A DNA stretch of 64,000 nt from Idiomarina loihiensis (GTDB taxonomy: Bacteria; Pseudomonadota; Gammaproteobacteria; Enterobacterales; Alteromonadaceae), in the NCBI RefSeq assembly GCF_024584785.1, contig NZ_CP074112.1, forward strand, positions 1,302,001 through 1,366,000, written 5' to 3'. This document shows positions 1 to 64,000 of this stretch, piece by piece; position 1 is the first letter of the stretch, and each line of letters begins with the position of its first letter. Under the pieces are notes generated by a model. It saw only the letters and a list, made by a program, of their open reading frames with translations. It had not been told where the DNA came from and searched no databases. Position numbers and translations under genes: made by a program.

Positions 1-444
1 GCTATTTTGCCGCAAACCCAATGTGGTCAGTGCGGCTATCCCGGCTGTCGCCCCTATGCCGAAGCCATTGCCAACGGCGATGCCATCAATAAATGCCCTC
101 CGGGCGGCGAAGCAACCATTAAGCAACTAGCTGAGTTGATGGGCGTGGAACCACAACCTCTTGATGCCGCTCATGGTACCGAGGATGTTAAAAAGGTTGC
201 GGTGATCCGTGAAGATGAATGTATCGGCTGTACCAAGTGTATTCAGGCTTGTCCGGTAGATGCCATTTTAGGTGCCGCCAAGCAAATGCATACGGTTATA
301 GCCCATGAATGTACGGGCTGTGATCTTTGCGTGGAGCCCTGTCCAGTGGATTGTATTGATATGGTGCCGGTACCCGTGCGCCCAGAAAATTGGCAATGGA
401 ACCTAGAACAGATTCCAGTGACTGTTGTGGAGTCAGCTAAATAA
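1..444 (+). CDS. rsxB: Electron transport complex subunit RsxB/RnfB (5' end missing)
   Basis: Iron-sulfur subunit of the Rsx/Rnf complex, a membrane-bound ferredoxin:NAD oxidoreductase-like machine that in E. coli keeps SoxR reduced. The reading frame is open from base 1, so the N-terminal membrane anchor lies outside the window. Visible are the CGQCGYPGC cluster motif near the edge and then two ferredoxin-type 4Fe-4S motifs ([12 protein letters not shown] and [12 protein letters not shown]). The stop overlaps the rsxC start by one base (TAATG), which indicates a translationally coupled operon rsxB-C-D-G-E-nth. The identity is certain; only the start is unseen. Confidence 0.96.
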
Positions 445-2072
445 TGTCCGCGATCAACATCAGTGCTATTGAGGCAGGTCAGTTGTGGAGCTTTCACGGC
501 GGCATTCATCCGCCCGAGCGCAAACAGCTATCGAACCAAACGCCCATCCAAACCTTGCCGTTAAGCAAGACGTTTGTGGTGCCGGTAAAGCAACACAGTG
601 GTAACAGTGGTGAAATACTGGTCGCTGTCGGCGACGACGTCCGTGCTGGCCAACCACTCACCCAACCGGGCTTACAACGTGGCTTACCCGTGCACGCTCC
701 TACCTCGGGTACAGTGCTGGCGATCGACGAACAGCCGATCGCTCATCCGTCGGGCCTAACTGACCTCACCATTACCCTTGCTGCCGATGGCCAAGATGCA
801 TGGTATCCAACCACTCCCTGCCCTGATTATCAGCAATTAAGTCGGGCTGAGCTGTTAGAGCGTATTCAAGCAGCCGGGATTGCAGGTTTAGGCGGTGCGG
901 GCTTTCCTAGTGCACAAAAATTAGCGTTACAACGTCCGCTTGAGTATCTCATTATCAATGGCGTGGAATGCGAACCCTATATTACTGCTGATGATCGCTT
1001 AATGCGTGAACATGCCGCCGAAATCATCAGTGGCACCGAGATCTTAATGCAGGTTAGCGGTTGCAACAAAGCCTTGATTGCAATTGAAGAGAACAAGCCT
1101 GAGGCGATTGCGATATTTACCCAGTTACTCAGTGAACGCGCTGCAACAGCAAGCAGGATTGCGTTACGCCAAGTGCCGGTAAAATACCCCTCGGGCGGCG
1201 AGAAGCAACTGATTGAAATTTTAACCGGACGGCAAGTTCCCAGTCGCGGCCTGCCGATTGATGTCGGCTTATTGATGCACAACGTAGGAACTGCGTTTGC
1301 CATTCATCAAGCTATCGTACTGGGCATACCGTTAATACAACGGGTGGTTACCGTCACCGGTGAACAAGTGGATAAACCGGGTAACTATTGGGTTCGTCTC
1401 GGTACCCCTGTCGCTGATCTGCTAGCTTATGCGGGCTTTCATGAAACTACCGGTAAGGCTGCACAACGGGTGATCATGGGCGGGCCAATGATGGGCTTTG
1501 CCTTGGCAAATTTACAAGTGCCGGTGGTGAAAATCACCAACTGCTTATTATTGCCCTCCACTACCGAGTTAGCCCCAGCCCAACAAGAAATGAATTGCAT
1601 TCGGTGTGGCGCCTGTGCTGACGTGTGCCCGGCGCAACTGTTGCCGCAGCAACTGCAATGGCTGGCCAAAGCCAAAGATTATGATGGCCTCGAGCAACAG
1701 AACCTGTTTGACTGTATTGAATGTGGAGCCTGCGCTTACGTCTGCCCAAGTGAAATTCCGTTGGTGCATTACTATCGTAAAGCCAAAGCTGAGATCCGCA
1801 ATATTGCGCGCGAAAAAGCCAAGGCAGAAATTGCACGTGAACGCTTTGAAGCGCGCCAAGAGCGCCTTGAACGCGAAAAACAAGAACGATTAGAACGTCA
1901 TCGGCAAGCTGCTGAAGCACGTAAAGCGGCCCAAGCTGAAGCGGTCGCCGCTGGCGCTGATAACCCGCAAGATGCGGTCCAAGCAGCTATTGCTCGGGCC
2001 AAAGCTCGCAAAGCCGCACAAGCTGCTGCTGCCGCCAAGGCCAACGACTCTGCCGAAGGTGAATCATCATGA
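444..2072 (+). CDS. rsxC: Electron transport complex subunit RsxC/RnfC
   Basis: Peripheral subunit of the Rsx/Rnf complex that is thought to carry the NADH/FMN site and two 4Fe-4S clusters. The N-terminal RnfC barrel is followed by a Rossmann-like part containing GLGGAGFPSAQK and then two cluster motifs, CIRCGACADVCP near residue 385 and CIECGACAYVCP near residue 424. At 542 aa it is shorter than E. coli RsxC (740 aa). The difference lies in the C-terminal Ala/Lys/Glu/Arg-rich low-complexity tail, which is short here (residues about 450-542). It overlaps rsxD by four bases (ATGA). Confidence 0.96.
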   Translation: MSAINISAIEAGQLWSFHGGIHPPERKQLSNQTPIQTLPLSKTFVVPVKQHSGNSGEILVAVGDDVRAGQPLTQPGLQRGLPVHAPTSGTVLAIDEQPIAHPSGLTDLTITLAADGQDAWYPTTPCPDYQQLSRAELLERIQAAGIAGLGGAGFPSAQKLALQRPLEYLIINGVECEPYITADDRLMREHAAEIISGTEILMQVSGCNKALIAIEENKPEAIAIFTQLLSERAATASRIALRQVPVKYPSGGEKQLIEILTGRQVPSRGLPIDVGLLMHNVGTAFAIHQAIVLGIPLIQRVVTVTGEQVDKPGNYWVRLGTPVADLLAYAGFHETTGKAAQRVIMGGPMMGFALANLQVPVVKITNCLLLPSTTELAPAQQEMNCIRCGACADVCPAQLLPQQLQWLAKAKDYDGLEQQNLFDCIECGACAYVCPSEIPLVHYYRKAKAEIRNIAREKAKAEIARERFEARQERLEREKQERLERHRQAAEARKAAQAEAVAAGADNPQDAVQAAIARAKARKAAQAAAAAKANDSAEGESS

Positions 2073-3127
2073 CATTTAAAATAGCCGCATCGCCCCACGC
2101 TCACCAACGGCGTACCACCACGCAAGTGATGCGTTGGGTTTACCTAGCGGTAATTCCTGGCATCTTGGTACACAGCTACTTTTTTGGCTTAGGGATTTTC
2201 TTACAACTGCTGTTAGCATTACTCACAGCATGGATTTGTGAAGCCGCCGTGATGCGTGTTCGTGGACGCTCCGTAGCGAGTGCCTGGCAGGATCATACCG
2301 CCATAGTGACTGCGGTGTTGTTAGCCATTAGCATACCCAGCTTGGCACCTTGGTGGATCATTGTGATTGGCACCGCCTTTGCCATCTTGGTGGTGAAGCA
2401 TGTCTATGGTGGCGTTGGCCAAAATCTATTTAATCCTGCCATGGCTGGCTACGTGCTGTTACTGGTGTCCTTTCCGGTACAGATGACCAGTTGGCCGATC
2501 CCACAACAACTGGCACAGTTACAGTTATCGCTAGCCGATACGTGGCAGTTAATCAGCAGTGGTTATAGCCAAGCAGGCTATAGTTTAGAGCAATTGCGTA
2601 GTGGCATTGATGGGGTCACAATGGCGACTCCCCTAGATAGCTTACGCACCGATCTTAGTCATCAACTCACCACCGCAGAAGCGCTGCAAAAGCCTATTTT
2701 CGGAAGTTTTGCTGGGGTTGGCTGGGGCTACCTCAATCTGGCCTTTTTGCTTGGCGGCTTGGTGCTTATTTATCAACGTATTATCAGTTGGCATATCCCG
2801 GCCGGGGTGCTGCTAGGCTTAACGGTGCCTGCCACTTTGTTGTGGTTGTTCAATCCGGATCAAAGCATCTCTCCTTGGCTACATCTGATGAGTGGTGCAA
2901 CCATGTTGGGGGCCTTTTTTATTGCCACCGATCCGGTAACAGCGGCAACGTCTAACAAAGGCCGCTTCATTTTCGGCCTCATCATTGGCGCTTTAGTGAT
3001 GGTGATTCGCACTTGGGGGGGCTACCCTGATGCTGTTGCCTTTGCGGTGTTGCTAGCTAATATGGCCGTTCCCGTGATTGATAAGTACAGCCAACCGCTA
3101 GCCTATGGCCATGGAGGTAGAACATGA
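2069..3127 (+). CDS. rsxD: Electron transport complex membrane subunit RsxD/RnfD
   Basis: Polytopic inner-membrane subunit (NqrB/RnfD family), 352 aa, with many hydrophobic segments. The covalent FMN site is recognisable as DGVTMATPL, which puts the threonine at residue 187, the same position as the flavinylated threonine of E. coli RsxD. The start overlaps the rsxC stop (ATGA) and the stop overlaps the rsxG start in the same way, so translation is coupled along the operon. Confidence 0.96.
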   Translation: MTFKIAASPHAHQRRTTTQVMRWVYLAVIPGILVHSYFFGLGIFLQLLLALLTAWICEAAVMRVRGRSVASAWQDHTAIVTAVLLAISIPSLAPWWIIVIGTAFAILVVKHVYGGVGQNLFNPAMAGYVLLLVSFPVQMTSWPIPQQLAQLQLSLADTWQLISSGYSQAGYSLEQLRSGIDGVTMATPLDSLRTDLSHQLTTAEALQKPIFGSFAGVGWGYLNLAFLLGGLVLIYQRIISWHIPAGVLLGLTVPATLLWLFNPDQSISPWLHLMSGATMLGAFFIATDPVTAATSNKGRFIFGLIIGALVMVIRTWGGYPDAVAFAVLLANMAVPVIDKYSQPLAYGHGGRT

Positions 3128-3759
3128 TCGGCAAAAGTATGCGCCATAATGGTATGGTTCTAGCCTTGTTCGCTATTGTTGCAACCCTGCTCATTGTGGC
3201 CACAGCTCAGTTTACCGAGGAGCCCATTAAGCGCCAACAAGAGCAAGAATTGTTGCAAGTGCTGAACCAATTAATTCCACCTGAGCTGCATGATAACGAC
3301 TTGTACCAGAGCTGTAGTTTAGTTGACCATGCTGAACTAGGGCCTGGCTCTCATCGCATTTATCGGGCTAGCCTGAACCAGCAAGCCACCGCCTTAGCGG
3401 TAGAAGTGACCGCACCGAATGGTTACAGTGGTGCGATTGAACTACTAGTAGCCTTCACCGTCGCCGGTGAGGTTAGTGGCGTGCGTACCCTACGCCATCA
3501 AGAAACCCCGGGCTTGGGTGATAAAATTGAGATCCGCAAAGATGATTGGATCACCAGTTTCAACGGTTTAACCGTGCAAGGAGCTGATGACAACCGCTGG
3601 GCCGTGACTCGCGATGGCGGTATGTTTGATCAATTTACTGGCGCTACTATCACCCCAAGAGCCGTAGTGCAGGCAGTAAAACGTGCCAACCTGTTATTTC
3701 AGCAGCAACAGCAACAGTGGTTCGCGGCCCCTAACAACTGTGCCGGAGTAAGCTCATGA
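3124..3759 (+). CDS. rsxG: Electron transport complex subunit RsxG/RnfG
   Basis: Subunit with one N-terminal membrane helix (residues about 10-27) and a periplasmic FMN-binding domain. The flavinylation motif FTGATIT places the FMN-bearing threonine at residue 175, as in E. coli RsxG. It is 211 aa long, the usual length. Four-base ATGA overlaps with rsxD upstream and rsxE downstream support the chosen start, and a GGAGG sequence lies just before the ATG. Confidence 0.95.
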
Positions 3760-4445
3760 ACGCCTACAAAGAGTTAACCCTACAGGGCTTGTGGACCAAC
3801 AACCCTGCCTTAGTGCAACTGCTAGGCCTGTGCCCTCTGCTCGCAGTTACCTCAACGGTAACCAATGCGTTGGGGCTTGGTTTGGCAACCTTACTGGTGT
3901 TGGTGGGTTCTAACGTCACCGTATCACTAGTGCGCGACTGGGTTCCTAAAGAAATTCGTATTCCGGTGTTTGTGATGGTGATTGCAACCTTTGTTACCGT
4001 CATGCAATTATTGATGAACGCTTATGTGTATGGCTTGTATCAATCGCTGGGTATTTTCATTCCGCTGATCGTCACCAATTGTGCCATCATTGGTCGTGCC
4101 GAAGCTTATGCCTCCAAGAACCCCTGGCAAAAATCGGCGTTTGATGGCCTGATGATGGGCTTAGGCTTCACCTTAGTACTGGTGTTGTTAGGCGCCATTC
4201 GTGAGATTATCGGTAACGGCACCCTGTTTGATGGTGCCGATTTACTGCTAGGAGCATGGGCCAGTGAGCTACGTATCGAACTGGTTCAATTTGACTACCC
4301 GCTGCTGTTGGCGATTTTGCCGCCGGGGGCCTTTATTGTGATGGGCTTTATCATTGCGGGTAAAAACTGGTTCGATCAGCGCCAAGCCGAGCGCGCCAAA
4401 ACACCAGAAAAACAAGTAACGCGGGCTCGGGTTACGGCCCAATAA
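3756..4445 (+). CDS. rsxE: Electron transport complex membrane subunit RsxE/RnfE
   Basis: Inner-membrane subunit of the RnfE/NqrD family, 229 aa, with about six hydrophobic segments. Family motifs are visible: the N-terminal [20 protein letters not shown] and the central [12 protein letters not shown], which belongs to the pseudo-symmetric RsxA/RsxE pair. It is the last rsx gene and is followed five bases later by nth, the gene order of E. coli and most gammaproteobacteria. Confidence 0.96.
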
Positions 4446-4450
4446 CTATC

Positions 4451-5092
4451 ATGAATAAAGACAAACGTATTGCCATTTTAACGCGCTTGCGCGAGCACAA
4501 TCCGCACCCTACTACGGAACTTGAGTACAACTCGAGTTTTGAGTTACTGATTGCTGTGTTGTTATCGGCCCAAGCCACCGATGTTGGGGTAAATAAAGCG
4601 ACTCGTAAACTCTTTGCCGCAGCCAATACTCCGGCAGCCATGTTAGCCTTGGGCGTGGACGGCGTTAAAGAGTACATTAAAACCATCGGCCTCTTTAATG
4701 CCAAGGCTGAGAACATCATCAAAACTTGTACTATCTTGGTGAATCAACATCAAGGCGCTGTGCCAGAAGACCGCGAGGCTCTAGAAGCCTTGCCAGGGGT
4801 TGGACGCAAAACCGCTAACGTGGTGCTCAATACAGCGTTTGGCTGGCCCACTATTGCCGTCGATACCCATATTTTTCGGGTTGCGAATCGGACTAAATTT
4901 GCGCCAGGCAAAACCGTCCGAGCGGTAGAAGATAGACTAGAAAAAGTGATTCCGGCCGAATTTAAAGTAGATGCTCATCACTGGTTTATTTTACACGGGC
5001 GATACACCTGTATTGCGCGTAAACCAAGATGTGGCAGTTGCTTAATCGAAGATTTGTGCGAATTTAAACAGAAGACATCAGACGAGGTTTAA
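4451..5092 (+). CDS. nth: Endonuclease III (DNA glycosylase/AP lyase)
   Basis: Base-excision repair enzyme that removes oxidised pyrimidines and cleaves at the abasic site. The helix-hairpin-helix [12 protein letters not shown] carries the catalytic lysine at residue 120, and the aspartate of AVDTH is residue 138; both numbers match E. coli Nth. The C-terminal 4Fe-4S loop has the C-x6-C-x2-C-x5-C spacing beginning at C187. At 213 aa it is full length. It is the distal gene of the rsx operon; linkage to an electron-transfer complex is conserved in the class. Confidence 0.97.
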
Positions 5093-5093
5093 C

Positions 5094-5498
5094 ATGAGAC
5101 TACTGCACACCATGCTACGTGTTGGCGACCTGCAAGGCTCCATTCAATTTTACACCGAACTATTGGGCATGAAGCTATTACGTACCGCTGATAACGAAGA
5201 ATACAAGTATTCTCTGGCGTTTGTTGGTTACGGCGATGAAGCTGACCATAGCGTGCTTGAGTTAACTTACAATTGGGGTGTTACTGAATACGAACACGGC
5301 GGTGCCTTTGGCCATATTGCTATTGGTGTTAGCGATATTTATCAAGTTTGTGAGCAATTAGAGCAAGCTGGTGCTGATGTTTATCGTAAGCCGGGGCCGG
5401 TTAAAGGTGGTAAAACCATCATTGCTTTTGTGCGTGATCCGGACGGTTATGCCATTGAGTTAATTGAGCGTAGCGCAGCCAATCCTGGAGATTTATGA
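5094..5498 (+). CDS. gloA: Lactoylglutathione lyase (glyoxalase I)
   Basis: Converts the methylglyoxal-glutathione hemithioacetal to S-lactoylglutathione, using nickel or zinc. It is 134 aa, a single glyoxalase/VOC domain, with the metal ligands in the expected places: H5 (LLHTMLRV), a glutamate in VLELTYNWG, a histidine in FGHIAIGV and a glutamate in GYAIELIE. It follows nth after one base and overlaps rnt by four bases. In Vibrio and relatives gloA and rnt are also neighbours. Confidence 0.95.
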
Positions 5499-6166
5499 GC
5501 CAGACGCCAACGCCAGCCAGCACTGCACCCGCTGCTGCGGTGACTATGCAAGAGCGCTTTCGCGGCTACATGCCGGTCGTTATTGACGTTGAAACCGCAG
5601 GTTTTAATGCCAAAACTGATGCCTTACTTGAAGTCGCCGCGGTTATTCTGGAATTCAATCAGGCCGGACAACTGCAACCGGCCAAATCTTTGCACTATCA
5701 TGTTGAGCCTTTCGAAGGTGCTAACATTGAGCAAGCAGCCATCGATTTTAATGGCATTGATCCGCACTCGCCCCTACGCGGCGCAGTAGCAGAGAGCGAA
5801 GCTCTCAAAGACATGTTCAAGCCGATTCGTAAAGCGCAAAAAGACGCGGGTTGCCAACGTTGTATTTTAGTCGGCCACAATGCGACCTTTGATCATAGCT
5901 TTGTTATGGCAGCAGCAGAGCGAGCACAACTCAAACGTAATCCGTTCCATCCGTTTGTTACTTTTGACACGGCCGCTTTAGCTGCGGTGTTTTTAGGTCA
6001 AACCGTGCTGATCAAAGCATGCCAAGCAGCTGGTATTGCCTTTGATAGTAAACAAGCGCATTCTGCCCTGTATGATACTGAACGTACAGCTGAGCTGTTT
6101 TGCTATATGGTTAATCGCTATCAAGATCTCGGTGGCTGGCCCTTGCAACCAGCAAGCAACAGCTAA
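5495..6166 (+). CDS. rnt: Ribonuclease T
   Basis: DEDDh-family 3'-5' exoribonuclease that trims tRNA and other stable RNA 3' ends. The exonuclease motifs are VIDVETAGF (D and E), [10 protein letters not shown] (D) and [14 protein letters not shown] (H and D). It is 223 aa, close to the E. coli length of 215. A poorly conserved N-terminal extension of about 25 residues rich in Pro, Ala and Thr precedes the domain. The ATG overlaps the gloA stop (ATGA). Confidence 0.95.
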
Positions 6167-6219
6167 GCCTCGCTGGCACTTAACTGGCGCATAACACAAA
6201 CAATAACAAGGAAACGCAT

Positions 6220-6822
6220 ATGCCCACCCATCACCGTGTTCCATTATTCTTAGCCAGCCTGTTTGTGGTGGTCGTCTGCTGGTCAGCCATAGCGCCTGCT
6301 GATAATCGGGTTTGGTGGGCTGAAATGGTACCTATTTTTGCGATCTTTATCGGCTTGGCCGTCACCTACAAGCACTTTCAGTTTAGCAATACCAGCTACC
6401 TTTTGATGAGCGTGCTACTCATCATGCACACCATAGGTGCGCATTACACCTTTGCCAAAGTGCCATTTGATTGGGTCACCGAAACCTTTGCCTTTGAGCG
6501 TAATCATTACGACCGGGTGGCTCATTTTAGTGTGGGCTTTTATGCCTATGCAGCGGCTGAGTTATTGCTGCGTAAGCAATGGGCTCGCCCCGTGACGGCG
6601 ATGTTATTCGGGCTGTTTTTAATCATGGCCGTAGCCGCCGCCTACGAGATCATTGAATGGCAATTCGCGGTGATTGAAGGCGGCAATGCCGGCATCGAAT
6701 TTCTGGGCTCACAAGGTGACCCCTGGGATGCGCAAAAAGACATGCTGGCTGATACCCTAGGAGCTATTGCCGCGCTAGTCTTGTTCTATTTCTCGCATTG
6801 GGTTAAGCCTGCTAAAGACTAA
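6220..6822 (+). CDS. DUF2238 (YjdF-like) inner-membrane protein
   Basis: Membrane protein of about six hydrophobic segments and 200 aa, related to E. coli YjdF (DUF2238). Conserved polar features between the helices include YDRVAHFSVGFYAYAAAE and EIIEWQFAV, plus a QGDPWDAQKDMLAD segment near the C-terminus, all typical of the family. The function is unknown. It has its own AAGGA ribosome-binding site. The stop overlaps the convergent deaminase gene by four bases. Confidence 0.85.
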   Translation: MPTHHRVPLFLASLFVVVVCWSAIAPADNRVWWAEMVPIFAIFIGLAVTYKHFQFSNTSYLLMSVLLIMHTIGAHYTFAKVPFDWVTETFAFERNHYDRVAHFSVGFYAYAAAELLLRKQWARPVTAMLFGLFLIMAVAAAYEIIEWQFAVIEGGNAGIEFLGSQGDPWDAQKDMLADTLGAIAALVLFYFSHWVKPAKD

Positions 6823-7256
6823 ACCCCAATGTCTTCATGCCATAACTGCGGATGCTGCTGAATAAAGTTTTGCATTAATTCGATACAGCTAGCATCCTGC
6901 CTTACCTCCACCTCAATTCCGGCCTCAAGCAAGCGCTGTTCAGCACCCATAAAGGTCTGATTTTCACCAATAACTACCTTCTTGATGCCATAGAGCTCAA
7001 TTGCTCCTGCGCACATGCAACAAGGGGATAAGGTGGTGTAAATGGTGCATTCCCGATAAACTTTCGCCGGTTGCCTCCCGGCATTTTCAAGGGCATCCAT
7101 TTCGCCATGCAAAATAGGGCTGCCACTTTGAACCCTTCGATTATGGCCACGACCGATGATCTTGCCTTGGTGCACCAGTACCGAACCTATGGGCACCCCG
7201 CCCTCAGCTAAGCCTTGTTTTGCTTCAGCGATAGCCGCTTGCATAAATTCATCCAT
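6819..7256 (-). CDS. Cytosine deaminase-like (yeast Fcy1-type) deaminase
   Basis: Zinc-dependent deaminase of the CDA/tRNA-adenosine deaminase fold, 145 aa. The zinc motifs are LHGEMDALEN (H and the catalytic E) and TTLSPCCMCAGAI (the two Cys). The closest relative I recognise is not TadA or bacterial CodA but the small fungal cytosine deaminase Fcy1: GGVPIG, GRGHN, TLHGE/ILHGE, GR..KVY, YTTLSPC.MC.GAI, GEN..F and a C-terminal W.EDIG are shared in order. Conversion of cytosine to uracil is therefore inferred but substrates could differ. It is monocistronic, divergent from dbpA, with an upstream GGAG site. Confidence 0.78.
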   Translation of the reverse strand: MDEFMQAAIAEAKQGLAEGGVPIGSVLVHQGKIIGRGHNRRVQSGSPILHGEMDALENAGRQPAKVYRECTIYTTLSPCCMCAGAIELYGIKKVVIGENQTFMGAEQRLLEAGIEVEVRQDASCIELMQNFIQQHPQLWHEDIGV

Positions 7257-7374
7257 TGTTTGCGCTCCTGATGTTTTGCAGATTCACCATAAATACTTTC
7301 TCTGATATCCAGCATAGCCCAAATTCTGCTATTATGAACCGTCTATTCATCACGTATAAGTTAGCACATCTATC

Positions 7375-8784
7375 ATGAGCACTGTCGCAATGCCAACCAC
7401 CCAACCTCCTCTCAGCCAGTTCAGTCAGCTTCCGTTAGCAGCCAATTTGTTGCAACGCGTGGCCGAGCTTGGCTACAGCACCATGACCCCCGTTCAAGCA
7501 GGCAGTTTGCCGGTGATTTTGGCGGGCCAAGATGTGGTGGTACAGGCCCCAACCGGCTCCGGAAAAACCGCAGCCTTTGCGCTAGGCTTGTTAACCAAGC
7601 TGGTGCCCGCTCAGCAAGCACCTCAAGCACTGGTAATGTGTCCAACACGTGAGCTGGCCGAACAAGTAGCCGAAGTCATTCGTAGTCTTGCCAAAGCCAT
7701 CGGCGATGTGAAAGTACTGACACTTTGTGGTGGGGTGCCAGCGCGAGGCCAGCGTGAGTCATTGCAGCACGGTGCAAACATTCTGGTGGGTACGCCAGGG
7801 CGTATTCTAGATTTGCTGCAGCAGCAAGCTTTCAGCACAGCAGCCATCCACACGTTGGTCTTGGATGAAGCGGATCGCATGCTAGAAATGGGCTTTATCG
7901 ATGATCTTAAGGCTATTGTGAAGACGCTACCGGGCCAGCGCCAAACGTTATTGTTTAGTGCCACCTACCCAACCACTATCGCCCAACTAGCGCAACAGGT
8001 AAGCCAGCAGGCAAAGCATATTCAAGCGGAAGATGCTGCAGTACCAGCGGCTATTACCCAACGTTTTTATGAGTTAACCGACACTGCCGCGAACGCAGTG
8101 GCAAATCTTCTGCTCCAATTACAGCCACCCAGCTGTATGGTGTTCTGTAATACCAAAGCTGAGACGCAAAACATTGTGACCCACTTGCTCGGCCAAGGCA
8201 TTAGCGCCACCGCCTTAAATGGTGATCTTGACCAAAAACAGCGCGATCAAGCAATGATTCAATTTCTCCATGGTAGTGTCCGCGTGTTAGTTGCAACGGA
8301 TGTCGCCGCGCGGGGCGTGGATGTGGATCAATTACCCTTGGTGATTAACGTGCATATGGCCCATGACCTTGATACCCACACCCATCGCATTGGCCGTACT
8401 GGGCGGGCTGGCAGTGCTGGCCTAGCTATTACGCTACTAGGGGCACAGGATAACTATCAAAGGCATCTGCTAGAAGACCAACTCGATAAACCTATTCAGC
8501 TGTTAGCACTACCAGCACCGGCTGCGGCTGCGGCTAATCTTAGCTTGCCCGCACTGTGGAGTACGCTGCAAATCACTGGGGGCAAGAAAGATAAACTGCG
8601 CCCAGGTGACATTGTTGGCGCCCTCACCAAAGATAATCAACTGAAAGTAGACGCGATAGGTAAAATCAAAGTACTTAGCCAGTGGTCTTTTGTGACGGTC
8701 CGCAAAGCTCAGGTGAAAGCCGCACTGGCCATTCTCAATAACGACAAAATCAAAGGTAAGCGCTTTCGCGCACGAGCGCTCTAA
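7375..8784 (+). CDS. dbpA: ATP-dependent RNA helicase DbpA
   Basis: DEAD-box helicase that acts in 50S ribosome assembly by recognising hairpin 92 of 23S rRNA. Motifs in order are the Q motif region (YSTMTPVQ), Walker A (APTGSGKT), PTRELA, DEAD (LVLDEADRML), SAT (LLFSATYP), VLVATDVAARGVD and HRIGRTGRAG. The C-terminal 75 residues, including GGKKDKLRPGDIVGAL and KIKGKRFRAR, form the DbpA-specific RNA-binding domain, which separates it from other DEAD proteins. It is 469 aa. An in-frame ATG five codons downstream (7390) is an alternative start. Confidence 0.96.
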   Translation: MSTVAMPTTQPPLSQFSQLPLAANLLQRVAELGYSTMTPVQAGSLPVILAGQDVVVQAPTGSGKTAAFALGLLTKLVPAQQAPQALVMCPTRELAEQVAEVIRSLAKAIGDVKVLTLCGGVPARGQRESLQHGANILVGTPGRILDLLQQQAFSTAAIHTLVLDEADRMLEMGFIDDLKAIVKTLPGQRQTLLFSATYPTTIAQLAQQVSQQAKHIQAEDAAVPAAITQRFYELTDTAANAVANLLLQLQPPSCMVFCNTKAETQNIVTHLLGQGISATALNGDLDQKQRDQAMIQFLHGSVRVLVATDVAARGVDVDQLPLVINVHMAHDLDTHTHRIGRTGRAGSAGLAITLLGAQDNYQRHLLEDQLDKPIQLLALPAPAAAAANLSLPALWSTLQITGGKKDKLRPGDIVGALTKDNQLKVDAIGKIKVLSQWSFVTVRKAQVKAALAILNNDKIKGKRFRARAL

Positions 8785-8829
8785 CGGGCAGCCAATCTCT
8801 TGTCGCCATGCCGTAAAAGGCCACAAAAA

Positions 8830-8862
8830 AAGCCCCAGCACTGAAACCAGTAGCTGGGGCTT
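8830..8862. terminator. Bidirectional rho-independent terminator between dbpA and prx
   Basis: Perfect 10-bp inverted repeat AAGCCCCAGC / GCTGGGGCTT with a 13-base loop. It is flanked by an A-run on the left and T-rich sequence on the right, so it can end both the plus-strand dbpA and the minus-strand peroxiredoxin transcripts. Confidence 0.85.
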
Positions 8863-8893
8863 ATTCTTTGAATTAGTCTAAAAGTTTAGGCTA

Positions 8894-9499
8894 TTACAGT
8901 TTGCCAGCGTTTTTCGACAAGTAGTCTGCTACCCCTTTAGGGTCTGCTTTCATGCCTTCGTCGCCTTCTTTCCAACCAGCTGGGCACACGTCACCGTGTT
9001 TCTGGTGGAAGTTTAACGCGTCAACCAAACGAATCATTTCGTCGATGTTGCGGCCTAATGGCAAGTCGTTCACGATTTGATGACGTACCACGCCTTCTTC
9101 ATCGATCAAGAATGACGCACGGAAAGCCACGCCGTCAGTTGGATGCTCAACATCGTAAGCACGGCAAATTGAATGCTTAACGTCGGCTACTAATGGATAT
9201 TTAACCGCACCAATGCCGCCGTCTGCTTCAGCGGTGTTACGCCATGCGTTGTGCGTGAATTGTGAATCGATAGACACACCGATAACTTCTACACCACGTT
9301 TTTTGAATTCTTCTAAACGGTGGTCAAATGCGATCAACTCAGAAGGACATACGAAGGTGAAATCTAATGGGTAAAAGAAAACAACCGCTTTCTTACCTTT
9401 AATTTGCTCGTATAAGTTAAAGCTATCAACAATTTCACCGTTTCCTAATACCGCTGCAGCAGTGAAGTTAGGAGCCTTACGACCTACTAATACACCCAT
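8894..9499 (-). CDS. 2-Cys peroxiredoxin (AhpC/Prx1 type)
   Basis: Thiol peroxidase that reduces hydrogen peroxide and organic peroxides. It is 201 aa. The peroxidatic cysteine is C51 in FTFVCPSEL and the resolving cysteine is C172 in GDVCPAGW; both are typical of the AhpC/Prx1 class. A GGAG site sits before the ATG. It lies 26 bases downstream of grxD on the same strand, and a peroxiredoxin next to a monothiol glutaredoxin and sodB makes this a small oxidative-stress neighbourhood. Confidence 0.93.
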   Translation of the reverse strand: MGVLVGRKAPNFTAAAVLGNGEIVDSFNLYEQIKGKKAVVFFYPLDFTFVCPSELIAFDHRLEEFKKRGVEVIGVSIDSQFTHNAWRNTAEADGGIGAVKYPLVADVKHSICRAYDVEHPTDGVAFRASFLIDEEGVVRHQIVNDLPLGRNIDEMIRLVDALNFHQKHGDVCPAGWKEGDEGMKADPKGVADYLSKNAGKL

Positions 9500-9525
9500 G
9501 TTATATCTCCGTTTTCTAGGTTTAC

Positions 9526-9861
9526 TTATTCTGCTGGGGCCGGATGGCGCTCAGCAACTTCTGCAATTAAAGCCTGCAATTCACCTTTTTGGAACATTTC
9601 CAAAATGATGTCACAACCACCCACTAATTCGCCTTCAATCCACAATTGTGGAAAGGTAGGCCAATCAGCGTAAGCGGGTAATTCTGCACGAATATCTGGG
9701 TTTTGCAAAATATCAACATAAGCAAATGGCTGACCACAGCTCATTAGTGCTTGCGATGCTTGCGCAGAAAATCCACAGCTTGGTAATTTAGGTGACCCTT
9801 TCATGTATAACAGAATAGGGTTTTCAGCAATTTGCTGTTTGATCTTTTCAACAGTTTCCAT
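9526..9861 (-). CDS. grxD: Monothiol glutaredoxin GrxD (CGFS type)
   Basis: Iron-sulfur cluster carrier glutaredoxin of 111 aa with the signature CGFS active site at C29. I chose the ATG at 9861 (METVEKIKQQI), which matches the family N-terminus; the longer frame upstream adds 25 residues with no homology. In many gammaproteobacteria grxD is beside sodB, as here, where sodB is divergent across a 242-base gap. Confidence 0.95.
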   Translation of the reverse strand: METVEKIKQQIAENPILLYMKGSPKLPSCGFSAQASQALMSCGQPFAYVDILQNPDIRAELPAYADWPTFPQLWIEGELVGGCDIILEMFQKGELQALIAEVAERHPAPAE

Positions 9862-10103
9862 GCATACCTCAGATGTAGAGCGTTTTAAAATGGCCATTAG
9901 TTTAGCATATCGAGCCTGCCTTATCAGCACTCCCAAAGTAAGTAGTTAGGTTAAATAAACCCAGCCAGCCCCCTTGAAATAAACTTTTATGCCACAATCT
10001 AACTATATAGTGACTGCAGGATCTTATTTCAATGCTAGAATGCATTGGCATGAGAAACTAGAATGTTTCAAAATCCATACGCAAATAATAACGGAGAGTC
10101 GAC
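9862..10103. other. grxD/sodB divergent intergenic region
   Basis: 242 bases that must hold the divergent promoters of grxD (minus) and sodB (plus). The stretch from about 9970 to 10080 is AT-rich. A GGAG ribosome-binding site lies just before the sodB ATG. I do not see a convincing Fur box or OxyR site, and I could not assign -35 and -10 boxes with confidence. Confidence 0.4.
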
Positions 10104-10685
10104 ATGGCATTTGAATTACCAGCATTGCCTTATGCAAAAGATGCACTAGAGCCACACATTTCAGCTGAAACCATTGAATACCACTACGGTAAGCACCATC
10201 AGACTTATGTTACCAAATTAAATGATGCGGTAGCTGGTACTGACTTAGAAAGCCAATCGCTAGAAGACATCATCAAGTCTAGCAAAGGTGGCGTGTTCAA
10301 TAACGCAGCACAAGTGTGGAACCACACTTTCTACTGGCACTGCTTAAGCCCAAATGGCGGCGGCGAGCCAACTGGTGCGGTAGCGGACGCAATTAATGCG
10401 GCGTTTGGTTCATTCGCTAAGTTCAAAGAAGAATTTAGTGCCCAAGCAGCTGGCAACTTCGGTTCTGGTTGGACTTGGCTAGTTAAAAAGGCGGATGGTT
10501 CGGTTGCTATCGTAAACACCAGCAACGCTGAAACCCCGTTAACTGATGCTTCAGTAACCCCTATTTTAACTGTTGATGTGTGGGAACACGCCTACTACAT
10601 CGATTACCGTAATGCCCGTCCAAACTACTTAAATGCATTTTGGAACTTAGTGAACTGGGATTTCGTAGCGAAAAACTTCGCTTAA
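10104..10685 (+). CDS. sodB: Superoxide dismutase [Fe]
   Basis: Cytoplasmic iron superoxide dismutase of 193 aa. The ligand set is present: H27, the histidine of VWNHTFYW, and D and H of [31 protein letters not shown] and FGSGWTWLV are characteristic of the Fe rather than the Mn form. No signal peptide. It is monocistronic with its own terminator. Confidence 0.97.
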
Positions 10686-10702
10686 TCCGTTTCGCTCATG
10701 GC

Positions 10703-10720
10703 CCGAGTGCATGCACTCGG
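10703..10720. repeat. 18-bp perfect palindrome after sodB
   Basis: CCGAGTGCA followed directly by its reverse complement TGCACTCGG, 17 bases after the sodB stop and upstream of the terminator. It could be an RNA-stabilising hairpin or a protein site; the sequence gives no further clue. Confidence 0.6.
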
Positions 10721-10734
10721 TGCCCATAAAAAAA

Positions 10735-10771
10735 ACTCCAGTACTGTGCTTACAGTAACTGGAGTTTTTTT
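10735..10771 (+). terminator. sodB rho-independent terminator
   Basis: Stem ACTCCAGT-ACTGT pairing with ACAGT-A-ACTGGAGT around a four-base loop, followed by seven T residues. A-rich sequence on the left could let it work for the opposite strand as well. Confidence 0.88.
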
Positions 10772-10785
10772 ATATCCAACCCGTA

Positions 10786-10890
10786 CTTACTTAACCAGTG
10801 CTTACTCAACCAGTACTTACTCAACCAATACTTACTCAACCAATACTTACTCAACCAATACTTACTCAACCAATACTTACTCAACTAAGT
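10786..10890. repeat. 15-bp tandem repeat, about seven copies, at the 3' end of fadR
   Basis: Units begin at 10786, 10801, 10816, 10831, 10846, 10861 and 10876. Four central units are identical (CTTACTCAACCAATA); the first, second and last differ by a few bases. The last unit overlaps the end of fadR. Read on the minus strand each unit is GTATTGGTTGAGTAA, that is VLVE-stop in the fadR frame, so the array looks like amplification of the final fadR codons plus stop into the 3' untranslated region. The period is a multiple of three. Confidence 0.9.
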
Positions 10891-11587
10891 TATCAGGGAT
10901 CTCACTGCGCATGCTATGCCAGATACGGCCCGATTGATAACCGTATTCGCGTACTAATAATACCGCATCGTCACGGCGCGAATCTGCCGCCATGGTTTTT
11001 AAATCCGCGTAGTATTTGCGAGCTAATTGCCGAGCTTGTGGATTTGAGAAGTAAAAATTACCAATCCGTGAATACAAGCCTTTAAAGCCGTTCAGTACCA
11101 ACACATAAATAGGATTGCCAGAGGCCATGGCTAAGTCATGATTCAATTGATAATCATATTGACTGAAGGCTTCGGCACTATCTTCTAAGGTAGCCGCAGC
11201 GGTGAGTAATTCGGCTACTCGTTCTGGTGCATTTCGAACCGCTTGGCGAATGTAAATGGCACTGATATTAGTACGTGCCGACAACAATTGATCCACCAAT
11301 TCAGGCATACCATCTTCATCTAACCTAGCTAAGGTTTCGAGAATGTTAAGGCCTGAAGTTTCCCAGAAGTTATTCACCCGTGTAGGCTTACCATGTTGAA
11401 TGGTTAACCAACCGTCACGGGCCAGCCGCTGCAAAACTTCACGTAAGGTGGTGCGGGTTACCCCAATCAACTCGGACAGCTCTCGTTCTGCGGGAAGAAT
11501 GGTACCTGGCGCAAAATGCCCGTTCCATATAGATTTTACGATATATTCCTCGGCAAAACCTGCTGGACTCTTTGCTTTGATGATCAT
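10877..11587 (-). CDS. fadR: Fatty acid metabolism regulator FadR
   Basis: GntR-family acyl-CoA-responsive repressor of beta-oxidation genes and activator of unsaturated fatty acid synthesis. The N-terminal winged helix contains the E. coli-identical stretches [20 protein letters not shown] and [18 protein letters not shown]. The C-terminal FCD-type acyl-CoA domain is of E. coli size, 236 aa in all, without the Vibrio insertion. I chose ATG 11587 ([15 protein letters not shown]), which matches the E. coli start, over an in-frame codon 28 residues upstream. The C-terminus ends in NLVE-stop inside the tandem repeat. Confidence 0.96.
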
Positions 11588-11668
11588 GAAATGCCCTGTA
11601 GTTTGAATAACGGGTGCCTGCTTACTGCTGATATTTGTCATAGTGAGGGCTGATTCTACCAGCCTTTT

Positions 11669-11687
11669 CAATGGTCGGACAAGTTTT
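11669..11687. promoter_or_regulatory. FadR-like operator upstream of fadR
   Basis: ATGGTCGGACAAGTT, about 85 bases before the fadR ATG, matches the known FadR recognition pattern (TGGTC-N-GAC core). The same TGGTCGGA core recurs near fadD and the fabH-like gene. It suggests autoregulation, which is an inference from sequence only. Confidence 0.5.
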
Positions 11688-11799
11688 GCGAAAATATTTA
11701 CCGAGATCTTGATTGAGCCCGTCAGCGCATCATTATTATCGACAATTTTAAGCTGCTAAGGTAAGGTGCCGGCAGTACATCATTGTGAAGAGACTCAGT

Positions 11800-12321
11800 A
11801 TGTTAAAACATCTAGCCAAGCTACCAACGCAACGTTTGCCCTGGTTGTTGTTATTGTTGAGCGTTTTAGCTTTACTTAGCTTTGCGCTTTATGTCCAACA
11901 TGGTTTGGGCATTGAACCTTGCGTTAAATGTATTTACCAACGAACCGCCATCATCGCCATTGGCTTGGCTGCCTTTGTTGGCCTCCTAAGACCACAACAG
12001 CTGCTGTTGCGCAGTTTAGCTTGGTTGGCTTGGCTGGTGGCAGCAGTTTGGGGCTATGTTATCGCGGCCGAACACGTGCAGCTACAGCAAGCAGAAAACT
12101 CCTTTTTTATTGTCTGCGAGGCCTTTCCTAACTTTCCTAGCTGGTTACCCTTGCACGAGTTGCTGCCTAATCTCTTTGGTGCACCCGGCCTATGTGGCGA
12201 TATTGACTGGCAATTTGCCGGCTTAAGTATGCCGATGTGGATGCAAATCATTTTTGCTAGTTATGCCATCGTAGCCGTGGCGGTCATGCTGATTCGTTTA
12301 CTAGTGCAGCGTGCTCTTTAA
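11800..12321 (+). CDS. dsbB: Disulfide bond formation protein DsbB
   Basis: Inner-membrane quinone-linked oxidase that re-oxidises DsbA. Four hydrophobic helices are visible. The two periplasmic cysteine pairs are C41/C44 (CVKC) and C106/C132. With the ATG at 11800 the first pair falls at residues 41 and 44 exactly as in E. coli, so I prefer it to the in-frame GTG at 11785. It is 173 aa. It is divergent from fadR; fadR and dsbB are often close in this class. Confidence 0.93.
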   Translation: MLKHLAKLPTQRLPWLLLLLSVLALLSFALYVQHGLGIEPCVKCIYQRTAIIAIGLAAFVGLLRPQQLLLRSLAWLAWLVAAVWGYVIAAEHVQLQQAENSFFIVCEAFPNFPSWLPLHELLPNLFGAPGLCGDIDWQFAGLSMPMWMQIIFASYAIVAVAVMLIRLLVQRAL

Positions 12322-12344
12322 AAGGGGTAAGGGTTAAAAAGCTA

Positions 12345-12797
12345 TCAAGGGGTATCTTGCAGCGGCCAAGTCACGATGCGGTCTTCTAATTCGGCCGCAA
12401 AGTCGCGTTCATTGATAACTCGGCCCACCACGCTCATCCCCGCTGCCACCATGGCATCTTTACTACCTTGGTGACGTAACGGATGCCAACTTGGCAACGA
12501 ACGCCCTTCAGCAAGACGACGGTAAGCACAGCTGTTAGGTAAATAATACAACTGCTGCAAGTTGTCTTGGCTTATCACTACACAATCAGGAACGATGTCG
12601 AAGCGCGTCGCATACTGCTTGCAGCTGCCGCTCTCAGCGCAAAGTAGTTGGCAACTGACATCGGTAAAATAGAGCTCATCGGTGTCATCATCCACCAGCT
12701 TATGTAAGCAGCACTTGCCACAACCATCACAGAGTGACTCCCACTGCTCGGTCGTCATCTCAGCTAATGGCGTAGTTTGCCAAAATGGTTTAGCCAC
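12345..12797 (-). CDS. YcgN family cysteine-cluster protein
   Basis: Conserved protein of unknown function (UPF0260/YcgN), 150 aa, with the cysteine-rich motif CDGCGKCCLHK near the N-terminus and further cysteines (PDC, SCAYR), a pattern usually read as metal or cluster binding. The start is a GTG at 12797 giving VAKPFWQ, supported by a GGAGG site at the right distance and by the E. coli N-terminus. It overlaps the upstream FAH-fold gene by eight bases. Confidence 0.87.
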   Translation of the reverse strand: MAKPFWQTTPLAEMTTEQWESLCDGCGKCCLHKLVDDDTDELYFTDVSCQLLCAESGSCKQYATRFDIVPDCVVISQDNLQQLYYLPNSCAYRRLAEGRSLPSWHPLRHQGSKDAMVAAGMSVVGRVINERDFAAELEDRIVTWPLQDTP

Positions 12798-13464
12798 GTC
12801 CGGCCTCCACCTGGCCCTGCCATTGCCAGGCGCTAGAGCCACTATCAGCCGGCTGCAACCACAGCTTTAACTCATCACCAACCGCTAACCCGGCCACACC
12901 GGCAGGAGTTCCGGTTAACACCACATCGCCAGGGACTAAGCTAAAAGACTGACTCACTTCAGCTAAGAGTTCTGCAATCGGAAAGATCATCAGCCGCGAA
13001 TCCCCCTGTTGCCGCGGTTGGCCATTTACCTCTAGGCCAAACTGCAAGGGTTGATCCAGCGCCAGTTCTGCGCTTGTGAGCCAACTAGATAGCACACAGG
13101 CGCCATCGAAGGCTTTGGCACGCTCCCATGGCTGCCCTTGCGCTTTGAGCTGGCATTGCACCTCACGCAGGGTTAAATCTAACGCCACCCCTACGGCAGC
13201 AATGGCCGTTTGTGCGCTGGCAGGGGTCGCTGCGGTCAAGGGCTGCCCAATCAGCACCGCGAGTTCAACTTCATGTTGGCATTCACCTTGCTGGGTTGGA
13301 ATCGTCACCTTGGGTAAATAGGTGATGCTCGAGGGGGGCTTCATAAACAGTAACGGTGCCGCCGGCACCTCATTACCTAACTCAGCTGCATGGGCCGCAT
13401 AATTGCGGCCCACACACACAATTTTCGACGGTTGCGGTAAAGCAAGCTGGTCCGCTTGATACAT
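12790..13464 (-). CDS. Fumarylacetoacetate hydrolase-fold protein (YcgM-like)
   Basis: FAH-fold enzyme of 224 aa; the family includes acylpyruvate hydrolases and oxaloacetate decarboxylases. Motifs are KIVCVGRNYAAHAAELGNEVP, the metal-binding E.E segment (CQHEVELAVLIG) and the C-terminal LVPGDVVLTGTPAGV. E. coli has the same ycgL-ycgM-ycgN grouping, which supports the YcgM assignment. The exact substrate cannot be read from sequence. Confidence 0.85.
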   Translation of the reverse strand: MYQADQLALPQPSKIVCVGRNYAAHAAELGNEVPAAPLLFMKPPSSITYLPKVTIPTQQGECQHEVELAVLIGQPLTAATPASAQTAIAAVGVALDLTLREVQCQLKAQGQPWERAKAFDGACVLSSWLTSAELALDQPLQFGLEVNGQPRQQGDSRLMIFPIAELLAEVSQSFSLVPGDVVLTGTPAGVAGLAVGDELKLWLQPADSGSSAWQWQGQVEAGRG

Positions 13465-13469
13465 ACCAA

Positions 13470-14465
13470 TTACCGCGGAAACCGAATACGATCCGACAAA
13501 TAACCCACCGCTGCCACAAAGTAGTGCGAACGGTTCCAGCGCATCAGGGCATCGTAATTGGTATAAGCGAGATAGACGCGGCCCTGCTGGTCATCAGGAA
13601 TCACCACAGAGGCTTCAATATCGTCCCGTTGCGGTAAATCACTCCCGTCCATTCGACGCACGCCCAATTGTTGCCATTCAGCTAGAGTTTTCTTGGTTTT
13701 CAACGAAGCTAAACTGGCATCAAAAGAGTCTGGTAGTTGCACTTGGCGACCCCAAGTAACATCATCCCGCCAGCCCACAGATTTAAGGTAGTTGGCCGCC
13801 GAGGCAAAGACATCGCCCATCGAGCCCCAGATATCTTTACGACCATCGCCATCATAGTCCACTGCGTACTGCATGAATGAACTTGGCATAAACTGGGTTT
13901 GTCCCATAGCACCGGCCCACGAGCCGCGCATTTGTTCAATCGGAATATGCTGTTCTTCTACGATGGTGAGTGCGTGCCATAATTCTTTCTTAAAAAAGGC
14001 CTCACGACGCCCTTCGTAAGCCATGGTGGTGAGCGCTGAAATCACGTCTTGGCCGCCAGTAAAGCTACCAAAATTGGTTTCAATGCCCCACAGCGCCACG
14101 ATAAACCGCGGTTGTACGCCATATTCAGCGCCAATTTGCTCTAATAAATCGCGGTGCTCTTGGTATTTCTCTACTGCCTTTTTGGCTTTCCACTCAGGGA
14201 CAGCACGCGGTAAGTAAGTATCCAGCGTGAGTTTGAATTCCGGTTGATTACGATCGGCTTTAACCGATCGTTGGTACAGTTTCACCTCAGCAAAAGCTGT
14301 GTCTAAGGTACTTTGGGCGTAACCATCGGCCAAGGCTTCTTGTTTAAGTTTGGCCACATAAGCAGCGAAACCATCAGCACTAATTTCGTTCTCATTGGCC
14401 TGAGCCACAGTAGCGCTTAGCCCCATTAACAGTGCTACGGCAACCGAACAACATGCTTTAATCAT
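13470..14465 (-). CDS. Lytic murein transglycosylase (MltB family)
   Basis: Periplasmic peptidoglycan-cleaving enzyme of 331 aa. A signal peptide (residues 1 to about 23, ending near VAQA) is followed by the SLT_2 domain with FIVALWGIETNFG, which contains the catalytic glutamate, and MGQTQFMPSSF. There is no clear lipobox, so unlike E. coli MltB it is probably soluble in the periplasm. AGGAG precedes the ATG and the gene overlaps ycgL by eight bases. Confidence 0.88.
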   Translation of the reverse strand: MIKACCSVAVALLMGLSATVAQANENEISADGFAAYVAKLKQEALADGYAQSTLDTAFAEVKLYQRSVKADRNQPEFKLTLDTYLPRAVPEWKAKKAVEKYQEHRDLLEQIGAEYGVQPRFIVALWGIETNFGSFTGGQDVISALTTMAYEGRREAFFKKELWHALTIVEEQHIPIEQMRGSWAGAMGQTQFMPSSFMQYAVDYDGDGRKDIWGSMGDVFASAANYLKSVGWRDDVTWGRQVQLPDSFDASLASLKTKKTLAEWQQLGVRRMDGSDLPQRDDIEASVVIPDDQQGRVYLAYTNYDALMRWNRSHYFVAAVGYLSDRIRFPR

Positions 14466-14736
14466 TGAAAGACTCCTTTGGTTTCAATGTTTTTAATAGG
14501 TTTTCCTGTGGCTCGGGTAGTTGTAAATAGAACCCAGGCTCAGTTAAGTGTTGCTTTAACTCTGCCACACTCAACCGCGCTAACGAGCGCGATTCAGTTA
14601 AGGCGAGCGTCATCACATGAATAGGTTGACCGAAACTTTGCTGCAAAGGTTCAGGAAGTTTTGTAAAGTCGGCAGGATGCGGCATATATAAATAGGTATC
14701 CGCGCGGCGCGGACTGCGATAAATCGCACACAACAT
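14458..14736 (-). CDS. ycgL: YcgL domain protein
   Basis: Small conserved cytoplasmic protein of 92 aa with the YcgL domain: CAIYRSPRRADTYLYM at the N-terminus and LTEPGFYLQLPEPQENLL near the C-terminus. The function is unknown. It sits between rnd and the transglycosylase gene, overlapping the latter. Confidence 0.88.
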   Translation of the reverse strand: MLCAIYRSPRRADTYLYMPHPADFTKLPEPLQQSFGQPIHVMTLALTESRSLARLSVAELKQHLTEPGFYLQLPEPQENLLKTLKPKESFND

Positions 14737-14756
14737 AGTCAGGCGCTCTCTTTCAT

Positions 14757-15893
14757 TTATGAGTGATGCTGAGATAATAACTTTTCAGCGAATGCTTTCA
14801 GCTTAGCCCCGCGCCAACCCGTTAACAAGTCTGGCGTCATTAATTCTGCTTGAGCAGCGGCTGGCACTTGCCAAAACCAATGAATCACATCGTTGATTTG
14901 ACGCCGTGAGGCGACCAAACTGGGCTGTAACTGCAGTTCAGCAGCAACCTCGTTAACGCGCTTCTTCAACTCATTGAACACCACTTTATAGCCGCGCATA
15001 TCCGTTAAGCGTTCTAAACTCGCTGGTTGCTCACTGGCATGAGCCCCTTTGCTGATGGCTTGCAGCAGGGCTTCACCAGCGTAGCGTACTGTCACCGGAG
15101 ATAAGTCGGTCACCCCACGTAGATGATGAATACTGCTTGGCATGCGTCGTGCCAGCTCAAGTAAGGTATGATCTTTAGCGACAAAGCTCAGTGGAATATC
15201 AGATTTCTGTGCCCGCGCTAAACGCCATTGCAATAACTCACGCAATACCGCCAGTTGTTGGCGATTGCACTGCCAAGCATTACCAAAACTCAAATAAAGC
15301 CAATGTGGTGGGTCTTGATGGGCACGCTTTTGTACTTGCAGCGCCGTTTCTTCTAACACAATCGCTAGCTGCTCAGGGCTTAACTCTGCCAACAGCTGCG
15401 GGTAAATTTGATGCAAATAAAACACATCAGCCGCGGCATAATCAAGCTGCTCAGTTGCCAAAGGCCGTTGCAGCCAATCGGTTCTTGATTGGGATTTGTC
15501 CAGCTCTACTTGGTTATAATGAGCCACTAGGGCAGCGTAGCCTAACGCATCGCCATGGCCAGCTACCGCTGCCGCAATTTGGGTATCAAACACGCCAGTC
15601 ACCACCTGCCCCATGTGCTGGGACAAGATCTCATAGTCTTCGCCACCGGCATGAATCACGAGGGGTTGTTGTTGATTGGCGAACAACTGCCACAGTGGCG
15701 TTAAATCCGTCACTGCAAGTGGGTCAATCAACACCAGCAAGTCATCGGCGCGAACCTGGATTAAACCTAATTTGGCATAATAGGTGCGGGTACGGACAAA
15801 TTCCGTGTCTACCGCTAAAAAACTTGCAGAATCAGCTTGTTGGCAAAACCCAGCAAGCTGCTCTGCAGTGGTGATCAGATTAAAAGGAAGCAT
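14757..15893 (-). CDS. rnd: Ribonuclease D
   Basis: DEDDy-family 3'-5' exoribonuclease that matures tRNA and other small RNAs. It is 378 aa. The exonuclease domain has FLAVDTEFVRTRTYY (D and E), VIHAGGEDYEIL (D) and LDYAAADVFYL (Y...D), followed by an HRDC domain. It starts three bases after the fadD stop, the E. coli gene order fadD-rnd. Confidence 0.95.
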   Translation of the reverse strand: MLPFNLITTAEQLAGFCQQADSASFLAVDTEFVRTRTYYAKLGLIQVRADDLLVLIDPLAVTDLTPLWQLFANQQQPLVIHAGGEDYEILSQHMGQVVTGVFDTQIAAAVAGHGDALGYAALVAHYNQVELDKSQSRTDWLQRPLATEQLDYAAADVFYLHQIYPQLLAELSPEQLAIVLEETALQVQKRAHQDPPHWLYLSFGNAWQCNRQQLAVLRELLQWRLARAQKSDIPLSFVAKDHTLLELARRMPSSIHHLRGVTDLSPVTVRYAGEALLQAISKGAHASEQPASLERLTDMRGYKVVFNELKKRVNEVAAELQLQPSLVASRRQINDVIHWFWQVPAAAQAELMTPDLLTGWRGAKLKAFAEKLLSQHHS

Positions 15894-15896
15894 TAA

Positions 15897-17582
15897 TTAT
15901 TTCGCTTTGGCCTCTTCTTCGTCACGTAACTCACGCCGTAAAATTTTCCCGACATTAGTTTTTGGTAGCTCCTCACGGAACTCCACTAATTTTGGCACTT
16001 TATAACCGGTCATATTTTCACGTGAATACGCAATCAATTCTTTTTCAGTGAGCGACTTATCCTTGCGTACCACAAAGATTTTGACTTGCTCACCCGAACT
16101 TTCGTGAGGTACCCCTACTGCGGCAACTTCAAGAACTTTCGGATGTTCAGCAATCACGTCTTCTATTTCGTTAGGATACACATTAAAGCCTGACACTAAG
16201 ATCATGTCTTTTTTGCGGTCCACAATTTTGAAGAAGCCTTGCTCATCCATCAAACCGATATCACCTGTGGCAAACCAGCCATCAATCATCACTTTGGCGG
16301 TTTCATCAGGACGGTTCAGATAACCTACCATCACTTGCGGGCCGCGCACTTGTAATTCGCCGGCTTCGCCTTGTGGTAACACCTCGCCAGTATCGACATC
16401 AACGATACGCACTTCAGTAGATGGTAATGGCAACCCTATGGTACCGTTGTAATGCTCTATATCCGTAGGATTAACGGTCACTATCGGTGAACATTCAGTT
16501 AAGCCGTAGCCTTCTAGTAAGCGCGATTTAGTCACTCGCTCCCAGTGCTCGGCAACGGCGCGTTGCACTGCCATACCGCCACCTAAAGCGATCTTAAGAT
16601 GGGAAAAATCTAAATCTTTAAAGCCATCGGCATGTAATAACCCATTAAACAAGGTGTTCACACCAGAAATGATAGAGAACGGGTATTTGCTTAATTCTTT
16701 TACGAAGCCTGGCATATCGCGCGGATTGGTAATCAGAATATTGCGTCCACCGTGCTTCATAAAGGTCAAGCAGTTGGCCGTAAGCGCAAAGATATGGTAC
16801 AGCGGCAACGCCGTGATCACGGTTTCTTCGCCATCCACCACCAAAGGTGCGACCAACGCCGATACCATTTCTAGGTTCGCGACCATATTGCGATGCGACA
16901 ACATGGCGCCTTTAGCTAACCCAGTAGTACCGCCGGTATATTGCAAGAAAGCCAGATCATCACCACTTATTTGCGGTCGTTGATACTTAGCTTTGGCGCC
17001 TTGCGCTAGTACCTGTTTGAACTGCGTCGTATGCTGCAACGAATAGGCTGGCACCATCTTTTTCACGTATTTAACTACGAAGTTAACAATCCAACGCTTC
17101 GGTGCTGGTAACATGTCACCAATACTGGTCAGGAGCACTTTCTTGACCGGTACCTCAGTAATCACTTTCGCTAGGGTGTGCGCAAAGTTATCCAAAATAA
17201 CAATGGCCTGCGCATTGGCATCACTTAACTGATGCTTTAATTCGCGGGCAGTGTATAGCGGGTTCACGTTAACCACGGTCATCCCAGCTCGCAATACACC
17301 AAACAACGCAATGGGATATTGCAGTAAGTTTGGCATCATCAAAGCGACGGCATCGCCCTTTTGCAAACCTTGCTGTTGCAGGTAAGCGGCAAAATCTTTA
17401 CTGAGCGTATCTAACTCATTAAACGTCAGCTCAGTGTCCATGTTTACAAACGCAACTTTATCGCCGTACGTTTTTACACTTTGCTCAAAAATATCAATTA
17501 ACGAGTTAAAGTGATCCGGGTCAATGGTCTCCGGAACCCCTGCTGGATAGCGTTTTAGCCAAATTTTATCCACGCGCTTCAT
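15897..17582 (-). CDS. fadD: Long-chain fatty acid--CoA ligase FadD
   Basis: Activates long-chain fatty acids to acyl-CoA at the inner membrane, feeding beta-oxidation and producing the FadR ligand. It is 561 aa (561 in E. coli too). The adenylate-forming motifs are [18 protein letters not shown] and [10 protein letters not shown], with the C-terminal hinge [20 protein letters not shown] and catalytic lysine near [17 protein letters not shown] precedes the ATG, and a FadR-like site lies about 50 bases upstream. Confidence 0.97.
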
Positions 17583-17624
17583 GCTCCTGAATACTTTTAA
17601 TTAAAATTTACTAACACGCAATCA

Positions 17625-17643
17625 TCGCATATCCGACCAGTGT
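17625..17643. promoter_or_regulatory. FadR-like operator upstream of fadD
   Basis: On the minus strand the sequence reads ACACTGGTCGGATATGC, matching the FadR operator core, about 45-60 bases before the fadD ATG. FadR repression of fadD is established in E. coli; the site here is an inference. Confidence 0.5.
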
Positions 17644-17646
17644 TGC

Positions 17647-18582
17647 CTAGCCGTTATGATGCCGAATTATCTGTGATAAATAACCAATAATCGCATCTGG
17701 GCGCTCCATATGAACATGATGACCGCCTTCAACTTCGTGTACTCGTAGGTGCGGAACTTGCTCACGCCAGTCTTGTAAGGCCGTTTTTAGACGCTGATGT
17801 CCGTGGCTACCCAACAGCACGGTAAAAGGACATTCAATGTGGGCTAGCACATCACCAATCTGAGCCGCAGTTAAGCGCACCGCAGAACTTACCCGCAGTT
17901 GCCCATCAGCACGAAACTGATAATGTTCGGGGCCGAATTGCTCAATGCCGCGTTCAACTAAAAGCGCCGCTAATTCTCGACTAAAATCACCAGCTTGAGC
18001 GCGGGCGCTGATGGCTAAATCAAGATTGGGATAGCGTGGCGGTTGTTTTTGCTGTTGCTGCCAACGACTACGAAAGCCTTGGCGGAGCTCGGCTGTGGTT
18101 TTATCCGCAGCGGTGGCAATCAAACCGAAGGCCTCTATTGCCAACAATTCGCTCACTAACTCTGGCGCAATGCCTGCCAACATATTGGCCGCATAGGCAC
18201 CCATGGAATGGGCCACAATAGCCACCTGAGGCCATTGCTGTTGCTGGCACAAGCTCCAGATATCGTAGACATAATCGATAAAGGGATAATAATTGCCCGC
18301 CGGTCGATGGTCAGAATGCCCATGCCCAGCCCAATCCAGTGCTATCAAACGATAGTCACCGGCTAGATCCGACTGCAAAAATTCTTCGGCAAGAGGCAAA
18401 AAGCTGTGACAATTATCCAGCCAGCCATGCAGAGCCAAGAGTGGGTAACCATCTGTAGGCCCCCATTGCAAACCACGCATGGTGCCCCAGGGTAAATCAA
18501 AAGAAACAGGCTCAGCATGATGCCGAGCCTGTTGATAACGCAGTTGCGTAGACGGTGCTATTGCCGTTGTCGTCACAATCAA
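17647..18582 (-). CDS. Alpha/beta hydrolase
   Basis: Serine hydrolase of the alpha/beta fold, 311 aa. The nucleophile elbow is GHSMGAYA, the oxyanion region is ALHGWLDNCHSF, and the catalytic histidine is probably in VEGGHHVHME. The substrate is unknown; homologues beside slp and fadD in this class are annotated only as hydrolases. The frame opens with TTG at 18582, well placed after AAGGA and overlapping the slp stop; a GTG two codons later is an alternative. Confidence 0.82.
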   Translation of the reverse strand: MIVTTTAIAPSTQLRYQQARHHAEPVSFDLPWGTMRGLQWGPTDGYPLLALHGWLDNCHSFLPLAEEFLQSDLAGDYRLIALDWAGHGHSDHRPAGNYYPFIDYVYDIWSLCQQQQWPQVAIVAHSMGAYAANMLAGIAPELVSELLAIEAFGLIATAADKTTAELRQGFRSRWQQQQKQPPRYPNLDLAISARAQAGDFSRELAALLVERGIEQFGPEHYQFRADGQLRVSSAVRLTAAQIGDVLAHIECPFTVLLGSHGHQRLKTALQDWREQVPHLRVHEVEGGHHVHMERPDAIIGYLSQIIRHHNG

Positions 18583-19166
18583 TTATTTCCTTTATCTGAC
18601 TGGCCCGAACCGCCCTCGCTAGCACCCTGGGTATTGCGAATAATCACCGGGCCAGGGTAGTGCGGACGGCTGAAGTAGTAGTGACGATACCATAACGAAC
18701 TATAATCTACTTCAACTTGAGTTTTTTCTTTTTGAATCGGCCACAAATATTTGCCACTGGCATTCAGTACCGGGAACAAATAGTTGTATTCGTCAATCAT
18801 TCCTGTTTCAGCTGCGGCTATGGTCCCGGTAAAGGTAATATAGCGCCCTTCTTTGTAAACCATGGGGTCAACAAAGCCGGCTACTTTGGCACGAAACCGC
18901 CCATCGCTTTGATCGCTTGGAACGGGACGCCCCCAACCTTGCAGTTCTAAGTGAACCACTTCGATTTCGGTACCCGCATCAGTGTTACGCACCGCTGCAA
19001 TCATACCGCCCCAACGCGCTGGCTGGCCGATATATTGCTCCGGCTGCTCGAGCGCATTCTTATAACTCACCAAACTTGCTTCATCGACTACTTCGAGTTC
19101 ATCAGGAACGGACGAACATGCGCCTAGAAAAAGTGCCGCAAGACCTATCAACCATAACTGTTTCAT
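18579..19166 (-). CDS. Slp family outer-membrane lipoprotein
   Basis: Lipoprotein of 195 aa. The signal peptide ends in the lipobox LFLGAC, putting the lipidated cysteine at residue 17. The Slp/YeaY domain follows, with YIGQPARWGGMI and a C-terminal VDYSSLWYRHYYF region. Residue +2 is Ser, which favours the outer membrane. The same neighbour order (tsaB, slp/yeaY, fadD) occurs in E. coli. Function in the family is stationary-phase or starvation-related and otherwise obscure. Confidence 0.88.
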   Translation of the reverse strand: MKQLWLIGLAALFLGACSSVPDELEVVDEASLVSYKNALEQPEQYIGQPARWGGMIAAVRNTDAGTEIEVVHLELQGWGRPVPSDQSDGRFRAKVAGFVDPMVYKEGRYITFTGTIAAAETGMIDEYNYLFPVLNASGKYLWPIQKEKTQVEVDYSSLWYRHYYFSRPHYPGPVIIRNTQGASEGGSGQSDKGNN

Positions 19167-19286
19167 TTGTCTACTCCTCTGCGTGCATGCATCTGTATAG
19201 CATAGTTTAGAAAAGCCTTGTTACCAGTTAGTTCCCGCAAATATCTTGTAAAATTATGTATCAAGCAGGCTTTTTAACGGCCGGCG

Positions 19287-19976
19287 TTATGCACGTCCCG
19301 GTAGCTTTTTCCAAGTCACTTCATTACGCACATAAAGCGGTTCAAGATCGGCCGCATCAACTGCAGGTAAACCGGCATCAGCAAGGCGAATCATATCTTC
19401 TGCCAGCGGCAAGGTGACATCATCCAGAATCTGTACGCTAGCGCCCGCCGCTAAGACCTCGCCATAAGCCTGCCAACCCGTGCCCACTGCCGTAACTGGC
19501 CCTGCTGGCCACCAAGGTTGTTGCGCTAAGGCCGTTAGACTGGCCATTTGTGGCGCGAGGGTCGGCTTCGCCAACCCGGCTTGATTGTGATAAACCGCAA
19601 CGTAAACTTCATTCATTCGGGCATCAATGGCGCTCACTATAGTCTTCGCATCATGTAAGCGTATGGCTTGCTGTGCCAAGGCGGCCAAGGTACTCACGGC
19701 CACTACCGGTAGGTTCTGACTGAAGGCCAACCCTTGCGCCACTGAAACGCCAATGCGCACCCCAGTAAAACTACCCGGCCCGTGGCCTACCACCAGCTGT
19801 TCCACGTCTGCTAGACCAAGCTCAAACTCAGCTAGTACCTCATCAATTAAGGTTAGAATTTTCTGTGAATGTTCACGCGGCGCCAACATGCTGCGCTGGG
19901 CCCATTGGTTGCCCACACGCAAAGCTACCGAGCACATCTCGGTAGAAGTATCTAAGGCTAAAACAGTGTGCTTCAC
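19287..19976 (-). CDS. tsaB: tRNA threonylcarbamoyladenosine biosynthesis protein TsaB
   Basis: Inactive Kae1-like partner that activates TsaD in t6A37 synthesis. It is 229 aa and has the ASKHA fold signatures ALDTSTEMCSVAL and GHGPGSFTGVRIGV. It begins with GTG and overlaps the yoaA stop by one base (TAGTG), so the two are co-translated as in E. coli and Vibrio. Confidence 0.94.
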   Translation of the reverse strand: MKHTVLALDTSTEMCSVALRVGNQWAQRSMLAPREHSQKILTLIDEVLAEFELGLADVEQLVVGHGPGSFTGVRIGVSVAQGLAFSQNLPVVAVSTLAALAQQAIRLHDAKTIVSAIDARMNEVYVAVYHNQAGLAKPTLAPQMASLTALAQQPWWPAGPVTAVGTGWQAYGEVLAAGASVQILDDVTLPLAEDMIRLADAGLPAVDAADLEPLYVRNEVTWKKLPGRA

Positions 19977-21898
19977 TAACTGGTCTCCAAAGCTTTTAAA
20001 AATTCTAAGGCATCATTTAATTCGCGCGTTCTGCGCATGGCTGGCAAGCTTTTCAAAAACAAGCCACCGTAAGGTTTAGTCACCAACCGTTGATCGCAGA
20101 CAATCAACACACCTTGGTCATGGGCATCACGAATGAGTCGCCCCGCACCCTGCTTGAGTGCGATAATCGCAGGTGGCAATTGTACTCGCATAAAGGGCTC
20201 AACTCCACGTAAACGACAATCCTCGACTCGCGCTTGCAGCAAGGGGTCGTCGGGCGATGCAAAGGGTAACTTATCGATGATTACGCAGCGTAACGCATCG
20301 CCGCGCACATCCACACCTTCCCAAAACGAGGCTGTGCCTAGCAACACCGCCCGCCCGTTGGCGATAAATTGCTCCAACAACTCCCGTTTACTGGTGCTAC
20401 CTTGCACCAGTAATTCACGGTCAGTTAATGGGGCCAATAAAGTCGCCACCCGTTGCAACATGCGATGACTGGTAAACAGCACAAACGTACCGCCGCTGGT
20501 ATTGACTTCAAGCACCTGCAGGACTATCTCAACCAGCTTGTCCGCCATGCTAAACTCATGGGGTTGCGGCAAGTATCGAGGCATACACAAGACCGCCTGC
20601 TCAGCAAAATTAAAAGGGCTTGGTAAGCATAAGGTTGCCGCTTTGTATAAACCCAACTGGTGGGTAAAGTGGGTAAAATCTTCGCCCACGGCTAGGGTTG
20701 CTGAGGTAAAAATCCACGCCATGTCGGAGCGGTTTAAATAGCCCCCAAACTTATCAGCGACACTTAAGGGAGTCTGATGCAAGGTCACTTGCCGCACGGT
20801 GGTTTCATACCAAAAACTGTAGCCAGTACGTTGGGTATCCATCAACAACTGCCATTTCGCCAAGCCATCGATACAGCGGTCGTAGGCATTATCTAAATCT
20901 TTGCTGCGCCCCAACGCTTGCTTTATTACCTGCACTAAAAACGTCAGGCTATCTTCTACCGCTTGCGCCGCTTGTTGTACTTCTGCTTGCGCCGCATGCT
21001 GTCGCCAGTTGCCGCGTTGTGGCTCGGTCGGAAACACCAAGCGCCAATCGCGTAAGCTTAACAAGAGTTTATCAGCGGCTTTTTCTAACTGGCGCAAATC
21101 TTTAAGCTCGGTTAAGTACAGTACCTTAATTTCGTGGGCCAATTCTTGCAGCTGACGACTAGACACAGCTTCGCCAAAATACTGACTAGCAATATCTGGC
21201 AACTGATGCGCCTCATCAAAAATCACGGCATCAGCAGCTGGTACCAATTCACCAAAACCAACATCCTTCAGTGCCATATCAGCAAAGAATAAGTGATGAT
21301 TTACCACCACTAAATCAGCATCTAAGGCCTTTTTGCGGGCCAGCACCAGGTGACAATCATCGTACAGAGGGCAATCACGGCCCAAGCAATTGTCCACCGT
21401 ACTTGTTACCACCGGCAAAATCTCAGCATCTTCTGGGAGTCCGCTGATCGCGCCAACATCGCCATCGCGGGTACGCTGCGCCCAAATCTGCACCTCACGT
21501 AACTGCTGTTGCTGTACTTTAGTGAGTTCACTGGCATGAGCTTGGGCTGCTTGCAACCTATGTATGCACAAGTAATTAGCGCGTCCTTTGAGGAGCGCCA
21601 CCACTTTGCTCGGCGCCAACAGTTTACGCAAGGTGGGAAGATCGCGGTGAAACAACTGCTCTTGCAAGGCTTTAGTACCCGTAGAAATAATGGCCTTACC
21701 ATCACTTAACAGCGCCGGTACCAGATAAGCATAAGTCTTACCGGTGCCGGTTTCAGCCTCGACCACTAATTGCTGCCGCTTTTTTAAGGTGCTGGCAACA
21801 GCGGTGGCCATGGTGGTTTGCGCGGCGCGCGGTGCAAATCCCGGCAGCGCTTGTGCCAGCACACTGTCGGCTTCAAAATAGGAACTGATCTTGGCCAT
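19976..21898 (-). CDS. yoaA: ATP-dependent DNA helicase YoaA (DinG/XPD family)
   Basis: Iron-sulfur superfamily 2 helicase that helps repair damaged replication forks, in E. coli with HolC (chi). It is 640 aa. Motifs are Walker A (EAETGTGKTYAY), the four-cysteine cluster region (YLC...NCLGRDCPLYDDC), DEAH (VIFDEAHQLPD) and the C-terminal QGAGRLIRDAHDQG. Its place upstream of tsaB matches E. coli yoaA rather than dinG. Confidence 0.93.
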   Translation of the reverse strand: MAKISSYFEADSVLAQALPGFAPRAAQTTMATAVASTLKKRQQLVVEAETGTGKTYAYLVPALLSDGKAIISTGTKALQEQLFHRDLPTLRKLLAPSKVVALLKGRANYLCIHRLQAAQAHASELTKVQQQQLREVQIWAQRTRDGDVGAISGLPEDAEILPVVTSTVDNCLGRDCPLYDDCHLVLARKKALDADLVVVNHHLFFADMALKDVGFGELVPAADAVIFDEAHQLPDIASQYFGEAVSSRQLQELAHEIKVLYLTELKDLRQLEKAADKLLLSLRDWRLVFPTEPQRGNWRQHAAQAEVQQAAQAVEDSLTFLVQVIKQALGRSKDLDNAYDRCIDGLAKWQLLMDTQRTGYSFWYETTVRQVTLHQTPLSVADKFGGYLNRSDMAWIFTSATLAVGEDFTHFTHQLGLYKAATLCLPSPFNFAEQAVLCMPRYLPQPHEFSMADKLVEIVLQVLEVNTSGGTFVLFTSHRMLQRVATLLAPLTDRELLVQGSTSKRELLEQFIANGRAVLLGTASFWEGVDVRGDALRCVIIDKLPFASPDDPLLQARVEDCRLRGVEPFMRVQLPPAIIALKQGAGRLIRDAHDQGVLIVCDQRLVTKPYGGLFLKSLPAMRRTRELNDALEFLKALETS

Positions 21899-22287
21899 AA
21901 AGTCTTTCGTATCGGAGAAAACTAAAGCCTATCATAAACTCGGCTGATGGTTGGCAAAAAGTCACTTGGGTAATAACACCATGATGCCTTTATCGGGGCG
22001 TCTGCCAAGCTGAATCATTTAGATTGGCGGTGGTGCCCAACAAGCCTATTTATAGTAACAAGACCGGCTCATTTAACCGCCACGCCAAAGTTATACAACT
22101 TGCAGACAGGAAATTTAATCATCCAATAAATCTAGGCTTGATGGCGTCACATTTTTCTATACAATAAAGCCACAAATTGATGAGAAAGACGGTTTCATAG
22201 TAGGACGATAACATGCCTGCTTTTTAATCTTCAAACCTCTTTCATCAGCATCATTGAGCACACACTGGTAATTTAATGGAGTACATT
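21899..22287. other. yoaA/his divergent intergenic region
   Basis: 389 bases without a convincing gene. It must hold the yoaA promoter (minus) and the his promoter (plus). The his promoter candidate is at 22138-22165; the rest, including 21960-22080, shows no repeat, tRNA or ORF that I can support. Confidence 0.5.
22138..22165 (+). promoter_or_regulatory. Candidate sigma-70 promoter of the his operon
   Basis: TTGATG and TACAAT are separated by 16 bases in AT-rich DNA, about 120 bases upstream of the his leader peptide. The spacing fits sigma-70, but the leader would be longer than in E. coli, so a closer promoter cannot be excluded. Confidence 0.4.
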
Positions 22288-22332
22288 ATGACCAAGCAAA
22301 ACTGGCACCACCATCATCATAGATATCGTTAG
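22288..22332 (+). CDS. hisL: his operon leader peptide
   Basis: A 14-codon peptide MTKQNWHHHHHRYR with five consecutive histidine codons (CAC CAC CAT CAT CAT) ending in TAG. Ribosome stalling at these codons when charged His-tRNA is scarce is the established sensor of his attenuation. It lies 106 bases before the hisG ATG, and the alternative RNA helices around it complete the attenuator. Confidence 0.93.
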   Translation: MTKQNWHHHHHRYR

Positions 22333-22424
22333 CCCAGTTTTGTGTGCTGAAGGCTAACTCATTTCATTTGGGATTGCCTTCTCCGAACTAGAACCCCGCA
22401 AGGCAATCCTTCGCGGGGTTTTTA
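22297..22424 (+). promoter_or_regulatory. his attenuator: alternative hairpins and terminator
   Basis: Several mutually exclusive pairings are visible. CAAAACTGG (22297-22305, in the leader peptide) pairs with CCAGTTTTG (22334-22342). GTTAGCC (22328-22334) pairs with GGCTAAC (22352-22358). GGATTGCCTT (22371-22380) pairs perfectly with AAGGCAATCC (22400-22409) as antiterminator. ACCCCGC (22393-22399) pairs with GCGGGGT (22413-22419), followed by a T-run, as the intrinsic terminator. The last two exclude each other, the classic attenuation logic. Confidence 0.9.
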
Positions 22425-22437
22425 TTTGGAGAATATT

Positions 22438-23346
22438 ATGGTTGTAGATAAAAGTTCACAGCGATTAACCATCGCCATTCAAAAATCAGGTCGTTTAAGC
22501 ACGGAATCCATTGCCCTACTGCAAGCCTGTGGCTTTCGCTTCAGTCTGCACGAGGCCCGTTTACTTGCGCACAGCAGTAACCAACCGGTTGATTTGTTAC
22601 GAGTTCGTGACGACGATATCCCAGGCTTGGTGATGGATGGGGTGGTTGATCTTGGCTTGGTTGGCGAAAACGTACTGGAAGAAGTGCGTTTAGAACGTAA
22701 AGCTACCAATATCAGTTATGACTTTACTCGTCTGCGGGCGCTAGAGTTTGGCCAATGTCGATTATCTATTGCGGTTCCCAAAGAAGACAATTATCAAGGG
22801 TTAGCGGATTTACAGGGCAAACGCATTGCCACCACCTACCCCTATCTGTTGCAAAATTACTTACAGCAACAAGGTATCAGCGCCAGCAACGCTATTCTTA
22901 CCGGGAGTGTTGAGGTCGCTCCACGTGCCGGATTAGCCGATGCAATTTGTGATTTAGTCTCTACCGGCGCCACCTTAGAAGCCAACGGCTTGATCGAAAA
23001 AGAAGTCATCTTCCGCTCGCAAGCACAGTTAATTCAACGCCCTGGTAGCCTGCCTGCGGCCAAGCAAGCTATCGTTGATCAATTGCTACCGCGCATCGAT
23101 GGCGTGCAAATGGCGAAAGAAAGCAAGTACATCATGCTGCACGCTCCGGTTGCGCAACTCGAGCAAGTTGTTCAGTTACTGCCTGGTGCTGAGCGCCCTA
23201 CCGTACTGCCGTTAAGCCACACCGAAGAACTCGTGGCAGTGCACGTGGTGAGCACCGAAACCTTATTCTGGGAAACCATGGAACAACTTAAAGCCATCGG
23301 CTGTAGTTCCATTTTAGTCTTACCAATTGAAAAAATGATGGGTTAA
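22438..23346 (+). CDS. hisG: ATP phosphoribosyltransferase HisG (long form)
   Basis: First step of histidine synthesis: ATP plus PRPP to phosphoribosyl-ATP; feedback-inhibited by histidine. It is 302 aa, the long form with the C-terminal regulatory ACT-like domain, so no HisZ is needed. Family motifs are [23 protein letters not shown] and the PRPP loop around [15 protein letters not shown] chose ATG 22438, eight bases after GGAG, over an in-frame TTG at 22426. Confidence 0.97.
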
Positions 23347-23349
23347 GTT

Positions 23350-24657
23350 ATGGCACAACTTCAACAAGTTATTTGGCAACAGCTCACGGCCGACCAGCAA
23401 CGTCAGTTGCTGGCGCGTCCTGCTCAAGCACAATCAGCCGAGCTACTTAGCCAGGTGCAAGCGATCATTGATGCGGTTGCCAATGACGGCGATGCGGCGG
23501 TGCTCAAGTACACCCAACAATTTGATTGCCCGAGCTTAACTGAGCTGCGTTACGACGAGGCGGCAATTGCTGCCCAAGCCGCCTTAGTAGAGCCACAAGT
23601 TAAAGCAGCCATTGATACGGCCTATCAGACCATTTATGCGTTTCACCAAGCGCAACAGCCGCAGGCGGTTACCGTAACAACTGCCCCGGGGGTGAGCTGC
23701 ACCCAACAATATCACGCGTTAGAAGCAGTTGGCCTTTATATTCCTGGTGGCACGGCTGTACTGCCATCTACCGCATTAATGTTAGGCGTACCGGCGCAAC
23801 TTGCAAATAATCCACGCCGGGTATTAGTCAGCCCACCGGATCGCAACGGTCAGCTGTCTCCAGCTCTGATGTACGTGGCGCAAAAATGTGGTATCACCGA
23901 GGTGTATCGCTGTGGCGGAGCACAAGCTATCGCAGCGCTAGCGCTGGGTACCGAAAGCATGGCGCCGGTGGCGAAAATTTTTGGCCCGGGCAACAGCTAT
24001 GTTACCGCTGCCAAACAATTAGTTGCCCAGATTCCGGGGGGCCCAGCAATTGATATGCCAGCAGGGCCTTCTGAGCTGTTGGTGATTGCCGATGACAGCG
24101 CTAATCCGGCCTTTGTGGCGGCTGATTTATTATCTCAAGCCGAGCACGGTGCTGATTCGCAGGTGATTTTGCTAACTCCATCGGCACAGTTATTGGAGCA
24201 AGTCACGCTGGCTTTATCCGAACAATTAGAGCAGTTACCGCGCTCGGACATTGCCCGTCGAGCTCTTGCTGGTAGCGCCCTCATTCAAGTCAGCGACCTT
24301 GCCGAAGCCATCGCCATTAGCCAGCAATATGCCCCTGAGCACTTATCAGTGCAGTTAGATAGTGCTGAAGATTATTTAGCGCAGTTAACCCATGCCGGTT
24401 CGATTTTTGTCGGCCATTACACGCCAGAGTCTGGCGGCGATTATGCCACCGGTACTAATCACGTGTTACCTACTTACGGCTTTGCGCGCAATTACAGTAG
24501 CCTTGGTTTGTTAGATTTTTATCGGCGCTACACCTTACAACGGGTTAGCCAAGCCGGCTTAGCTGGTCTTGCTAACGCTATTATCGATCTTGCTGAAACC
24601 GAAGGGTTATCAGCCCATGCCCGTGCGGTTAGTATTCGGTTGGAGCAATCAGTATGA
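23350..24657 (+). CDS. hisD: Histidinol dehydrogenase HisD
   Basis: Zinc- and NAD-dependent two-step oxidation of histidinol to histidine, the last pathway step. It is 435 aa. Signatures are GLYIPGGTAVLPSTALML, IFGPGNSYVTAAKQLV, DMPAGPSELLVIAD, LLSQAEHGADSQVIL and APEHLSVQ. It begins three bases after the hisG stop and overlaps hisC by four bases. Confidence 0.97.
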   Translation: MAQLQQVIWQQLTADQQRQLLARPAQAQSAELLSQVQAIIDAVANDGDAAVLKYTQQFDCPSLTELRYDEAAIAAQAALVEPQVKAAIDTAYQTIYAFHQAQQPQAVTVTTAPGVSCTQQYHALEAVGLYIPGGTAVLPSTALMLGVPAQLANNPRRVLVSPPDRNGQLSPALMYVAQKCGITEVYRCGGAQAIAALALGTESMAPVAKIFGPGNSYVTAAKQLVAQIPGGPAIDMPAGPSELLVIADDSANPAFVAADLLSQAEHGADSQVILLTPSAQLLEQVTLALSEQLEQLPRSDIARRALAGSALIQVSDLAEAIAISQQYAPEHLSVQLDSAEDYLAQLTHAGSIFVGHYTPESGGDYATGTNHVLPTYGFARNYSSLGLLDFYRRYTLQRVSQAGLAGLANAIIDLAETEGLSAHARAVSIRLEQSV

Positions 24658-25748
24658 GTTTGGCCAGCAAATTACAGCGAGCTCACCTCGCCCAGTTAAC
24701 GCCTTATGCCTCGGCACGCCGCAGCATGAGTGGTGGCAATGTGTGGCTGAATGCTAACGAAGCTCCCAGCACCCCATTAGCCGCCGTAGCTGATAACGCC
24801 ATGAGCGGTAGCGATCTCAATCGTTACCCGTCGTTTCAAAGCGCAGCTCTCAATCAGGCCTACGCCAGTTACGCTGGGGTTAGCGCCGAGCAAGTACTCA
24901 GTTGTCGTGGCAGCGATGAAGCCATTGAATTGCTGATTCGTACCTTTTGCGAACCTGGTCGCAATAGCATCGTCATTTGCCCCCCCACCTACGGTATGTA
25001 TGCCATCAGTGCGCAAACGCACGGTGCTGGGGTAATTAGCGTGCCGCTGCAACAACAACAATTGGATGTTCCGGCCATCCTTGAGCAAATACAAACGGCA
25101 GCGCAAACCGTCAAACTTATTTTTGTCTGCAATCCCTCTAACCCGCTCGGCAATAACTTAACCCTAGACTCGTTGCAGCAGTTGCTACAGCAAGTAGGCG
25201 AACGTGCTATTGTAGTGGTTGACGAAGCCTACATTGAGTTTGCCGCAGCAAGCTCTGTACAGGCTCTAAATGAAGTAAGCTCATGGTTGCAGCAGTACCC
25301 GCAATTGGTGGTGCTGCGAACGCTATCAAAAGCCTTTGGTTTAGCCGGTATTCGCTGCGGTTTTGCCTTAGCGCCAGCCGATATCATTGAAGCGATACGC
25401 AAGGTGATTGCTCCTTATCCGTTGCCACAAACGACGGTAACTATCGCCACGCAAGCATTATCTGATGCTGCCATCAACGCCATGCAGCAACAGGTAGCAG
25501 CAACCAACACCCAGCGCGAGCGATTGCTAGCAGCGCTAGCAGATGCCAGCTGGGTGATTAAGATTTGGCCCAGCTGTACCAATTTTGTGTTGCTCACAGT
25601 AACAGATGCGGCGGCGATCGTAGCGCACTTTGCCGCTGCGGGTATTTTAATTCGTAATCAGTCGCAGCAATTAGGACTAGCCAACAGCGTGCGCATCAGT
25701 ATTGGCAGCGCCGCCGAAATGGACCAATTATTGAAGGTATTTCCATGA
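24654..25748 (+). CDS. hisC: Histidinol-phosphate aminotransferase HisC
   Basis: PLP enzyme of fold type I, 364 aa, converting imidazole acetol-phosphate to histidinol-phosphate with glutamate. Visible are [28 protein letters not shown] and the PLP lysine in [19 protein letters not shown] overlaps with hisD and hisB show translational coupling. Confidence 0.96.
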
Positions 25749-26827
25749 GTTCAGCAGCCCAGAAAATTTTATTTATCGACCGCGATGGCACTTTAGTAGA
25801 AGAGCCGCCGATTGATAAACAACTTGATAGTTTAGCCAAGCTTAAATTTGAACCTGGCGTGATCCCGGCCTTACTGCAATTACAGCAAGCTGGCTATCGT
25901 TTGGTGATGGTGTCTAATCAGGATGGCTTAGGCACCGACAGCTTTCCACAAGCGGATTTTGATGCGCCCCACAACTTAATGATGGACGTGTTAAGCTCAC
26001 AAGGCATACGTTTTGACGACGTCTTGATTTGTCCACACTTTGCGGAGCAGGCCTGTAGTTGTCGTAAGCCGGCCTTGGGCTTGGTCAAAAACTATTTGCA
26101 ACAAGGCCGTGTCGATTTTACTCAGTCATATGTTATTGGGGACCGTGATACCGACTTGCAATTGGCTGAAAATATGGGGATTCAAGGCATCAAATATGAC
26201 CCAGCCACAACTTCATGGGCGACCATCGCCCACCAGTTATTGGCCAAGCCACGCCAAGCCAAGGTACAACGCACCACCCGCGAAACGGATATTTTAGTTG
26301 AGCTCGATTTAGATGCCAGCCAGCCTATTAGCATCAGCACTGGGATTGGCTTTTTTGACCACATGTTGGAGCAAATAGCCACCCACGCTGGTTTTGCCCT
26401 CAACCTGCAGGTACAGGGTGATTTGCACATTGATGAGCACCACACTGTGGAAGATACGGCTCTGGCTTTCGGCCAGGCGTTACGCCAAGCTCTAGGCGAC
26501 AAGCGTGGTATCGGCCGATTTGGTTTTGCCTTGCCGATGGATGAGTGTCGCGCAGAATGTTTGATCGATCTTTCTGGTCGTCCTTACCTGCAATTTGAGG
26601 CCGATTTTAGCCGTGACAAAGTGGGTGAATTATCGACCGAAATGGTCGGTCACTTCTTCCGCTCATTAAGCGATGCCATGGCGATATCACTGCACTTAAG
26701 CACCACCGAGGGTAACAGCCATCACCAAGTTGAAAGTCTATTCAAAGTGTTTGGCCGGGCACTAAGAGCTGCTATCGCACGCACGGGCGAACAAAGCCTA
26801 CCTTCGAGTAAGGGGATGCTGGCATGA
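25745..26827 (+). CDS. hisB: Bifunctional histidinol-phosphatase / imidazoleglycerol-phosphate dehydratase HisB
   Basis: Fused enzyme of 360 aa, the enterobacterial-type arrangement. The N-terminal HAD phosphatase (residues 1 to about 165) has [13 protein letters not shown] and zinc cysteines near [14 protein letters not shown]. The C-terminal dehydratase (about 170-360) has [23 protein letters not shown] and [13 protein letters not shown]. Coupled by ATGA overlaps to hisC and hisH. Confidence 0.97.
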
Positions 26828-27441
26828 GTAAGCCAAGCCTAGTCATCGTAGATACCGCCTGTGCTAACATCAGCTCAGTGCGCTTTGCATTTGAACGCCT
26901 AGGCGTAAGCCCGCTGGTAACCGCCGATGCGGCTCAGATTAATAGTGCTGACCGGGTGATTTTACCCGGGGTCGGCACCGCCGCCGCCGCCATGCGCAAC
27001 TTACAACGACTGGAACTCGTTGATACCCTGCGGCAGTTACAACAGCCGGTGTTGGGTATCTGCTTGGGGATGCAGCTGTTAACCACGGCATCAGCCGAAG
27101 GTGATGTTGATTGCCTCGGTATTATTCCGACTCGAACCGAGCGCTTACAAGCAGCAGATTTGCCGTTACCGCACATGGGTTGGAACACCGTGGATGGCCG
27201 TGCCGACAACCCGCTCTTAGCTGGTTTGCCTGATGCCAGTTATTTTTATTTTGTGCACAGTTTTGCGGTGGCCGTGAGTGCACACACCATCGCAAGTTGT
27301 CACTACGGCCAAACCTTTGCTGCCATGGTCAGAAGCGGTAACTTTTTTGGTGCTCAATTTCACCCGGAACGATCGGGAGCTGCGGGCGCCACCATCCTTA
27401 AGAACTTTTTGGAGCTAACTGATGCTGATACCCGCACTTGA
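26824..27441 (+). CDS. hisH: Imidazole glycerol phosphate synthase glutaminase subunit HisH
   Basis: Class I glutamine amidotransferase that feeds ammonia to HisF. It is 205 aa with the nucleophile elbow [10 protein letters not shown] and the His-Glu pair in FHPERSG. The 3' end runs 20 bases into hisA, so the HisH C-terminus (LTDADTRT) is a little longer than usual. Confidence 0.96.
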
Positions 27442-28171
27442 TTTAATTAACGGCGAGGTCGTGCGTTTACAACAAGGTGATTTTGCTCGACAAACAACCT
27501 TTGCTAGTGATCCCCTACCGATCGTAGCTGATTACCAAGCAGCCGGTGCTCAATGGTTGCATTTAGTCGATTTAGATGGTGCTCGTGATCCAGCCCAACG
27601 GCAGTTGCAACTGCTGCAAAATATCACCGCTGCAACCAGCATGTCGGTGCAAGTAGGTGGGGGTATTCGTACCCAAGCCGACCTTGAACAACTGTTTGCT
27701 TGTGGTGTGCAGCGAGTGGTGTTAGGTTCGGTGGCGGTGAAACAACCTGCCTTGGTACAACACTGGTTCAGCCACTATGGCAGTGATGCCATTGTGCTGG
27801 CATTGGATGTGAACATTGACGCTGACGGCCAAGCTTGGGTCGCTACCCACGGTTGGCAGCAATCATCCGAGCTAACCTTGGAGCAAATGATTGAGCAGTA
27901 TTTACCGGTAGGGTTGCGTCATGTGTTGTGCACCGACATCAGCCGTGATGGCATGTTAACGGGCACCAATGTCGAGCTGTATCAGCGGCTCAAACAAGCC
28001 TACCCTAGCCTAGTGATTCAAGCCTCAGGTGGGATTGCTGATTTAACCGATTTAGAGCAGTTGCAAGCCAACCAATGCGATGCCGCGATTCTTGGTAAAG
28101 CGCTGCTCACCGGACGATTTACGTTGAAGGAGGCGCTCGCATGCTGGCCAAACGCATCATCCCCTGTTTAG
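27422..28171 (+). CDS. hisA: Phosphoribosylformimino-5-aminoimidazole carboxamide ribotide isomerase HisA
   Basis: Amadori isomerase with a (beta/alpha)8 barrel, 249 aa. Motifs are [16 protein letters not shown] with the catalytic Asp, VQVGGGIRT and [13 protein letters not shown]. It overlaps hisH by 20 bases and hisF by 31 bases, an unusually long coupling at the 3' end. Confidence 0.96.
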
Positions 28172-28914
28172 ACGTGCGCAATGGCGAAGTCGTCAAAGGC
28201 GTGCAATTTCGTAATCACGAAATTATTGGCGCTATCGAACCACTTGCCGAGCGCTATGCTGCGGCCGGAGCTGACGAGTTAGTCTTTTACGATATCACCG
28301 CGTCGGCCGATGCCCGCGTGATTGATAAATCCTGGGTAGAACGGGTGGCGCGTCTGATCGATATCCCCTTTACCGTAGCCGGTGGCATTAGCTCGATTGA
28401 GCAAGCGCAACAGCTGTTAGCTATGGGCGCTGATAAACTATCGATTAACTCGCCAGCACTGCAAAATCCCGACTTAATCAATCAACTGGTCGATGAGTTT
28501 GGACAACAATGTATTGTGATTGGCATTGATAGTTTTTTTGACAGCGAAAGCCAAACCTATCAGGTTTATCAGTTTACTGGTGACGAGCAACGTACTCAGA
28601 AGACCCGTTGGCAAACGGCTGATTGGTTGGCGGAAGTGGTCGCACGAGGCGCTGGCGAAGTGGTGCTAAACTGCATGAACCAAGATGGCGTGCGCAAAGG
28701 TTACGATATTGCCCAGTTGCAAACGCTACGCCGTAGTTGCCCTATTCCACTGATTGCATCGGGTGGCGCGGGTGCCAAAGAACACTTTGCTGAGGTGTTT
28801 CAGCAAGCTGCTGTCGATGGCGCTTTGGCGGCCTCGGTCTTTCACAAGAACATTATTGAAATTAGCGAGTTAAAAGATTATTTAGCTACGCAAGAGATTG
28901 TGGTACGACGCTAA
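28141..28914 (+). CDS. hisF: Imidazole glycerol phosphate synthase cyclase subunit HisF
   Basis: Cyclase that forms IGP and AICAR using ammonia from HisH. It is 257 aa, a barrel paralogous to HisA, with [37 protein letters not shown] and [14 protein letters not shown] strong AAGGAGG site lies inside the end of hisA. Confidence 0.97.
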
Positions 28915-28954
28915 CGCAAGCGCCGCTTGTACCCATGCACAAGGATACTGAGTT

Positions 28955-29587
28955 ATGCTTATTACTCCAGCCAATCAAGCTGTCGTAAATTTTAGTAAAG
29001 CTGCGGATGGGTTGTTACCAGCTCTGGTACAACATCCCCTAAGTGGCGAAGTGTTAATGCAAGGCTACATGAACAGTGAGGCTTTAGCGCACACGCTAAG
29101 CCACCAGCGAGTGACTTTTTTTAGCCGCAGCAAACAGCGGCTATGGACCAAAGGCGAAAGCTCTGAACACTTTTTGCAAGTCGTTAGTGTGCATACCGAT
29201 TGTGATCAGGATAGTTTGCTTATTCGGGCGCTACCGCTCGGCCCTACCTGTCATCTAGGTAGCCGCAGCTGTTTTAGCGATGAGCAGTCAACGCCGATGT
29301 TGCAAACCCTGATGGATACCATCAATTCGCGCCGCAATGCAGATCCGAGCAGCAGTTATACTGCCAGCTTGTTTGCCGCTGGCATCAAACGCGCGGCACA
29401 GAAAGTAGGAGAAGAAGGGGTTGAAGTAGCACTTGCTGCCACGGCCGGTGACAATCACGAATTGCTCAATGAAAGTGCCGATCTGCTCTATCACCTGCTG
29501 GTGGTATTAGCCGCCCGCGATCTAAGCTTGAATGATGTGTTAGCGGTGTTGCAACAACGGCATCAGCCGGCTTCTACCTCATCATAG
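28955..29587 (+). CDS. hisI: Bifunctional phosphoribosyl-AMP cyclohydrolase / phosphoribosyl-ATP pyrophosphatase HisIE
   Basis: Fused enzyme of 210 aa for steps two and three. The cyclohydrolase half has EVLMQGYMNSEAL, FFSRSKQRLWTKGE and HTDCDQDSLL; the pyrophosphatase half (from about residue 110) has SYTASLFAAG, QKVGEEGVEVALAA and NESADLLYHLLV. Unlike E. coli, where hisI overlaps hisF, there is a 40-base gap here with its own AAGGA site. It is the last his gene. Confidence 0.96.
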   Translation: MLITPANQAVVNFSKAADGLLPALVQHPLSGEVLMQGYMNSEALAHTLSHQRVTFFSRSKQRLWTKGESSEHFLQVVSVHTDCDQDSLLIRALPLGPTCHLGSRSCFSDEQSTPMLQTLMDTINSRRNADPSSSYTASLFAAGIKRAAQKVGEEGVEVALAATAGDNHELLNESADLLYHLLVVLAARDLSLNDVLAVLQQRHQPASTSS

Positions 29588-29597
29588 CGACTGGCAC

Positions 29598-29632
29598 TAG
29601 CAGCGCAGGCTGATACTAACCTTGCGCTGCTA
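29598..29632. terminator. Hairpin between convergent his operon and MATE gene
   Basis: Perfect 10-bp inverted repeat TAGCAGCGCA / TGCGCTGCTA with a 15-base loop, between two convergent genes. No T-run follows on either strand, so it may be a weak terminator or an RNA-stabilising 3' hairpin. Confidence 0.5.
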
Positions 29633-29645
29633 TGCCGATACTGAA

Positions 29646-31052
29646 TTAAGCGTGCGGATGCTGAGTTAAAATCAGCCCGTGCTGCTCATTGTAGCGGCGG
29701 CTCACAACCCGCAAGCGCCAAGTTAGCAGCACCGCTGCCACCGATAAGCCCACAATAAAGCCAACCCACATACCAGCAGCACCAATCGAAGGCACTATGG
29801 TATCCGTTAATGACAATAAGATACCCACGGTTAAGCCTAGTGGCCAGTACGACACAAAGGTAATAAACATCACCACTTTGGTATCTTTGTAGCCACGCAA
29901 GGTGCCTATTGCAATCGCTTGAAAGGTGTCCGACAGGGTAAAAATAGCAGCCAGCCCCATCAAGGTTGCAGCCAACTGGATCACCGCTTGATCATCGGTG
30001 TAGAGCCCAGCTAACCAAGCCCCGGTAATGTACATAATCAAGCCATTGACGGCGGCAAAGGTCATCCCATACAAGGTGGCTAACTTATGGCTGAGCATCG
30101 CGTTTGCTGGATTACCAGCGCCCAACGCAAAGCCTACCCGCAAGGTAACAGCCATGGATAAACTCAGCGGCACCATATACACCAACGAGGATATATTTAA
30201 TGCTATCTGATGACTGGCCACCACGGTTGCACCTAAGGGTGCTATCACTAAGGCTGCGGCGGCAAACAGACTCACCTCAAAAAACATCGAGGTCGCAATC
30301 GGAAAGCCAATACGCACTATGTACCAAACATCATCCCAGTTTGGCGCATGCCAGCGCTTAAACACCCCGATTTTTTTGAAGCGCTTAGCTAAGCTTACAT
30401 ACAGCACCATGCTTAGCGCCATCACCCAAATCACAATACTGGTAGCGACGCCACAACCGGCACCGCCAAGCTCAGGAAAACCGCCTACACCGTAAATAAA
30501 GACGTAGTTAACTGGAATATTCACGATTAAACCAATAATCCCCACCACTAAGCTGGGCATGGTATGCGACAAGCCTTCACAGAAATTTCGCAACACCATG
30601 TAGATCACCAAGGCAGGTATCGCTGTGGCTACATACATCAGATAATCTAAGGTGATATCGCGGAAATTATCTTCAACACTCATCGCATTGAGGATCAAAG
30701 GTGCACACATGATCACGACAAAGCACAAAGCGCCACCCAACATGGCAGCGTAAATACCCTGCTGCACCATATTGGCAACTTTACGCTGCTTACCACCACC
30801 ATCTAAATGCGAAATGATAGGGGCTAGCGCCAACGCCATGCCCATAATAATGAGGGTAGAAGGAACCCAAATGCTACCACCAACCGATACCGCGGCTAAA
30901 TCGGTAGCACTCACCCGCCCCGCCATCAAGGTATCCACCACACTCATTAACATCTGTGTTAATTGAGCGATCAGGATGGGGCCCGTTAACCGGGCTAATT
31001 TTTTCGATTCTGTCCACCAGTGTGACGCAACCGGGCTGGCTTGCTGGTTCAA
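29646..31052 (-). CDS. MATE family multidrug efflux transporter (NorM-like)
   Basis: Cation-coupled drug exporter of the inner membrane, 468 aa with about 12 hydrophobic segments. The start region TGPILIAQLTQMLMSVVDTLMAGRVSATDLAAVSVG is characteristic of NorM-type proteins (shown here only as TGPILIAQL and VDTLMAGR). The frame opens with TTG at 31052, nine bases after GGAG; there is no ATG nearby. Substrates cannot be read from sequence. Confidence 0.9.
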   Translation of the reverse strand: MNQQASPVASHWWTESKKLARLTGPILIAQLTQMLMSVVDTLMAGRVSATDLAAVSVGGSIWVPSTLIIMGMALALAPIISHLDGGGKQRKVANMVQQGIYAAMLGGALCFVVIMCAPLILNAMSVEDNFRDITLDYLMYVATAIPALVIYMVLRNFCEGLSHTMPSLVVGIIGLIVNIPVNYVFIYGVGGFPELGGAGCGVATSIVIWVMALSMVLYVSLAKRFKKIGVFKRWHAPNWDDVWYIVRIGFPIATSMFFEVSLFAAAALVIAPLGATVVASHQIALNISSLVYMVPLSLSMAVTLRVGFALGAGNPANAMLSHKLATLYGMTFAAVNGLIMYITGAWLAGLYTDDQAVIQLAATLMGLAAIFTLSDTFQAIAIGTLRGYKDTKVVMFITFVSYWPLGLTVGILLSLTDTIVPSIGAAGMWVGFIVGLSVAAVLLTWRLRVVSRRYNEQHGLILTQHPHA

Positions 31053-31118
31053 GGTACTACTCTCCTAACAAAGAAAAAGGCAAAACATGCAGGCACTGGC
31101 AGGTTCGTCAGCGGCGGC

Positions 31119-32318
31119 TTAGTCGGTAAATAATTGCCAACCAGCATCGAGTGCCGCTACTAACCGCTCAATTTGCGCGGGCGTATTGTACGCTGCTAAA
31201 GACACCCTGACTACCGCTGGTAACTGCCAATCTTGCAATAAGATTTGCGCGCAATGGTGCCCTGCACGTACCGCAATCTGGTGCTGATCTAACCAAGTGG
31301 CGATGTCGTGGGCCTGAAACTCATCGCTGTAAAAAGCAATCACTGGGGTATGCTGCTTACCCGCGGGTAATAAGGTTAACCAAGCACGCTGCTGCAACTG
31401 TTGCCATAACTGCTGCCGTAGCGCTTGTAAATAATCATGCAAGCCCAATTGCTGCTGTTGCTGTAGCCAAGCTAACCCGCTAGCAGCAGCAACCGCTGCG
31501 CCCACGTTAGGGGTGCCAGCTTCAAATTTATGAATACCTGTGACCAAATTGGCTTGGCTTTTAGTTACGCCAGTGACAATACCGCCACCCACCGTAAAAG
31601 GTTCACTGGCAGCAAGTAAAGCTTGGCTTAACCACAACACCGCACAGCCGGCTACGCCGTAGGCCTTATGCGCACTGAACACCACCGCATCGGCGCCCAA
31701 CTGCGTTACCGCAAGCTGCTCATGAGCAACGGCTTGGGCCGCATCCACAATGGTCCAAGCCCCTTGCTGCTGGGCTGCCGCCAAAATCGGCTCAAGCGCA
31801 AATCGAGTTCCGGTAATATTGCTAGCTAAGGTAAGACTGACCACCTTGGTGCGCGGCCCCAATAAGTGTTGCCATTCACCCAACTCACCACTTGCTCTAT
31901 CAAGGCTAATAAATCGCAGTCGTAAATCATGTTGAGCAGCCAAACGCTGCCACGGCAGGATGTTGGCATGATGCTCAGCACTACTTAGCAAAATTTCATC
32001 CCCCGCCTGCCAAGCTACCGGTAGCTGCTGCGCCAAACCGTTCAAGGCACTGGTGGTGGAGGCCTGGAAGCTCACCTGCGCAGCAGTTGCCCCAATCGCT
32101 TGGGCGCAATCTCGTCGCGCTTGCTCATAGCACTGGGTAGCAGCCCGCCCGCGTGCATAACTAGCACGATGCACATTAGCATGCTGGTGTTGATAATAAT
32201 CCAGTAGCTTGGTTAATACCGATTGCGGTACTTGGCAACTGGCAGCACTATCAAAATAGGCCAGCTCTGGTTGTTGCTGACAGAACTCAAATTGCTCTAA
32301 GGGCGGTTGATAGCTCAC
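31119..32318 (-). CDS. Cysteine desulfurase, CsdA/SufS type
   Basis: Group II PLP-dependent cysteine desulfurase, 399 aa. The PLP lysine is in VFSAHKAYGVAGCAVLW and the active-site cysteine is in VRAGHHCAQILL near residue 358. No sufE/csdE acceptor is adjacent; the upstream gene is an alpha/beta hydrolase. The start is GTG at 32318. It could serve Fe-S cluster or another sulfur-transfer pathway. Confidence 0.86.
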   Translation of the reverse strand: MSYQPPLEQFEFCQQQPELAYFDSAASCQVPQSVLTKLLDYYQHQHANVHRASYARGRAATQCYEQARRDCAQAIGATAAQVSFQASTTSALNGLAQQLPVAWQAGDEILLSSAEHHANILPWQRLAAQHDLRLRFISLDRASGELGEWQHLLGPRTKVVSLTLASNITGTRFALEPILAAAQQQGAWTIVDAAQAVAHEQLAVTQLGADAVVFSAHKAYGVAGCAVLWLSQALLAASEPFTVGGGIVTGVTKSQANLVTGIHKFEAGTPNVGAAVAAASGLAWLQQQQQLGLHDYLQALRQQLWQQLQQRAWLTLLPAGKQHTPVIAFYSDEFQAHDIATWLDQHQIAVRAGHHCAQILLQDWQLPAVVRVSLAAYNTPAQIERLVAALDAGWQLFTD

Positions 32319-32324
32319 CTGACT

Positions 32325-33119
32325 CTAACTCGTCTGTTGTAAAAACTCGATGATTTGCTGGTTCACTAATGCAGCATGGGTTAGTGGCCCCATATGCCCG
32401 CAGGGTAAAGTAACCGTAGTGGCATGGGGTAACACATGCAACAGTTGCTGCGCCACTTGCTTCGCACTAGCTTGAGTACTTGCACCTTGCAACAGGAGTA
32501 ACGGCTGCTGCACGTGGCGGTAATCTTGTAATTTATGGGGCTCGCCCATCAACGCTGAAAAGTCCATGGCGACTTTACTTGCTTGAGCAATCATTAGGCG
32601 CTTAATTTTATCAGGTAACGCGTCAAAGTAGCCTGGTTCATTCCAATAATCGACAAAATTACGGGTAGCTGCCTGCGCATCATACTGGTCCATTTGTGCA
32701 GCAATGGCATCAATTTCAGCTCGCGCTGGGTCTTGATGGTCTAAGACATGAAATGCCACCGGCTCAAACAGCACCACACGGTCAACAACAAAGGGTTGTT
32801 CTAACGCTAACTTTAACGCCAAAGCACCCCCATAAGAGTGACCAATTAAGGTTACCGGTTGGGTTATCTGATAGTGCTGTAAGGCTTCTATCACTCGCGG
32901 CATTTCGTCGCTAAAGCGAAAGGCTTCAGGCTCTACCCCCGTTGCAACCGCAGGCGCTTGCCCATAACCCAGCAAGTCGATGGCGATGATATCGTACTCT
33001 GCTTGTAATTGGGTTTGTAACGCCCGCCATTGGCCACTGTTGCTCTGTGAACTATGCAGTAGCACCAATACTGGCTGGCCCGCGGTACCACTACGATAAA
33101 CTCCAGCTAACTCGCTCAT
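32325..33119 (-). CDS. Alpha/beta hydrolase
   Basis: Small serine hydrolase of 264 aa. HSSQSNSGQW forms the oxyanion region, GHSYGGALAL the nucleophile elbow, and PCGHMGPLTHA holds the probable catalytic histidine. I chose ATG 33119 (MSELAGVYRSG) because it overlaps the MAPEG stop by ATGA; an upstream in-frame extension would run inside that gene. Substrate unknown. Confidence 0.82.
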   Translation of the reverse strand: MSELAGVYRSGTAGQPVLVLLHSSQSNSGQWRALQTQLQAEYDIIAIDLLGYGQAPAVATGVEPEAFRFSDEMPRVIEALQHYQITQPVTLIGHSYGGALALKLALEQPFVVDRVVLFEPVAFHVLDHQDPARAEIDAIAAQMDQYDAQAATRNFVDYWNEPGYFDALPDKIKRLMIAQASKVAMDFSALMGEPHKLQDYRHVQQPLLLLQGASTQASAKQVAQQLLHVLPHATTVTLPCGHMGPLTHAALVNQQIIEFLQQTS

Positions 33120-33520
33120 AGCACCTGCCCAACAAAATAACCAATCATGTAGCCGGCTTGCAGCATTAAGGTAATAAAGGTACCAAGCACACCCACAGTG
33201 CGCGCCCACGAGGTTCCAATACTCAATTTAAGCCCTAAGGCATGGCCAATTCGCGCCACGAATAACAAGGCTCCAAGCCCGTGTAATAAGCTCGCAGACG
33301 CACCGGTTAAGTCCATCAGTACTAACAACAGCAAGCTCAGTGGTACGTACTCAGAAAAATTACCATGAATACGCACCGCAACTTCTAAATCTTGTGCATT
33401 GCCGGTACCAATACCCACCCGATGACGCCAACGCAGGCGAATAATGTCGATGGCTAGCACAATATAAAGCAAGGTTAGTAAACCCGCATAAAGCAGACTT
33501 ACAGATAAGTTCATGTCCAT
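33116..33520 (-). CDS. MAPEG family membrane protein
   Basis: Membrane protein of 134 aa with four hydrophobic segments and the MAPEG pattern (RIHGNFSEYVPLSLLLL and the ARIGHALGL segment), as in YecN-like bacterial homologues of microsomal glutathione transferases. Possible glutathione-dependent detoxification, but this is not established for bacterial members. It is cotranscribed with the downstream hydrolase. Confidence 0.83.
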   Translation of the reverse strand: MDMNLSVSLLYAGLLTLLYIVLAIDIIRLRWRHRVGIGTGNAQDLEVAVRIHGNFSEYVPLSLLLLVLMDLTGASASLLHGLGALLFVARIGHALGLKLSIGTSWARTVGVLGTFITLMLQAGYMIGYFVGQVL

Positions 33521-33540
33521 GGTGGCTCCTGATTTTTATT

Positions 33541-33572
33541 ATAAAAAAAGCCCACACAAGGCGGGCTTTTTG
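33541..33572. terminator. adk rho-independent terminator
   Basis: AAAAAGCCC and GGGCTTTTT arms around a short loop, with A-runs and T-runs on both sides. On the minus strand it lies 22 bases after the adk stop and ends in a T-run, separating adk from the MAPEG gene. Confidence 0.8.
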
Positions 33573-33593
33573 ATTATTATTGACCGGTTAAAG

Positions 33594-34250
<657 letters not shown>

Positions 34251-34317
34251 TTAACTTGTGTGTGTTTTGCCAACGAATAAATGCGAACTTTACCTGCTGG
34301 CTCGCACCTTTACAAGT

Positions 34318-34352
34318 CCGAGCATTGCCGACTTTGGTCGGACAATGCTCGG
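34318..34352. terminator. Long hairpin between htpG and adk
   Basis: A perfect 10-bp stem CCGAGCATTG / CAATGCTCGG continues into an inner CCGAC / GTCGG stem around a short loop. No T-run follows on the minus strand, so it may slow or stabilise the htpG transcript end rather than act as a classic terminator. Confidence 0.55.
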
Positions 34353-34363
34353 TTGCACAGCTA

Positions 34364-36253
34364 TTATTCAGTTAGTTCTAACATCAACCGATTTAAGCGG
34401 GTCACAAACTGCGCAGGATCTTTCAGGCTGCCACGCTCAGCTAGCGTTGCTTGATCAAGCAATAAATGAGCCCATTCAGCGAAGCGTTGCTCATCGGTGA
34501 GCGCAGTGATCCTTTGTACCAACGTATGTTCTGGATTGATTTCGAAAATATACTTGGTTTCTGGTACTGGTTGCCCTGCGGCTTCCATCAGCTTCGCCAT
34601 TTGCGTACTCATGTCGTTGTCATCAGTGACAATACAGGCCGGTGACTGGGTTAACCTGTGGGTCACCCGAACGGTTTTAATCTGTTCGCCAAGCGCCTTT
34701 TCAAAACGCTCTAATTGCGGTTTGAACGACTTTTCTGCAGCTTCATGTTTTTGCTTGGTCTCGGCGTCATCTAACTCACCTAAGTCTAAGTCACCGCGCG
34801 TTACTGATTGGAACGGTTTTTCTTTGTACTCGCTCATGTGGCTCATTAACCACTCATCAATACGCTCTGATAACAACAACACCTCAATCCCTTTTTGACG
34901 GAAAATCTCAAGGGCTGGGTTATCTCGCGCAGCTTCGTAGCTATCGGCCACAATGTAGTAAATCTTGTCTTGCTTCTCTGGCATACGCTCAAGATAGGCA
35001 TCTAAGCTAACCCGAGCCTCGCGCTGATCTTCATGGGTCGAGGCAAAGCGTAGTAAACTTGCGATTTTTTCTTGGTTCGCGCTGTCTTCTGCCGGGCCTT
35101 CTTTGAGCACAGTACCAAAGGTATTCCAGAACTCTTGATAAGTGTCTGGCTCGTCTTTAGCTAACTTGCTCAGCATGCTCAAGATTTTCTTGGTGCTACC
35201 GTTACGCATTGAGCGTGTAATCTTATTGTCTTGTAAGATTTCACGCGACACGTTGAGAGGCAAATCAGCTGAATCCATCAAACCACGCACAAACCGCAAG
35301 TAAGTTGGCATCAACTGCTTGGCGTCGTCCATGATGAACACCCGCTTCACATACAGCTTAATACCATGTTGCTGATCGCGGTTCCATAAATCCCATGGCG
35401 CACGCTTAGGAATATAAAGTAAGCTGGTGTACTCGCTGGTACCCTCAACTTTGTTATGACTCCAGAGTAACGGCTCATCAAAGTCGTGGGCTACGGTTTT
35501 ATAAAACTCTTTGTATTCGTCGTCAGTGATCTCACTTTTATCGCGAGTCCATAAGGCTTGGCCCGAGTTGACGCTATCCCAACCCGTGTGCTTATCGTCA
35601 TCATCGCGCTTCGGCATTTGCACCGGAATACTCAAGTGATCTGAGTATTTAGTGATGATACTCTTTAACCGCCATTCGTCTAAGAACTCGTTAGCATCTT
35701 CGCGTACATGCAAAATGATATCGGTGCCGCGTTTCGCTTTCTGGATAACCGCAATATCAAACTCGCCTTCACCGCGCGAGGTCCATTCCACCCCTTCATC
35801 GGCGCTGGTGCCTGCTGCTCGAGTACGTACTGTCACGCTATCAGCAACAATAAAAGCAGAGTAGAAACCTACCCCAAACTGCCCAATCAAGCGGCTATCT
35901 TTGGCCTGATCGCCAGATAATTGGCTGAAGAAGTCTGCAGTACCAGATTTCGCAATGGTACCCAGATTGGTCATCACTTCTTCACGAGTCATGCCAATGC
36001 CGTTATCGCTGATGGTAATAGTTCCTGCGTCTTTATCGGCACTTACGCGCACCCATAACTCACCGTCATCGGCCAGTAGACTGCCATCGCTAAGCGCCTT
36101 AAAGCGCAACTTATCCGCAGCATCCGATGCATTGGAAACGAGTTCCCGCAGAAAAATTTCTTTGTTGGAATATAATGAATGAATCATTAAGTGGAGCAAC
36201 TGCTTCACTTCGGTTTGAAAACCGTGGGTTTCTGCTTGACGGGTCTCCGCCAT
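34364..36253 (-). CDS. htpG: Chaperone protein HtpG (Hsp90)
   Basis: Bacterial Hsp90, 629 aa. The N-terminal GHKL ATPase has [28 protein letters not shown] and [11 protein letters not shown]; the middle and dimerisation domains follow at normal length. It has a near-perfect sigma-32 promoter about 40-70 bases upstream. Confidence 0.98.
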
Positions 36254-36293
36254 AGTGGTCTCTCCTGCACTATTTAGTTAAACACTACAGCAG

Positions 36294-36321
36294 AGATGGG
36301 GATGGTGCTTGAGATTTCAAG
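36294..36321 (-). promoter_or_regulatory. Sigma-32 heat-shock promoter of htpG
   Basis: On the minus strand CTTGAAA (36321-36315) and CCCCATCT (36301-36294) are separated by 13 bases, a near-exact match to the sigma-32 (RpoH) consensus. The -10 box is 41 bases before the htpG ATG. A 22-bp inverted repeat at 36304-36325 (GGTGCTTGA / TCAAGCACC) overlaps the -35 box. Confidence 0.88.
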
Positions 36322-36330
36322 CACCTTTAG

Positions 36331-36939
36331 CTAGTTTGCTTCGATAATTTTTCGCCCAGAAAAGGCATGACCTAAGGTAGCTTGGTCAACATACTCAAGT
36401 TCACCACCCACCGGCACCCCATGAGCAATGCGCGACGTCTTAATGTGGGCTTGCCGCGCCAATTCAGCAATGTAGTGCGCTGTAGCTTCACCTTCGACGG
36501 TCGGATTTGTCGCCAGAATGATTTCCTGGATGGCTTCGCTACTTAGCCGTTGTGCCAACACATCCAAACCTATATCTTCCGGACCAATCCCATCGAGTGG
36601 CGACAAGTGCCCCATCAATACAAAATAGCGTCCTTGATACTGCCCCGTTTGCTCAATCGCCAGCACATCGGCAGGGGTTTCAACAATGCATAACATGCCA
36701 CTTTGTTGCCGTGCAGGATGGGCGCAAATCACGCACTGCGGCGACTCTGTTAACGTCCGACAATCATTACAATGACCTACTTTTTCGACTGCCTGCGTTA
36801 GTGCTTGCGCCAACCGCTGGGCACCCTCGCGTTGACGTTCCAACAGCTGAAACGCCATCCGCTGGGCACTTTTCGGACCGACCCCAGGGAGCACCTTTAA
36901 GGCTTGAATGAGCTCTTGTATTGCCGGACTTAATTGCAT
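36331..36939 (-). CDS. recR: Recombination protein RecR
   Basis: RecFOR-pathway protein, 202 aa, that helps load RecA at gaps. It has the N-terminal helix-hairpin-helix ([13 protein letters not shown]), the C4 zinc finger ([16 protein letters not shown]) and the Toprim domain with [14 protein letters not shown]. It forms the usual dnaX-ybaB-recR set and is 15 bases downstream of ybaB. Confidence 0.97.
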
Positions 36940-36954
36940 CTGAATACCTGTGTC

Positions 36955-37287
36955 TTAAAACGGCATCTTAAAGCCAGGTGGCAAGTTCATACCGCCAGCT
37001 ACTTCAGCCATCTTTTCTTTACTGGTTTGCTCTACCCGACGCACCGCGTCGTTTACTGCCGCAGCAATCAGATCTTCCAACATTTCTTGGTCGTCATCGC
37101 TCATCAAACTAGGATCGATGGCAACGCGGCGCACGTTATGATTGCCCAGCATGGTTACTTTAACCAGACCAGCGCCCGCTTCACCTACTACTTCCATACT
37201 CGCGATTTCAGCTTGCACTTGTTGCATGCGCTCTTGCATTTTCTGCGCCTGCTTCATCATGTTTCCTAAACCACCACCTTTAAACAT
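36955..37287 (-). CDS. ybaB: Nucleoid-associated protein YbaB/EbfC
   Basis: DNA-binding protein of 110 aa. The N-terminal [19 protein letters not shown] helix and the [17 protein letters not shown] segment are family signatures. It lies between dnaX and recR, as in most bacteria. Confidence 0.95.
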
Positions 37288-37305
37288 AACTACCTCTTCG
37301 TTTGG

Positions 37306-39600
37306 TTATTCGGGTTGCACCGAGTCTTCTTGTAACTCTGCGCCAAAGACTTGCGCTAATTGTTGAGCTACAGGATCTTGCTGCAAGGTTTGTTTTGCAC
37401 GCGCTAATCGCTGCGCATCTATGTACTGTTGAATTTCTGCTGGCGTAGCCTGCTGGGTATCGCCAATCACCACATCTAACAATTGAATATCAAATTGCGC
37501 CAACATCCCCTGTTTAATGGTATCGATGGCTGCGTCATTCAAGAGATAGGCCCAGTTTTTCTGGCAAACTAACACGTGCCCTTGGGCGGTCTTTTGTAGA
37601 TTACCATTACGAGCCAACTGCCTGGTCAAGCCATGTAATTCTAAATGATCTATCATCGCCGCCCAACCATCAATTTCAGCTGCCAAGCGTACCTGTGGCG
37701 CCAATTCCAGCTGATCTAATTGCAAGGTACTCACAGCCGGCGTCGCTAAACCAGCGTTCGCTGGTTGTGCTGGTGCCGCTGGTTGAGCTGGTGCCGCTGG
37801 TGTAGCTGGTTCGGTTGTCGCCGCTGGTTCTGGTGCTGGTGCCGCTGGTGTAGCTGGTTCGGTTGTCGCCGCTGGTTCTGATTCTGGTGCTGGTGCTCCT
37901 GCTGCTGAACTAGTTGATTCGGTTGTCACCGCTGGTTCTGGCGCTGTTGCACTGGCTGACGCTGGTTGTTTAGAACTTTGCTGCTTTTCAACCAGCGCCG
38001 CTCGAGTGGCCATCAACGCTGCTAAATCAGGTTTGCTGCTTGCCGCCGGCGTCGTTGCCGCTGGGCCCGCAGCTGGCTGCGCTGTAGCGGCGTCAGCTGC
38101 TACTGACGGCGCTGCTACCGGGGCTGTGCTTGTAGCACTGCTTGCAGCTGTGTTTGCAGCATGATTTACAGCTGTGCTCGCAGCATGAGTTGCAGCTGGC
38201 GTTACCGCAAAATCAGCAAAACGGTCGTCGTCATCATCGTCATCGTCCCCTAAATAAGCTGGGATCTCGTCATCGTCAGCCGCTTGAACTGATGTGACCG
38301 GCGCCGCGTGAGTTTGCTCAGACTGGTGCGCTGCTGCGGCTGGTTTGCTATTTGGCGACGCGGCGCTTTCAGTTACTTGATGCTCAGTATCGGTGACACC
38401 ATGAGGCGTTTGCTGATACACCGCATCAGCCTGCACTGACTCAGTTGCGCTGGCCGCTTGGGGCTTTTTTACAGTCGCGCTAGCCCCCGTCACAGCTGGG
38501 GTTTCATTCACTTCTAACGATTGCGGCCGAAAAGCTAGCAGCCGCAATAGGGTCATTTCAACACCACTGCGCACATCGGCAGCGAGTGCTAAATCGCGGC
38601 GCCCTTGTACGAGGATGTCATAAAAAACTTGCAGCAGTTCAGCTGCTAGCTGCCCAGCAAGTTGCTGGGCTTGGTCATCAAGTTGAGTAACCCAAGCACT
38701 GTTTGGAACCACTTGGAACAGGGCCATTTGCTGCACGGTTTGCTGTAATTCGGGCAGTAAACCGGCTAAGTCTGGAACTTGGCTGGCCACATTATCTAGC
38801 GTTTGCATCATCCCAGCAGCATCGCCCGCCACTATCTGTTGCAACAGCTGTGCCACCTCATAGCCAGGCACACTGCCCAGCATTTGTTGTACCCCAGCCA
38901 CAGTAACAGCTTGTTCACCCTGGGCTATAGCTTGGTCAGTTAAACTAAGAGCATCACGCAAACTACCTTGAGCAGCCCGCGCTAATGCTTGAATGGCGTC
39001 GGCATCAAACGGGATCTGTTCGGCGCTAAGCACCTGCTGTAGATGGTTGGCAATCTCATCGCGGCTCAAAGCCTTCAAGTTAAACTGCAGGCAACGTGAC
39101 AGTACCGTAATGGGGAGTTTTTGCGGATCTGTGGTAGCAAGCAGAAACTTCACGTGCTCAGGCGGTTCTTCTAAGGTTTTAAGCAAGGCATTAAAGCTAT
39201 GCCGAGAGAGCATGTGCACTTCATCTATCAGGTACACTTTAAAGCGCCCTTGAGTAGGCGCATATTGCACGTTATCGAGTAGTTCGCGGGTATCTTCAAC
39301 TTTGGTACGTGAGGCCGCGTCTATCTCTAGAAGATCGACAAAACGCCCTTGTTCTATCGCCACACAAGCACTACAAGTGCCGCAGGGTTCAGCGGTAATA
39401 CCTTGCTCGCAGTTAAGACTCTTGGCAAGAATACGAGCTATGGTTGTTTTACCTACCCCACGGGTACCGGTTAACAACCAAGCATGGTGCAACCGCCCTG
39501 TTTTAAGGGCGTTAAACAAGGGTTTGAGTACATGCTGCTGCCCTACTACCTGAGCAAAATTACGCGGTCGCCATTTCCGTGCTAAAACCTGATAACTCAT
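37306..39600 (-). CDS. dnaX: DNA polymerase III tau (and probably gamma) subunit
   Basis: Clamp-loader ATPase and replisome organiser, 764 aa (643 in E. coli). Walker A (GTRGVGKTTIA), the zinc cysteines (CEQGITAEPCGTCSAC), DEVHMLSRHSFNALLKTLEEPP and sensor motif SRCLQF are in the first 220 residues. The extra length is in a low-complexity linker (about residues 380-640): an acidic DDDDDDDD run followed by Ala/Pro/Thr/Glu repeats. A -1 slippery site at codons 378-379 would give a gamma form of about 386 aa. Confidence 0.97.
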   Translation of the reverse strand: MSYQVLARKWRPRNFAQVVGQQHVLKPLFNALKTGRLHHAWLLTGTRGVGKTTIARILAKSLNCEQGITAEPCGTCSACVAIEQGRFVDLLEIDAASRTKVEDTRELLDNVQYAPTQGRFKVYLIDEVHMLSRHSFNALLKTLEEPPEHVKFLLATTDPQKLPITVLSRCLQFNLKALSRDEIANHLQQVLSAEQIPFDADAIQALARAAQGSLRDALSLTDQAIAQGEQAVTVAGVQQMLGSVPGYEVAQLLQQIVAGDAAGMMQTLDNVASQVPDLAGLLPELQQTVQQMALFQVVPNSAWVTQLDDQAQQLAGQLAAELLQVFYDILVQGRRDLALAADVRSGVEMTLLRLLAFRPQSLEVNETPAVTGASATVKKPQAASATESVQADAVYQQTPHGVTDTEHQVTESAASPNSKPAAAAHQSEQTHAAPVTSVQAADDDEIPAYLGDDDDDDDDRFADFAVTPAATHAASTAVNHAANTAASSATSTAPVAAPSVAADAATAQPAAGPAATTPAASSKPDLAALMATRAALVEKQQSSKQPASASATAPEPAVTTESTSSAAGAPAPESEPAATTEPATPAAPAPEPAATTEPATPAAPAQPAAPAQPANAGLATPAVSTLQLDQLELAPQVRLAAEIDGWAAMIDHLELHGLTRQLARNGNLQKTAQGHVLVCQKNWAYLLNDAAIDTIKQGMLAQFDIQLLDVVIGDTQQATPAEIQQYIDAQRLARAKQTLQQDPVAQQLAQVFGAELQEDSVQPE
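37790..37880. repeat. 48-bp direct repeat in the dnaX linker
   Basis: A 43-base stretch at 37790-37832 is repeated at 37838-37880, a 48-base period that encodes a 16-residue Pro/Ala/Thr/Glu repeat in the tau linker. Degenerate copies extend on both sides. Confidence 0.8.
38464..38470 (-). promoter_or_regulatory. dnaX programmed -1 frameshift site (A AAA AAG)
   Basis: On the minus strand the frame reads GTA AAA AAG, an exact E. coli-type slippery heptamer. After a -1 slip the ribosome would read GCC CCA AGC GGC CAG CGC AAC and then stop at TGA, giving a short gamma subunit. A G-rich stretch (GGGGGC) about a dozen bases upstream could act as the Shine-Dalgarno-like stimulator, and GCTGAT/ATCAGC about 30 bases downstream can form a hairpin. 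Confidence 0.8.
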
Positions 39601-39657
39601 GTCTATTCGCTTGTCCGCTGGTTAAAAGAAGCCGATAACTAAAGCCCCTAAGTTACC

Positions 39658-40176
39658 CTAAAACTCGCACAGGGTATAGTATGGAATCTGCGCTTGGTTT
39701 AGCCGTTCAGCACCGGGTAAATCGTGCAGGGTGATCACGAAACTACATTCCACAATTTCGGCTCCCAAGGCCTGCACTAAGGCTACCGCGGCTAACACGG
39801 TACCACCCGTGGCGAGCAAATCATCAATGATCAGCACCTTGTCGGTAGCGGTAATGTCATCAGCGTGCAGTTGCAGCTCATCTTCACCGTATTCGAGTGC
39901 ATAACGCTGACTCACTACTTGGCGTGGTAATTTGCCCGGCTTACGCAGCGGCACAAAGCCAACACCCAGCGCATAGGCAAGCGCTGTTGCAAAAATAAAG
40001 CCGCGGGCCTCAATCCCAACAATCTTAGTGATACCTTGGTCGCGATAACGTGCTACCAAAGTATCTACGGTATGCTTGAATGCAGCCCCATCGGCCAATA
40101 ACGGCGTGATGTCACGAAACACAATACCCGGCTTAGGGTAATCAGGGATGGCGCGAATGTGATCGGTTAATTGCAT
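39658..40176 (-). CDS. apt: Adenine phosphoribosyltransferase
   Basis: Purine salvage enzyme, 172 aa: adenine plus PRPP to [21 protein letters not shown] and the PRPP loop [13 protein letters not shown] identify it. Located just upstream of dnaX, the usual gammaproteobacterial order apt-dnaX-ybaB-recR. Confidence 0.97.
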
Positions 40177-40233
40177 GGTGAATTACCCTCAATGCGCCTG
40201 CCCTCAGCTGATGCTGCCTTAGCAGGCGATAAT

Positions 40234-40629
40234 TTATACGGTAAGCTGCTTCGGGTTGTGAATGGTACTAGCTAAATCTTGCAGCAACCCCAATAAACGG
40301 TCGGCTGCAATCGGTTTAGCCAAGCACAAATTAGCCCCAGCTTTTTCAGCTAACCCGGCTACCTGATTCACATCTTGCGTGGTCATCAAGATTACCGGGG
40401 TTTGCTTATAGGCAGGAAGTTGACGAATATTTTTAATCAACGCCATGCCATCCATGAGGGGCATTTTATGGTCAACTAAAATCACGTCAAAGTGCTTATT
40501 CTTTACTCGGTTAAGCCCATCAAGGCCATCATTGGCGCAACTCACCGAGAATTGGCTCTGTACAAGAATCTGTAGCAACTGAGCCTGGGTTGCTGGTTTA
40601 TCCTCAACCAACAAAAGTTTAAGAGACAT
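40234..40629 (-). CDS. Single-domain response regulator (receiver only)
   Basis: CheY-like receiver of 131 aa with no output domain. The acidic pocket is VED, the phospho-acceptor is D53 (VILVDHKMPLMDG), and the switch residues are ILMTTQD and the lysine of LAKPIA. I chose ATG 40629 (MSLKLLLVED); the frame extends seven codons further upstream without a ribosome-binding site. No histidine kinase is nearby, so the partner is unknown. Confidence 0.85.
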   Translation of the reverse strand: MSLKLLLVEDKPATQAQLLQILVQSQFSVSCANDGLDGLNRVKNKHFDVILVDHKMPLMDGMALIKNIRQLPAYKQTPVILMTTQDVNQVAGLAEKAGANLCLAKPIAADRLLGLLQDLASTIHNPKQLTV

Positions 40630-40653
40630 AACGTGCCTTTCAATCGTCACAGC

Positions 40654-40779
40654 TTATGCTGCAAAAAATTTATACCACGCCAATACCGCAGGTAAAGCCG
40701 GTACGGCAACAAACGTAATTACCGCAAGCCAGCCCATTTTTACGCCCGATTCGTCTCGGAAATCTTCATTATGTGCCAT
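40654..40779 (-). CDS. 41-aa predicted single-pass membrane peptide
   Basis: A short open frame encodes 41 residues starting MAHNEDFRDESGVKMGW, followed by a hydrophobic helix (residues 17-35, rich in Val, Ala, Leu, Pro) and a short YKFFAA end. GAGGA is correctly placed before the ATG. It begins 45 bases after the hvfC-like stop and ends 24 bases before the response regulator, with no terminator in either gap, so it may be part of one transcript. I do not recognise the family; function unknown. Confidence 0.65.
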   Translation of the reverse strand: MAHNEDFRDESGVKMGWLAVITFVAVPALPAVLAWYKFFAA

Positions 40780-40824
40780 AAAATACATCCTCACTGACTA
40801 AAATTTTGCGGGGCGGATCATACT

Positions 40825-41628
40825 TCATTCGGGCGCGAGGAACAACACACAACGCTGCATTAACCCCTCAACCACTGTCACTAAGGCTTGCGCTAGTTGC
40901 TCTGGTTGATAGCCGACGGCGTAGGGCTGGAGGCTAGCCAAAGCAGCACGCAAAGTGCTGCCGTTAGCCTGCTGGAGAGTCTCCAACAACACCATTGTAA
41001 GCGGCGTTAGTTGCATAAATTTGACAGCTTCGTGTTGCTGCCAATGAGGCTGCGAGGTCAACTCACGATAAACCACCAAGCACACAGGTTCAGCTGCGGC
41101 AGGCGGTTGTGGATTAGCCGCACTCACTTGCTGCACAGGGTACTGGAACACGCCCAATTGGACACTTGGATTCACCCGGAATTGCACTCTATCGAGTAAC
41201 TCATTTGCGCTCGGTGCAGGTTCGGCCGCGGCGTTAGTAGCGTGCAGCAACTGATAATCCACCTCGGCATACAAAGCGTCAACTTCCATCCGCTCGTATT
41301 GCGCCAACTGAGCCCACACCGCGGGTAACGTTTGCTGCGCAAACGCCACAAACTCACGTCCGATATCGGCAAACAGCGGCGACTGCGCGGCGTGTTGCTG
41401 CATAAACTGATAGATCAGCTGTTGCCATTGCTGCTCATTGTGCAACTGTCGCAATACCGGGAAGCCACGGCTGATAAAGCTATCTATGTTATTAAAAACC
41501 AAGCGCTGATACACAGCTAAACGCCGAGGTTCAACGCCTGGAAGGCTACCTTGGTTAGGAGCACGAATAGCGGCCGCCCACTGTTGCTGCAGCTCACGCC
41601 AATCAGGACTCGGTTTGTTAGTTGCCAT
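40825..41628 (-). CDS. hvfC: DUF2063 MNIO partner protein, HvfC-like
   Basis: 267-aa protein with the N-terminal DUF2063 domain (AVYQRLVFNNIDSFISRGFP, FADIGREFVAFA) and a more variable C-terminal domain. In characterised MNIO systems this protein binds the precursor and is required for modification by the DUF692 oxidase. The start is ATG 41628 (MATNKPSPDW), overlapping the hvfB-like stop by 11 bases; longer frames lie within hvfB. It is the third gene of the hvfABC-type operon. Confidence 0.85.
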   Translation of the reverse strand: MATNKPSPDWRELQQQWAAAIRAPNQGSLPGVEPRRLAVYQRLVFNNIDSFISRGFPVLRQLHNEQQWQQLIYQFMQQHAAQSPLFADIGREFVAFAQQTLPAVWAQLAQYERMEVDALYAEVDYQLLHATNAAAEPAPSANELLDRVQFRVNPSVQLGVFQYPVQQVSAANPQPPAAAEPVCLVVYRELTSQPHWQQHEAVKFMQLTPLTMVLLETLQQANGSTLRAALASLQPYAVGYQPEQLAQALVTVVEGLMQRCVLFLAPE

Positions 41629-42469
41629 GCAGCGCCTCACCGAGGGGTTGCAGCTGTTGATCAAGCTCATACAGCTCGTTAAGAAGCTCTCCCAAGGGAG
41701 GAATATTGAAATCTCGTTCGAGTACCACCGCAAACGGCCCATGAACCTGCTGAGCTAACTGCAATAACTCCACCACTGCTGGTTTTACCCCAGCACCGTG
41801 GGTATCTATGAGTAAATCGGGAGCTTCTTCATGATGCCCGGCAATATGGCCATAGGTAAGGCGCGAACTTGGTAGTTCGCAAATAAACTGATGCGGATCG
41901 TAGCCCTGATTGATGCTATTAACGTAAACGTTATTCACATCAAGCAATAGCTCACAATCTGCGCCTTGCAAAATGCGCTTAATAAAACTCAATTCATCCA
42001 GTTCTGTAGCAGCACTCGCGTAATACGAAATATTCTCGAGTACCAACGGTCGCTCAATAATTTCCTGTACCCTTCGCACCCGCGCAATCACGTGTTCGGC
42101 AGCGGCTTCGGTAAAGGGGATCGGCAACAGATCATACAAATGGCCACCGACCGAGCAGTAACTCAGGTGTTCACTGTACCGGTTGATACTAAACCTATCT
42201 AAGAACGCCTTGAGGCGCAGCAAAAAAGCCTCATCTAGAGGATCTTGGCTGCCAATGGATAGCGATAACCCATGGCTGCTGATGGGATAATGGTCGCGCA
42301 GATAATCTAACTGGTATTCAGCCAAATTACCGCGCCCCATCCAGTTCTCTGGTGCAATTTCCCACTGAGCGACGGCGGGTAGCTCCGTCAAAACCTGGTC
42401 TAAAAATTCCCGCCGTAAGCCTAATCCTAAGGAGGGTATGGGGTTAGGCGTTAGCGCTGCTCGCCGCAT
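41618..42469 (-). CDS. hvfB: DUF692 multinuclear non-heme iron oxidase (MNIO), HvfB-like
   Basis: 283-aa TIM-barrel enzyme of the MbnB/HvfB superfamily that oxidises peptide cysteines with an iron cluster. Probable metal ligands are all present in order: SSHGLSLSIG (H), SEHLSY (E and H), LENISYY (E), LLLDVNNVYVN (D and N), YGHIAGHHE (H), DTHGAGV (D and H) and VLERDFNIPP (E). Its ATG lies inside the last codons of the precursor gene (19-base overlap), so production is coupled to the precursor. I infer that the substrate is the adjacent EGKCG protein. Confidence 0.9.
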   Translation of the reverse strand: MRRAALTPNPIPSLGLGLRREFLDQVLTELPAVAQWEIAPENWMGRGNLAEYQLDYLRDHYPISSHGLSLSIGSQDPLDEAFLLRLKAFLDRFSINRYSEHLSYCSVGGHLYDLLPIPFTEAAAEHVIARVRRVQEIIERPLVLENISYYASAATELDELSFIKRILQGADCELLLDVNNVYVNSINQGYDPHQFICELPSSRLTYGHIAGHHEEAPDLLIDTHGAGVKPAVVELLQLAQQVHGPFAVVLERDFNIPPLGELLNELYELDQQLQPLGEALHGN

Positions 42470-42876
42470 TTACCTTCGCCGCACTTGCCTTCACCGCATT
42501 TCATTTCTTGCTCAGCTTTGCCTTTCTTTTTGGCATCCATTTTTTCGCGCATTTTTTCGCGCATTTTTTCACTCATTTTTTCACTCATGGCTTCGCCACA
42601 TTTGCCCTCACCACATTTACCTTCAGCTTGATGTTTAGCACGCTTTTCTTGATCGGCTTCACCACATTTACCTTCGCCGCATTTCATTTCTTTGTCGGCT
42701 TTTTTATTAGCCTTGTCTTTACCACCGCCACGCATTTCTTGCTGTTGCTGAGCTGCTTGCTGGTAGCCACTAGGCAATTCACTAAAACCAAACGGATTAG
42801 CTTGCGCCGCGGGTGCAGCAGCACTTGCTAACAAGGCTCCTACAGCTAAAGTAACTGACGTTTGTAGTGCTTTCAT
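42451..42876 (-). CDS. hvfA: HvfA-like EGKCG-repeat RiPP precursor (secreted)
   Basis: 141-aa precursor. A signal peptide (residues 1-26, ending AAQA) precedes a Gln-rich stretch and then a highly charged tail. The tail has seven cysteines (66, 71, 88, 93, 127, 132, 137), all in KCG motifs and five in EGKCG (68-72, 85-89, 90-94, 129-133, 134-138), in three blocks separated by Lys/Glu-rich spacers, one with EKMS/EKMR repeats. In H. influenzae HvfA such cysteines become oxazolone/thioamide copper ligands. GGAG precedes the ATG at 42876. Modification here is inferred. Confidence 0.85.
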   Translation of the reverse strand: MKALQTSVTLAVGALLASAAAPAAQANPFGFSELPSGYQQAAQQQQEMRGGGKDKANKKADKEMKCGEGKCGEADQEKRAKHQAEGKCGEGKCGEAMSEKMSEKMREKMREKMDAKKKGKAEQEMKCGEGKCGEGKCGEQR

Positions 42877-42930
42877 AAGGATAACTCCAAGTGATTAATG
42901 ACGATTGAAAAAAAAATCTTGTTACTGAGT

Positions 42931-42957
42931 ATAGACTAGCATAGCGAGTTAAAGTTC
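42931..42957 (-). promoter_or_regulatory. Possible RpoE-like (ECF) promoter of hvfABC
   Basis: On the minus strand GAACTT (42957-42952) and GTCTAT (42936-42931) are spaced by 15 bases, resembling the RpoE consensus (GGAACTT...GTCTAA), about 55 bases before the hvfA ATG. An overlapping TATACT (42933-42928) could instead be a sigma-70 -10 box. Confidence 0.4.
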
Positions 42958-42979
42958 GAAATAGATTGCCATAGCAAAA

Positions 42980-43004
42980 AAAACCCCGCACCAGGCGGGG
43001 TTTT
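42980..43004. terminator. Terminator between the TonB2 operon and hvfABC
   Basis: Perfect stem AAAACCCCGC / GCGGGGTTTT with a five-base loop. On the minus strand an eight-T run follows, so it should end the TonB2-TPR transcript and separate it from hvfA. Confidence 0.88.
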
Positions 43005-43034
43005 CATTATCTAACGAACCTGAAAGCTTAAGCC

Positions 43035-44330
43035 TTACAGCTTAACGCCACGGTTACTGGCTTTAGAACGAATGTATTGTTCCCAGCTACGTGCTGAGCG
43101 ACGTTCGTTTTCAAACTTCTGTGCTTCTTTAACTGATGCCAAAGCTTGGCTGAACTTATTCTGATAGAAGTAAGCTTCAGTTAATGACATATACACAGCA
43201 CCGCGTTCTTCAATGCCTAAGTCTAATGCTTTACTGTAAGCAGCAGCTGCCTGAGTGTACATTTCTGCACGCAAATACGATGTACCTTGGCGACGATATT
43301 GGGTTGCTTTGTCAGCGTTAGTTTCTTCTAACTCTGCCGCTTTACCGTATAGCGCCGCAGCACGCTTATATTCACGCGCTTGGTCATAGTTTTGCGCAGC
43401 ATTTTGCCACAAACGTGCAGTCTGCTCGAGATCACCATTGTTTAGGTGTTTTTCCATTAAGCTTGCTGCTTTATATGGAATCTCGTTGTTACCGTACAGT
43501 TGAATCAAGGCTTTGTACTGGCTTTCTTTGTCGAAATAACCGGCTAAGTATGCAACCTCAAGAGTTTGCAGAGCTTTGTCGATTTTCTCTTCCAGCAAGT
43601 ACATCATACCTAACTGATTCCACCAGTTTTTCTCGTCAGGAATAACTTTCAAACCGGCTTCTAGTACTTTAACTGCATCGCTGTACATTTTGCGTTCGTA
43701 ATAAGAAGCTACTTTAAGAACATAAGGGTTCTTATTAGGCTCTTCGTAGTTACGAATAGCTAAATCAGCTGGTTGAACGATTTTGTCGAATTGCTTCATC
43801 TCGTAGTAAGCGTTAGCAATACGTAAAAATACATCCGGGTCTGCTTCGCCAGAGAATTGCAACCATTTGCCATAATACTGAATAGCTTGGTTGTATTGCT
43901 CTAATTGCAGGCTCAAATCAGCTGTTAGCTTTAATGCAGTGGCTTGGTCGTTCCAGCCTAAGATATCAGCATCGGCCGCGGCTTTCACCAAAGGCAGAGC
44001 TTCGTCTAACTGGTCGTTACCCGCATACAAGCTACCTAACAAGCGATTTACAAAGGCTTGATCAAGGTCAGAACGAATCGATAAATCTTTAAGTTCTGTA
44101 ATCGCACCATTGGCATCGCCTGCTTCGTACAACTCAACCGCCGCCATAACGCGACGACCGATACGCTCTGAAATCGCTTCATTTCGACGCGAGTCTTTGC
44201 GTTTCTGAATTTCTTCAGCGGTAGGCAAGTTGTAGTTAACGTCTTGCGCTGAAGCAGTAACTGGGGTTACCGCTAAAGCCGCAAACAATACACCAGCGCT
44301 AGCTAAGGCTACGAGCTTCTTGTGCATCAT
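43035..44330 (-). CDS. Periplasmic tetratricopeptide-repeat protein of the TonB2 operon
   Basis: 431-aa protein with a signal peptide (residues 1 to about 28, ending ASAQ) and many tetratricopeptide-like helical pairs, for example around DANGAITELKDLSI, YNQAIQYYGKWLQ and MYTQAAAAYSKALDLG. It is the last gene of the DUF3450-ttpC-exbB-exbD-tonB set, three bases after tonB. Such TPR proteins accompany this operon type in Vibrio, Shewanella and Alteromonas; the precise role is not established. Confidence 0.85.
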   Translation of the reverse strand: MMHKKLVALASAGVLFAALAVTPVTASAQDVNYNLPTAEEIQKRKDSRRNEAISERIGRRVMAAVELYEAGDANGAITELKDLSIRSDLDQAFVNRLLGSLYAGNDQLDEALPLVKAAADADILGWNDQATALKLTADLSLQLEQYNQAIQYYGKWLQFSGEADPDVFLRIANAYYEMKQFDKIVQPADLAIRNYEEPNKNPYVLKVASYYERKMYSDAVKVLEAGLKVIPDEKNWWNQLGMMYLLEEKIDKALQTLEVAYLAGYFDKESQYKALIQLYGNNEIPYKAASLMEKHLNNGDLEQTARLWQNAAQNYDQAREYKRAAALYGKAAELEETNADKATQYRRQGTSYLRAEMYTQAAAAYSKALDLGIEERGAVYMSLTEAYFYQNKFSQALASVKEAQKFENERRSARSWEQYIRSKASNRGVKL

Positions 44331-44332
44331 CG

Positions 44333-44947
44333 TTATCCCTCCTCACCCATATTGAAGTCTAGTTGTACAGTTTGGCCAGGCTGACGCACAGCTTTACCAT
44401 CAACTACCTTCGGCTTGTACTTCCAGCGTAATAGTGCTCGGCGAGCTTCTTGGTCAAATACCCGACGTGGGTTCGAATCAATAATCTCGACATCAGTTAC
44501 ACCACCGGTTTCATCGATAGTGAATCTAAGCACTACGTAACCTTCAATGCCATCACGTTGCGCCGCTGGCGGATAACGTGGGTTGATTCGCACAATCGGC
44601 GTTGCTTCACCATCGCGAATCATCGCACCACTGGCATCAAAACCTGAATCCGTACCACCAACATCAACATCAAAACCTAAGTCTAAATTTAAGCCGTCTG
44701 AATCTGAAGTATCAGGTTCGTTAGGCGGCGTCTCAGGCGGCTGTTGTGGCGGCGGAGGCGGTGGTGGAGGCGTACGACGACGCTGATCCACATCCGAATC
44801 CGGTGGATTCGTCACAATTTCAATCGGTGCAGTCGGTGGTGGACCTTCGTTACGTCCCTCACCGCCGCTAATCAAAAAAGCCATGAAAGCGAACAGAAGG
44901 AACGTAGCTGCAGCACCTAATAGTATTGATACTATGAAGCGCACCAT
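44333..44947 (-). CDS. tonB: TonB2-type energy transducer
   Basis: Transmits proton-motive energy to outer-membrane receptors. It is 204 aa: one N-terminal membrane helix (residues about 5-25), a proline run (PPPPPPPP) with PETPPNEPD linker, and a C-terminal TonB domain with INPRYPPAAQRDGIEGYV and ALLRWKYKPKVVDG. The short linker suits the TonB2 class. Three-base gap to exbD. Confidence 0.94.
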   Translation of the reverse strand: MVRFIVSILLGAAATFLLFAFMAFLISGGEGRNEGPPPTAPIEIVTNPPDSDVDQRRRTPPPPPPPPQQPPETPPNEPDTSDSDGLNLDLGFDVDVGGTDSGFDASGAMIRDGEATPIVRINPRYPPAAQRDGIEGYVVLRFTIDETGGVTDVEIIDSNPRRVFDQEARRALLRWKYKPKVVDGKAVRQPGQTVQLDFNMGEEG

Positions 44948-44949
44948 AA

Positions 44950-45351
44950 TTAATCGTCCTCTGCGGCTATGGATATCTTGTCAATACCCGCTTCCTTGAT
45001 TTGATCCATGACCTTAACGACAACGCCATGTTTGGCTTCTTTGTCCGCCTGAATCACTACGATATCAGTTGGCTGTTCGGCCAAAAGACGCTCGATGTTT
45101 GCGCCTACACGCTCAACATCAACCATACGCTTGTCCATCCATACTTCGCCGTTCGCACGAATAGCGATAAAGATGTTAGCAGAAGGTTTTTTCTCTGCTT
45201 GACTTGCTTCTGGCTTGTTCACGTCAATACCAGCTTCTTTAACGAAAGAGGTGGTTACGATGAAGAAGATCAACATGATGAATACGATGTCTAGCATCGG
45301 CGTCATATCGATCGCTGCATCTTCCTCTTCACGAAAACGTTTACGTGCCAT
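44950..45351 (-). CDS. exbD: Biopolymer transport protein ExbD (TonB2 system)
   Basis: 133 aa. One transmembrane helix with the essential aspartate (DMTPMLDIVFIMLIFFIV) and a periplasmic domain. It couples with ExbB to form the proton-driven motor. Confidence 0.95.
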   Translation of the reverse strand: MARKRFREEEDAAIDMTPMLDIVFIMLIFFIVTTSFVKEAGIDVNKPEASQAEKKPSANIFIAIRANGEVWMDKRMVDVERVGANIERLLAEQPTDIVVIQADKEAKHGVVVKVMDQIKEAGIDKISIAAEDD

Positions 45352-45363
45352 AATTCTTCTCTC

Positions 45364-45888
45364 TTAATGATGTGGCAAACTGTCGATTAGCTTGTCTTTG
45401 GCCCGACGTACCCGCGCTTCTAAGCGTGATGCGAAGAACATACCAGACAATGCAGCAACCATTCCCGCCATAGTTGGGATGGTAGCCATCGAAATACCCG
45501 ACGCCATCAGACGTGGGTTACCAGTACCTTGTACCGCCATGATTTCAAATACTGCAATCATCCCGGTTACGGTGCCTAGTAGTCCGATCAACGGACAAAT
45601 CGCTACGCAGGTTTTAATCAACAAAATGCGCGCGTTTAGCTTTTCGTCGGCTTCAGAAATCCATGCTTCACGGATTTTATGAGCGTACCACGAGGTGGTA
45701 TCTTCACGGGCGTTCCATTTATCAACAATTTCTTGTTTGATTTTAGGAAACGAGCCGGTCAGGAACCAGTAGCGCTCTATCATGAGTACCCACATGAGAA
45801 AGAGCGCTCCCATGACGACGTACAAGACGTCGCCACCGGTACCCAGAAAATCCCTGATAGATTCCCAGAGTTCCATCAGGTATACCAT
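45364..45888 (-). CDS. exbB: Biopolymer transport protein ExbB (TonB2 system)
   Basis: MotA/TolQ/ExbB family proton channel, 174 aa with three membrane helices; CPLIGLLGTVTGMIAVFE and STIP-like IPTMAGMVAALSG are family motifs. AAGGAG precedes ATG 45888; an internal ATG at 45876 is an alternative. Partner of the adjacent ExbD. Confidence 0.94.
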   Translation of the reverse strand: MVYLMELWESIRDFLGTGGDVLYVVMGALFLMWVLMIERYWFLTGSFPKIKQEIVDKWNAREDTTSWYAHKIREAWISEADEKLNARILLIKTCVAICPLIGLLGTVTGMIAVFEIMAVQGTGNPRLMASGISMATIPTMAGMVAALSGMFFASRLEARVRRAKDKLIDSLPHH

Positions 45889-45892
45889 AGGA

Positions 45893-47254
45893 TTACTCCT
45901 TCTTCTCCGCGTGAGCGGCGACGATACCTGCAGCTTGCTCGTCTAATACGTGAACAATAGACTTAGCACGCGCTGCCACAATGGCATGTACAAGAATCAG
46001 TGGCAATGCTGCAATCAGACCCAATGCGGTGGTCACCAACGCCATTGAGATGTCACCAGCCATGATTTTCGGATCACCGGTACCAAACAAGGTGATTGAT
46101 TGGAACGTACCGATCATACCTACAACTGTACCTAATAGACCTAGCAATGGTGCAATCGCAGCCAGAATCTTGATGATGTTAACGCCGCTCTCAATGCTTG
46201 GAGTCTCGCGCAGAATAGCTTCATCAAGTTTCAATTCTAGGTTTTCGGTGTCAGCGTGTTTGTTCTCTTGATAAACCTTCAAGATACGGCCCAAGGCGTT
46301 TTTGCTTGATGGATTCTCAGTGTTTTTCAACTGTGAACGCATCTTCGCGCTTTCTAAGCCTAAGGTTACAAACTTATAGATAGCAATCAAGAAGCCCACG
46401 ATTAACGCTACAGTAATAACGTAACCTACGGTGCCACCTTGGTGATAACGCTCTTCAAGAGTTGCTTTCTGAGTAGCTAGGTTCAAGATTTGACCACGAG
46501 CTGGGTCAATGTATAAACCTTCGTAGCCAGTAGTTGCACTTTCAAATGCGCTAACAGCAGATAACACGAAGCCTTCAGGCTGACGACCTAGGGGTTGAAT
46601 TTCTTCAGCTGAGTCGTTGTAGTTGAAGTATTCACCGTTAGAGATCAGGTTGAATACACCAATCCGAGTAACGTCACGGTTTTCTGAAGAACCATCAAGC
46701 AAAGTAACGTCTGCGTTGAAGGTCACTACTTGACCTGACTGTTGCATCTCGGTTAACCATGCCAACCAAAGCTCTTCTAATTCAGCAATGGTAGGTACTT
46801 CTTTCGCTTCAGCTACAGACTCTAGGACGTCTTCACGACCAGGATACTGTGCACTTACGATTGAAGTGGCGATACGACCGATAGTTTCACTCGCTGCACC
46901 ACGGGCAACACCCACGATTTCACCCAAAGTACCAAGGGCGTTTTGTAGCTCTTGCTCTTTGTTAGCTAATGAAATTTCGTTTTCAGCAAATTGTGTTTGT
47001 AAACTTTCGCCACGAGCTTTCTCGTCAGCTAATTGTTTCTTCGCACGGTTTAATAAAGCTTGCTTATCAGCACGAGCGTCAGTGAATTCAGCTTCACGCT
47101 CTTTATTGATCTGCTGTGAAGCAGCTCGGTTTTGTTTTACCAGCTCAAGCAACTGCTCAAGAGATTGTGCTTGCTCTTGCGCATAAGCAGAAGTTGCGCC
47201 AGCCGTTAATGAGAATGCTGCTGCGACCAGCAAAGATTTCACTAGTTTGTTCAT
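45893..47254 (-). CDS. TtpC-like MotA/TolQ/ExbB proton-channel family protein
   Basis: 453 aa: signal peptide (residues 1-25, ending AYAQ), a long periplasmic coiled-coil region (about 26-180), and a C-terminal ExbB-like three-helix domain containing LAAIAPLLGLLGTVVGMIGTF and MALVTTALGLIAALPLI. This matches TtpC, the extra protein required for TonB2 function in Vibrio. It overlaps the DUF3450 gene by ATGA. Confidence 0.9.
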   Translation of the reverse strand: MNKLVKSLLVAAAFSLTAGATSAYAQEQAQSLEQLLELVKQNRAASQQINKEREAEFTDARADKQALLNRAKKQLADEKARGESLQTQFAENEISLANKEQELQNALGTLGEIVGVARGAASETIGRIATSIVSAQYPGREDVLESVAEAKEVPTIAELEELWLAWLTEMQQSGQVVTFNADVTLLDGSSENRDVTRIGVFNLISNGEYFNYNDSAEEIQPLGRQPEGFVLSAVSAFESATTGYEGLYIDPARGQILNLATQKATLEERYHQGGTVGYVITVALIVGFLIAIYKFVTLGLESAKMRSQLKNTENPSSKNALGRILKVYQENKHADTENLELKLDEAILRETPSIESGVNIIKILAAIAPLLGLLGTVVGMIGTFQSITLFGTGDPKIMAGDISMALVTTALGLIAALPLILVHAIVAARAKSIVHVLDEQAAGIVAAHAEKKE

Positions 47255-48033
47255 TCTGCACGCTCCGCTGCATAAATTGGCAGTTTGATCAGATCTGGGG
47301 CGGTTTGCTTACGCGCCATACGAATAGCTTTGGTTAATGAGCTTAAGTAAGCATCATCAAGCTTTTCCCATGCGCCAGATTCGACGTTATAAATCCAACC
47401 GTTTTTCAAATCTAACGATTGTGCCATTAATGCTGCACGGCCTAAGTGGAAGAAGTCTACAGAGATTTCTTCACCTTCGAACTGCAACTTGCCTTCGTAT
47501 GCAATCAGACCTGAACCGTAGTCCATTTCTGCTTGATAGGCTTCAGTGATTTGACGGAATTGCTCAGAGGTAGCAACGTTAGATGCACCCATGATTTCAC
47601 GTAAACGTTCAACTCGAGCCAAACGGCGCTCTTTGTGAATTGGAATGTCCAGCTCCACAAACTGCTCCAAAGCGTCGATCATTTTGTACATCAAAGGAAC
47701 AACGCCTTGCTTCGTTGCTTCGATGCCATCGATCTGGCGCTGTAGAGAAGCCAGTGATGCGTTTTGGTCATCAACCAAACGTTGCACGTGGTCGTTGTAG
47801 ACTTTTAAGTTTTCATATTCGTCTACAATTCCGCGATATTCGTACAGCATATCTTGGCTTTGCTCAAACAAAGAATTGATCTTTTGCTGAGAGCGTTGAT
47901 CTGCGGCGTGGATTTTAGCTTCTTCGTTTTGCAACGTAGAAACGTCTTGGGCAGCTACTGTCGCGCTACCTGCAATTGCAAACATGCCGATAACGGCAGC
48001 AGCAACTTTGCTTTTATTGATTACTTTGGTCAT
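47251..48033 (-). CDS. DUF3450 periplasmic coiled-coil protein
   Basis: 260 aa with a signal peptide (ending TVAAQ) and a long helical coiled-coil (residues about 25-110). DUF3450 proteins are found as the first gene of TtpC-TonB2 operons. I chose ATG 48033 (MTKVINKSK), spaced properly after GGGA; a TTG three codons upstream is in frame. Function not established; probably a periplasmic part of the TonB2 motor. Confidence 0.86.
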   Translation of the reverse strand: MTKVINKSKVAAAVIGMFAIAGSATVAAQDVSTLQNEEAKIHAADQRSQQKINSLFEQSQDMLYEYRGIVDEYENLKVYNDHVQRLVDDQNASLASLQRQIDGIEATKQGVVPLMYKMIDALEQFVELDIPIHKERRLARVERLREIMGASNVATSEQFRQITEAYQAEMDYGSGLIAYEGKLQFEGEEISVDFFHLGRAALMAQSLDLKNGWIYNVESGAWEKLDDAYLSSLTKAIRMARKQTAPDLIKLPIYAAERAE

Positions 48034-48394
48034 AGTTCCCAACCAATTTGACTTAACTTTAAGCGTAACAGCCTTATGCTGTTAGCCTCCCAGTTATTTG
48101 AGTGACGAAAAGAGTTTAATCAACACTTGCAGCTATTACCATTAGGAGTACTAAGGTAATAATGACTCAATACTCCCACGATACAAGTAATCCTGTCAAC
48201 TACCGATATCAGTTATAGCTTACAGCAAAACCTTATATAATGACGTTTACAGCATCTTAACAGATGCCTATGAAGCACTTTAGTAAATGCCTTCCACTGG
48301 CTCGCCAAACTACCCTATTTTAGAGTTTGGTTTGGCTTGCAGATGGAGTACAGTACCTAAATCTAGGTAGTAACCACCAGCGCAAGGAATGAGC
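48034..48394. other. TonB2/priC-like divergent intergenic region
   Basis: About 360 bases without a gene. It must hold the TonB2 operon promoter (minus). Two inverted repeats stand out: TAACAGC / GCTGTTA at 48066-48084 and ATTACC..TAG / CTA..GGTAAT at 48135-48160. AT-rich TATAAT-like DNA is at 48230-48240. I see no clear Fur box. Confidence 0.5.
48066..48160. repeat. Two inverted repeats upstream of the TonB2 operon
   Basis: 48066-48084 is a 7-bp perfect dyad with a five-base spacer; 48135-48160 is a near-perfect dyad of about 10 bp arms with one bulged base. Either could be an operator for the operon or a 5' leader hairpin. No known consensus was matched. Confidence 0.5.
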
Positions 48395-48715
48395 ATGGCC
48401 TCATCAGCATCCTCAGTACATACACTAAAGCATCAGTTAGCTCATTTGCAATCCCAAGTAGAGCAACAATTAGCAGCTTTAGCATTACGCATTGATCGTT
48501 TGCAGATTGATGAAGAACAATTCGTCGATTGGTTTGACGCCCAGCTGTTTCGGGCTGATGCCACCTGCCCCGCCGACTACTTGGCAGAAGTACGGCTGCA
48601 TTTGCATGCCTTAGTGCAGCAGCGCCAACCACAGCGCACCGAGTGGCTCAGTGCGCGCATAGCCGACCAACTGCAAGCGTTGCATCAAGCGGTTGCATGG
48701 TTTGAGCGGAAGTAA
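48395..48715 (+). CDS. PriC-like primosomal replication protein (short form)
   Basis: 106-aa mostly helical protein. The segment FVDWFDAQLFRADATCPADYL and the C-terminal WLSARIADQLQALHQAVAWF resemble the N-terminal domain of PriC (FDRHLF, WLAEHLAAQLEAI). It is much shorter than E. coli PriC (175 aa), lacking the C-terminal SSB/DnaB-binding half. ATG 48395 has proper spacing from AAGGA; another ATG is at 48389. It overlaps kynA convergently by 31 bases. Confidence 0.6.
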   Translation: MASSASSVHTLKHQLAHLQSQVEQQLAALALRIDRLQIDEEQFVDWFDAQLFRADATCPADYLAEVRLHLHALVQQRQPQRTEWLSARIADQLQALHQAVAWFERK

Positions 48716-49794
48716 AAGCCAAGCGCTTGTTGTACGTGCGTTGGCAACTCTGGCAAGGCGGCTTTAGGAAGTAAATAAGTCGCCATCGCAAAGAAATCTT
48801 TGAACACCCGATTTTGTTCCGTGGTGCGGCGCAGATAATCATGCCCAGAAGAACCACCAGTACCAATTTTAGTCCCCAACATACGCTGCACCATCATCGC
48901 GTGCTTATAGCGCCAAATCGTCAGCTTCTCGTCCATTTCTGCTAATCCGGTAATCACCTGATGTGCTAAGTGAAAAGCTGGCTCTTCGCGGTACTGAGTA
49001 ATAAACAAAGCACTTAACATGGCCTGCTGCGATAGACGTACCTGGCCATTTTTTTGCAACTCAATATAACGATTGTTATCAAAAAGAGCGGCAAAATTAT
49101 CCCGATTTGACTGTAATGACGCCAGTTCCGTCGCCAACTGCTCGGGTGTCGCCGCGGTTTCACGAATAATTTTTTCATCATGATCTAATGCGGCCGTTAC
49201 AGCTTGTTGGTAAGTTTGCCAAAAACTAAAGTCGTTAAACTCTAAAAAAGGCATACGTGCCAACCAAGCATCCACTCGGTCAAATAAACTAGGTTGCTGT
49301 TCTAACGCTTCTAAATAAGCACGGTCAGTGTCATTCAGGCGGTTATAAAAGGATTGCTGATCAAAAGCGATACGATGGCCACGCGTTAACCCGAGCAGAA
49401 TTTCCAGTTCTTTGAACTGAATACTTTGGAACCCAGAAGCTGGCACCAAGTAATCCCGAAACGCCAAAAACTCTTGCGGGGTCATGGTCTCGATAATCCC
49501 GACCTGGTCATTCATTAAATCTTGAATGGCCAGCACACGACGCAGTCGGTGGGCTAACGTATAGAGCGTGCGGTCATCTAATTGGTCGGCTTGCAAAGCT
49601 TGATGAATAGAGCGCAACTCGTGCAGAACTTGTTTAAACCAAAGCTCATAAACTTGGTGCACAATAATAAAGAGGGTTTCGTCGTGCGCTTCTGCACCGT
49701 ATTTGCGGCTATGCGGAGCTTGCGCATCTAGGAGTTTATCGAGCTGTAAATACTCGCCGTAATAAACCGGTTCGATATTTTTAGGCATGGTCAT
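48685..49794 (-). CDS. kynA: Tryptophan 2,3-dioxygenase
   Basis: Heme enzyme opening the indole ring of tryptophan to N-formylkynurenine. It is 369 aa with family motifs YGEYLQLDKLLDAQ, FIIVHQVYELWFKQ (with a distal heme-pocket His), SGFQSIQFKELE, WRYKHAMMVQRMLGTKIGTGGSSG and the heme-ligand region around the second H. No kynureninase or other kyn gene is nearby. Confidence 0.95.
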   Translation of the reverse strand: MTMPKNIEPVYYGEYLQLDKLLDAQAPHSRKYGAEAHDETLFIIVHQVYELWFKQVLHELRSIHQALQADQLDDRTLYTLAHRLRRVLAIQDLMNDQVGIIETMTPQEFLAFRDYLVPASGFQSIQFKELEILLGLTRGHRIAFDQQSFYNRLNDTDRAYLEALEQQPSLFDRVDAWLARMPFLEFNDFSFWQTYQQAVTAALDHDEKIIRETAATPEQLATELASLQSNRDNFAALFDNNRYIELQKNGQVRLSQQAMLSALFITQYREEPAFHLAHQVITGLAEMDEKLTIWRYKHAMMVQRMLGTKIGTGGSSGHDYLRRTTEQNRVFKDFFAMATYLLPKAALPELPTHVQQALGFYFRSNHATA

Positions 49795-49873
49795 CTCAAT
49801 TCATTAACTGTAAGTGAATTAAGATAGTGAATTCTTCGTGCGGGAAACTCAAGTAGGATTTTGTTGTTATTGG

Positions 49874-49985
49874 GTGGCGGCCTCACCAGCCAGCACCCCG
49901 GCACACACATCCCTAACTACGGCTGCTCCCTTCCGGGCCTGACCGGGTTCGCCAGTTCGTGTTGCGGGGGGACCAATGAGGCCAC
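49874..49985 (-). ncRNA. ffs: Signal recognition particle 4.5S RNA
   Basis: On the minus strand the conserved SRP domain IV core reads GGTCAGGCCCGGAAGGGAGC, followed by AGCC, the Ffh-binding hairpin, and the two ends pair (TGAGGCC with GGCCTCA). Length about 110 nt, bacterial gammaproteobacterial type. Ends are set from pairing and are approximate. Confidence 0.93.
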
Positions 49986-50066
49986 CATAACGTCGCGCAT
50001 TATTACGCAAAGGCAGTTGAGTAGCAAGGCTTGCCGTCTCAACTGCCTATTATTGCAGCAATCTTA

Positions 50067-50825
50067 CTATTTTTTGCGCTGCAAGCGCTCAGCAATGGCT
50101 TTACGAGCGGTTTCAGAACTCAGTGCTTTGATAAAGATATGGGCTTCGCGCTCAATTCTATCAGCTACCGGTTCATCCTGCTCTTTGATCAATCGTTTTG
50201 CAGCGCGTAAGCCAGCCCGAGGCTTACTTGCCAAGGCTGCAGCTACTTGCTCCAGTTCGACCGCTAGTTGCTCTGGCGCTACGACTTTATTGACCAGCCC
50301 ATAAGCTAGTGCCGCACTAGCATCAAAGCTATCGCCTAATAACAGTAATTCAGACGCACGCAAGTGCCCAACTAACTTAGGCAGTAACAAACTCGATGCG
50401 GCCTCTGGTACCAAGCCCAAATTAATAAAAGGTAGGGCAAAGGTAGCGCTAGAGCTGGCATACACCAAATCACAATGCAGCAAAATGGTGGTTCCGATAC
50501 CAATGGATAAACCATTGACGCCGGCTACCAAAGGCACGCTAAGCCGACTCAAGGTGTATAAAAACTCAAACGGTGGTGCGCTATCATCCAAATCTTCAAT
50601 CGCCAAGAAGTCATGCAAGTCGTTGCCGGCAGTAAAACTGTCGCCCGAACCGGTTAAGATCACAGCTGAAATGCTGCTATCACGATCAGCATCTTGTAAC
50701 GCTTTGCTGAGTTCAAGATACATGGTTTGCGTTAACGCATTCTTCTTATCTGTTCGGGTTAGTGTTAACCACAACACCCCTTGCTTTACTTCTTGTTTGA
50801 CAAACCCTGAGCTGTGTTTACTCAT
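50067..50825 (-). CDS. Enoyl-CoA hydratase/isomerase family protein
   Basis: Crotonase-fold enzyme of 252 aa. The oxyanion-hole signatures are SFTAGNDLHDF and VNGLSIGIGTTILLHCDLVYAS. Catalytic acids are not in the usual hydratase positions as far as I can read (LPFINLGLVPEAAS has one Glu), so isomerase or hydratase cannot be decided. It overlaps the upstream fabH-like gene by eight bases. Starts at ATG 50825; GTG two codons upstream possible. Confidence 0.85.
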   Translation of the reverse strand: MSKHSSGFVKQEVKQGVLWLTLTRTDKKNALTQTMYLELSKALQDADRDSSISAVILTGSGDSFTAGNDLHDFLAIEDLDDSAPPFEFLYTLSRLSVPLVAGVNGLSIGIGTTILLHCDLVYASSSATFALPFINLGLVPEAASSLLLPKLVGHLRASELLLLGDSFDASAALAYGLVNKVVAPEQLAVELEQVAAALASKPRAGLRAAKRLIKEQDEPVADRIEREAHIFIKALSSETARKAIAERLQRKK

Positions 50826-51909
50826 GTTCACGTTTTTCCCATGCTTTACGCGTGCCTTCGTACACTGGCAAAATTAAATCTAAAGCGGTTTGCCCATTAC
50901 TTGGTAGCGTTTCGTTATTGTCGCGAATTGGGGTGACTCGTTGGCCCCATTTAATGATGCCGGCGCCACAGGTTAGGCCACCACCGAAAACTGCTGACAC
51001 TATAGTATCACCCGGTTTAACGATACCCTGTTCAACCGCTTCACAAAAAGCAATAGGTAAGGTGGCAGAAGAGGTATTGCCGTATTTTTGAATATTAATC
51101 ACGGTTTTCTCTTCCGGCACATTACACATCTTGGCCAAGTAATCGATCAGGCGCTTATTCGCTTGATGCGGTATGAGTGAATCTATGTCATCGGTCGTCA
51201 AACCGGTTTCTGCAAACACCTTTTCGACGGCCATGTTCATGCCTTTCACTGCCCGCTTGAAAATCTCTTGGCCAACAAAATTAAACGGCATGATGCCGTC
51301 AAAGCCAAAGCGGTCAAAACTCATGCCAAACTCTAACGCCAGAACATCGCGGGCATCAGCATCGCAAGTGACGTGAGAGGCTAATAAGCCACATTCTTCG
51401 GTAGTTGCTTCCAGCACCATAGCGCCAGCGCCGTCACCAAAGAGCACTGCGCTTTCACGCTTGGTCCAATCCAAAATGCGGGTTAAGCGCTCAGCTCCAA
51501 TAATCAGTACTTTTTTATGGGCGCCGGTGCGAATCGCTTGCGTTGCATAATGCATCCCATATAAAAAACTGCTGCAGGCAGCATTAAGATCAAATGCCGC
51601 AGCATATTTGGCACCCAAATCACGCTGCACAGCTGAGGCCACATTGGGGATAATTTCGTCTGGGGTACAGGTACCAACAATGATTAAATCAAGGTCATTG
51701 GCATCAAGGCCAGCTGCGGCCAAGGCATTGCGCGCCGCTACTGTGGCTAATTTGGAGGTGCCGACGTAGCTTACCCGACGTTCTTCAATACCAGTACGGG
51801 TGCGAATCCACTCATCCGAGGTATCTAAAAAAGTAGCTAAATCGTCGTTGGTCATAATAGCTGGCGGCAAGCATTTGCCCCAGCCGGTAATTTCTGCGTA
51901 TATTTTCAC
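50818..51909 (-). CDS. 3-oxoacyl-ACP synthase III-like protein (FabH family)
   Basis: Thiolase-fold condensing enzyme of 363 aa. The Cys-His-Asn triad is C112 (LNAACSSFLYG), PHQANKRLIDY and YGNTSSA. With a GTG start at 51909 (VKIYAEITGWGKCLPP) the cysteine falls at residue 112, as in E. coli FabH; an earlier in-frame GTG is at 51930. About 40 extra C-terminal residues distinguish it from housekeeping FabH, and the fab cluster is absent. A FadR-like site lies upstream. Confidence 0.86.
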   Translation of the reverse strand: MKIYAEITGWGKCLPPAIMTNDDLATFLDTSDEWIRTRTGIEERRVSYVGTSKLATVAARNALAAAGLDANDLDLIIVGTCTPDEIIPNVASAVQRDLGAKYAAAFDLNAACSSFLYGMHYATQAIRTGAHKKVLIIGAERLTRILDWTKRESAVLFGDGAGAMVLEATTEECGLLASHVTCDADARDVLALEFGMSFDRFGFDGIMPFNFVGQEIFKRAVKGMNMAVEKVFAETGLTTDDIDSLIPHQANKRLIDYLAKMCNVPEEKTVINIQKYGNTSSATLPIAFCEAVEQGIVKPGDTIVSAVFGGGLTCGAGIIKWGQRVTPIRDNNETLPSNGQTALDLILPVYEGTRKAWEKREHE

Positions 51910-51969
51910 GTTATATAAACCTATAGTCACCTGTCGTTTTTCGCTATCATAGCACGATTGTTAACAAGA

Positions 51970-51987
51970 GAAATGTCCGACCATTTA
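51970..51987. promoter_or_regulatory. FadR-like operator between the fabH-like gene and rlmG
   Basis: On the minus strand AAATGGTCGGACATTT, with the same TGGTCGGA core as the sites at fadR and fadD. It is about 65 bases before the fabH-like start. It suggests FadR control of the fabH-like/enoyl-CoA hydratase pair. Confidence 0.45.
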
Positions 51988-51995
51988 ATCAGCTT

Positions 51996-53183
51996 ATGAA
52001 CTCACGTCAATCAATACGTACGGGCACGCCTAGCGCTGCTACCACTTTCACTACCGAACTTGGTAGTTGGCACCTACAACGCTTTCCGGCGCGCAAGCAA
52101 GATCCTTTGCAGGCTTGGGATGCGGCTGATGAACTTATACATAGTTGGCTAGCGACGCAGCGTCCGCAATGGCAGGCACCGCTATTAATTAATGATAGTT
52201 TTGGTGCACTGCTGATGGCTTGCCACTCTGAGCTACTCACTCCGCCACCGGTCGTTCATAGCTTAACCGACTCTTACGTGAGCCAGCGTGGCTTTCAACA
52301 CAATAGCAAACTAAATCAGCTGAACCTGCAACTACCGGCTTTAAACCTCTTACAACCGCTGCAAAACTTGCCACCTAATATTGATGCTGTGCTTTTGAAA
52401 ATACCGAAAAGTATCAGCTTATTAGAGTTTCAATTAGCAACGCTAGCTACCACACTGAAACCAGGCACCCCCATAGTGGCAGCGGCGAAAAGTAAGTTAT
52501 TTACTCCTAGCGTGCGGCAACTGTTTGAACGTTACTGCGATAATGTCTCGGTATCCCTTGCCAGTAAAAAGTCTCGCACCTTAGAGGCGCAGCTGAAAGC
52601 GGTTGCAGACGCTGAACCTGCCGACTTTATTGATGCATGGCAACTGCCTGAATACGGCCTAGAAATGCGCCATCATGCAGGGGTGTTTGCCCGTAATGCA
52701 CTTGATATTGGCGCTCGGTTTATGCTGCAACACATGCCCGCTGCGGGCGCCAATCGGGTTATCGATTTAGGTTGCGGTAATGGCATCCTGGGGATTGTTT
52801 ATGCACAGCAATCGCCTCACAGCCAAGTGACTTGGGTCGATGAATCTTATTTGGCTATGGCCTCTTGCCGCACTAATATCGACTTGAATTTGCCTCACTC
52901 TGAAGCTTATCAAACTCGGGTGGACGATTGTTTGAGTCAACAACCAAGTGCGAGTGCTGATTTGATTCTATGTAATCCTCCGTTTCATCAAGAACATGCG
53001 GTTACCGAACATATCGCGCGGCAGATGTTCCGTGATGCTAAGCGCGTGCTGCAACCAAACGGTGAATTATGGCTGGTCGCCAATCGTCACTTACCTTATT
53101 ATGCTAGCCTTAAGCGTTTGTTTAAACAGGTAGATCAACACGCACAAAATGCCAAATTTGTGATTTGGAGAGCTCGAGGTTAA
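51996..53183 (+). CDS. rlmG: 23S rRNA (guanine-1835-N2)-methyltransferase RlmG
   Basis: SAM-dependent rRNA methyltransferase, 395 aa. A degenerate N-terminal methyltransferase-like domain (about 1-190) is followed by the catalytic one with IDLGCGNGILGIVYAQ and the NPPFHQ motif near residue 328, diagnostic of N2-guanine methyltransferases of the RlmG/RsmC group. No strong ribosome-binding site before the ATG. Confidence 0.93.
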   Translation: MNSRQSIRTGTPSAATTFTTELGSWHLQRFPARKQDPLQAWDAADELIHSWLATQRPQWQAPLLINDSFGALLMACHSELLTPPPVVHSLTDSYVSQRGFQHNSKLNQLNLQLPALNLLQPLQNLPPNIDAVLLKIPKSISLLEFQLATLATTLKPGTPIVAAAKSKLFTPSVRQLFERYCDNVSVSLASKKSRTLEAQLKAVADAEPADFIDAWQLPEYGLEMRHHAGVFARNALDIGARFMLQHMPAAGANRVIDLGCGNGILGIVYAQQSPHSQVTWVDESYLAMASCRTNIDLNLPHSEAYQTRVDDCLSQQPSASADLILCNPPFHQEHAVTEHIARQMFRDAKRVLQPNGELWLVANRHLPYYASLKRLFKQVDQHAQNAKFVIWRARG

Positions 53184-53185
53184 CC

Positions 53186-53788
53186 ATGCTGAAACAGCTT
53201 TATTCTCATTTTATTTTAGGTACGTTCCTGCTGACCGCCTTGCTAGCGCCCGCAGCTGCAGAAATTCAACCAAACAACCAGTTTCCGCGAGTGAAGATGG
53301 TCACCAGTGCCGGTGATATCGTGGTTGAATTAAACCGTGCTAAAGCCCCACTCACCGTCAAAAACTTTCTTGAGTACGTTGAAATTGGGAGTTACAACAA
53401 CACAATTTTTCACCGCATTGTGCCCGGTTTTGTGGTGCAAGGTGGTGGCTACGATGCTGACTTTAAAGCCAAAGTAGAGCGCCCTGCTATTGTCAATGAA
53501 TCTGGTAATGGGCTGAGCAACAGTTATGGCACCATCGCCATGGCCCGAGTGAGCGATCCGCACTCAGCAACCCGCCAGTTTTATTTTAACGTCGCCGACA
53601 ATACCAAACTAGACCCGAGCAGTAGCCGTTGGGGCTACGCTGTGTTTGGCTGGGTTGTTGAGGGTGAAGACGTGCTAGAGCAGCTCGCGGCAACTGAAAC
53701 CCATGTGTTTCATGAGCCTACCGGTTGGGGTGATGTGCCGCTTGAGCCGCCCATGCTGATTCGTGTTGATGTGCTGCCGGCGCTCTAA
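53186..53788 (+). CDS. Periplasmic peptidyl-prolyl cis-trans isomerase (cyclophilin, PpiA-like)
   Basis: 200-aa cyclophilin with a signal peptide (residues 1-24, ending APAAA). FHRIVPGFVVQGGGYD, GTIAMARVSDPHSATRQFYFNVADN and GWVVEGEDVLEQ are the catalytic barrel motifs. ATG 53186 is two bases after the rlmG stop; upstream codons overlap rlmG and add no homology. Confidence 0.92.
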   Translation: MLKQLYSHFILGTFLLTALLAPAAAEIQPNNQFPRVKMVTSAGDIVVELNRAKAPLTVKNFLEYVEIGSYNNTIFHRIVPGFVVQGGGYDADFKAKVERPAIVNESGNGLSNSYGTIAMARVSDPHSATRQFYFNVADNTKLDPSSSRWGYAVFGWVVEGEDVLEQLAATETHVFHEPTGWGDVPLEPPMLIRVDVLPAL

Positions 53789-55113
53789 TGTCAGCTACCC
53801 CTTGGTATAAAGATTTCGCTGTTTACCGAGAGCCAAGGATCTGGGTGATTTTTGGTTTTGGCATGATCAGTGGGTTTCCGTGGGTGCTGATCGGCTCCAT
53901 GCTCTCCGCTTGGCTGCAAGAAGCCGGAGTAAATCGAGCCAATATCGGTTTATTTGGTATTGTTTTTATTGCTTATTCCATCAATGCACTTTGGTCACCT
54001 GTCATTGATCGGGTGCGCCTACCCTGGCTCGCTCGCCACTTGGGACAACGCCGCAGTTGGCTACTGGTCTGTTTACTCGGTATTTTGGCGGCGACCGCCG
54101 GTTTGGGCTGGCTGGATGTTACTGCGCAAACCTGGTGGATTGCACTGTTAGCTGTGGTTATCGCGTTTTTATCAGCAACCCAAGATATCGCTATTGATGC
54201 CTACCGCATTGAAAGCTTCGGTGCCCACGAAGCGCGCCTACAATCCGCTGGCGCCGCCATGGCAACAGCAGGCTGGTGGACTGGTTACAGCGGCCTTGGC
54301 GCCATTCCGTTTTTTCTGGTGGATGGCACCCATTGGAACTGGCAACAAGCCTACAGCCTGCTCACCCTCGTGATGGTGGCGCAAATCTTTTGGGTTATTC
54401 TGGCGCCAAACTCCACTCGCTACTCAGCGGTCACCACCCAATTAAAGGCTGGCCAAAGTTGGTTTCACCATACTCTGGTTGCACCCATAGCAGAATTTTT
54501 TAAACGCAGCGGCTGGCGATTAGCCCTGAGCATGTTGGCTTTTATCTTTTTGTTTAAGATTGGCGAGGCCTTTTTAGGCCGAATGTCGATTGTGTTCTAT
54601 AAAGAAATCGGTTTCACCAACGATGACATTGCCATTTACTCAAAATTAGTCACTTGGTGGGTCACCATCGTTTTCGCAATTTTGGGGAGCTTAGTTAATT
54701 TACGCCTTGGCATAGTGCGCGGCCTCCTTATTGGTGGTTTAGCCATGGCCGCTTCTAATCTGCTCTTTGCTTGGATAGCCGGGGTGGGGCCTAATACCAA
54801 CCTACTGTTGGCTGCGGTGATTATCGATGGCTTTACCGGTGCTTGGTCTACGGTCGCCTTTGTTGCCTTTATTAGCTTGTTGTGTAACCGCGCCTTCACC
54901 GCTACCCAATACGCCCTGCTTGCCTCGCTGGGTAACCTTGGCCGTACCTTACTCTCATCTTACAGTGGCTTCGTGGTAAATGCTCTTGACGGAGATTGGC
55001 AGCTATTTTTTGTGCTCACCGCCTTGATGGTGGTCCCTAGCCTATTGATTCTATTAGCACTCCGTAAGCCATTACTGCGTTTAGAAGCAGCTTACCAGCA
55101 GGATTCCAATTAA
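53788..55113 (+). CDS. AmpG-type muropeptide permease (MFS transporter)
   Basis: 441-aa membrane protein with about 12 segments of the MFS AmpG group. AWLQEAGVNRANIGLFG, APSATQDIAIDAYRIE-like FLSATQDIAIDAYRIES and FLFKIGEAFLGRM are typical. It probably imports anhydro-muropeptides for cell-wall recycling. TAATG overlap with the cyclophilin gene. Confidence 0.86.
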   Translation: MSATPWYKDFAVYREPRIWVIFGFGMISGFPWVLIGSMLSAWLQEAGVNRANIGLFGIVFIAYSINALWSPVIDRVRLPWLARHLGQRRSWLLVCLLGILAATAGLGWLDVTAQTWWIALLAVVIAFLSATQDIAIDAYRIESFGAHEARLQSAGAAMATAGWWTGYSGLGAIPFFLVDGTHWNWQQAYSLLTLVMVAQIFWVILAPNSTRYSAVTTQLKAGQSWFHHTLVAPIAEFFKRSGWRLALSMLAFIFLFKIGEAFLGRMSIVFYKEIGFTNDDIAIYSKLVTWWVTIVFAILGSLVNLRLGIVRGLLIGGLAMAASNLLFAWIAGVGPNTNLLLAAVIIDGFTGAWSTVAFVAFISLLCNRAFTATQYALLASLGNLGRTLLSSYSGFVVNALDGDWQLFFVLTALMVVPSLLILLALRKPLLRLEAAYQQDSN

Positions 55114-55114
55114 C

Positions 55115-56029
55115 ATGCGTTGGGCCGTCGTTGGTAACGGAGCCCTGGGTAGTTTGGTGGCCATCAAACTCCAGCAACAAGGGCTACAAGTGAGCCTGTG
55201 CCCACGCCAGCAACCCGCCGTTGGGCATCTGCAACTGAGTTTTTCAAACCAGCACTATCAGTTAATGACCACTTCATTCGAGCAACTTGAGCCTGGAACC
55301 TGCATTTTTGCAGCAGTAAAAGCCTATCAAGTGCAGCCTCTACTCGTACAGTTAGCCCAAGCGCAATTGCTAGAGCGCTGCCCGTTGATTTTAAGTTATA
55401 ACGGTATGCTCACTCATGAACAGCAGTTGTTACCGGCGCATACTCTCTTTTGGAGCACCACTCACGGCGCCTATCGGCAAGGGCCATTATTAGTTCACGC
55501 TGGTGTGGGGCAAAGCTGGCTGGGCTACAGCGTTCCGCAGGCGGCTACGGCTAATAATCCCCCCAGCCCTTGGCTAGTGCCGCAAATACAACAACAATTA
55601 GCGGCTGCTTTGCCGCCATTAGCCTGGAGTGACGAGATTAAATTAGTGCGTTGGCACAAGCTCGCCACCAACTGTTTAATTAATGCGTTGACAGTGATTT
55701 ACGACTGTCCGAACGGCGATCTTTTACAGCTACCCGTACAGCAATTGCAAATGCAACTGGCGACTGAGATCGTTGCCTTAGCTAAGCATGAACAAGTGTC
55801 TCTCGATGCTCCGCAACTACTCGCACAGGCGCGCCAAGTGATGCAAAAAACAGCGGCAAATCGCTCGTCGATGCTCAGTGATGTGCGCCAACAGCGACCA
55901 ACTGAAATTGATTATTTGAATGGATTTGTAGCTCAGCAAAGTGCTCAGTTAGGTCTTGCTGCCCCAGCCAATACCCAGCTGTGGCAGCAACTTACAGAGA
56001 TTACGCAGGGTTATTTGGGTCTTCAATAA
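55115..56029 (+). CDS. panE: 2-dehydropantoate 2-reductase
   Basis: NADPH-dependent ketopantoate reductase of pantothenate synthesis. It is 304 aa, near E. coli length. The dinucleotide motif [12 protein letters not shown] is at the N-terminus and the catalytic lysine is in [14 protein letters not shown]. The 3' end overlaps ribBX convergently by 29 bases. Confidence 0.9.
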
Positions 56030-57149
56030 AATCAACCACTTCTAGGCCAAACCCTGACAGCGCTGAATAACGCTTGGGAGAGCTCATCAACCGCATTTGA
56101 TGGACGCCTAAATCAGCCAAGATTTGTGATCCGATACCGACGTTACGAGAGGCATTAGAGGCGGCCGCCGTTGGCTTTCTTTCGCCACGATCTTCTGCCG
56201 CAAAATGAGCAATTTGCTCAAGCATGCCGGCACTATCTTGATGCCGCCCAATAACCACTAGAACACCGCTGTTGGCACCAATAAATTCCATCGCATGAGC
56301 GAGCGGCCAGCTGCGCTTAGCAGCGCGCTCAGTGGCAAAGAGGTCATTAAAAGTATCTTGCAAATGAACTCGTACATTCACCGGCTCAGAGCTATTAATG
56401 TCACCCTTAACTAAGGCATAGTGGGCTTGTTTATCAATGGTGTCTTGATACGCAATTAACTCAAATTCACCGTACGCGGTGGGCAGTTTACAGTGCGCTT
56501 GGCGCTGCACAGTTTTCTCGGTTAACGAGCGGTACTCAATGAGATCAGCAATAGTACCGATCTTGATATCATGCTCAGCGGCAAATTTTTCTAAGTCTGC
56601 CCGCCGCGCCATGCTGCCATCTTCATTTAAGATTTCCACAATCACTGCCGCTGGTTCAAACCCAGCCAATCTCGCTAAGTCACAGCCGGCTTCGGTATGG
56701 CCAGCCCGATTCAGCACCCCACCTGGCTTGGCTTTCAACGGGAAAATATGGCCTGGCATCACCAAATCGCTTGGCTTAGCATCGGCTGCTACCGCCGCTT
56801 GCACCGTACGAGCTCGGTCTGCCGCTGAAATCCCGGTGGTAACCCCTTCTGCGGCTTCAATAGAGACCGTAAAATTAGTGGCGTAAGGGGCGTTGTTTTG
56901 ATTCACCATGAGCGGCAAACGCAATTGCTCGCAGCGTTCTTCGGTCAGCGTTAAGCAGATCAGTCCCCTGCCGTAACGTGCCATGAAATTGATTGCCGCT
57001 GGCGTAACACACTCTGCCGCCAGAATTAAATCCCCTTCGTTTTCACGGTCTTCATCATCCATGAGAATAACCATCTTACCCTGCTTAATATCAGCAATAA
57101 TATCGGCAGCACTATGTAACGAGCTAGTTGTTGATGGCAAACTGGTCAC
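56001..57149 (-). CDS. ribB: 3,4-dihydroxy-2-butanone-4-phosphate synthase with degenerate GTP cyclohydrolase II domain (RibBX)
   Basis: 382 aa. The N-terminal RibB domain is intact ([45 protein letters not shown]). The C-terminal RibA-like domain lacks the zinc-binding GDVFGSLRCDCG motif: the equivalent region reads [19 protein letters not shown]. This is the RibBX variant described in Shewanella and other proteobacteria, so a separate ribA must exist elsewhere. Start GTG 57149 is supported by AGGAGA and by GTGA overlap with the ribD stop. Confidence 0.93.
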
Positions 57150-58279
57150 GATGAAAGGTCTCCTTGGTTCGCGTTGATGGTGGCGGTAATACGAAGATCG
57201 GCCCCCACCTGGCGAACATCTCGATAGGTTAAGGTGGGCGCTTGCGCGAGCTGCTGCCATACCGGCAAAGCAAATAAACCTTGCGCACTTGCACCTAATA
57301 ATTTCGGGGCTAAATATAAAATAAGTTCATCAACCCAACCGGCTGCAATCAATGCGCCGGCCAAGTTCGCCCCACATTCGGTCCAAACCGAATTAATCTG
57401 ATACGTTTGGGCTAGCTGGTGTAACAGCTCAGCTAAATCTATCTGGCCACTGCTAGTTACTGGCAACTGCAAAATTGTTACCTGCTCCGGCCAAGTTCTG
57501 GTCGTCGTCAGTTCGGCACTATGCACCAATAAAATAGGCGCAGCGGTTGCTGTGCTTTCGGTAAAGAGCGGCTCATCACCCTTTAATTTTCCCTGACTAT
57601 CGATGATCACGCGCAGTGGCTGTTGTTGTACCCATTCGCCGCGCGCCGTCAATCGGGCTTGGTCAGCTAGCACCGTGGTCGCAGTACTCAAAATGGCACT
57701 ACTTTGGGCGCGAAAACGATGCACATCGGCTCTTGCTGCGCTGCTGGTGAGCCATTGGCTGGCGCCATTTGCTAAGGCTGTTTGGCCATCTAATGATGCT
57801 GCCATTTTCAGTCTGAGCCAGGGCCGTTGCCGTTGCATCCGAGCGATAAAACCGCAGTTTAAGGCACGCGCTTGGGTTTCTAACACGCCAACCAGCACCT
57901 CAATACCCGCTGCTCGTAAACGTGCGATACCTTGCCCACTCACCAGCGGATTCGGATCTTGCATCGCCACCACAACTTGCGCCACTTGGGCTTTGATGAG
58001 TGCATCTGCGCATGGAGGAGTACGACCGAAATGGCTACATGGTTCAAGCGTCACATAGGCAGTGCCATGCTTGGCTGATGCGCCGGCGGCAGCTAAGGCA
58101 TGTACTTCAGCATGAGGCTCACCGGCTCGTTGATGCCAGCCTTCGCCAACGATCTGGCCGTGCTGCACAATCACACATCCCACCATAGGATTTGGCGCAG
58201 CGCTAAACCGCCCTTGCGCAGCTAAATCAAGGGCACGTTGCATATAGAATTGGTGGCACCTAACTGGGGTATTAGTCAT
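57146..58279 (-). CDS. ribD: Bifunctional riboflavin deaminase/reductase RibD
   Basis: 377 aa. The N-terminal deaminase has the zinc motif HAEVHAL and [16 protein letters not shown]; the C-terminal reductase starts around residue 145 ([16 protein letters not shown]). It overlaps nrdR by eight bases and ribBX by four. The ribE (riboflavin synthase) gene that normally sits between ribD and ribBA is missing here. Confidence 0.96.
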
Positions 58280-58721
58280 TGAGACGAGCTATTTCTTCAC
58301 CAAATTCACGAATATCATCAAAGGCGCGATACACCGAGGCAAACCGGATGTATGCGACTTTATCCAAGGCTTTGAGGTTTTCCATCACTAAGCCACCAAT
58401 CATTTTGCTGGTGACTTCACGTTCGCCCGTTGCCCTTAATGACGATTTGACATTCTGCATGGCTTGCTCAATGGCTTCGAGACTAACCGGACGTTTTTCT
58501 AAAGCGCGTAATAAGCCACTACGCAATTTATCTTCGTTAAAAGGTTCGCGAGTGCCATCGGACTTTATAACTCGAGGCATGATCAACTCTGCCGTCTCAA
58601 ACGTCGTAAAGCGCTCTTTACACTCGGTGCATTCGCGCCGACGCCGCACTGAGGCGCCATCGGCAACTAACCGAGAATCGATGACTTTGGTATCTTGCGT
58701 GCCACAAAAAGGACAATGCAT
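58272..58721 (-). CDS. nrdR: Transcriptional repressor NrdR
   Basis: 149-aa repressor of ribonucleotide reductase genes. The N-terminal zinc ribbon (MHCPFCG and ECTEC) is followed by an ATP-cone domain with [14 protein letters not shown]. First gene of the nrdR-ribD-ribBX set. Confidence 0.97.
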
Positions 58722-58781
58722 AATAACTTTCCTTGCCTAACCTAATGAACTCATCGCCCTAATTCTCGACCAAAGAGCTGC

Positions 58782-60038
58782 TTATCCGTAGACCGGGAAG
58801 CGCTTACAAAGGGCTTTTACTTGGTCACGCACGGCACTGATGGCTGCTTCGTCGTTAATATTATCTAACACGTCACAAATCCAGTGTGCCACTTGCTCAG
58901 CTTCTGCTTGCTTAAAGCCACGACGCGTAATAGCTGGGGTACCTAGCCGTAATCCTGACGTCACAAAAGGTGAACGCGGGTCGTTGGGTACGGAGTTTTT
59001 GTTCACCGTAATGTAGGCCCGACCTAAAGCTGCATCAGCATCTTTACCCGTGATATCTTTATCAATTAAATCAACTAAGAACAAATGGTTTTGGGTGCCA
59101 CCAGAGACAATCTTGTAACCGCGTTCTTGCATCACTTTCACCATTGCATTGGCGTTGGTTAACACCTGCTGCTGGTACGCTTTAAACTCTGGCTCCATCG
59201 CCTCTTTGAACGCTACTGCCTTAGCAGCAATCACATGCATTAGAGGGCCACCTTGGCTACCTGGGAACACACCACCGTTAAGTTTTTTGTGCAATTCAGG
59301 GTCATCTTTACCTGATAAAATCAAACCACTACGCGGGCCAGCTAAGGTTTTGTGGGTGGTGGTGGTGACTACATCAGCAAAAGGTACCGGGTTCGGATAG
59401 AGACCTGCTGCCACTAACCCAGCCACATGCGCCATATCCACTAGCAAATAAGCGCCTACTTCGTCCGCAATTTCGCGGAACTTAGCCCAATCGACAATAC
59501 CTGAATAAGCAGAAAAACCAGCCACGATCATTTTAGGCTGGTGCTGCAAGGCTAGCTCACGCACTTCGGCATAGTTAATTTCGCCAGTACTTTCATCTAA
59601 ACCATACTGCACCGCATGGTAGAGTTTGCCAGAGAAGTTCACATGGGAACCATGGGTTAGGTGGCCGCCATGGGCCAAGCTCATACCCAATACCGTATCA
59701 CCAGCGTTTAAGAGCGCTAAAAACACTGCTGAGTTAGCCTGTGAACCAGCATGCGGTTGCACGTTCGCATAGCAAGCGCCAAACAACTGCTTGGCTCGCT
59801 CAATGGCTAAATCTTCAACCACATCAACAAATTCACAACCACCGTAGTAACGTTTGTGCGGATAGCCTTCTGCGTACTTATTGGTTAACTGCGAACCTTG
59901 CGCTTGTAACACGCGTGGGCTGGTGTAATTTTCTGACGCAATAAGTTCGATATGCTCTTCTTGACGTTGTACTTCATCGGTCATCGCTTGCCACAACTCA
60001 GCATCATAGCTAGCAATGTTCATCTCATGTTTTAACAT
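58782..60038 (-). CDS. glyA: Serine hydroxymethyltransferase
   Basis: PLP enzyme, 418 aa, converting serine and tetrahydrofolate to glycine and methylene-THF. The N-terminus [16 protein letters not shown] matches E. coli GlyA, fixing the start at 60038. IASENYTSP, the PLP-lysine [13 protein letters not shown] and [15 protein letters not shown] are conserved. Confidence 0.98.
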
Positions 60039-60186
60039 CAGGGCTCCTAACTGCAGCAGCTGCCGGAGTGACAGCGGGTTATTGGAAATATCTGTGCGCT
60101 AGTTTACCAATATACTTGGGTTAGCGCCAACTTAAGGGTTAAAATAGTCCATTAAGATTTCACCCTCACAAGGAACATGGGCAGTT

Positions 60187-61854
60187 ATGGCACAATATAT
60201 CTATTCGATGTCGCGGGTCAGTAAAGTCGTCCCGCCGAAAAAGACGATTTTAAAAGACATTTCGTTATCTTTCTTTCCTGGCGCAAAGATTGGGGTATTA
60301 GGTTTAAACGGCGCTGGTAAATCCACCCTGTTACGCATCATGGCAGGTATCGATAAAGAAATTGAAGGCGAAGCCCGACCGCTCGCTGGTATTGAAATTG
60401 GCTATTTGCCACAAGAACCACAATTAGACGAAGACAAAACTGTCCGTGAAACCGTAGAAGAAGCCGTGGCTGACGTGAAAAATGCGCTAGCTGAGCTCGA
60501 TCAGGTTTATGCAGCCTACGCGGAAGAAGATGCTGACTTTGATGCTTTAGCGAAAAAACAAGGCCAGCTAGAGGCTATCCTGCAAGCTAAAGACGGTCAC
60601 AACTTAGACAATATGCTAGAGCGTGCAGCTGACTCGCTTCGCTTACCGCCGTGGGATACCAAAATCAAAGTATTATCGGGTGGTGAACGTCGCCGCGTAG
60701 CCATTTGCCGTTTGCTACTGAGCAAACCTGATATGTTGCTATTAGATGAGCCAACTAACCACTTGGATGCTGAATCGGTCGCTTGGTTAGAACGTTTCTT
60801 ACACGACTACGAAGGTACCGTGGTTGCCATTACCCACGACCGTTATTTCTTAGATAACGTGGCGGGCTGGATTTTAGAGCTTGACCGTGGCTATGGCATC
60901 CCTTGGGAAGGCAACTACTCGTCTTGGCTAGAACAAAAAGAACAACGTCTTGAGCAAGAAGAGAAACAAGAAAAAGCTCGGCAACGCAGTATTAAACAAG
61001 AACTTGAGTGGGTGCGGCAAAACCCTAAAGGGCGTCAAGCAAAAAGCAAGGCGCGGATGGCTCGGTTTGAAGAACTGCAAAGCGGTGATTACCAAAAACG
61101 CAACGAAACCAACGAGCTATTTATTCCACCAGGCCCACGCTTGGGCGATAAGGTACTTGAAGTTCAGCACTTGCATAAGGCCTACGATGGTCGGGTACTG
61201 ATCAATGACTTAAGCTTTAGCGTTCCTAAAGGGGCTATTGTTGGCATCATAGGTCCGAACGGTGCTGGTAAATCAACGCTATTCCGCATGATCACCGGTA
61301 AAGAGCAACCCGATTCTGGTACCCTTGAATTAGGTGACACCGTGCAGTTGGCCAGTGTCGATCAGTTCCGTGATGACATGAATGACAAAAATACCGTGTG
61401 GAAAGAAATCTCCGATGGCCAAGATATTCTCCGCATCGGTAATTTTGAAATTAATAGCCGCGCCTATGTGGGTCGCTTTAACTTCCGTGGTAACGACCAA
61501 CAAAAACACATTGGTGAGTTATCAGGGGGTGAACGTAATCGGGTGCATTTAGCCAAGCTATTAAAAGCTGGTGGTAACCTGTTACTCTTGGACGAACCGA
61601 CCAATGACCTTGATGTTGAAACCCTACGTGCGCTAGAAGAAGCCTTATTAGAGTTTCCTGGCTCAGCTATGGTGATCTCGCACGACCGTTGGTTCTTAGA
61701 CCGGGTAGCTACCCACATTCTTGATTATCGTGATGAGGGCGTGGTGAACTTCTACGAAGGGAACTATTCTGATTACGAAGAGTATATGAAAAAGACCCAT
61801 GGTGAGCATGCTATGGAGCCGCATCGTACTCGTTATAAGCCGATTGGGGTGTAA
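60187..61854 (+). CDS. ettA: Energy-dependent translational throttle protein EttA (ABC-F)
   Basis: 555 aa, the same length as E. coli EttA. Two ABC cassettes with Walker A GLNGAGKST and GPNGAGKST, signatures LSGGERRRV and LSGGERNRV, and Walker B LLLDEPTNHLD and LLLDEPTNDLD. The linker P-site tRNA interaction motif lies between them (about residues 240-310, charged). It gates entry of ribosomes into elongation under low energy. Confidence 0.97.
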   Translation: MAQYIYSMSRVSKVVPPKKTILKDISLSFFPGAKIGVLGLNGAGKSTLLRIMAGIDKEIEGEARPLAGIEIGYLPQEPQLDEDKTVRETVEEAVADVKNALAELDQVYAAYAEEDADFDALAKKQGQLEAILQAKDGHNLDNMLERAADSLRLPPWDTKIKVLSGGERRRVAICRLLLSKPDMLLLDEPTNHLDAESVAWLERFLHDYEGTVVAITHDRYFLDNVAGWILELDRGYGIPWEGNYSSWLEQKEQRLEQEEKQEKARQRSIKQELEWVRQNPKGRQAKSKARMARFEELQSGDYQKRNETNELFIPPGPRLGDKVLEVQHLHKAYDGRVLINDLSFSVPKGAIVGIIGPNGAGKSTLFRMITGKEQPDSGTLELGDTVQLASVDQFRDDMNDKNTVWKEISDGQDILRIGNFEINSRAYVGRFNFRGNDQQKHIGELSGGERNRVHLAKLLKAGGNLLLLDEPTNDLDVETLRALEEALLEFPGSAMVISHDRWFLDRVATHILDYRDEGVVNFYEGNYSDYEEYMKKTHGEHAMEPHRTRYKPIGV

Positions 61855-61882
61855 GTTATATCAGGTTAGCTTCAACCAACAC

Positions 61883-61918
61883 AACGCCTGCCAGAATGAC
61901 ACTGGCGGGCGTTTTTTT
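61883..61918 (+). terminator. ettA rho-independent terminator
   Basis: AACGCC-TGCCAG pairs with CTGGC-GGGCGTT (one mismatch) around a seven-base loop, followed by seven T residues. It is immediately before the mobile element. Confidence 0.85.
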
Positions 61919-61978
61919 CAGAAGCTTCTAGCCATCACTAAAACGGGTAAGCGGATTATCTGGTTGATGCTTCACCTA

Positions 61979-62383
61979 CTACTGGTGCATGTTTCCTTCG
62001 CTAATTCCAGCAAGAACCCCACACGCCTCAACTTCCCGGTCATCGTTGCAACTCGCTCTCAGTGAAACGAGTTGTTTCTCAAGCGCTTGCAGAGCGGTTA
62101 TCTGCGACCGCACATGAGAGATGTGATCATCGAGCAAGGCGTTGACGGCGGTACAAGGCTGATGAGGGTCGTCCTGATAGCTCTGTAGTTCGTGAATCTC
62201 AGCCAGTGACAGGCCCAGGATTCTGCAGCGACGGATGAAGGCCAGCCCCTCACCATGCTTCTCGGTATAGACACGGTAACCGTTGTCCTGCCGATCAGGC
62301 GGCGGCAACAAGCCCTGCTGTTCATAGAAGCGGATCGTCTGTGTTTCGACCCCTACCAACTGCGCCAACTGACCAATGCGCAT
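61979..62383 (-). CDS. Cd(II)/Pb(II)-responsive MerR-family regulator (CadR/PbrR type)
   Basis: 134 aa. The MerR helix-turn-helix starts MRIGQLAQLVGVETQTIRFYE, so I place the start at 62383 rather than five codons upstream. The three sensor cysteines are C77, C112 and C121, close to C77/C112/C119 of CadR. It is divergent from the cation transporter whose promoter it should control. Confidence 0.88.
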   Translation of the reverse strand: MRIGQLAQLVGVETQTIRFYEQQGLLPPPDRQDNGYRVYTEKHGEGLAFIRRCRILGLSLAEIHELQSYQDDPHQPCTAVNALLDDHISHVRSQITALQALEKQLVSLRASCNDDREVEACGVLAGISEGNMHQ

Positions 62384-62414
62384 CAGCCTCCTCCCCAACG
62401 GATTCTTTACTCTA

Positions 62415-62445
62415 TTGACCTTATAGTAGCTTTATAGTTTAAAAT
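62415..62445 (+). promoter_or_regulatory. MerR-type promoter of the cation transporter gene
   Basis: TTGACC (62415-62420) and TAAAAT (62440-62445) are separated by 19 bases, the long spacer used by MerR-family activators; an imperfect dyad (CTTATAGTAGCTTTATAG) lies in the spacer. Confidence 0.65.
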
Positions 62446-62478
62446 GGTACCACAACATTGTTCAAGTGGAGTCGTATC

Positions 62479-63375
62479 ATGAGCAAATCCTGTGGTGGCG
62501 CCTGTGGCGGTGATGCAACGTCCGCAGCGGATACCGATATACAGGCCTCCTCCGAGGCGCCAGGGAGATGGGTCAGTGTTTATGCCGTGCCGAAGATGGA
62601 CTGTCCATCAGAAGAACGAATGATTCGCCTAGCCCTGAACGGCTTTGAGGAGATTCGGGCGCTGTCCTTCGACTTGTCGAACCGCCGGCTGAAGGTCGTG
62701 CATGACGGCGAGGTCGAGCCCGTCACCTCGAAACTGAAGACCTTGGGGCTAGGCGCCTCGCTTCAGGAAACCGTCGCTGCAAATCCGGAGACCATCAAGG
62801 CCGCCGAGTTTTCGGCAGCTTCTGCTAAGCAAGAATCCGGGACCCTGCGCTGGTTGCTCGGCATCAATGCACTTCTGTTCGTGGTGGAAATGACTGCCGG
62901 TCTGATCGCCCGGTCCACCGGCCTGATTGGAGAATCCCTGGACAATTTTGCCGATGCGGCGGTGTACGGGCTTGCCCTTTATGCGGTTGGACATAGCGTG
63001 AAAATGCAGGTACGTGCCGCGCATCTTGCTGGTGTACTGCAACTGATCTTGGCTGTGGGCGTGCTCGTAGAGGTGGTGAGACGCTTTGTATTCGGTAGTG
63101 AGCCTGAATCGCTGGTGATGATGGCTATCGCATTCGTCGCATTGATTGCCAATACCAGTTGTCTGCTGCTCATATCCAAACATCGGGAAGGCGGGGCGCA
63201 CATGAAGGCAAGCTGGATATTCTCGGCCAACGACGTGGTGATCAACCTGGGGGTCATCACCGCCGGCGCCCTGGTCGCGTGGACCGGTTCCAATTATCCG
63301 GATCTGATTATCGGCACCATCGCGGGGGGCATTGTACTTAACGGTGCCAGACGCATTTTGGCGTTGAAGGGTTAA
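62479..63375 (+). CDS. Cation-diffusion-facilitator-like transporter with N-terminal metal-binding domain
   Basis: 298 aa. A Cys-rich start (SKSCGGACGGD), an HMA-like segment with VPKMDCPSEER, then a CDF-like membrane domain of about six helices with LDNFADAAVYGLALYAVG and SANDVVINLGVI. It resembles the CzcD-like protein of ISPpu12. The ligand pattern suggests a divalent heavy metal such as Cd, Zn or Pb; not proven. Start at ATG 62479 after GTGGAG. Confidence 0.85.
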   Translation: MSKSCGGACGGDATSAADTDIQASSEAPGRWVSVYAVPKMDCPSEERMIRLALNGFEEIRALSFDLSNRRLKVVHDGEVEPVTSKLKTLGLGASLQETVAANPETIKAAEFSAASAKQESGTLRWLLGINALLFVVEMTAGLIARSTGLIGESLDNFADAAVYGLALYAVGHSVKMQVRAAHLAGVLQLILAVGVLVEVVRRFVFGSEPESLVMMAIAFVALIANTSCLLLISKHREGGAHMKASWIFSANDVVINLGVITAGALVAWTGSNYPDLIIGTIAGGIVLNGARRILALKG

Positions 63376-63378
63376 ATA

Positions 63379-63891
63379 ATGCTCATTATTGGCAAAAAGC
63401 TCTCGCCGTATGCCCTATTGTCCATATCGGGCCTGCTGGCAGCGTCTGATCAGGCTGTAAAGTGGCTGGTGCAGCAATCAATGGCCTATGGCGAGTATGT
63501 TTCGGTGACCCCGTTCTTTAACTGGGTGCACCTATGGAACACCGGTGCCGCATTCAGTCTTTTTGCGAATGGTGGAGGCTGGCAGCGCTACTTTTTTATC
63601 GGAATCGCGGTAGTGGTCTCGATTTTTCTGATCAAGCTGATCCTTGAAAATCGTCATAAAGGAGAAGCCATCGCTTACAGTCTTATCCTCGGTGGCGCCA
63701 TGGGCAACCTGATTGACCGGGTCTTTCGCGGCTATGTTGTGGATTCCTTTGATTTCTATTGGCGAGACTGGCATTGGCCGGCCTTCAACCTGGCTGATAT
63801 TGCAATTGTCCTCGGTGCCTTACTTTTCGTTTCCAGCAGCTTGTTGGGTAAAAAAGCAAACACCAATGCCGAGTCGGATGGATCTGACTGA
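63379..63891 (+). CDS. lspA: Signal peptidase II (lipoprotein signal peptidase), mobile-element copy
   Basis: 170-aa aspartic membrane peptidase with four helices. NTGAAFSLF, GGAMGNLIDRVFRGYVVDSFDF and FNLADIAIVLGA hold the catalytic aspartates. A second lspA on mobile metal-resistance elements is known; it is three bases after the transporter, so the two are cotranscribed. Contribution to metal resistance is inferred. Confidence 0.93.
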   Translation: MLIIGKKLSPYALLSISGLLAASDQAVKWLVQQSMAYGEYVSVTPFFNWVHLWNTGAAFSLFANGGGWQRYFFIGIAVVVSIFLIKLILENRHKGEAIAYSLILGGAMGNLIDRVFRGYVVDSFDFYWRDWHWPAFNLADIAIVLGALLFVSSSLLGKKANTNAESDGSD

Positions 63892-64000
63892 CACTGCGGC
63901 TGCATGAGTACGTGGAGAAGGAATCCTTCAACCACCCCTACACCTTTGTGGCGGCACAGACCGGCCTGGACGAGAAGACGGTGCGCGACATCTTCAACGC
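63888..64000 (+). pseudogene. ISL3-family transposase fragment (no N-terminus visible; cut by window edge)
   Basis: In the frame beginning at 63888 the translation reads LTLRLHEYVEKESF, then HPYTF and TGLDEKTVRDIFNA, matching the helix-turn-helix region that follows the N-terminal zinc finger in ISL3/ISPpu12 transposases. It starts right at the lspA stop, after an in-frame stop at 63885. No start codon or zinc-finger part is present, so the gene looks truncated at its 5' end, unless an alternative start is used. The rest is outside the window. Confidence 0.55.

Follow-up and report, generated by a model that had tools for sequence, protein, structure and literature searches.

Known EGKCG Systems

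Precursor proteins with EGKCG repeats that are encoded together with an MNIO enzyme and a DUF2063/PME1 partner constitute a large known group of about 2,000 proteins (PMC12452194). The published products of this group carry 5-thiooxazoles and generally bind Cu (PMC13097082, PMC12538549). The structure of the Hvf product of Haemophilus influenzae, oxazolin, has been revised to 5-thiooxazole, and the same heterocycle is present in the Ngo product of N. gonorrhoeae and the Fon product of Fontimonas (PMC13097082). DoxX genes are frequent in Hvf/buf clusters and are not obligatory (PMC13097082, PMC12452194). Published evidence on the physiological role of such clusters is mixed: excess copper frequently induces these pathways (PMC13097082) and growth during copper stress improves with bufferins (PMC12452194); on the other hand, the mmr proteins of Microbulbifer were undetected by proteomics with or without added copper, mmr protection in E. 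coli was slight, and those who described the cluster are reluctant to ascribe copper protection to it (PMC12538549).

Organization of the hvfABC Operon

The 64,000-nucleotide stretch of DNA analyzed here (the window) contains, on its minus strand between positions 40825 and 42876, three genes encoding a precursor, a DUF692/MNIO enzyme, and a DUF2063 protein. They can be assigned with high confidence to the HvfABC/captophorin type, in a bacterium of the Pseudidiomarina group; the product of the operon would be a Sec-exported 5-thiooxazole peptide that binds periplasmic Cu(I) and most likely buffers excess copper. As a further member of the known HvfABC/captophorin group, the operon is ordinary. 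Its features are as follows:

42979..43005, minus strand: terminator-like hairpin with a T tail, following the upstream TPR/TonB genes (hairpin scan; same-genus relatives)
42451..42876, minus strand: hvfA-type precursor of 141 aa, with a putative signal peptide (read by eye), the leader NPFGFSELPSGY, and seven KCG motifs in blocks of 2+2+3 (sequence; NF050137)
42466..42477, minus strand: last EGKC codons of the precursor, GAAGGTAAATGC, holding a Shine-Dalgarno-like GAAGG and the hvfB ATG (42467-42469) (sequence)
41618..42469, minus strand: hvfB, MNIO (DUF692) maturase of 283 aa (PF05114, NF003818, residues)
40825..41628, minus strand: hvfC, DUF2063/PME1 partner of 267 aa with an NGO1945_C domain (PF09836, PF22106, NF050145, 3DEE); its start is an internal ATG chosen by us, the longest ORF being longer

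The precursor gene overlaps the MNIO gene by 19 nt, and the latter overlaps the DUF2063 gene by 11 nt. The precursor has exactly seven Cys residues (66, 71, 88, 93, 127, 132, and 137), all of them in KCG motifs, five of which are EGKCG and the remaining two EMKCG; the spacers between the blocks are rich in lysine and glutamate. The gene order, orientation, overlaps, and motif counts agree with what a sequence-only reading of this locus had described. In 20,000 shuffles of the mature part, KCG occurred 0.21 times on average and three times at most, versus the seven observed. Read by eye, the mature part is preceded by a predicted Sec-type signal, with cleavage at AQA|N. Throughout the genome, which consists of one 2.9-Mb contig, PF05114 and PF09836 each match once, and NF050137 repeats are found at the hvfABC locus only.

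Among the named systems, fontiphorin (fonABC of Fontimonas thermophila) resembles this locus in consisting of a precursor, an MNIO, and a PME1 gene only, with no DoxX, in having seven EGKCG-type sites in three blocks, and in sharing the Arg-Arg and Asp-Phe residues of the enzyme (PMC13097082). The block order differs, being 2+3+2 in fontiphorin and 2+2+3 here, as do the variant motifs, which are EAKCG in the FonA 67-80 fragment and EMKCG in two of the seven sites of the window precursor (PMC13097082). Bulbicupramide (mmrABC of Microbulbifer) shares the marine host, EGKCG cassettes, an MNIO and a DUF2063 gene, and a conserved leader; its product binds Cu(I), a property that is predicted for the window product (PMC12538549). 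The precursor studied there, from Microbulbifer VAAF005, is built from three di-Cys cassettes with six Cys, and other mmr precursors contain five to eight Cys (PMC12538549). The sequence-only reading had considered the layout of the window precursor to differ from that of Haemophilus HvfA. As a sign of an unusual cluster this is not upheld: given fontiphorin and the VAAF005 precursor, a 2+2+3 arrangement with charged spacers falls within the known range. Oxazolin (hvfABC of H. influenzae) likewise combines an EGKCG precursor with members of the HvfB and HvfC families (PMC13419390, PMC13097082). However, the window precursor, unlike that of H. influenzae, scores below the HvfA equivalog (NF050188, 32.9 bits, cut-off 95), its NPF...L..GY leader is absent from all ten precursors examined from a Pasteurellaceae-like family (f8, see below), and DoxX (PF07681) has no match in the whole window genome, while seven of 14 control genomes match. 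The earlier remark that no DoxX gene lies adjacent to the operon can therefore be extended to the entire genome.

Family Assignment and Conserved Residues

A family search with all three proteins supports the family reading and the general function proposed from the sequence. HvfB passes the equivalog NF003818 narrowly (362.4 bits, cut-off 360; NCBIfam) and also PF05114 (315.6 bits, cut-off 25; Pfam), HvfC passes NF050145 (197.2 bits, cut-off 142; NCBIfam) and matches PF09836 (84.7 bits, cut-off 27.2) and PF22106 (54.6 bits; both Pfam), and the precursor, which is below the HvfA equivalog, passes the HvfA-family repeat domain NF050137 (45.9 bits, cut-off 19.5). Sequence comparison with solved structures links HvfB to 3BWW, 8HCI, and 7DZ9, and HvfC to 3DEE. 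The nearest relatives among these, 3BWW and 3DEE respectively, have both been assigned to such clusters (PMC13097082). A literature search for DUF692 in Idiomarina returned no paper.

By motif matching, Arg19/Arg20, Asp253, and Phe254 of HvfB correspond to FonB Arg15/Arg16, Asp249, and Phe250, of which Asp249 is the catalytic base (PMC13097082), and Asn179/Asp222/His224 correspond to N175/D242/H244 of the published HvfB according to our own matching of the numbering through the 3BWW alignment (PMC13419390). The roles of these residues were taken from the two papers (PMC13419390, PMC13097082). Altogether, 13 metal-site, catalytic-base, and substrate-contact positions were checked. Twelve of them do not vary among the 80 relatives, and Arg20 is kept in 79 of 80. 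For the rest of the His, Glu, and Asn positions among the 13, the roles are presumed ones. The metal-site positions, whose loss the sequence-only reading had named as the sign of a non-oxidase DUF692 protein, are intact. When the 80 relatives closest to HvfB in the genome-contig collection were scanned for ORFs, 66 had a KCG-rich precursor ORF at most 2.5 kb upstream of hvfB, and the other 14 had none.

Position of the hvfB Start Codon

Any DNA that encodes an EGKC repeat (GAR GGN AAR TGY) must include a Shine-Dalgarno-like GARGG and, behind it in another frame, an ATG or GTG. Among 16 distinct genomes of the same genus, 13 have every ATG, GTG, or TTG open to hvfB inside EGKC codons of the precursor, whereas in the other three the sole possible hvfB start is an ATG 3 nt past the precursor stop. 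These counts include the window, leave out three loci that repeat a genome (L002, L003, and L004), and are based on a scan from the preceding in-frame stop to the conserved start of hvfB. Such an arrangement would couple translation of the maturase to that of its precursor.

Upstream Region and Chromosomal Slot

Upstream of hvfABC there is an ExbB/ExbD/TonB/TPR gene group followed by the terminator-like hairpin, and downstream there are an ORF for a 41-aa membrane-type protein, a response regulator gene, apt, and dnaX. Pfam matches support the phosphoribosyltransferase, response regulator, TPR, and TonB proteins among these neighbors, and the names apt, dnaX, and Exb are tentative, being given by the look of the sequences. 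The hairpin suggests that hvfABC may form a transcription unit separate from the TPR/TonB genes. A scan of this stretch yielded three hairpins versus 3.3 in shuffled sequences, i.e., no excess, and a similar hairpin is found in the same place in 18 of 18 same-genus upstream regions compared, three of which repeat a genome; it was not seen in the two Idiomarina upstream regions compared. A TATA-like box occurs soon after the hairpin in several of the same-genus regions. Promoter patterns were sought in 87 upstream regions from loci having an ORF with at least two KCG motifs (84 distinct), excluding three copies of the window locus. A sigma-E-like pattern (GAACTT-N15-GTC), located at -81 relative to the start of the precursor, was discarded as a chance match, since it appears in one of the 87 regions, that of the window, with a shuffle mean of 0.16. 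No copper-responsive, regulator, or other conserved promoter motif was recognized in the upstream regions compared.

Of 25 genomes sampled from this marine genus, 22 have a PF05114 match. The operon contributes a captophorin cluster without DoxX from it. In the three congeners lacking the MNIO gene (G025, G010, and G021; loci L114, L115, and L116, respectively), none of which has an EGKCG repeat match either, the site is empty: the order of TPR gene, hairpin, small ORF, response regulator, and dnaX is kept, with apt matched in two of the three, and hvfABC is missing in between.

The 41-aa ORF (40654-40779, minus strand) lies between hvfC and the response regulator gene, falls below the threshold of the ORF list, and encodes one likely membrane helix. 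It has a match at E of at most 1e-3 in 26 of 122 loci, a count that includes the window's own locus, some repeats, and three loci without hvfABC.

Leader Tag and Orphan EGKCG Proteins

The leader tag and the EGKCG proteins without an adjacent maturase are the part of this analysis most worth specialist attention. In the precursor set collected first, which was gathered via hvfB or MNIO-bearing loci, [LM]..GY is present within the first 70 residues of 84 of 84 distinct precursors and NPF in 60 of 84. A wider search with the HvfA model in 394 genomes of the order gave matches in 109. From these, 98 genomes plus one further genome (G033) provided the 101 loci from 99 genomes that were analyzed, the other 11 being left out due to a place not listed, a contig edge, or presence in another set; for L137, L141, and L142, longer stretches covering the same genes were used instead. 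With hvfB adjacent, the motif is present in 71 loci and absent in ten, all of which belong to family f8, i.e., 71 of 71 outside f8 and zero of ten inside. Family f8 is presumably Pasteurellaceae, since it holds nine of the ten genomes above the HvfA cut-off. Where hvfB is not adjacent despite at least 900 bases of room, the motif appears in one of 17 loci. The sole orphan with the motif (L254) belongs to a genome (G092) with MNIO genes elsewhere, one of them beside a second precursor. Three further loci lie at contig edges, one with the motif and two without it: L240, whose leader reads L..GF and whose genome carries an MNIO gene on another contig, and L256, from a genome without MNIO. The Fisher value for motif versus hvfB adjacency, 1e-16, overstates the independent evidence, because the orphans come from two families (f1 and f7) with possibly one origin. 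The main-text passages of PMC12452194 and PMC13097082 considered here contain no statement of this correlation.

L..GY is not a universal leader, as it is absent in the Pasteurellaceae-like f8 and in 16 of the 17 orphans. The highly conserved MmrA leader has been modelled to engage the RRE of MmrC (PMC12538549), which fits a possible recognition role for the leader motif. However, the tolerance of FonBC to single alanine changes before the core, in a shortened substrate that may or may not hold the motif (PMC13097082), and the motif-free f8 precursors speak against a strict role.

The 16 motif-free orphan loci come from 15 genomes. They were covered for 2.3-3.7 kb downstream and mostly for only about 0.3-0.6 kb upstream. 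Nine of these genomes (G033, G226, G192, G387, G105, G379, G388, G287, and G397) have neither an MNIO nor a DUF2063 match, while the remaining six have both at other places; absence of MNIO is defined here as PF05114 giving no hit at E 0.001, with assembly completeness of 92-100%. Six orphan loci (L153, L211, L212, L216, L230, and L232) have apt/dnaX neighbors as at the window operon. Whether bufferin precursors unlinked to MNIO genes are matured by enzymes encoded elsewhere or go unmodified has been left open (PMC12452194); for the EGKCG proteins of the nine genomes without MNIO and DUF2063, the present data point to "not by this route".

We lean, by a modest degree, towards two functional kinds of EGKCG proteins split by the leader tag. 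Those with NPF...L..GY would be HvfBC substrates, and the tag-free, MNIO-free kind, which also occurs in genomes with neither MNIO nor DUF2063, would bind metal through thiols left unmodified. Family f1, to which the window belongs, has the two kinds as well as the empty site in a single chromosomal slot; thus, maturation may have been gained or lost in place. The L..GY tag would then provide a simple sequence test for EGKCG peptides expected to carry 5-thiooxazoles.

In seven orphan loci of family f7 (L200, L202, L215, L250, L260, L262, and L263), the EGKCG gene is followed by a probable lipoprotein gene and, further on, by a response regulator-like gene. The sequence DPWEGWNR or DPWENWNR occurs in six of these seven putative lipoproteins, which may be MlaA/VacJ-like.

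Proposed Function and Alternative Explanations

HvfC, as an RRE-type partner, would present the precursor to HvfB in the cytoplasm, where this multi-iron oxidase would convert up to seven KCG cysteines into 5-thiooxazoles with the loss of 4 H each. The modified product would reach the periplasm via Sec and bind Cu(I) there, most likely serving as a buffer for excess copper. The genes, their family membership, the intact residues, and the conservation in relatives were observed in the DNA, whereas the 5-thiooxazole chemistry and Cu binding are carried over from published relatives; separate transcription, export, modification of all seven Cys, and copper buffering are inferred. Points that count against this reading are the narrow margin of HvfB over its cut-off, the low HvfA equivalog score of the precursor, the mmr results, and the absence of a recognized copper-responsive or conserved promoter motif. 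With regard to the chemistry, the loss of 4 Da per Cys proposed by the sequence-only reading stands, and the oxazolone/thioamide pairs do not, as published relatives carry 5-thiooxazole (PMC13097082).

The same chemistry might serve a role other than copper detoxification, such as protection from oxidative stress or from stress by other metals, or a function that is conserved yet seldom expressed. This is a minority possibility that deserves some weight given that the mmr proteins escaped detection despite added copper (PMC12538549), that such clusters have been tied not only to copper but also to gold and to oxidative stress (PMC13097082), and that the window genome already encodes five Cu-type P1B ATPases; it is weakened by the general Cu binding of characterized products and the frequent induction of these pathways by excess copper (PMC13097082). 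Copper acquisition, in which the product would act as a chalkophore taken up via the TonB/ExbB/ExbD system encoded just upstream, appears improbable. The ExbB-ExbD-TonB-TPR group does directly precede the operon in the window, and TPR adjacency recurs in eight of 80 genome-contig loci, many of the 80 having too little upstream DNA to reveal it. However, all eight loci also have dnaX downstream, and seven of them apt, so that the adjacency looks positional, resulting from a common chromosomal slot; the TonB and TPR genes remain in the three congeners without hvfABC, and the terminator-like hairpin separates the two units. A functional link between hvfABC and TonB was thus rejected.

Least credible of all is a precursor that stays unmodified and binds copper through plain thiols in the manner of a metallothionein, with HvfBC dispensable. 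The EGKCG proteins of the nine genomes without MNIO or DUF2063 do indicate that such repeats can be kept without this maturation, but these orphans lack the L..GY motif that the window precursor possesses, and hvfB and hvfC are intact and overlap adjacent genes of the operon.

As an additional observation on the copper proteins of the window genome, the five Cu-type P1B ATPases exceed the TIGR01511 cut-off, two of them being counted from two pieces each (contig G000:C1, e.g., 1144853-1148401). A further TIGR01511 match at 1144853-1145587 of the same contig is partial and contains one in-frame stop.
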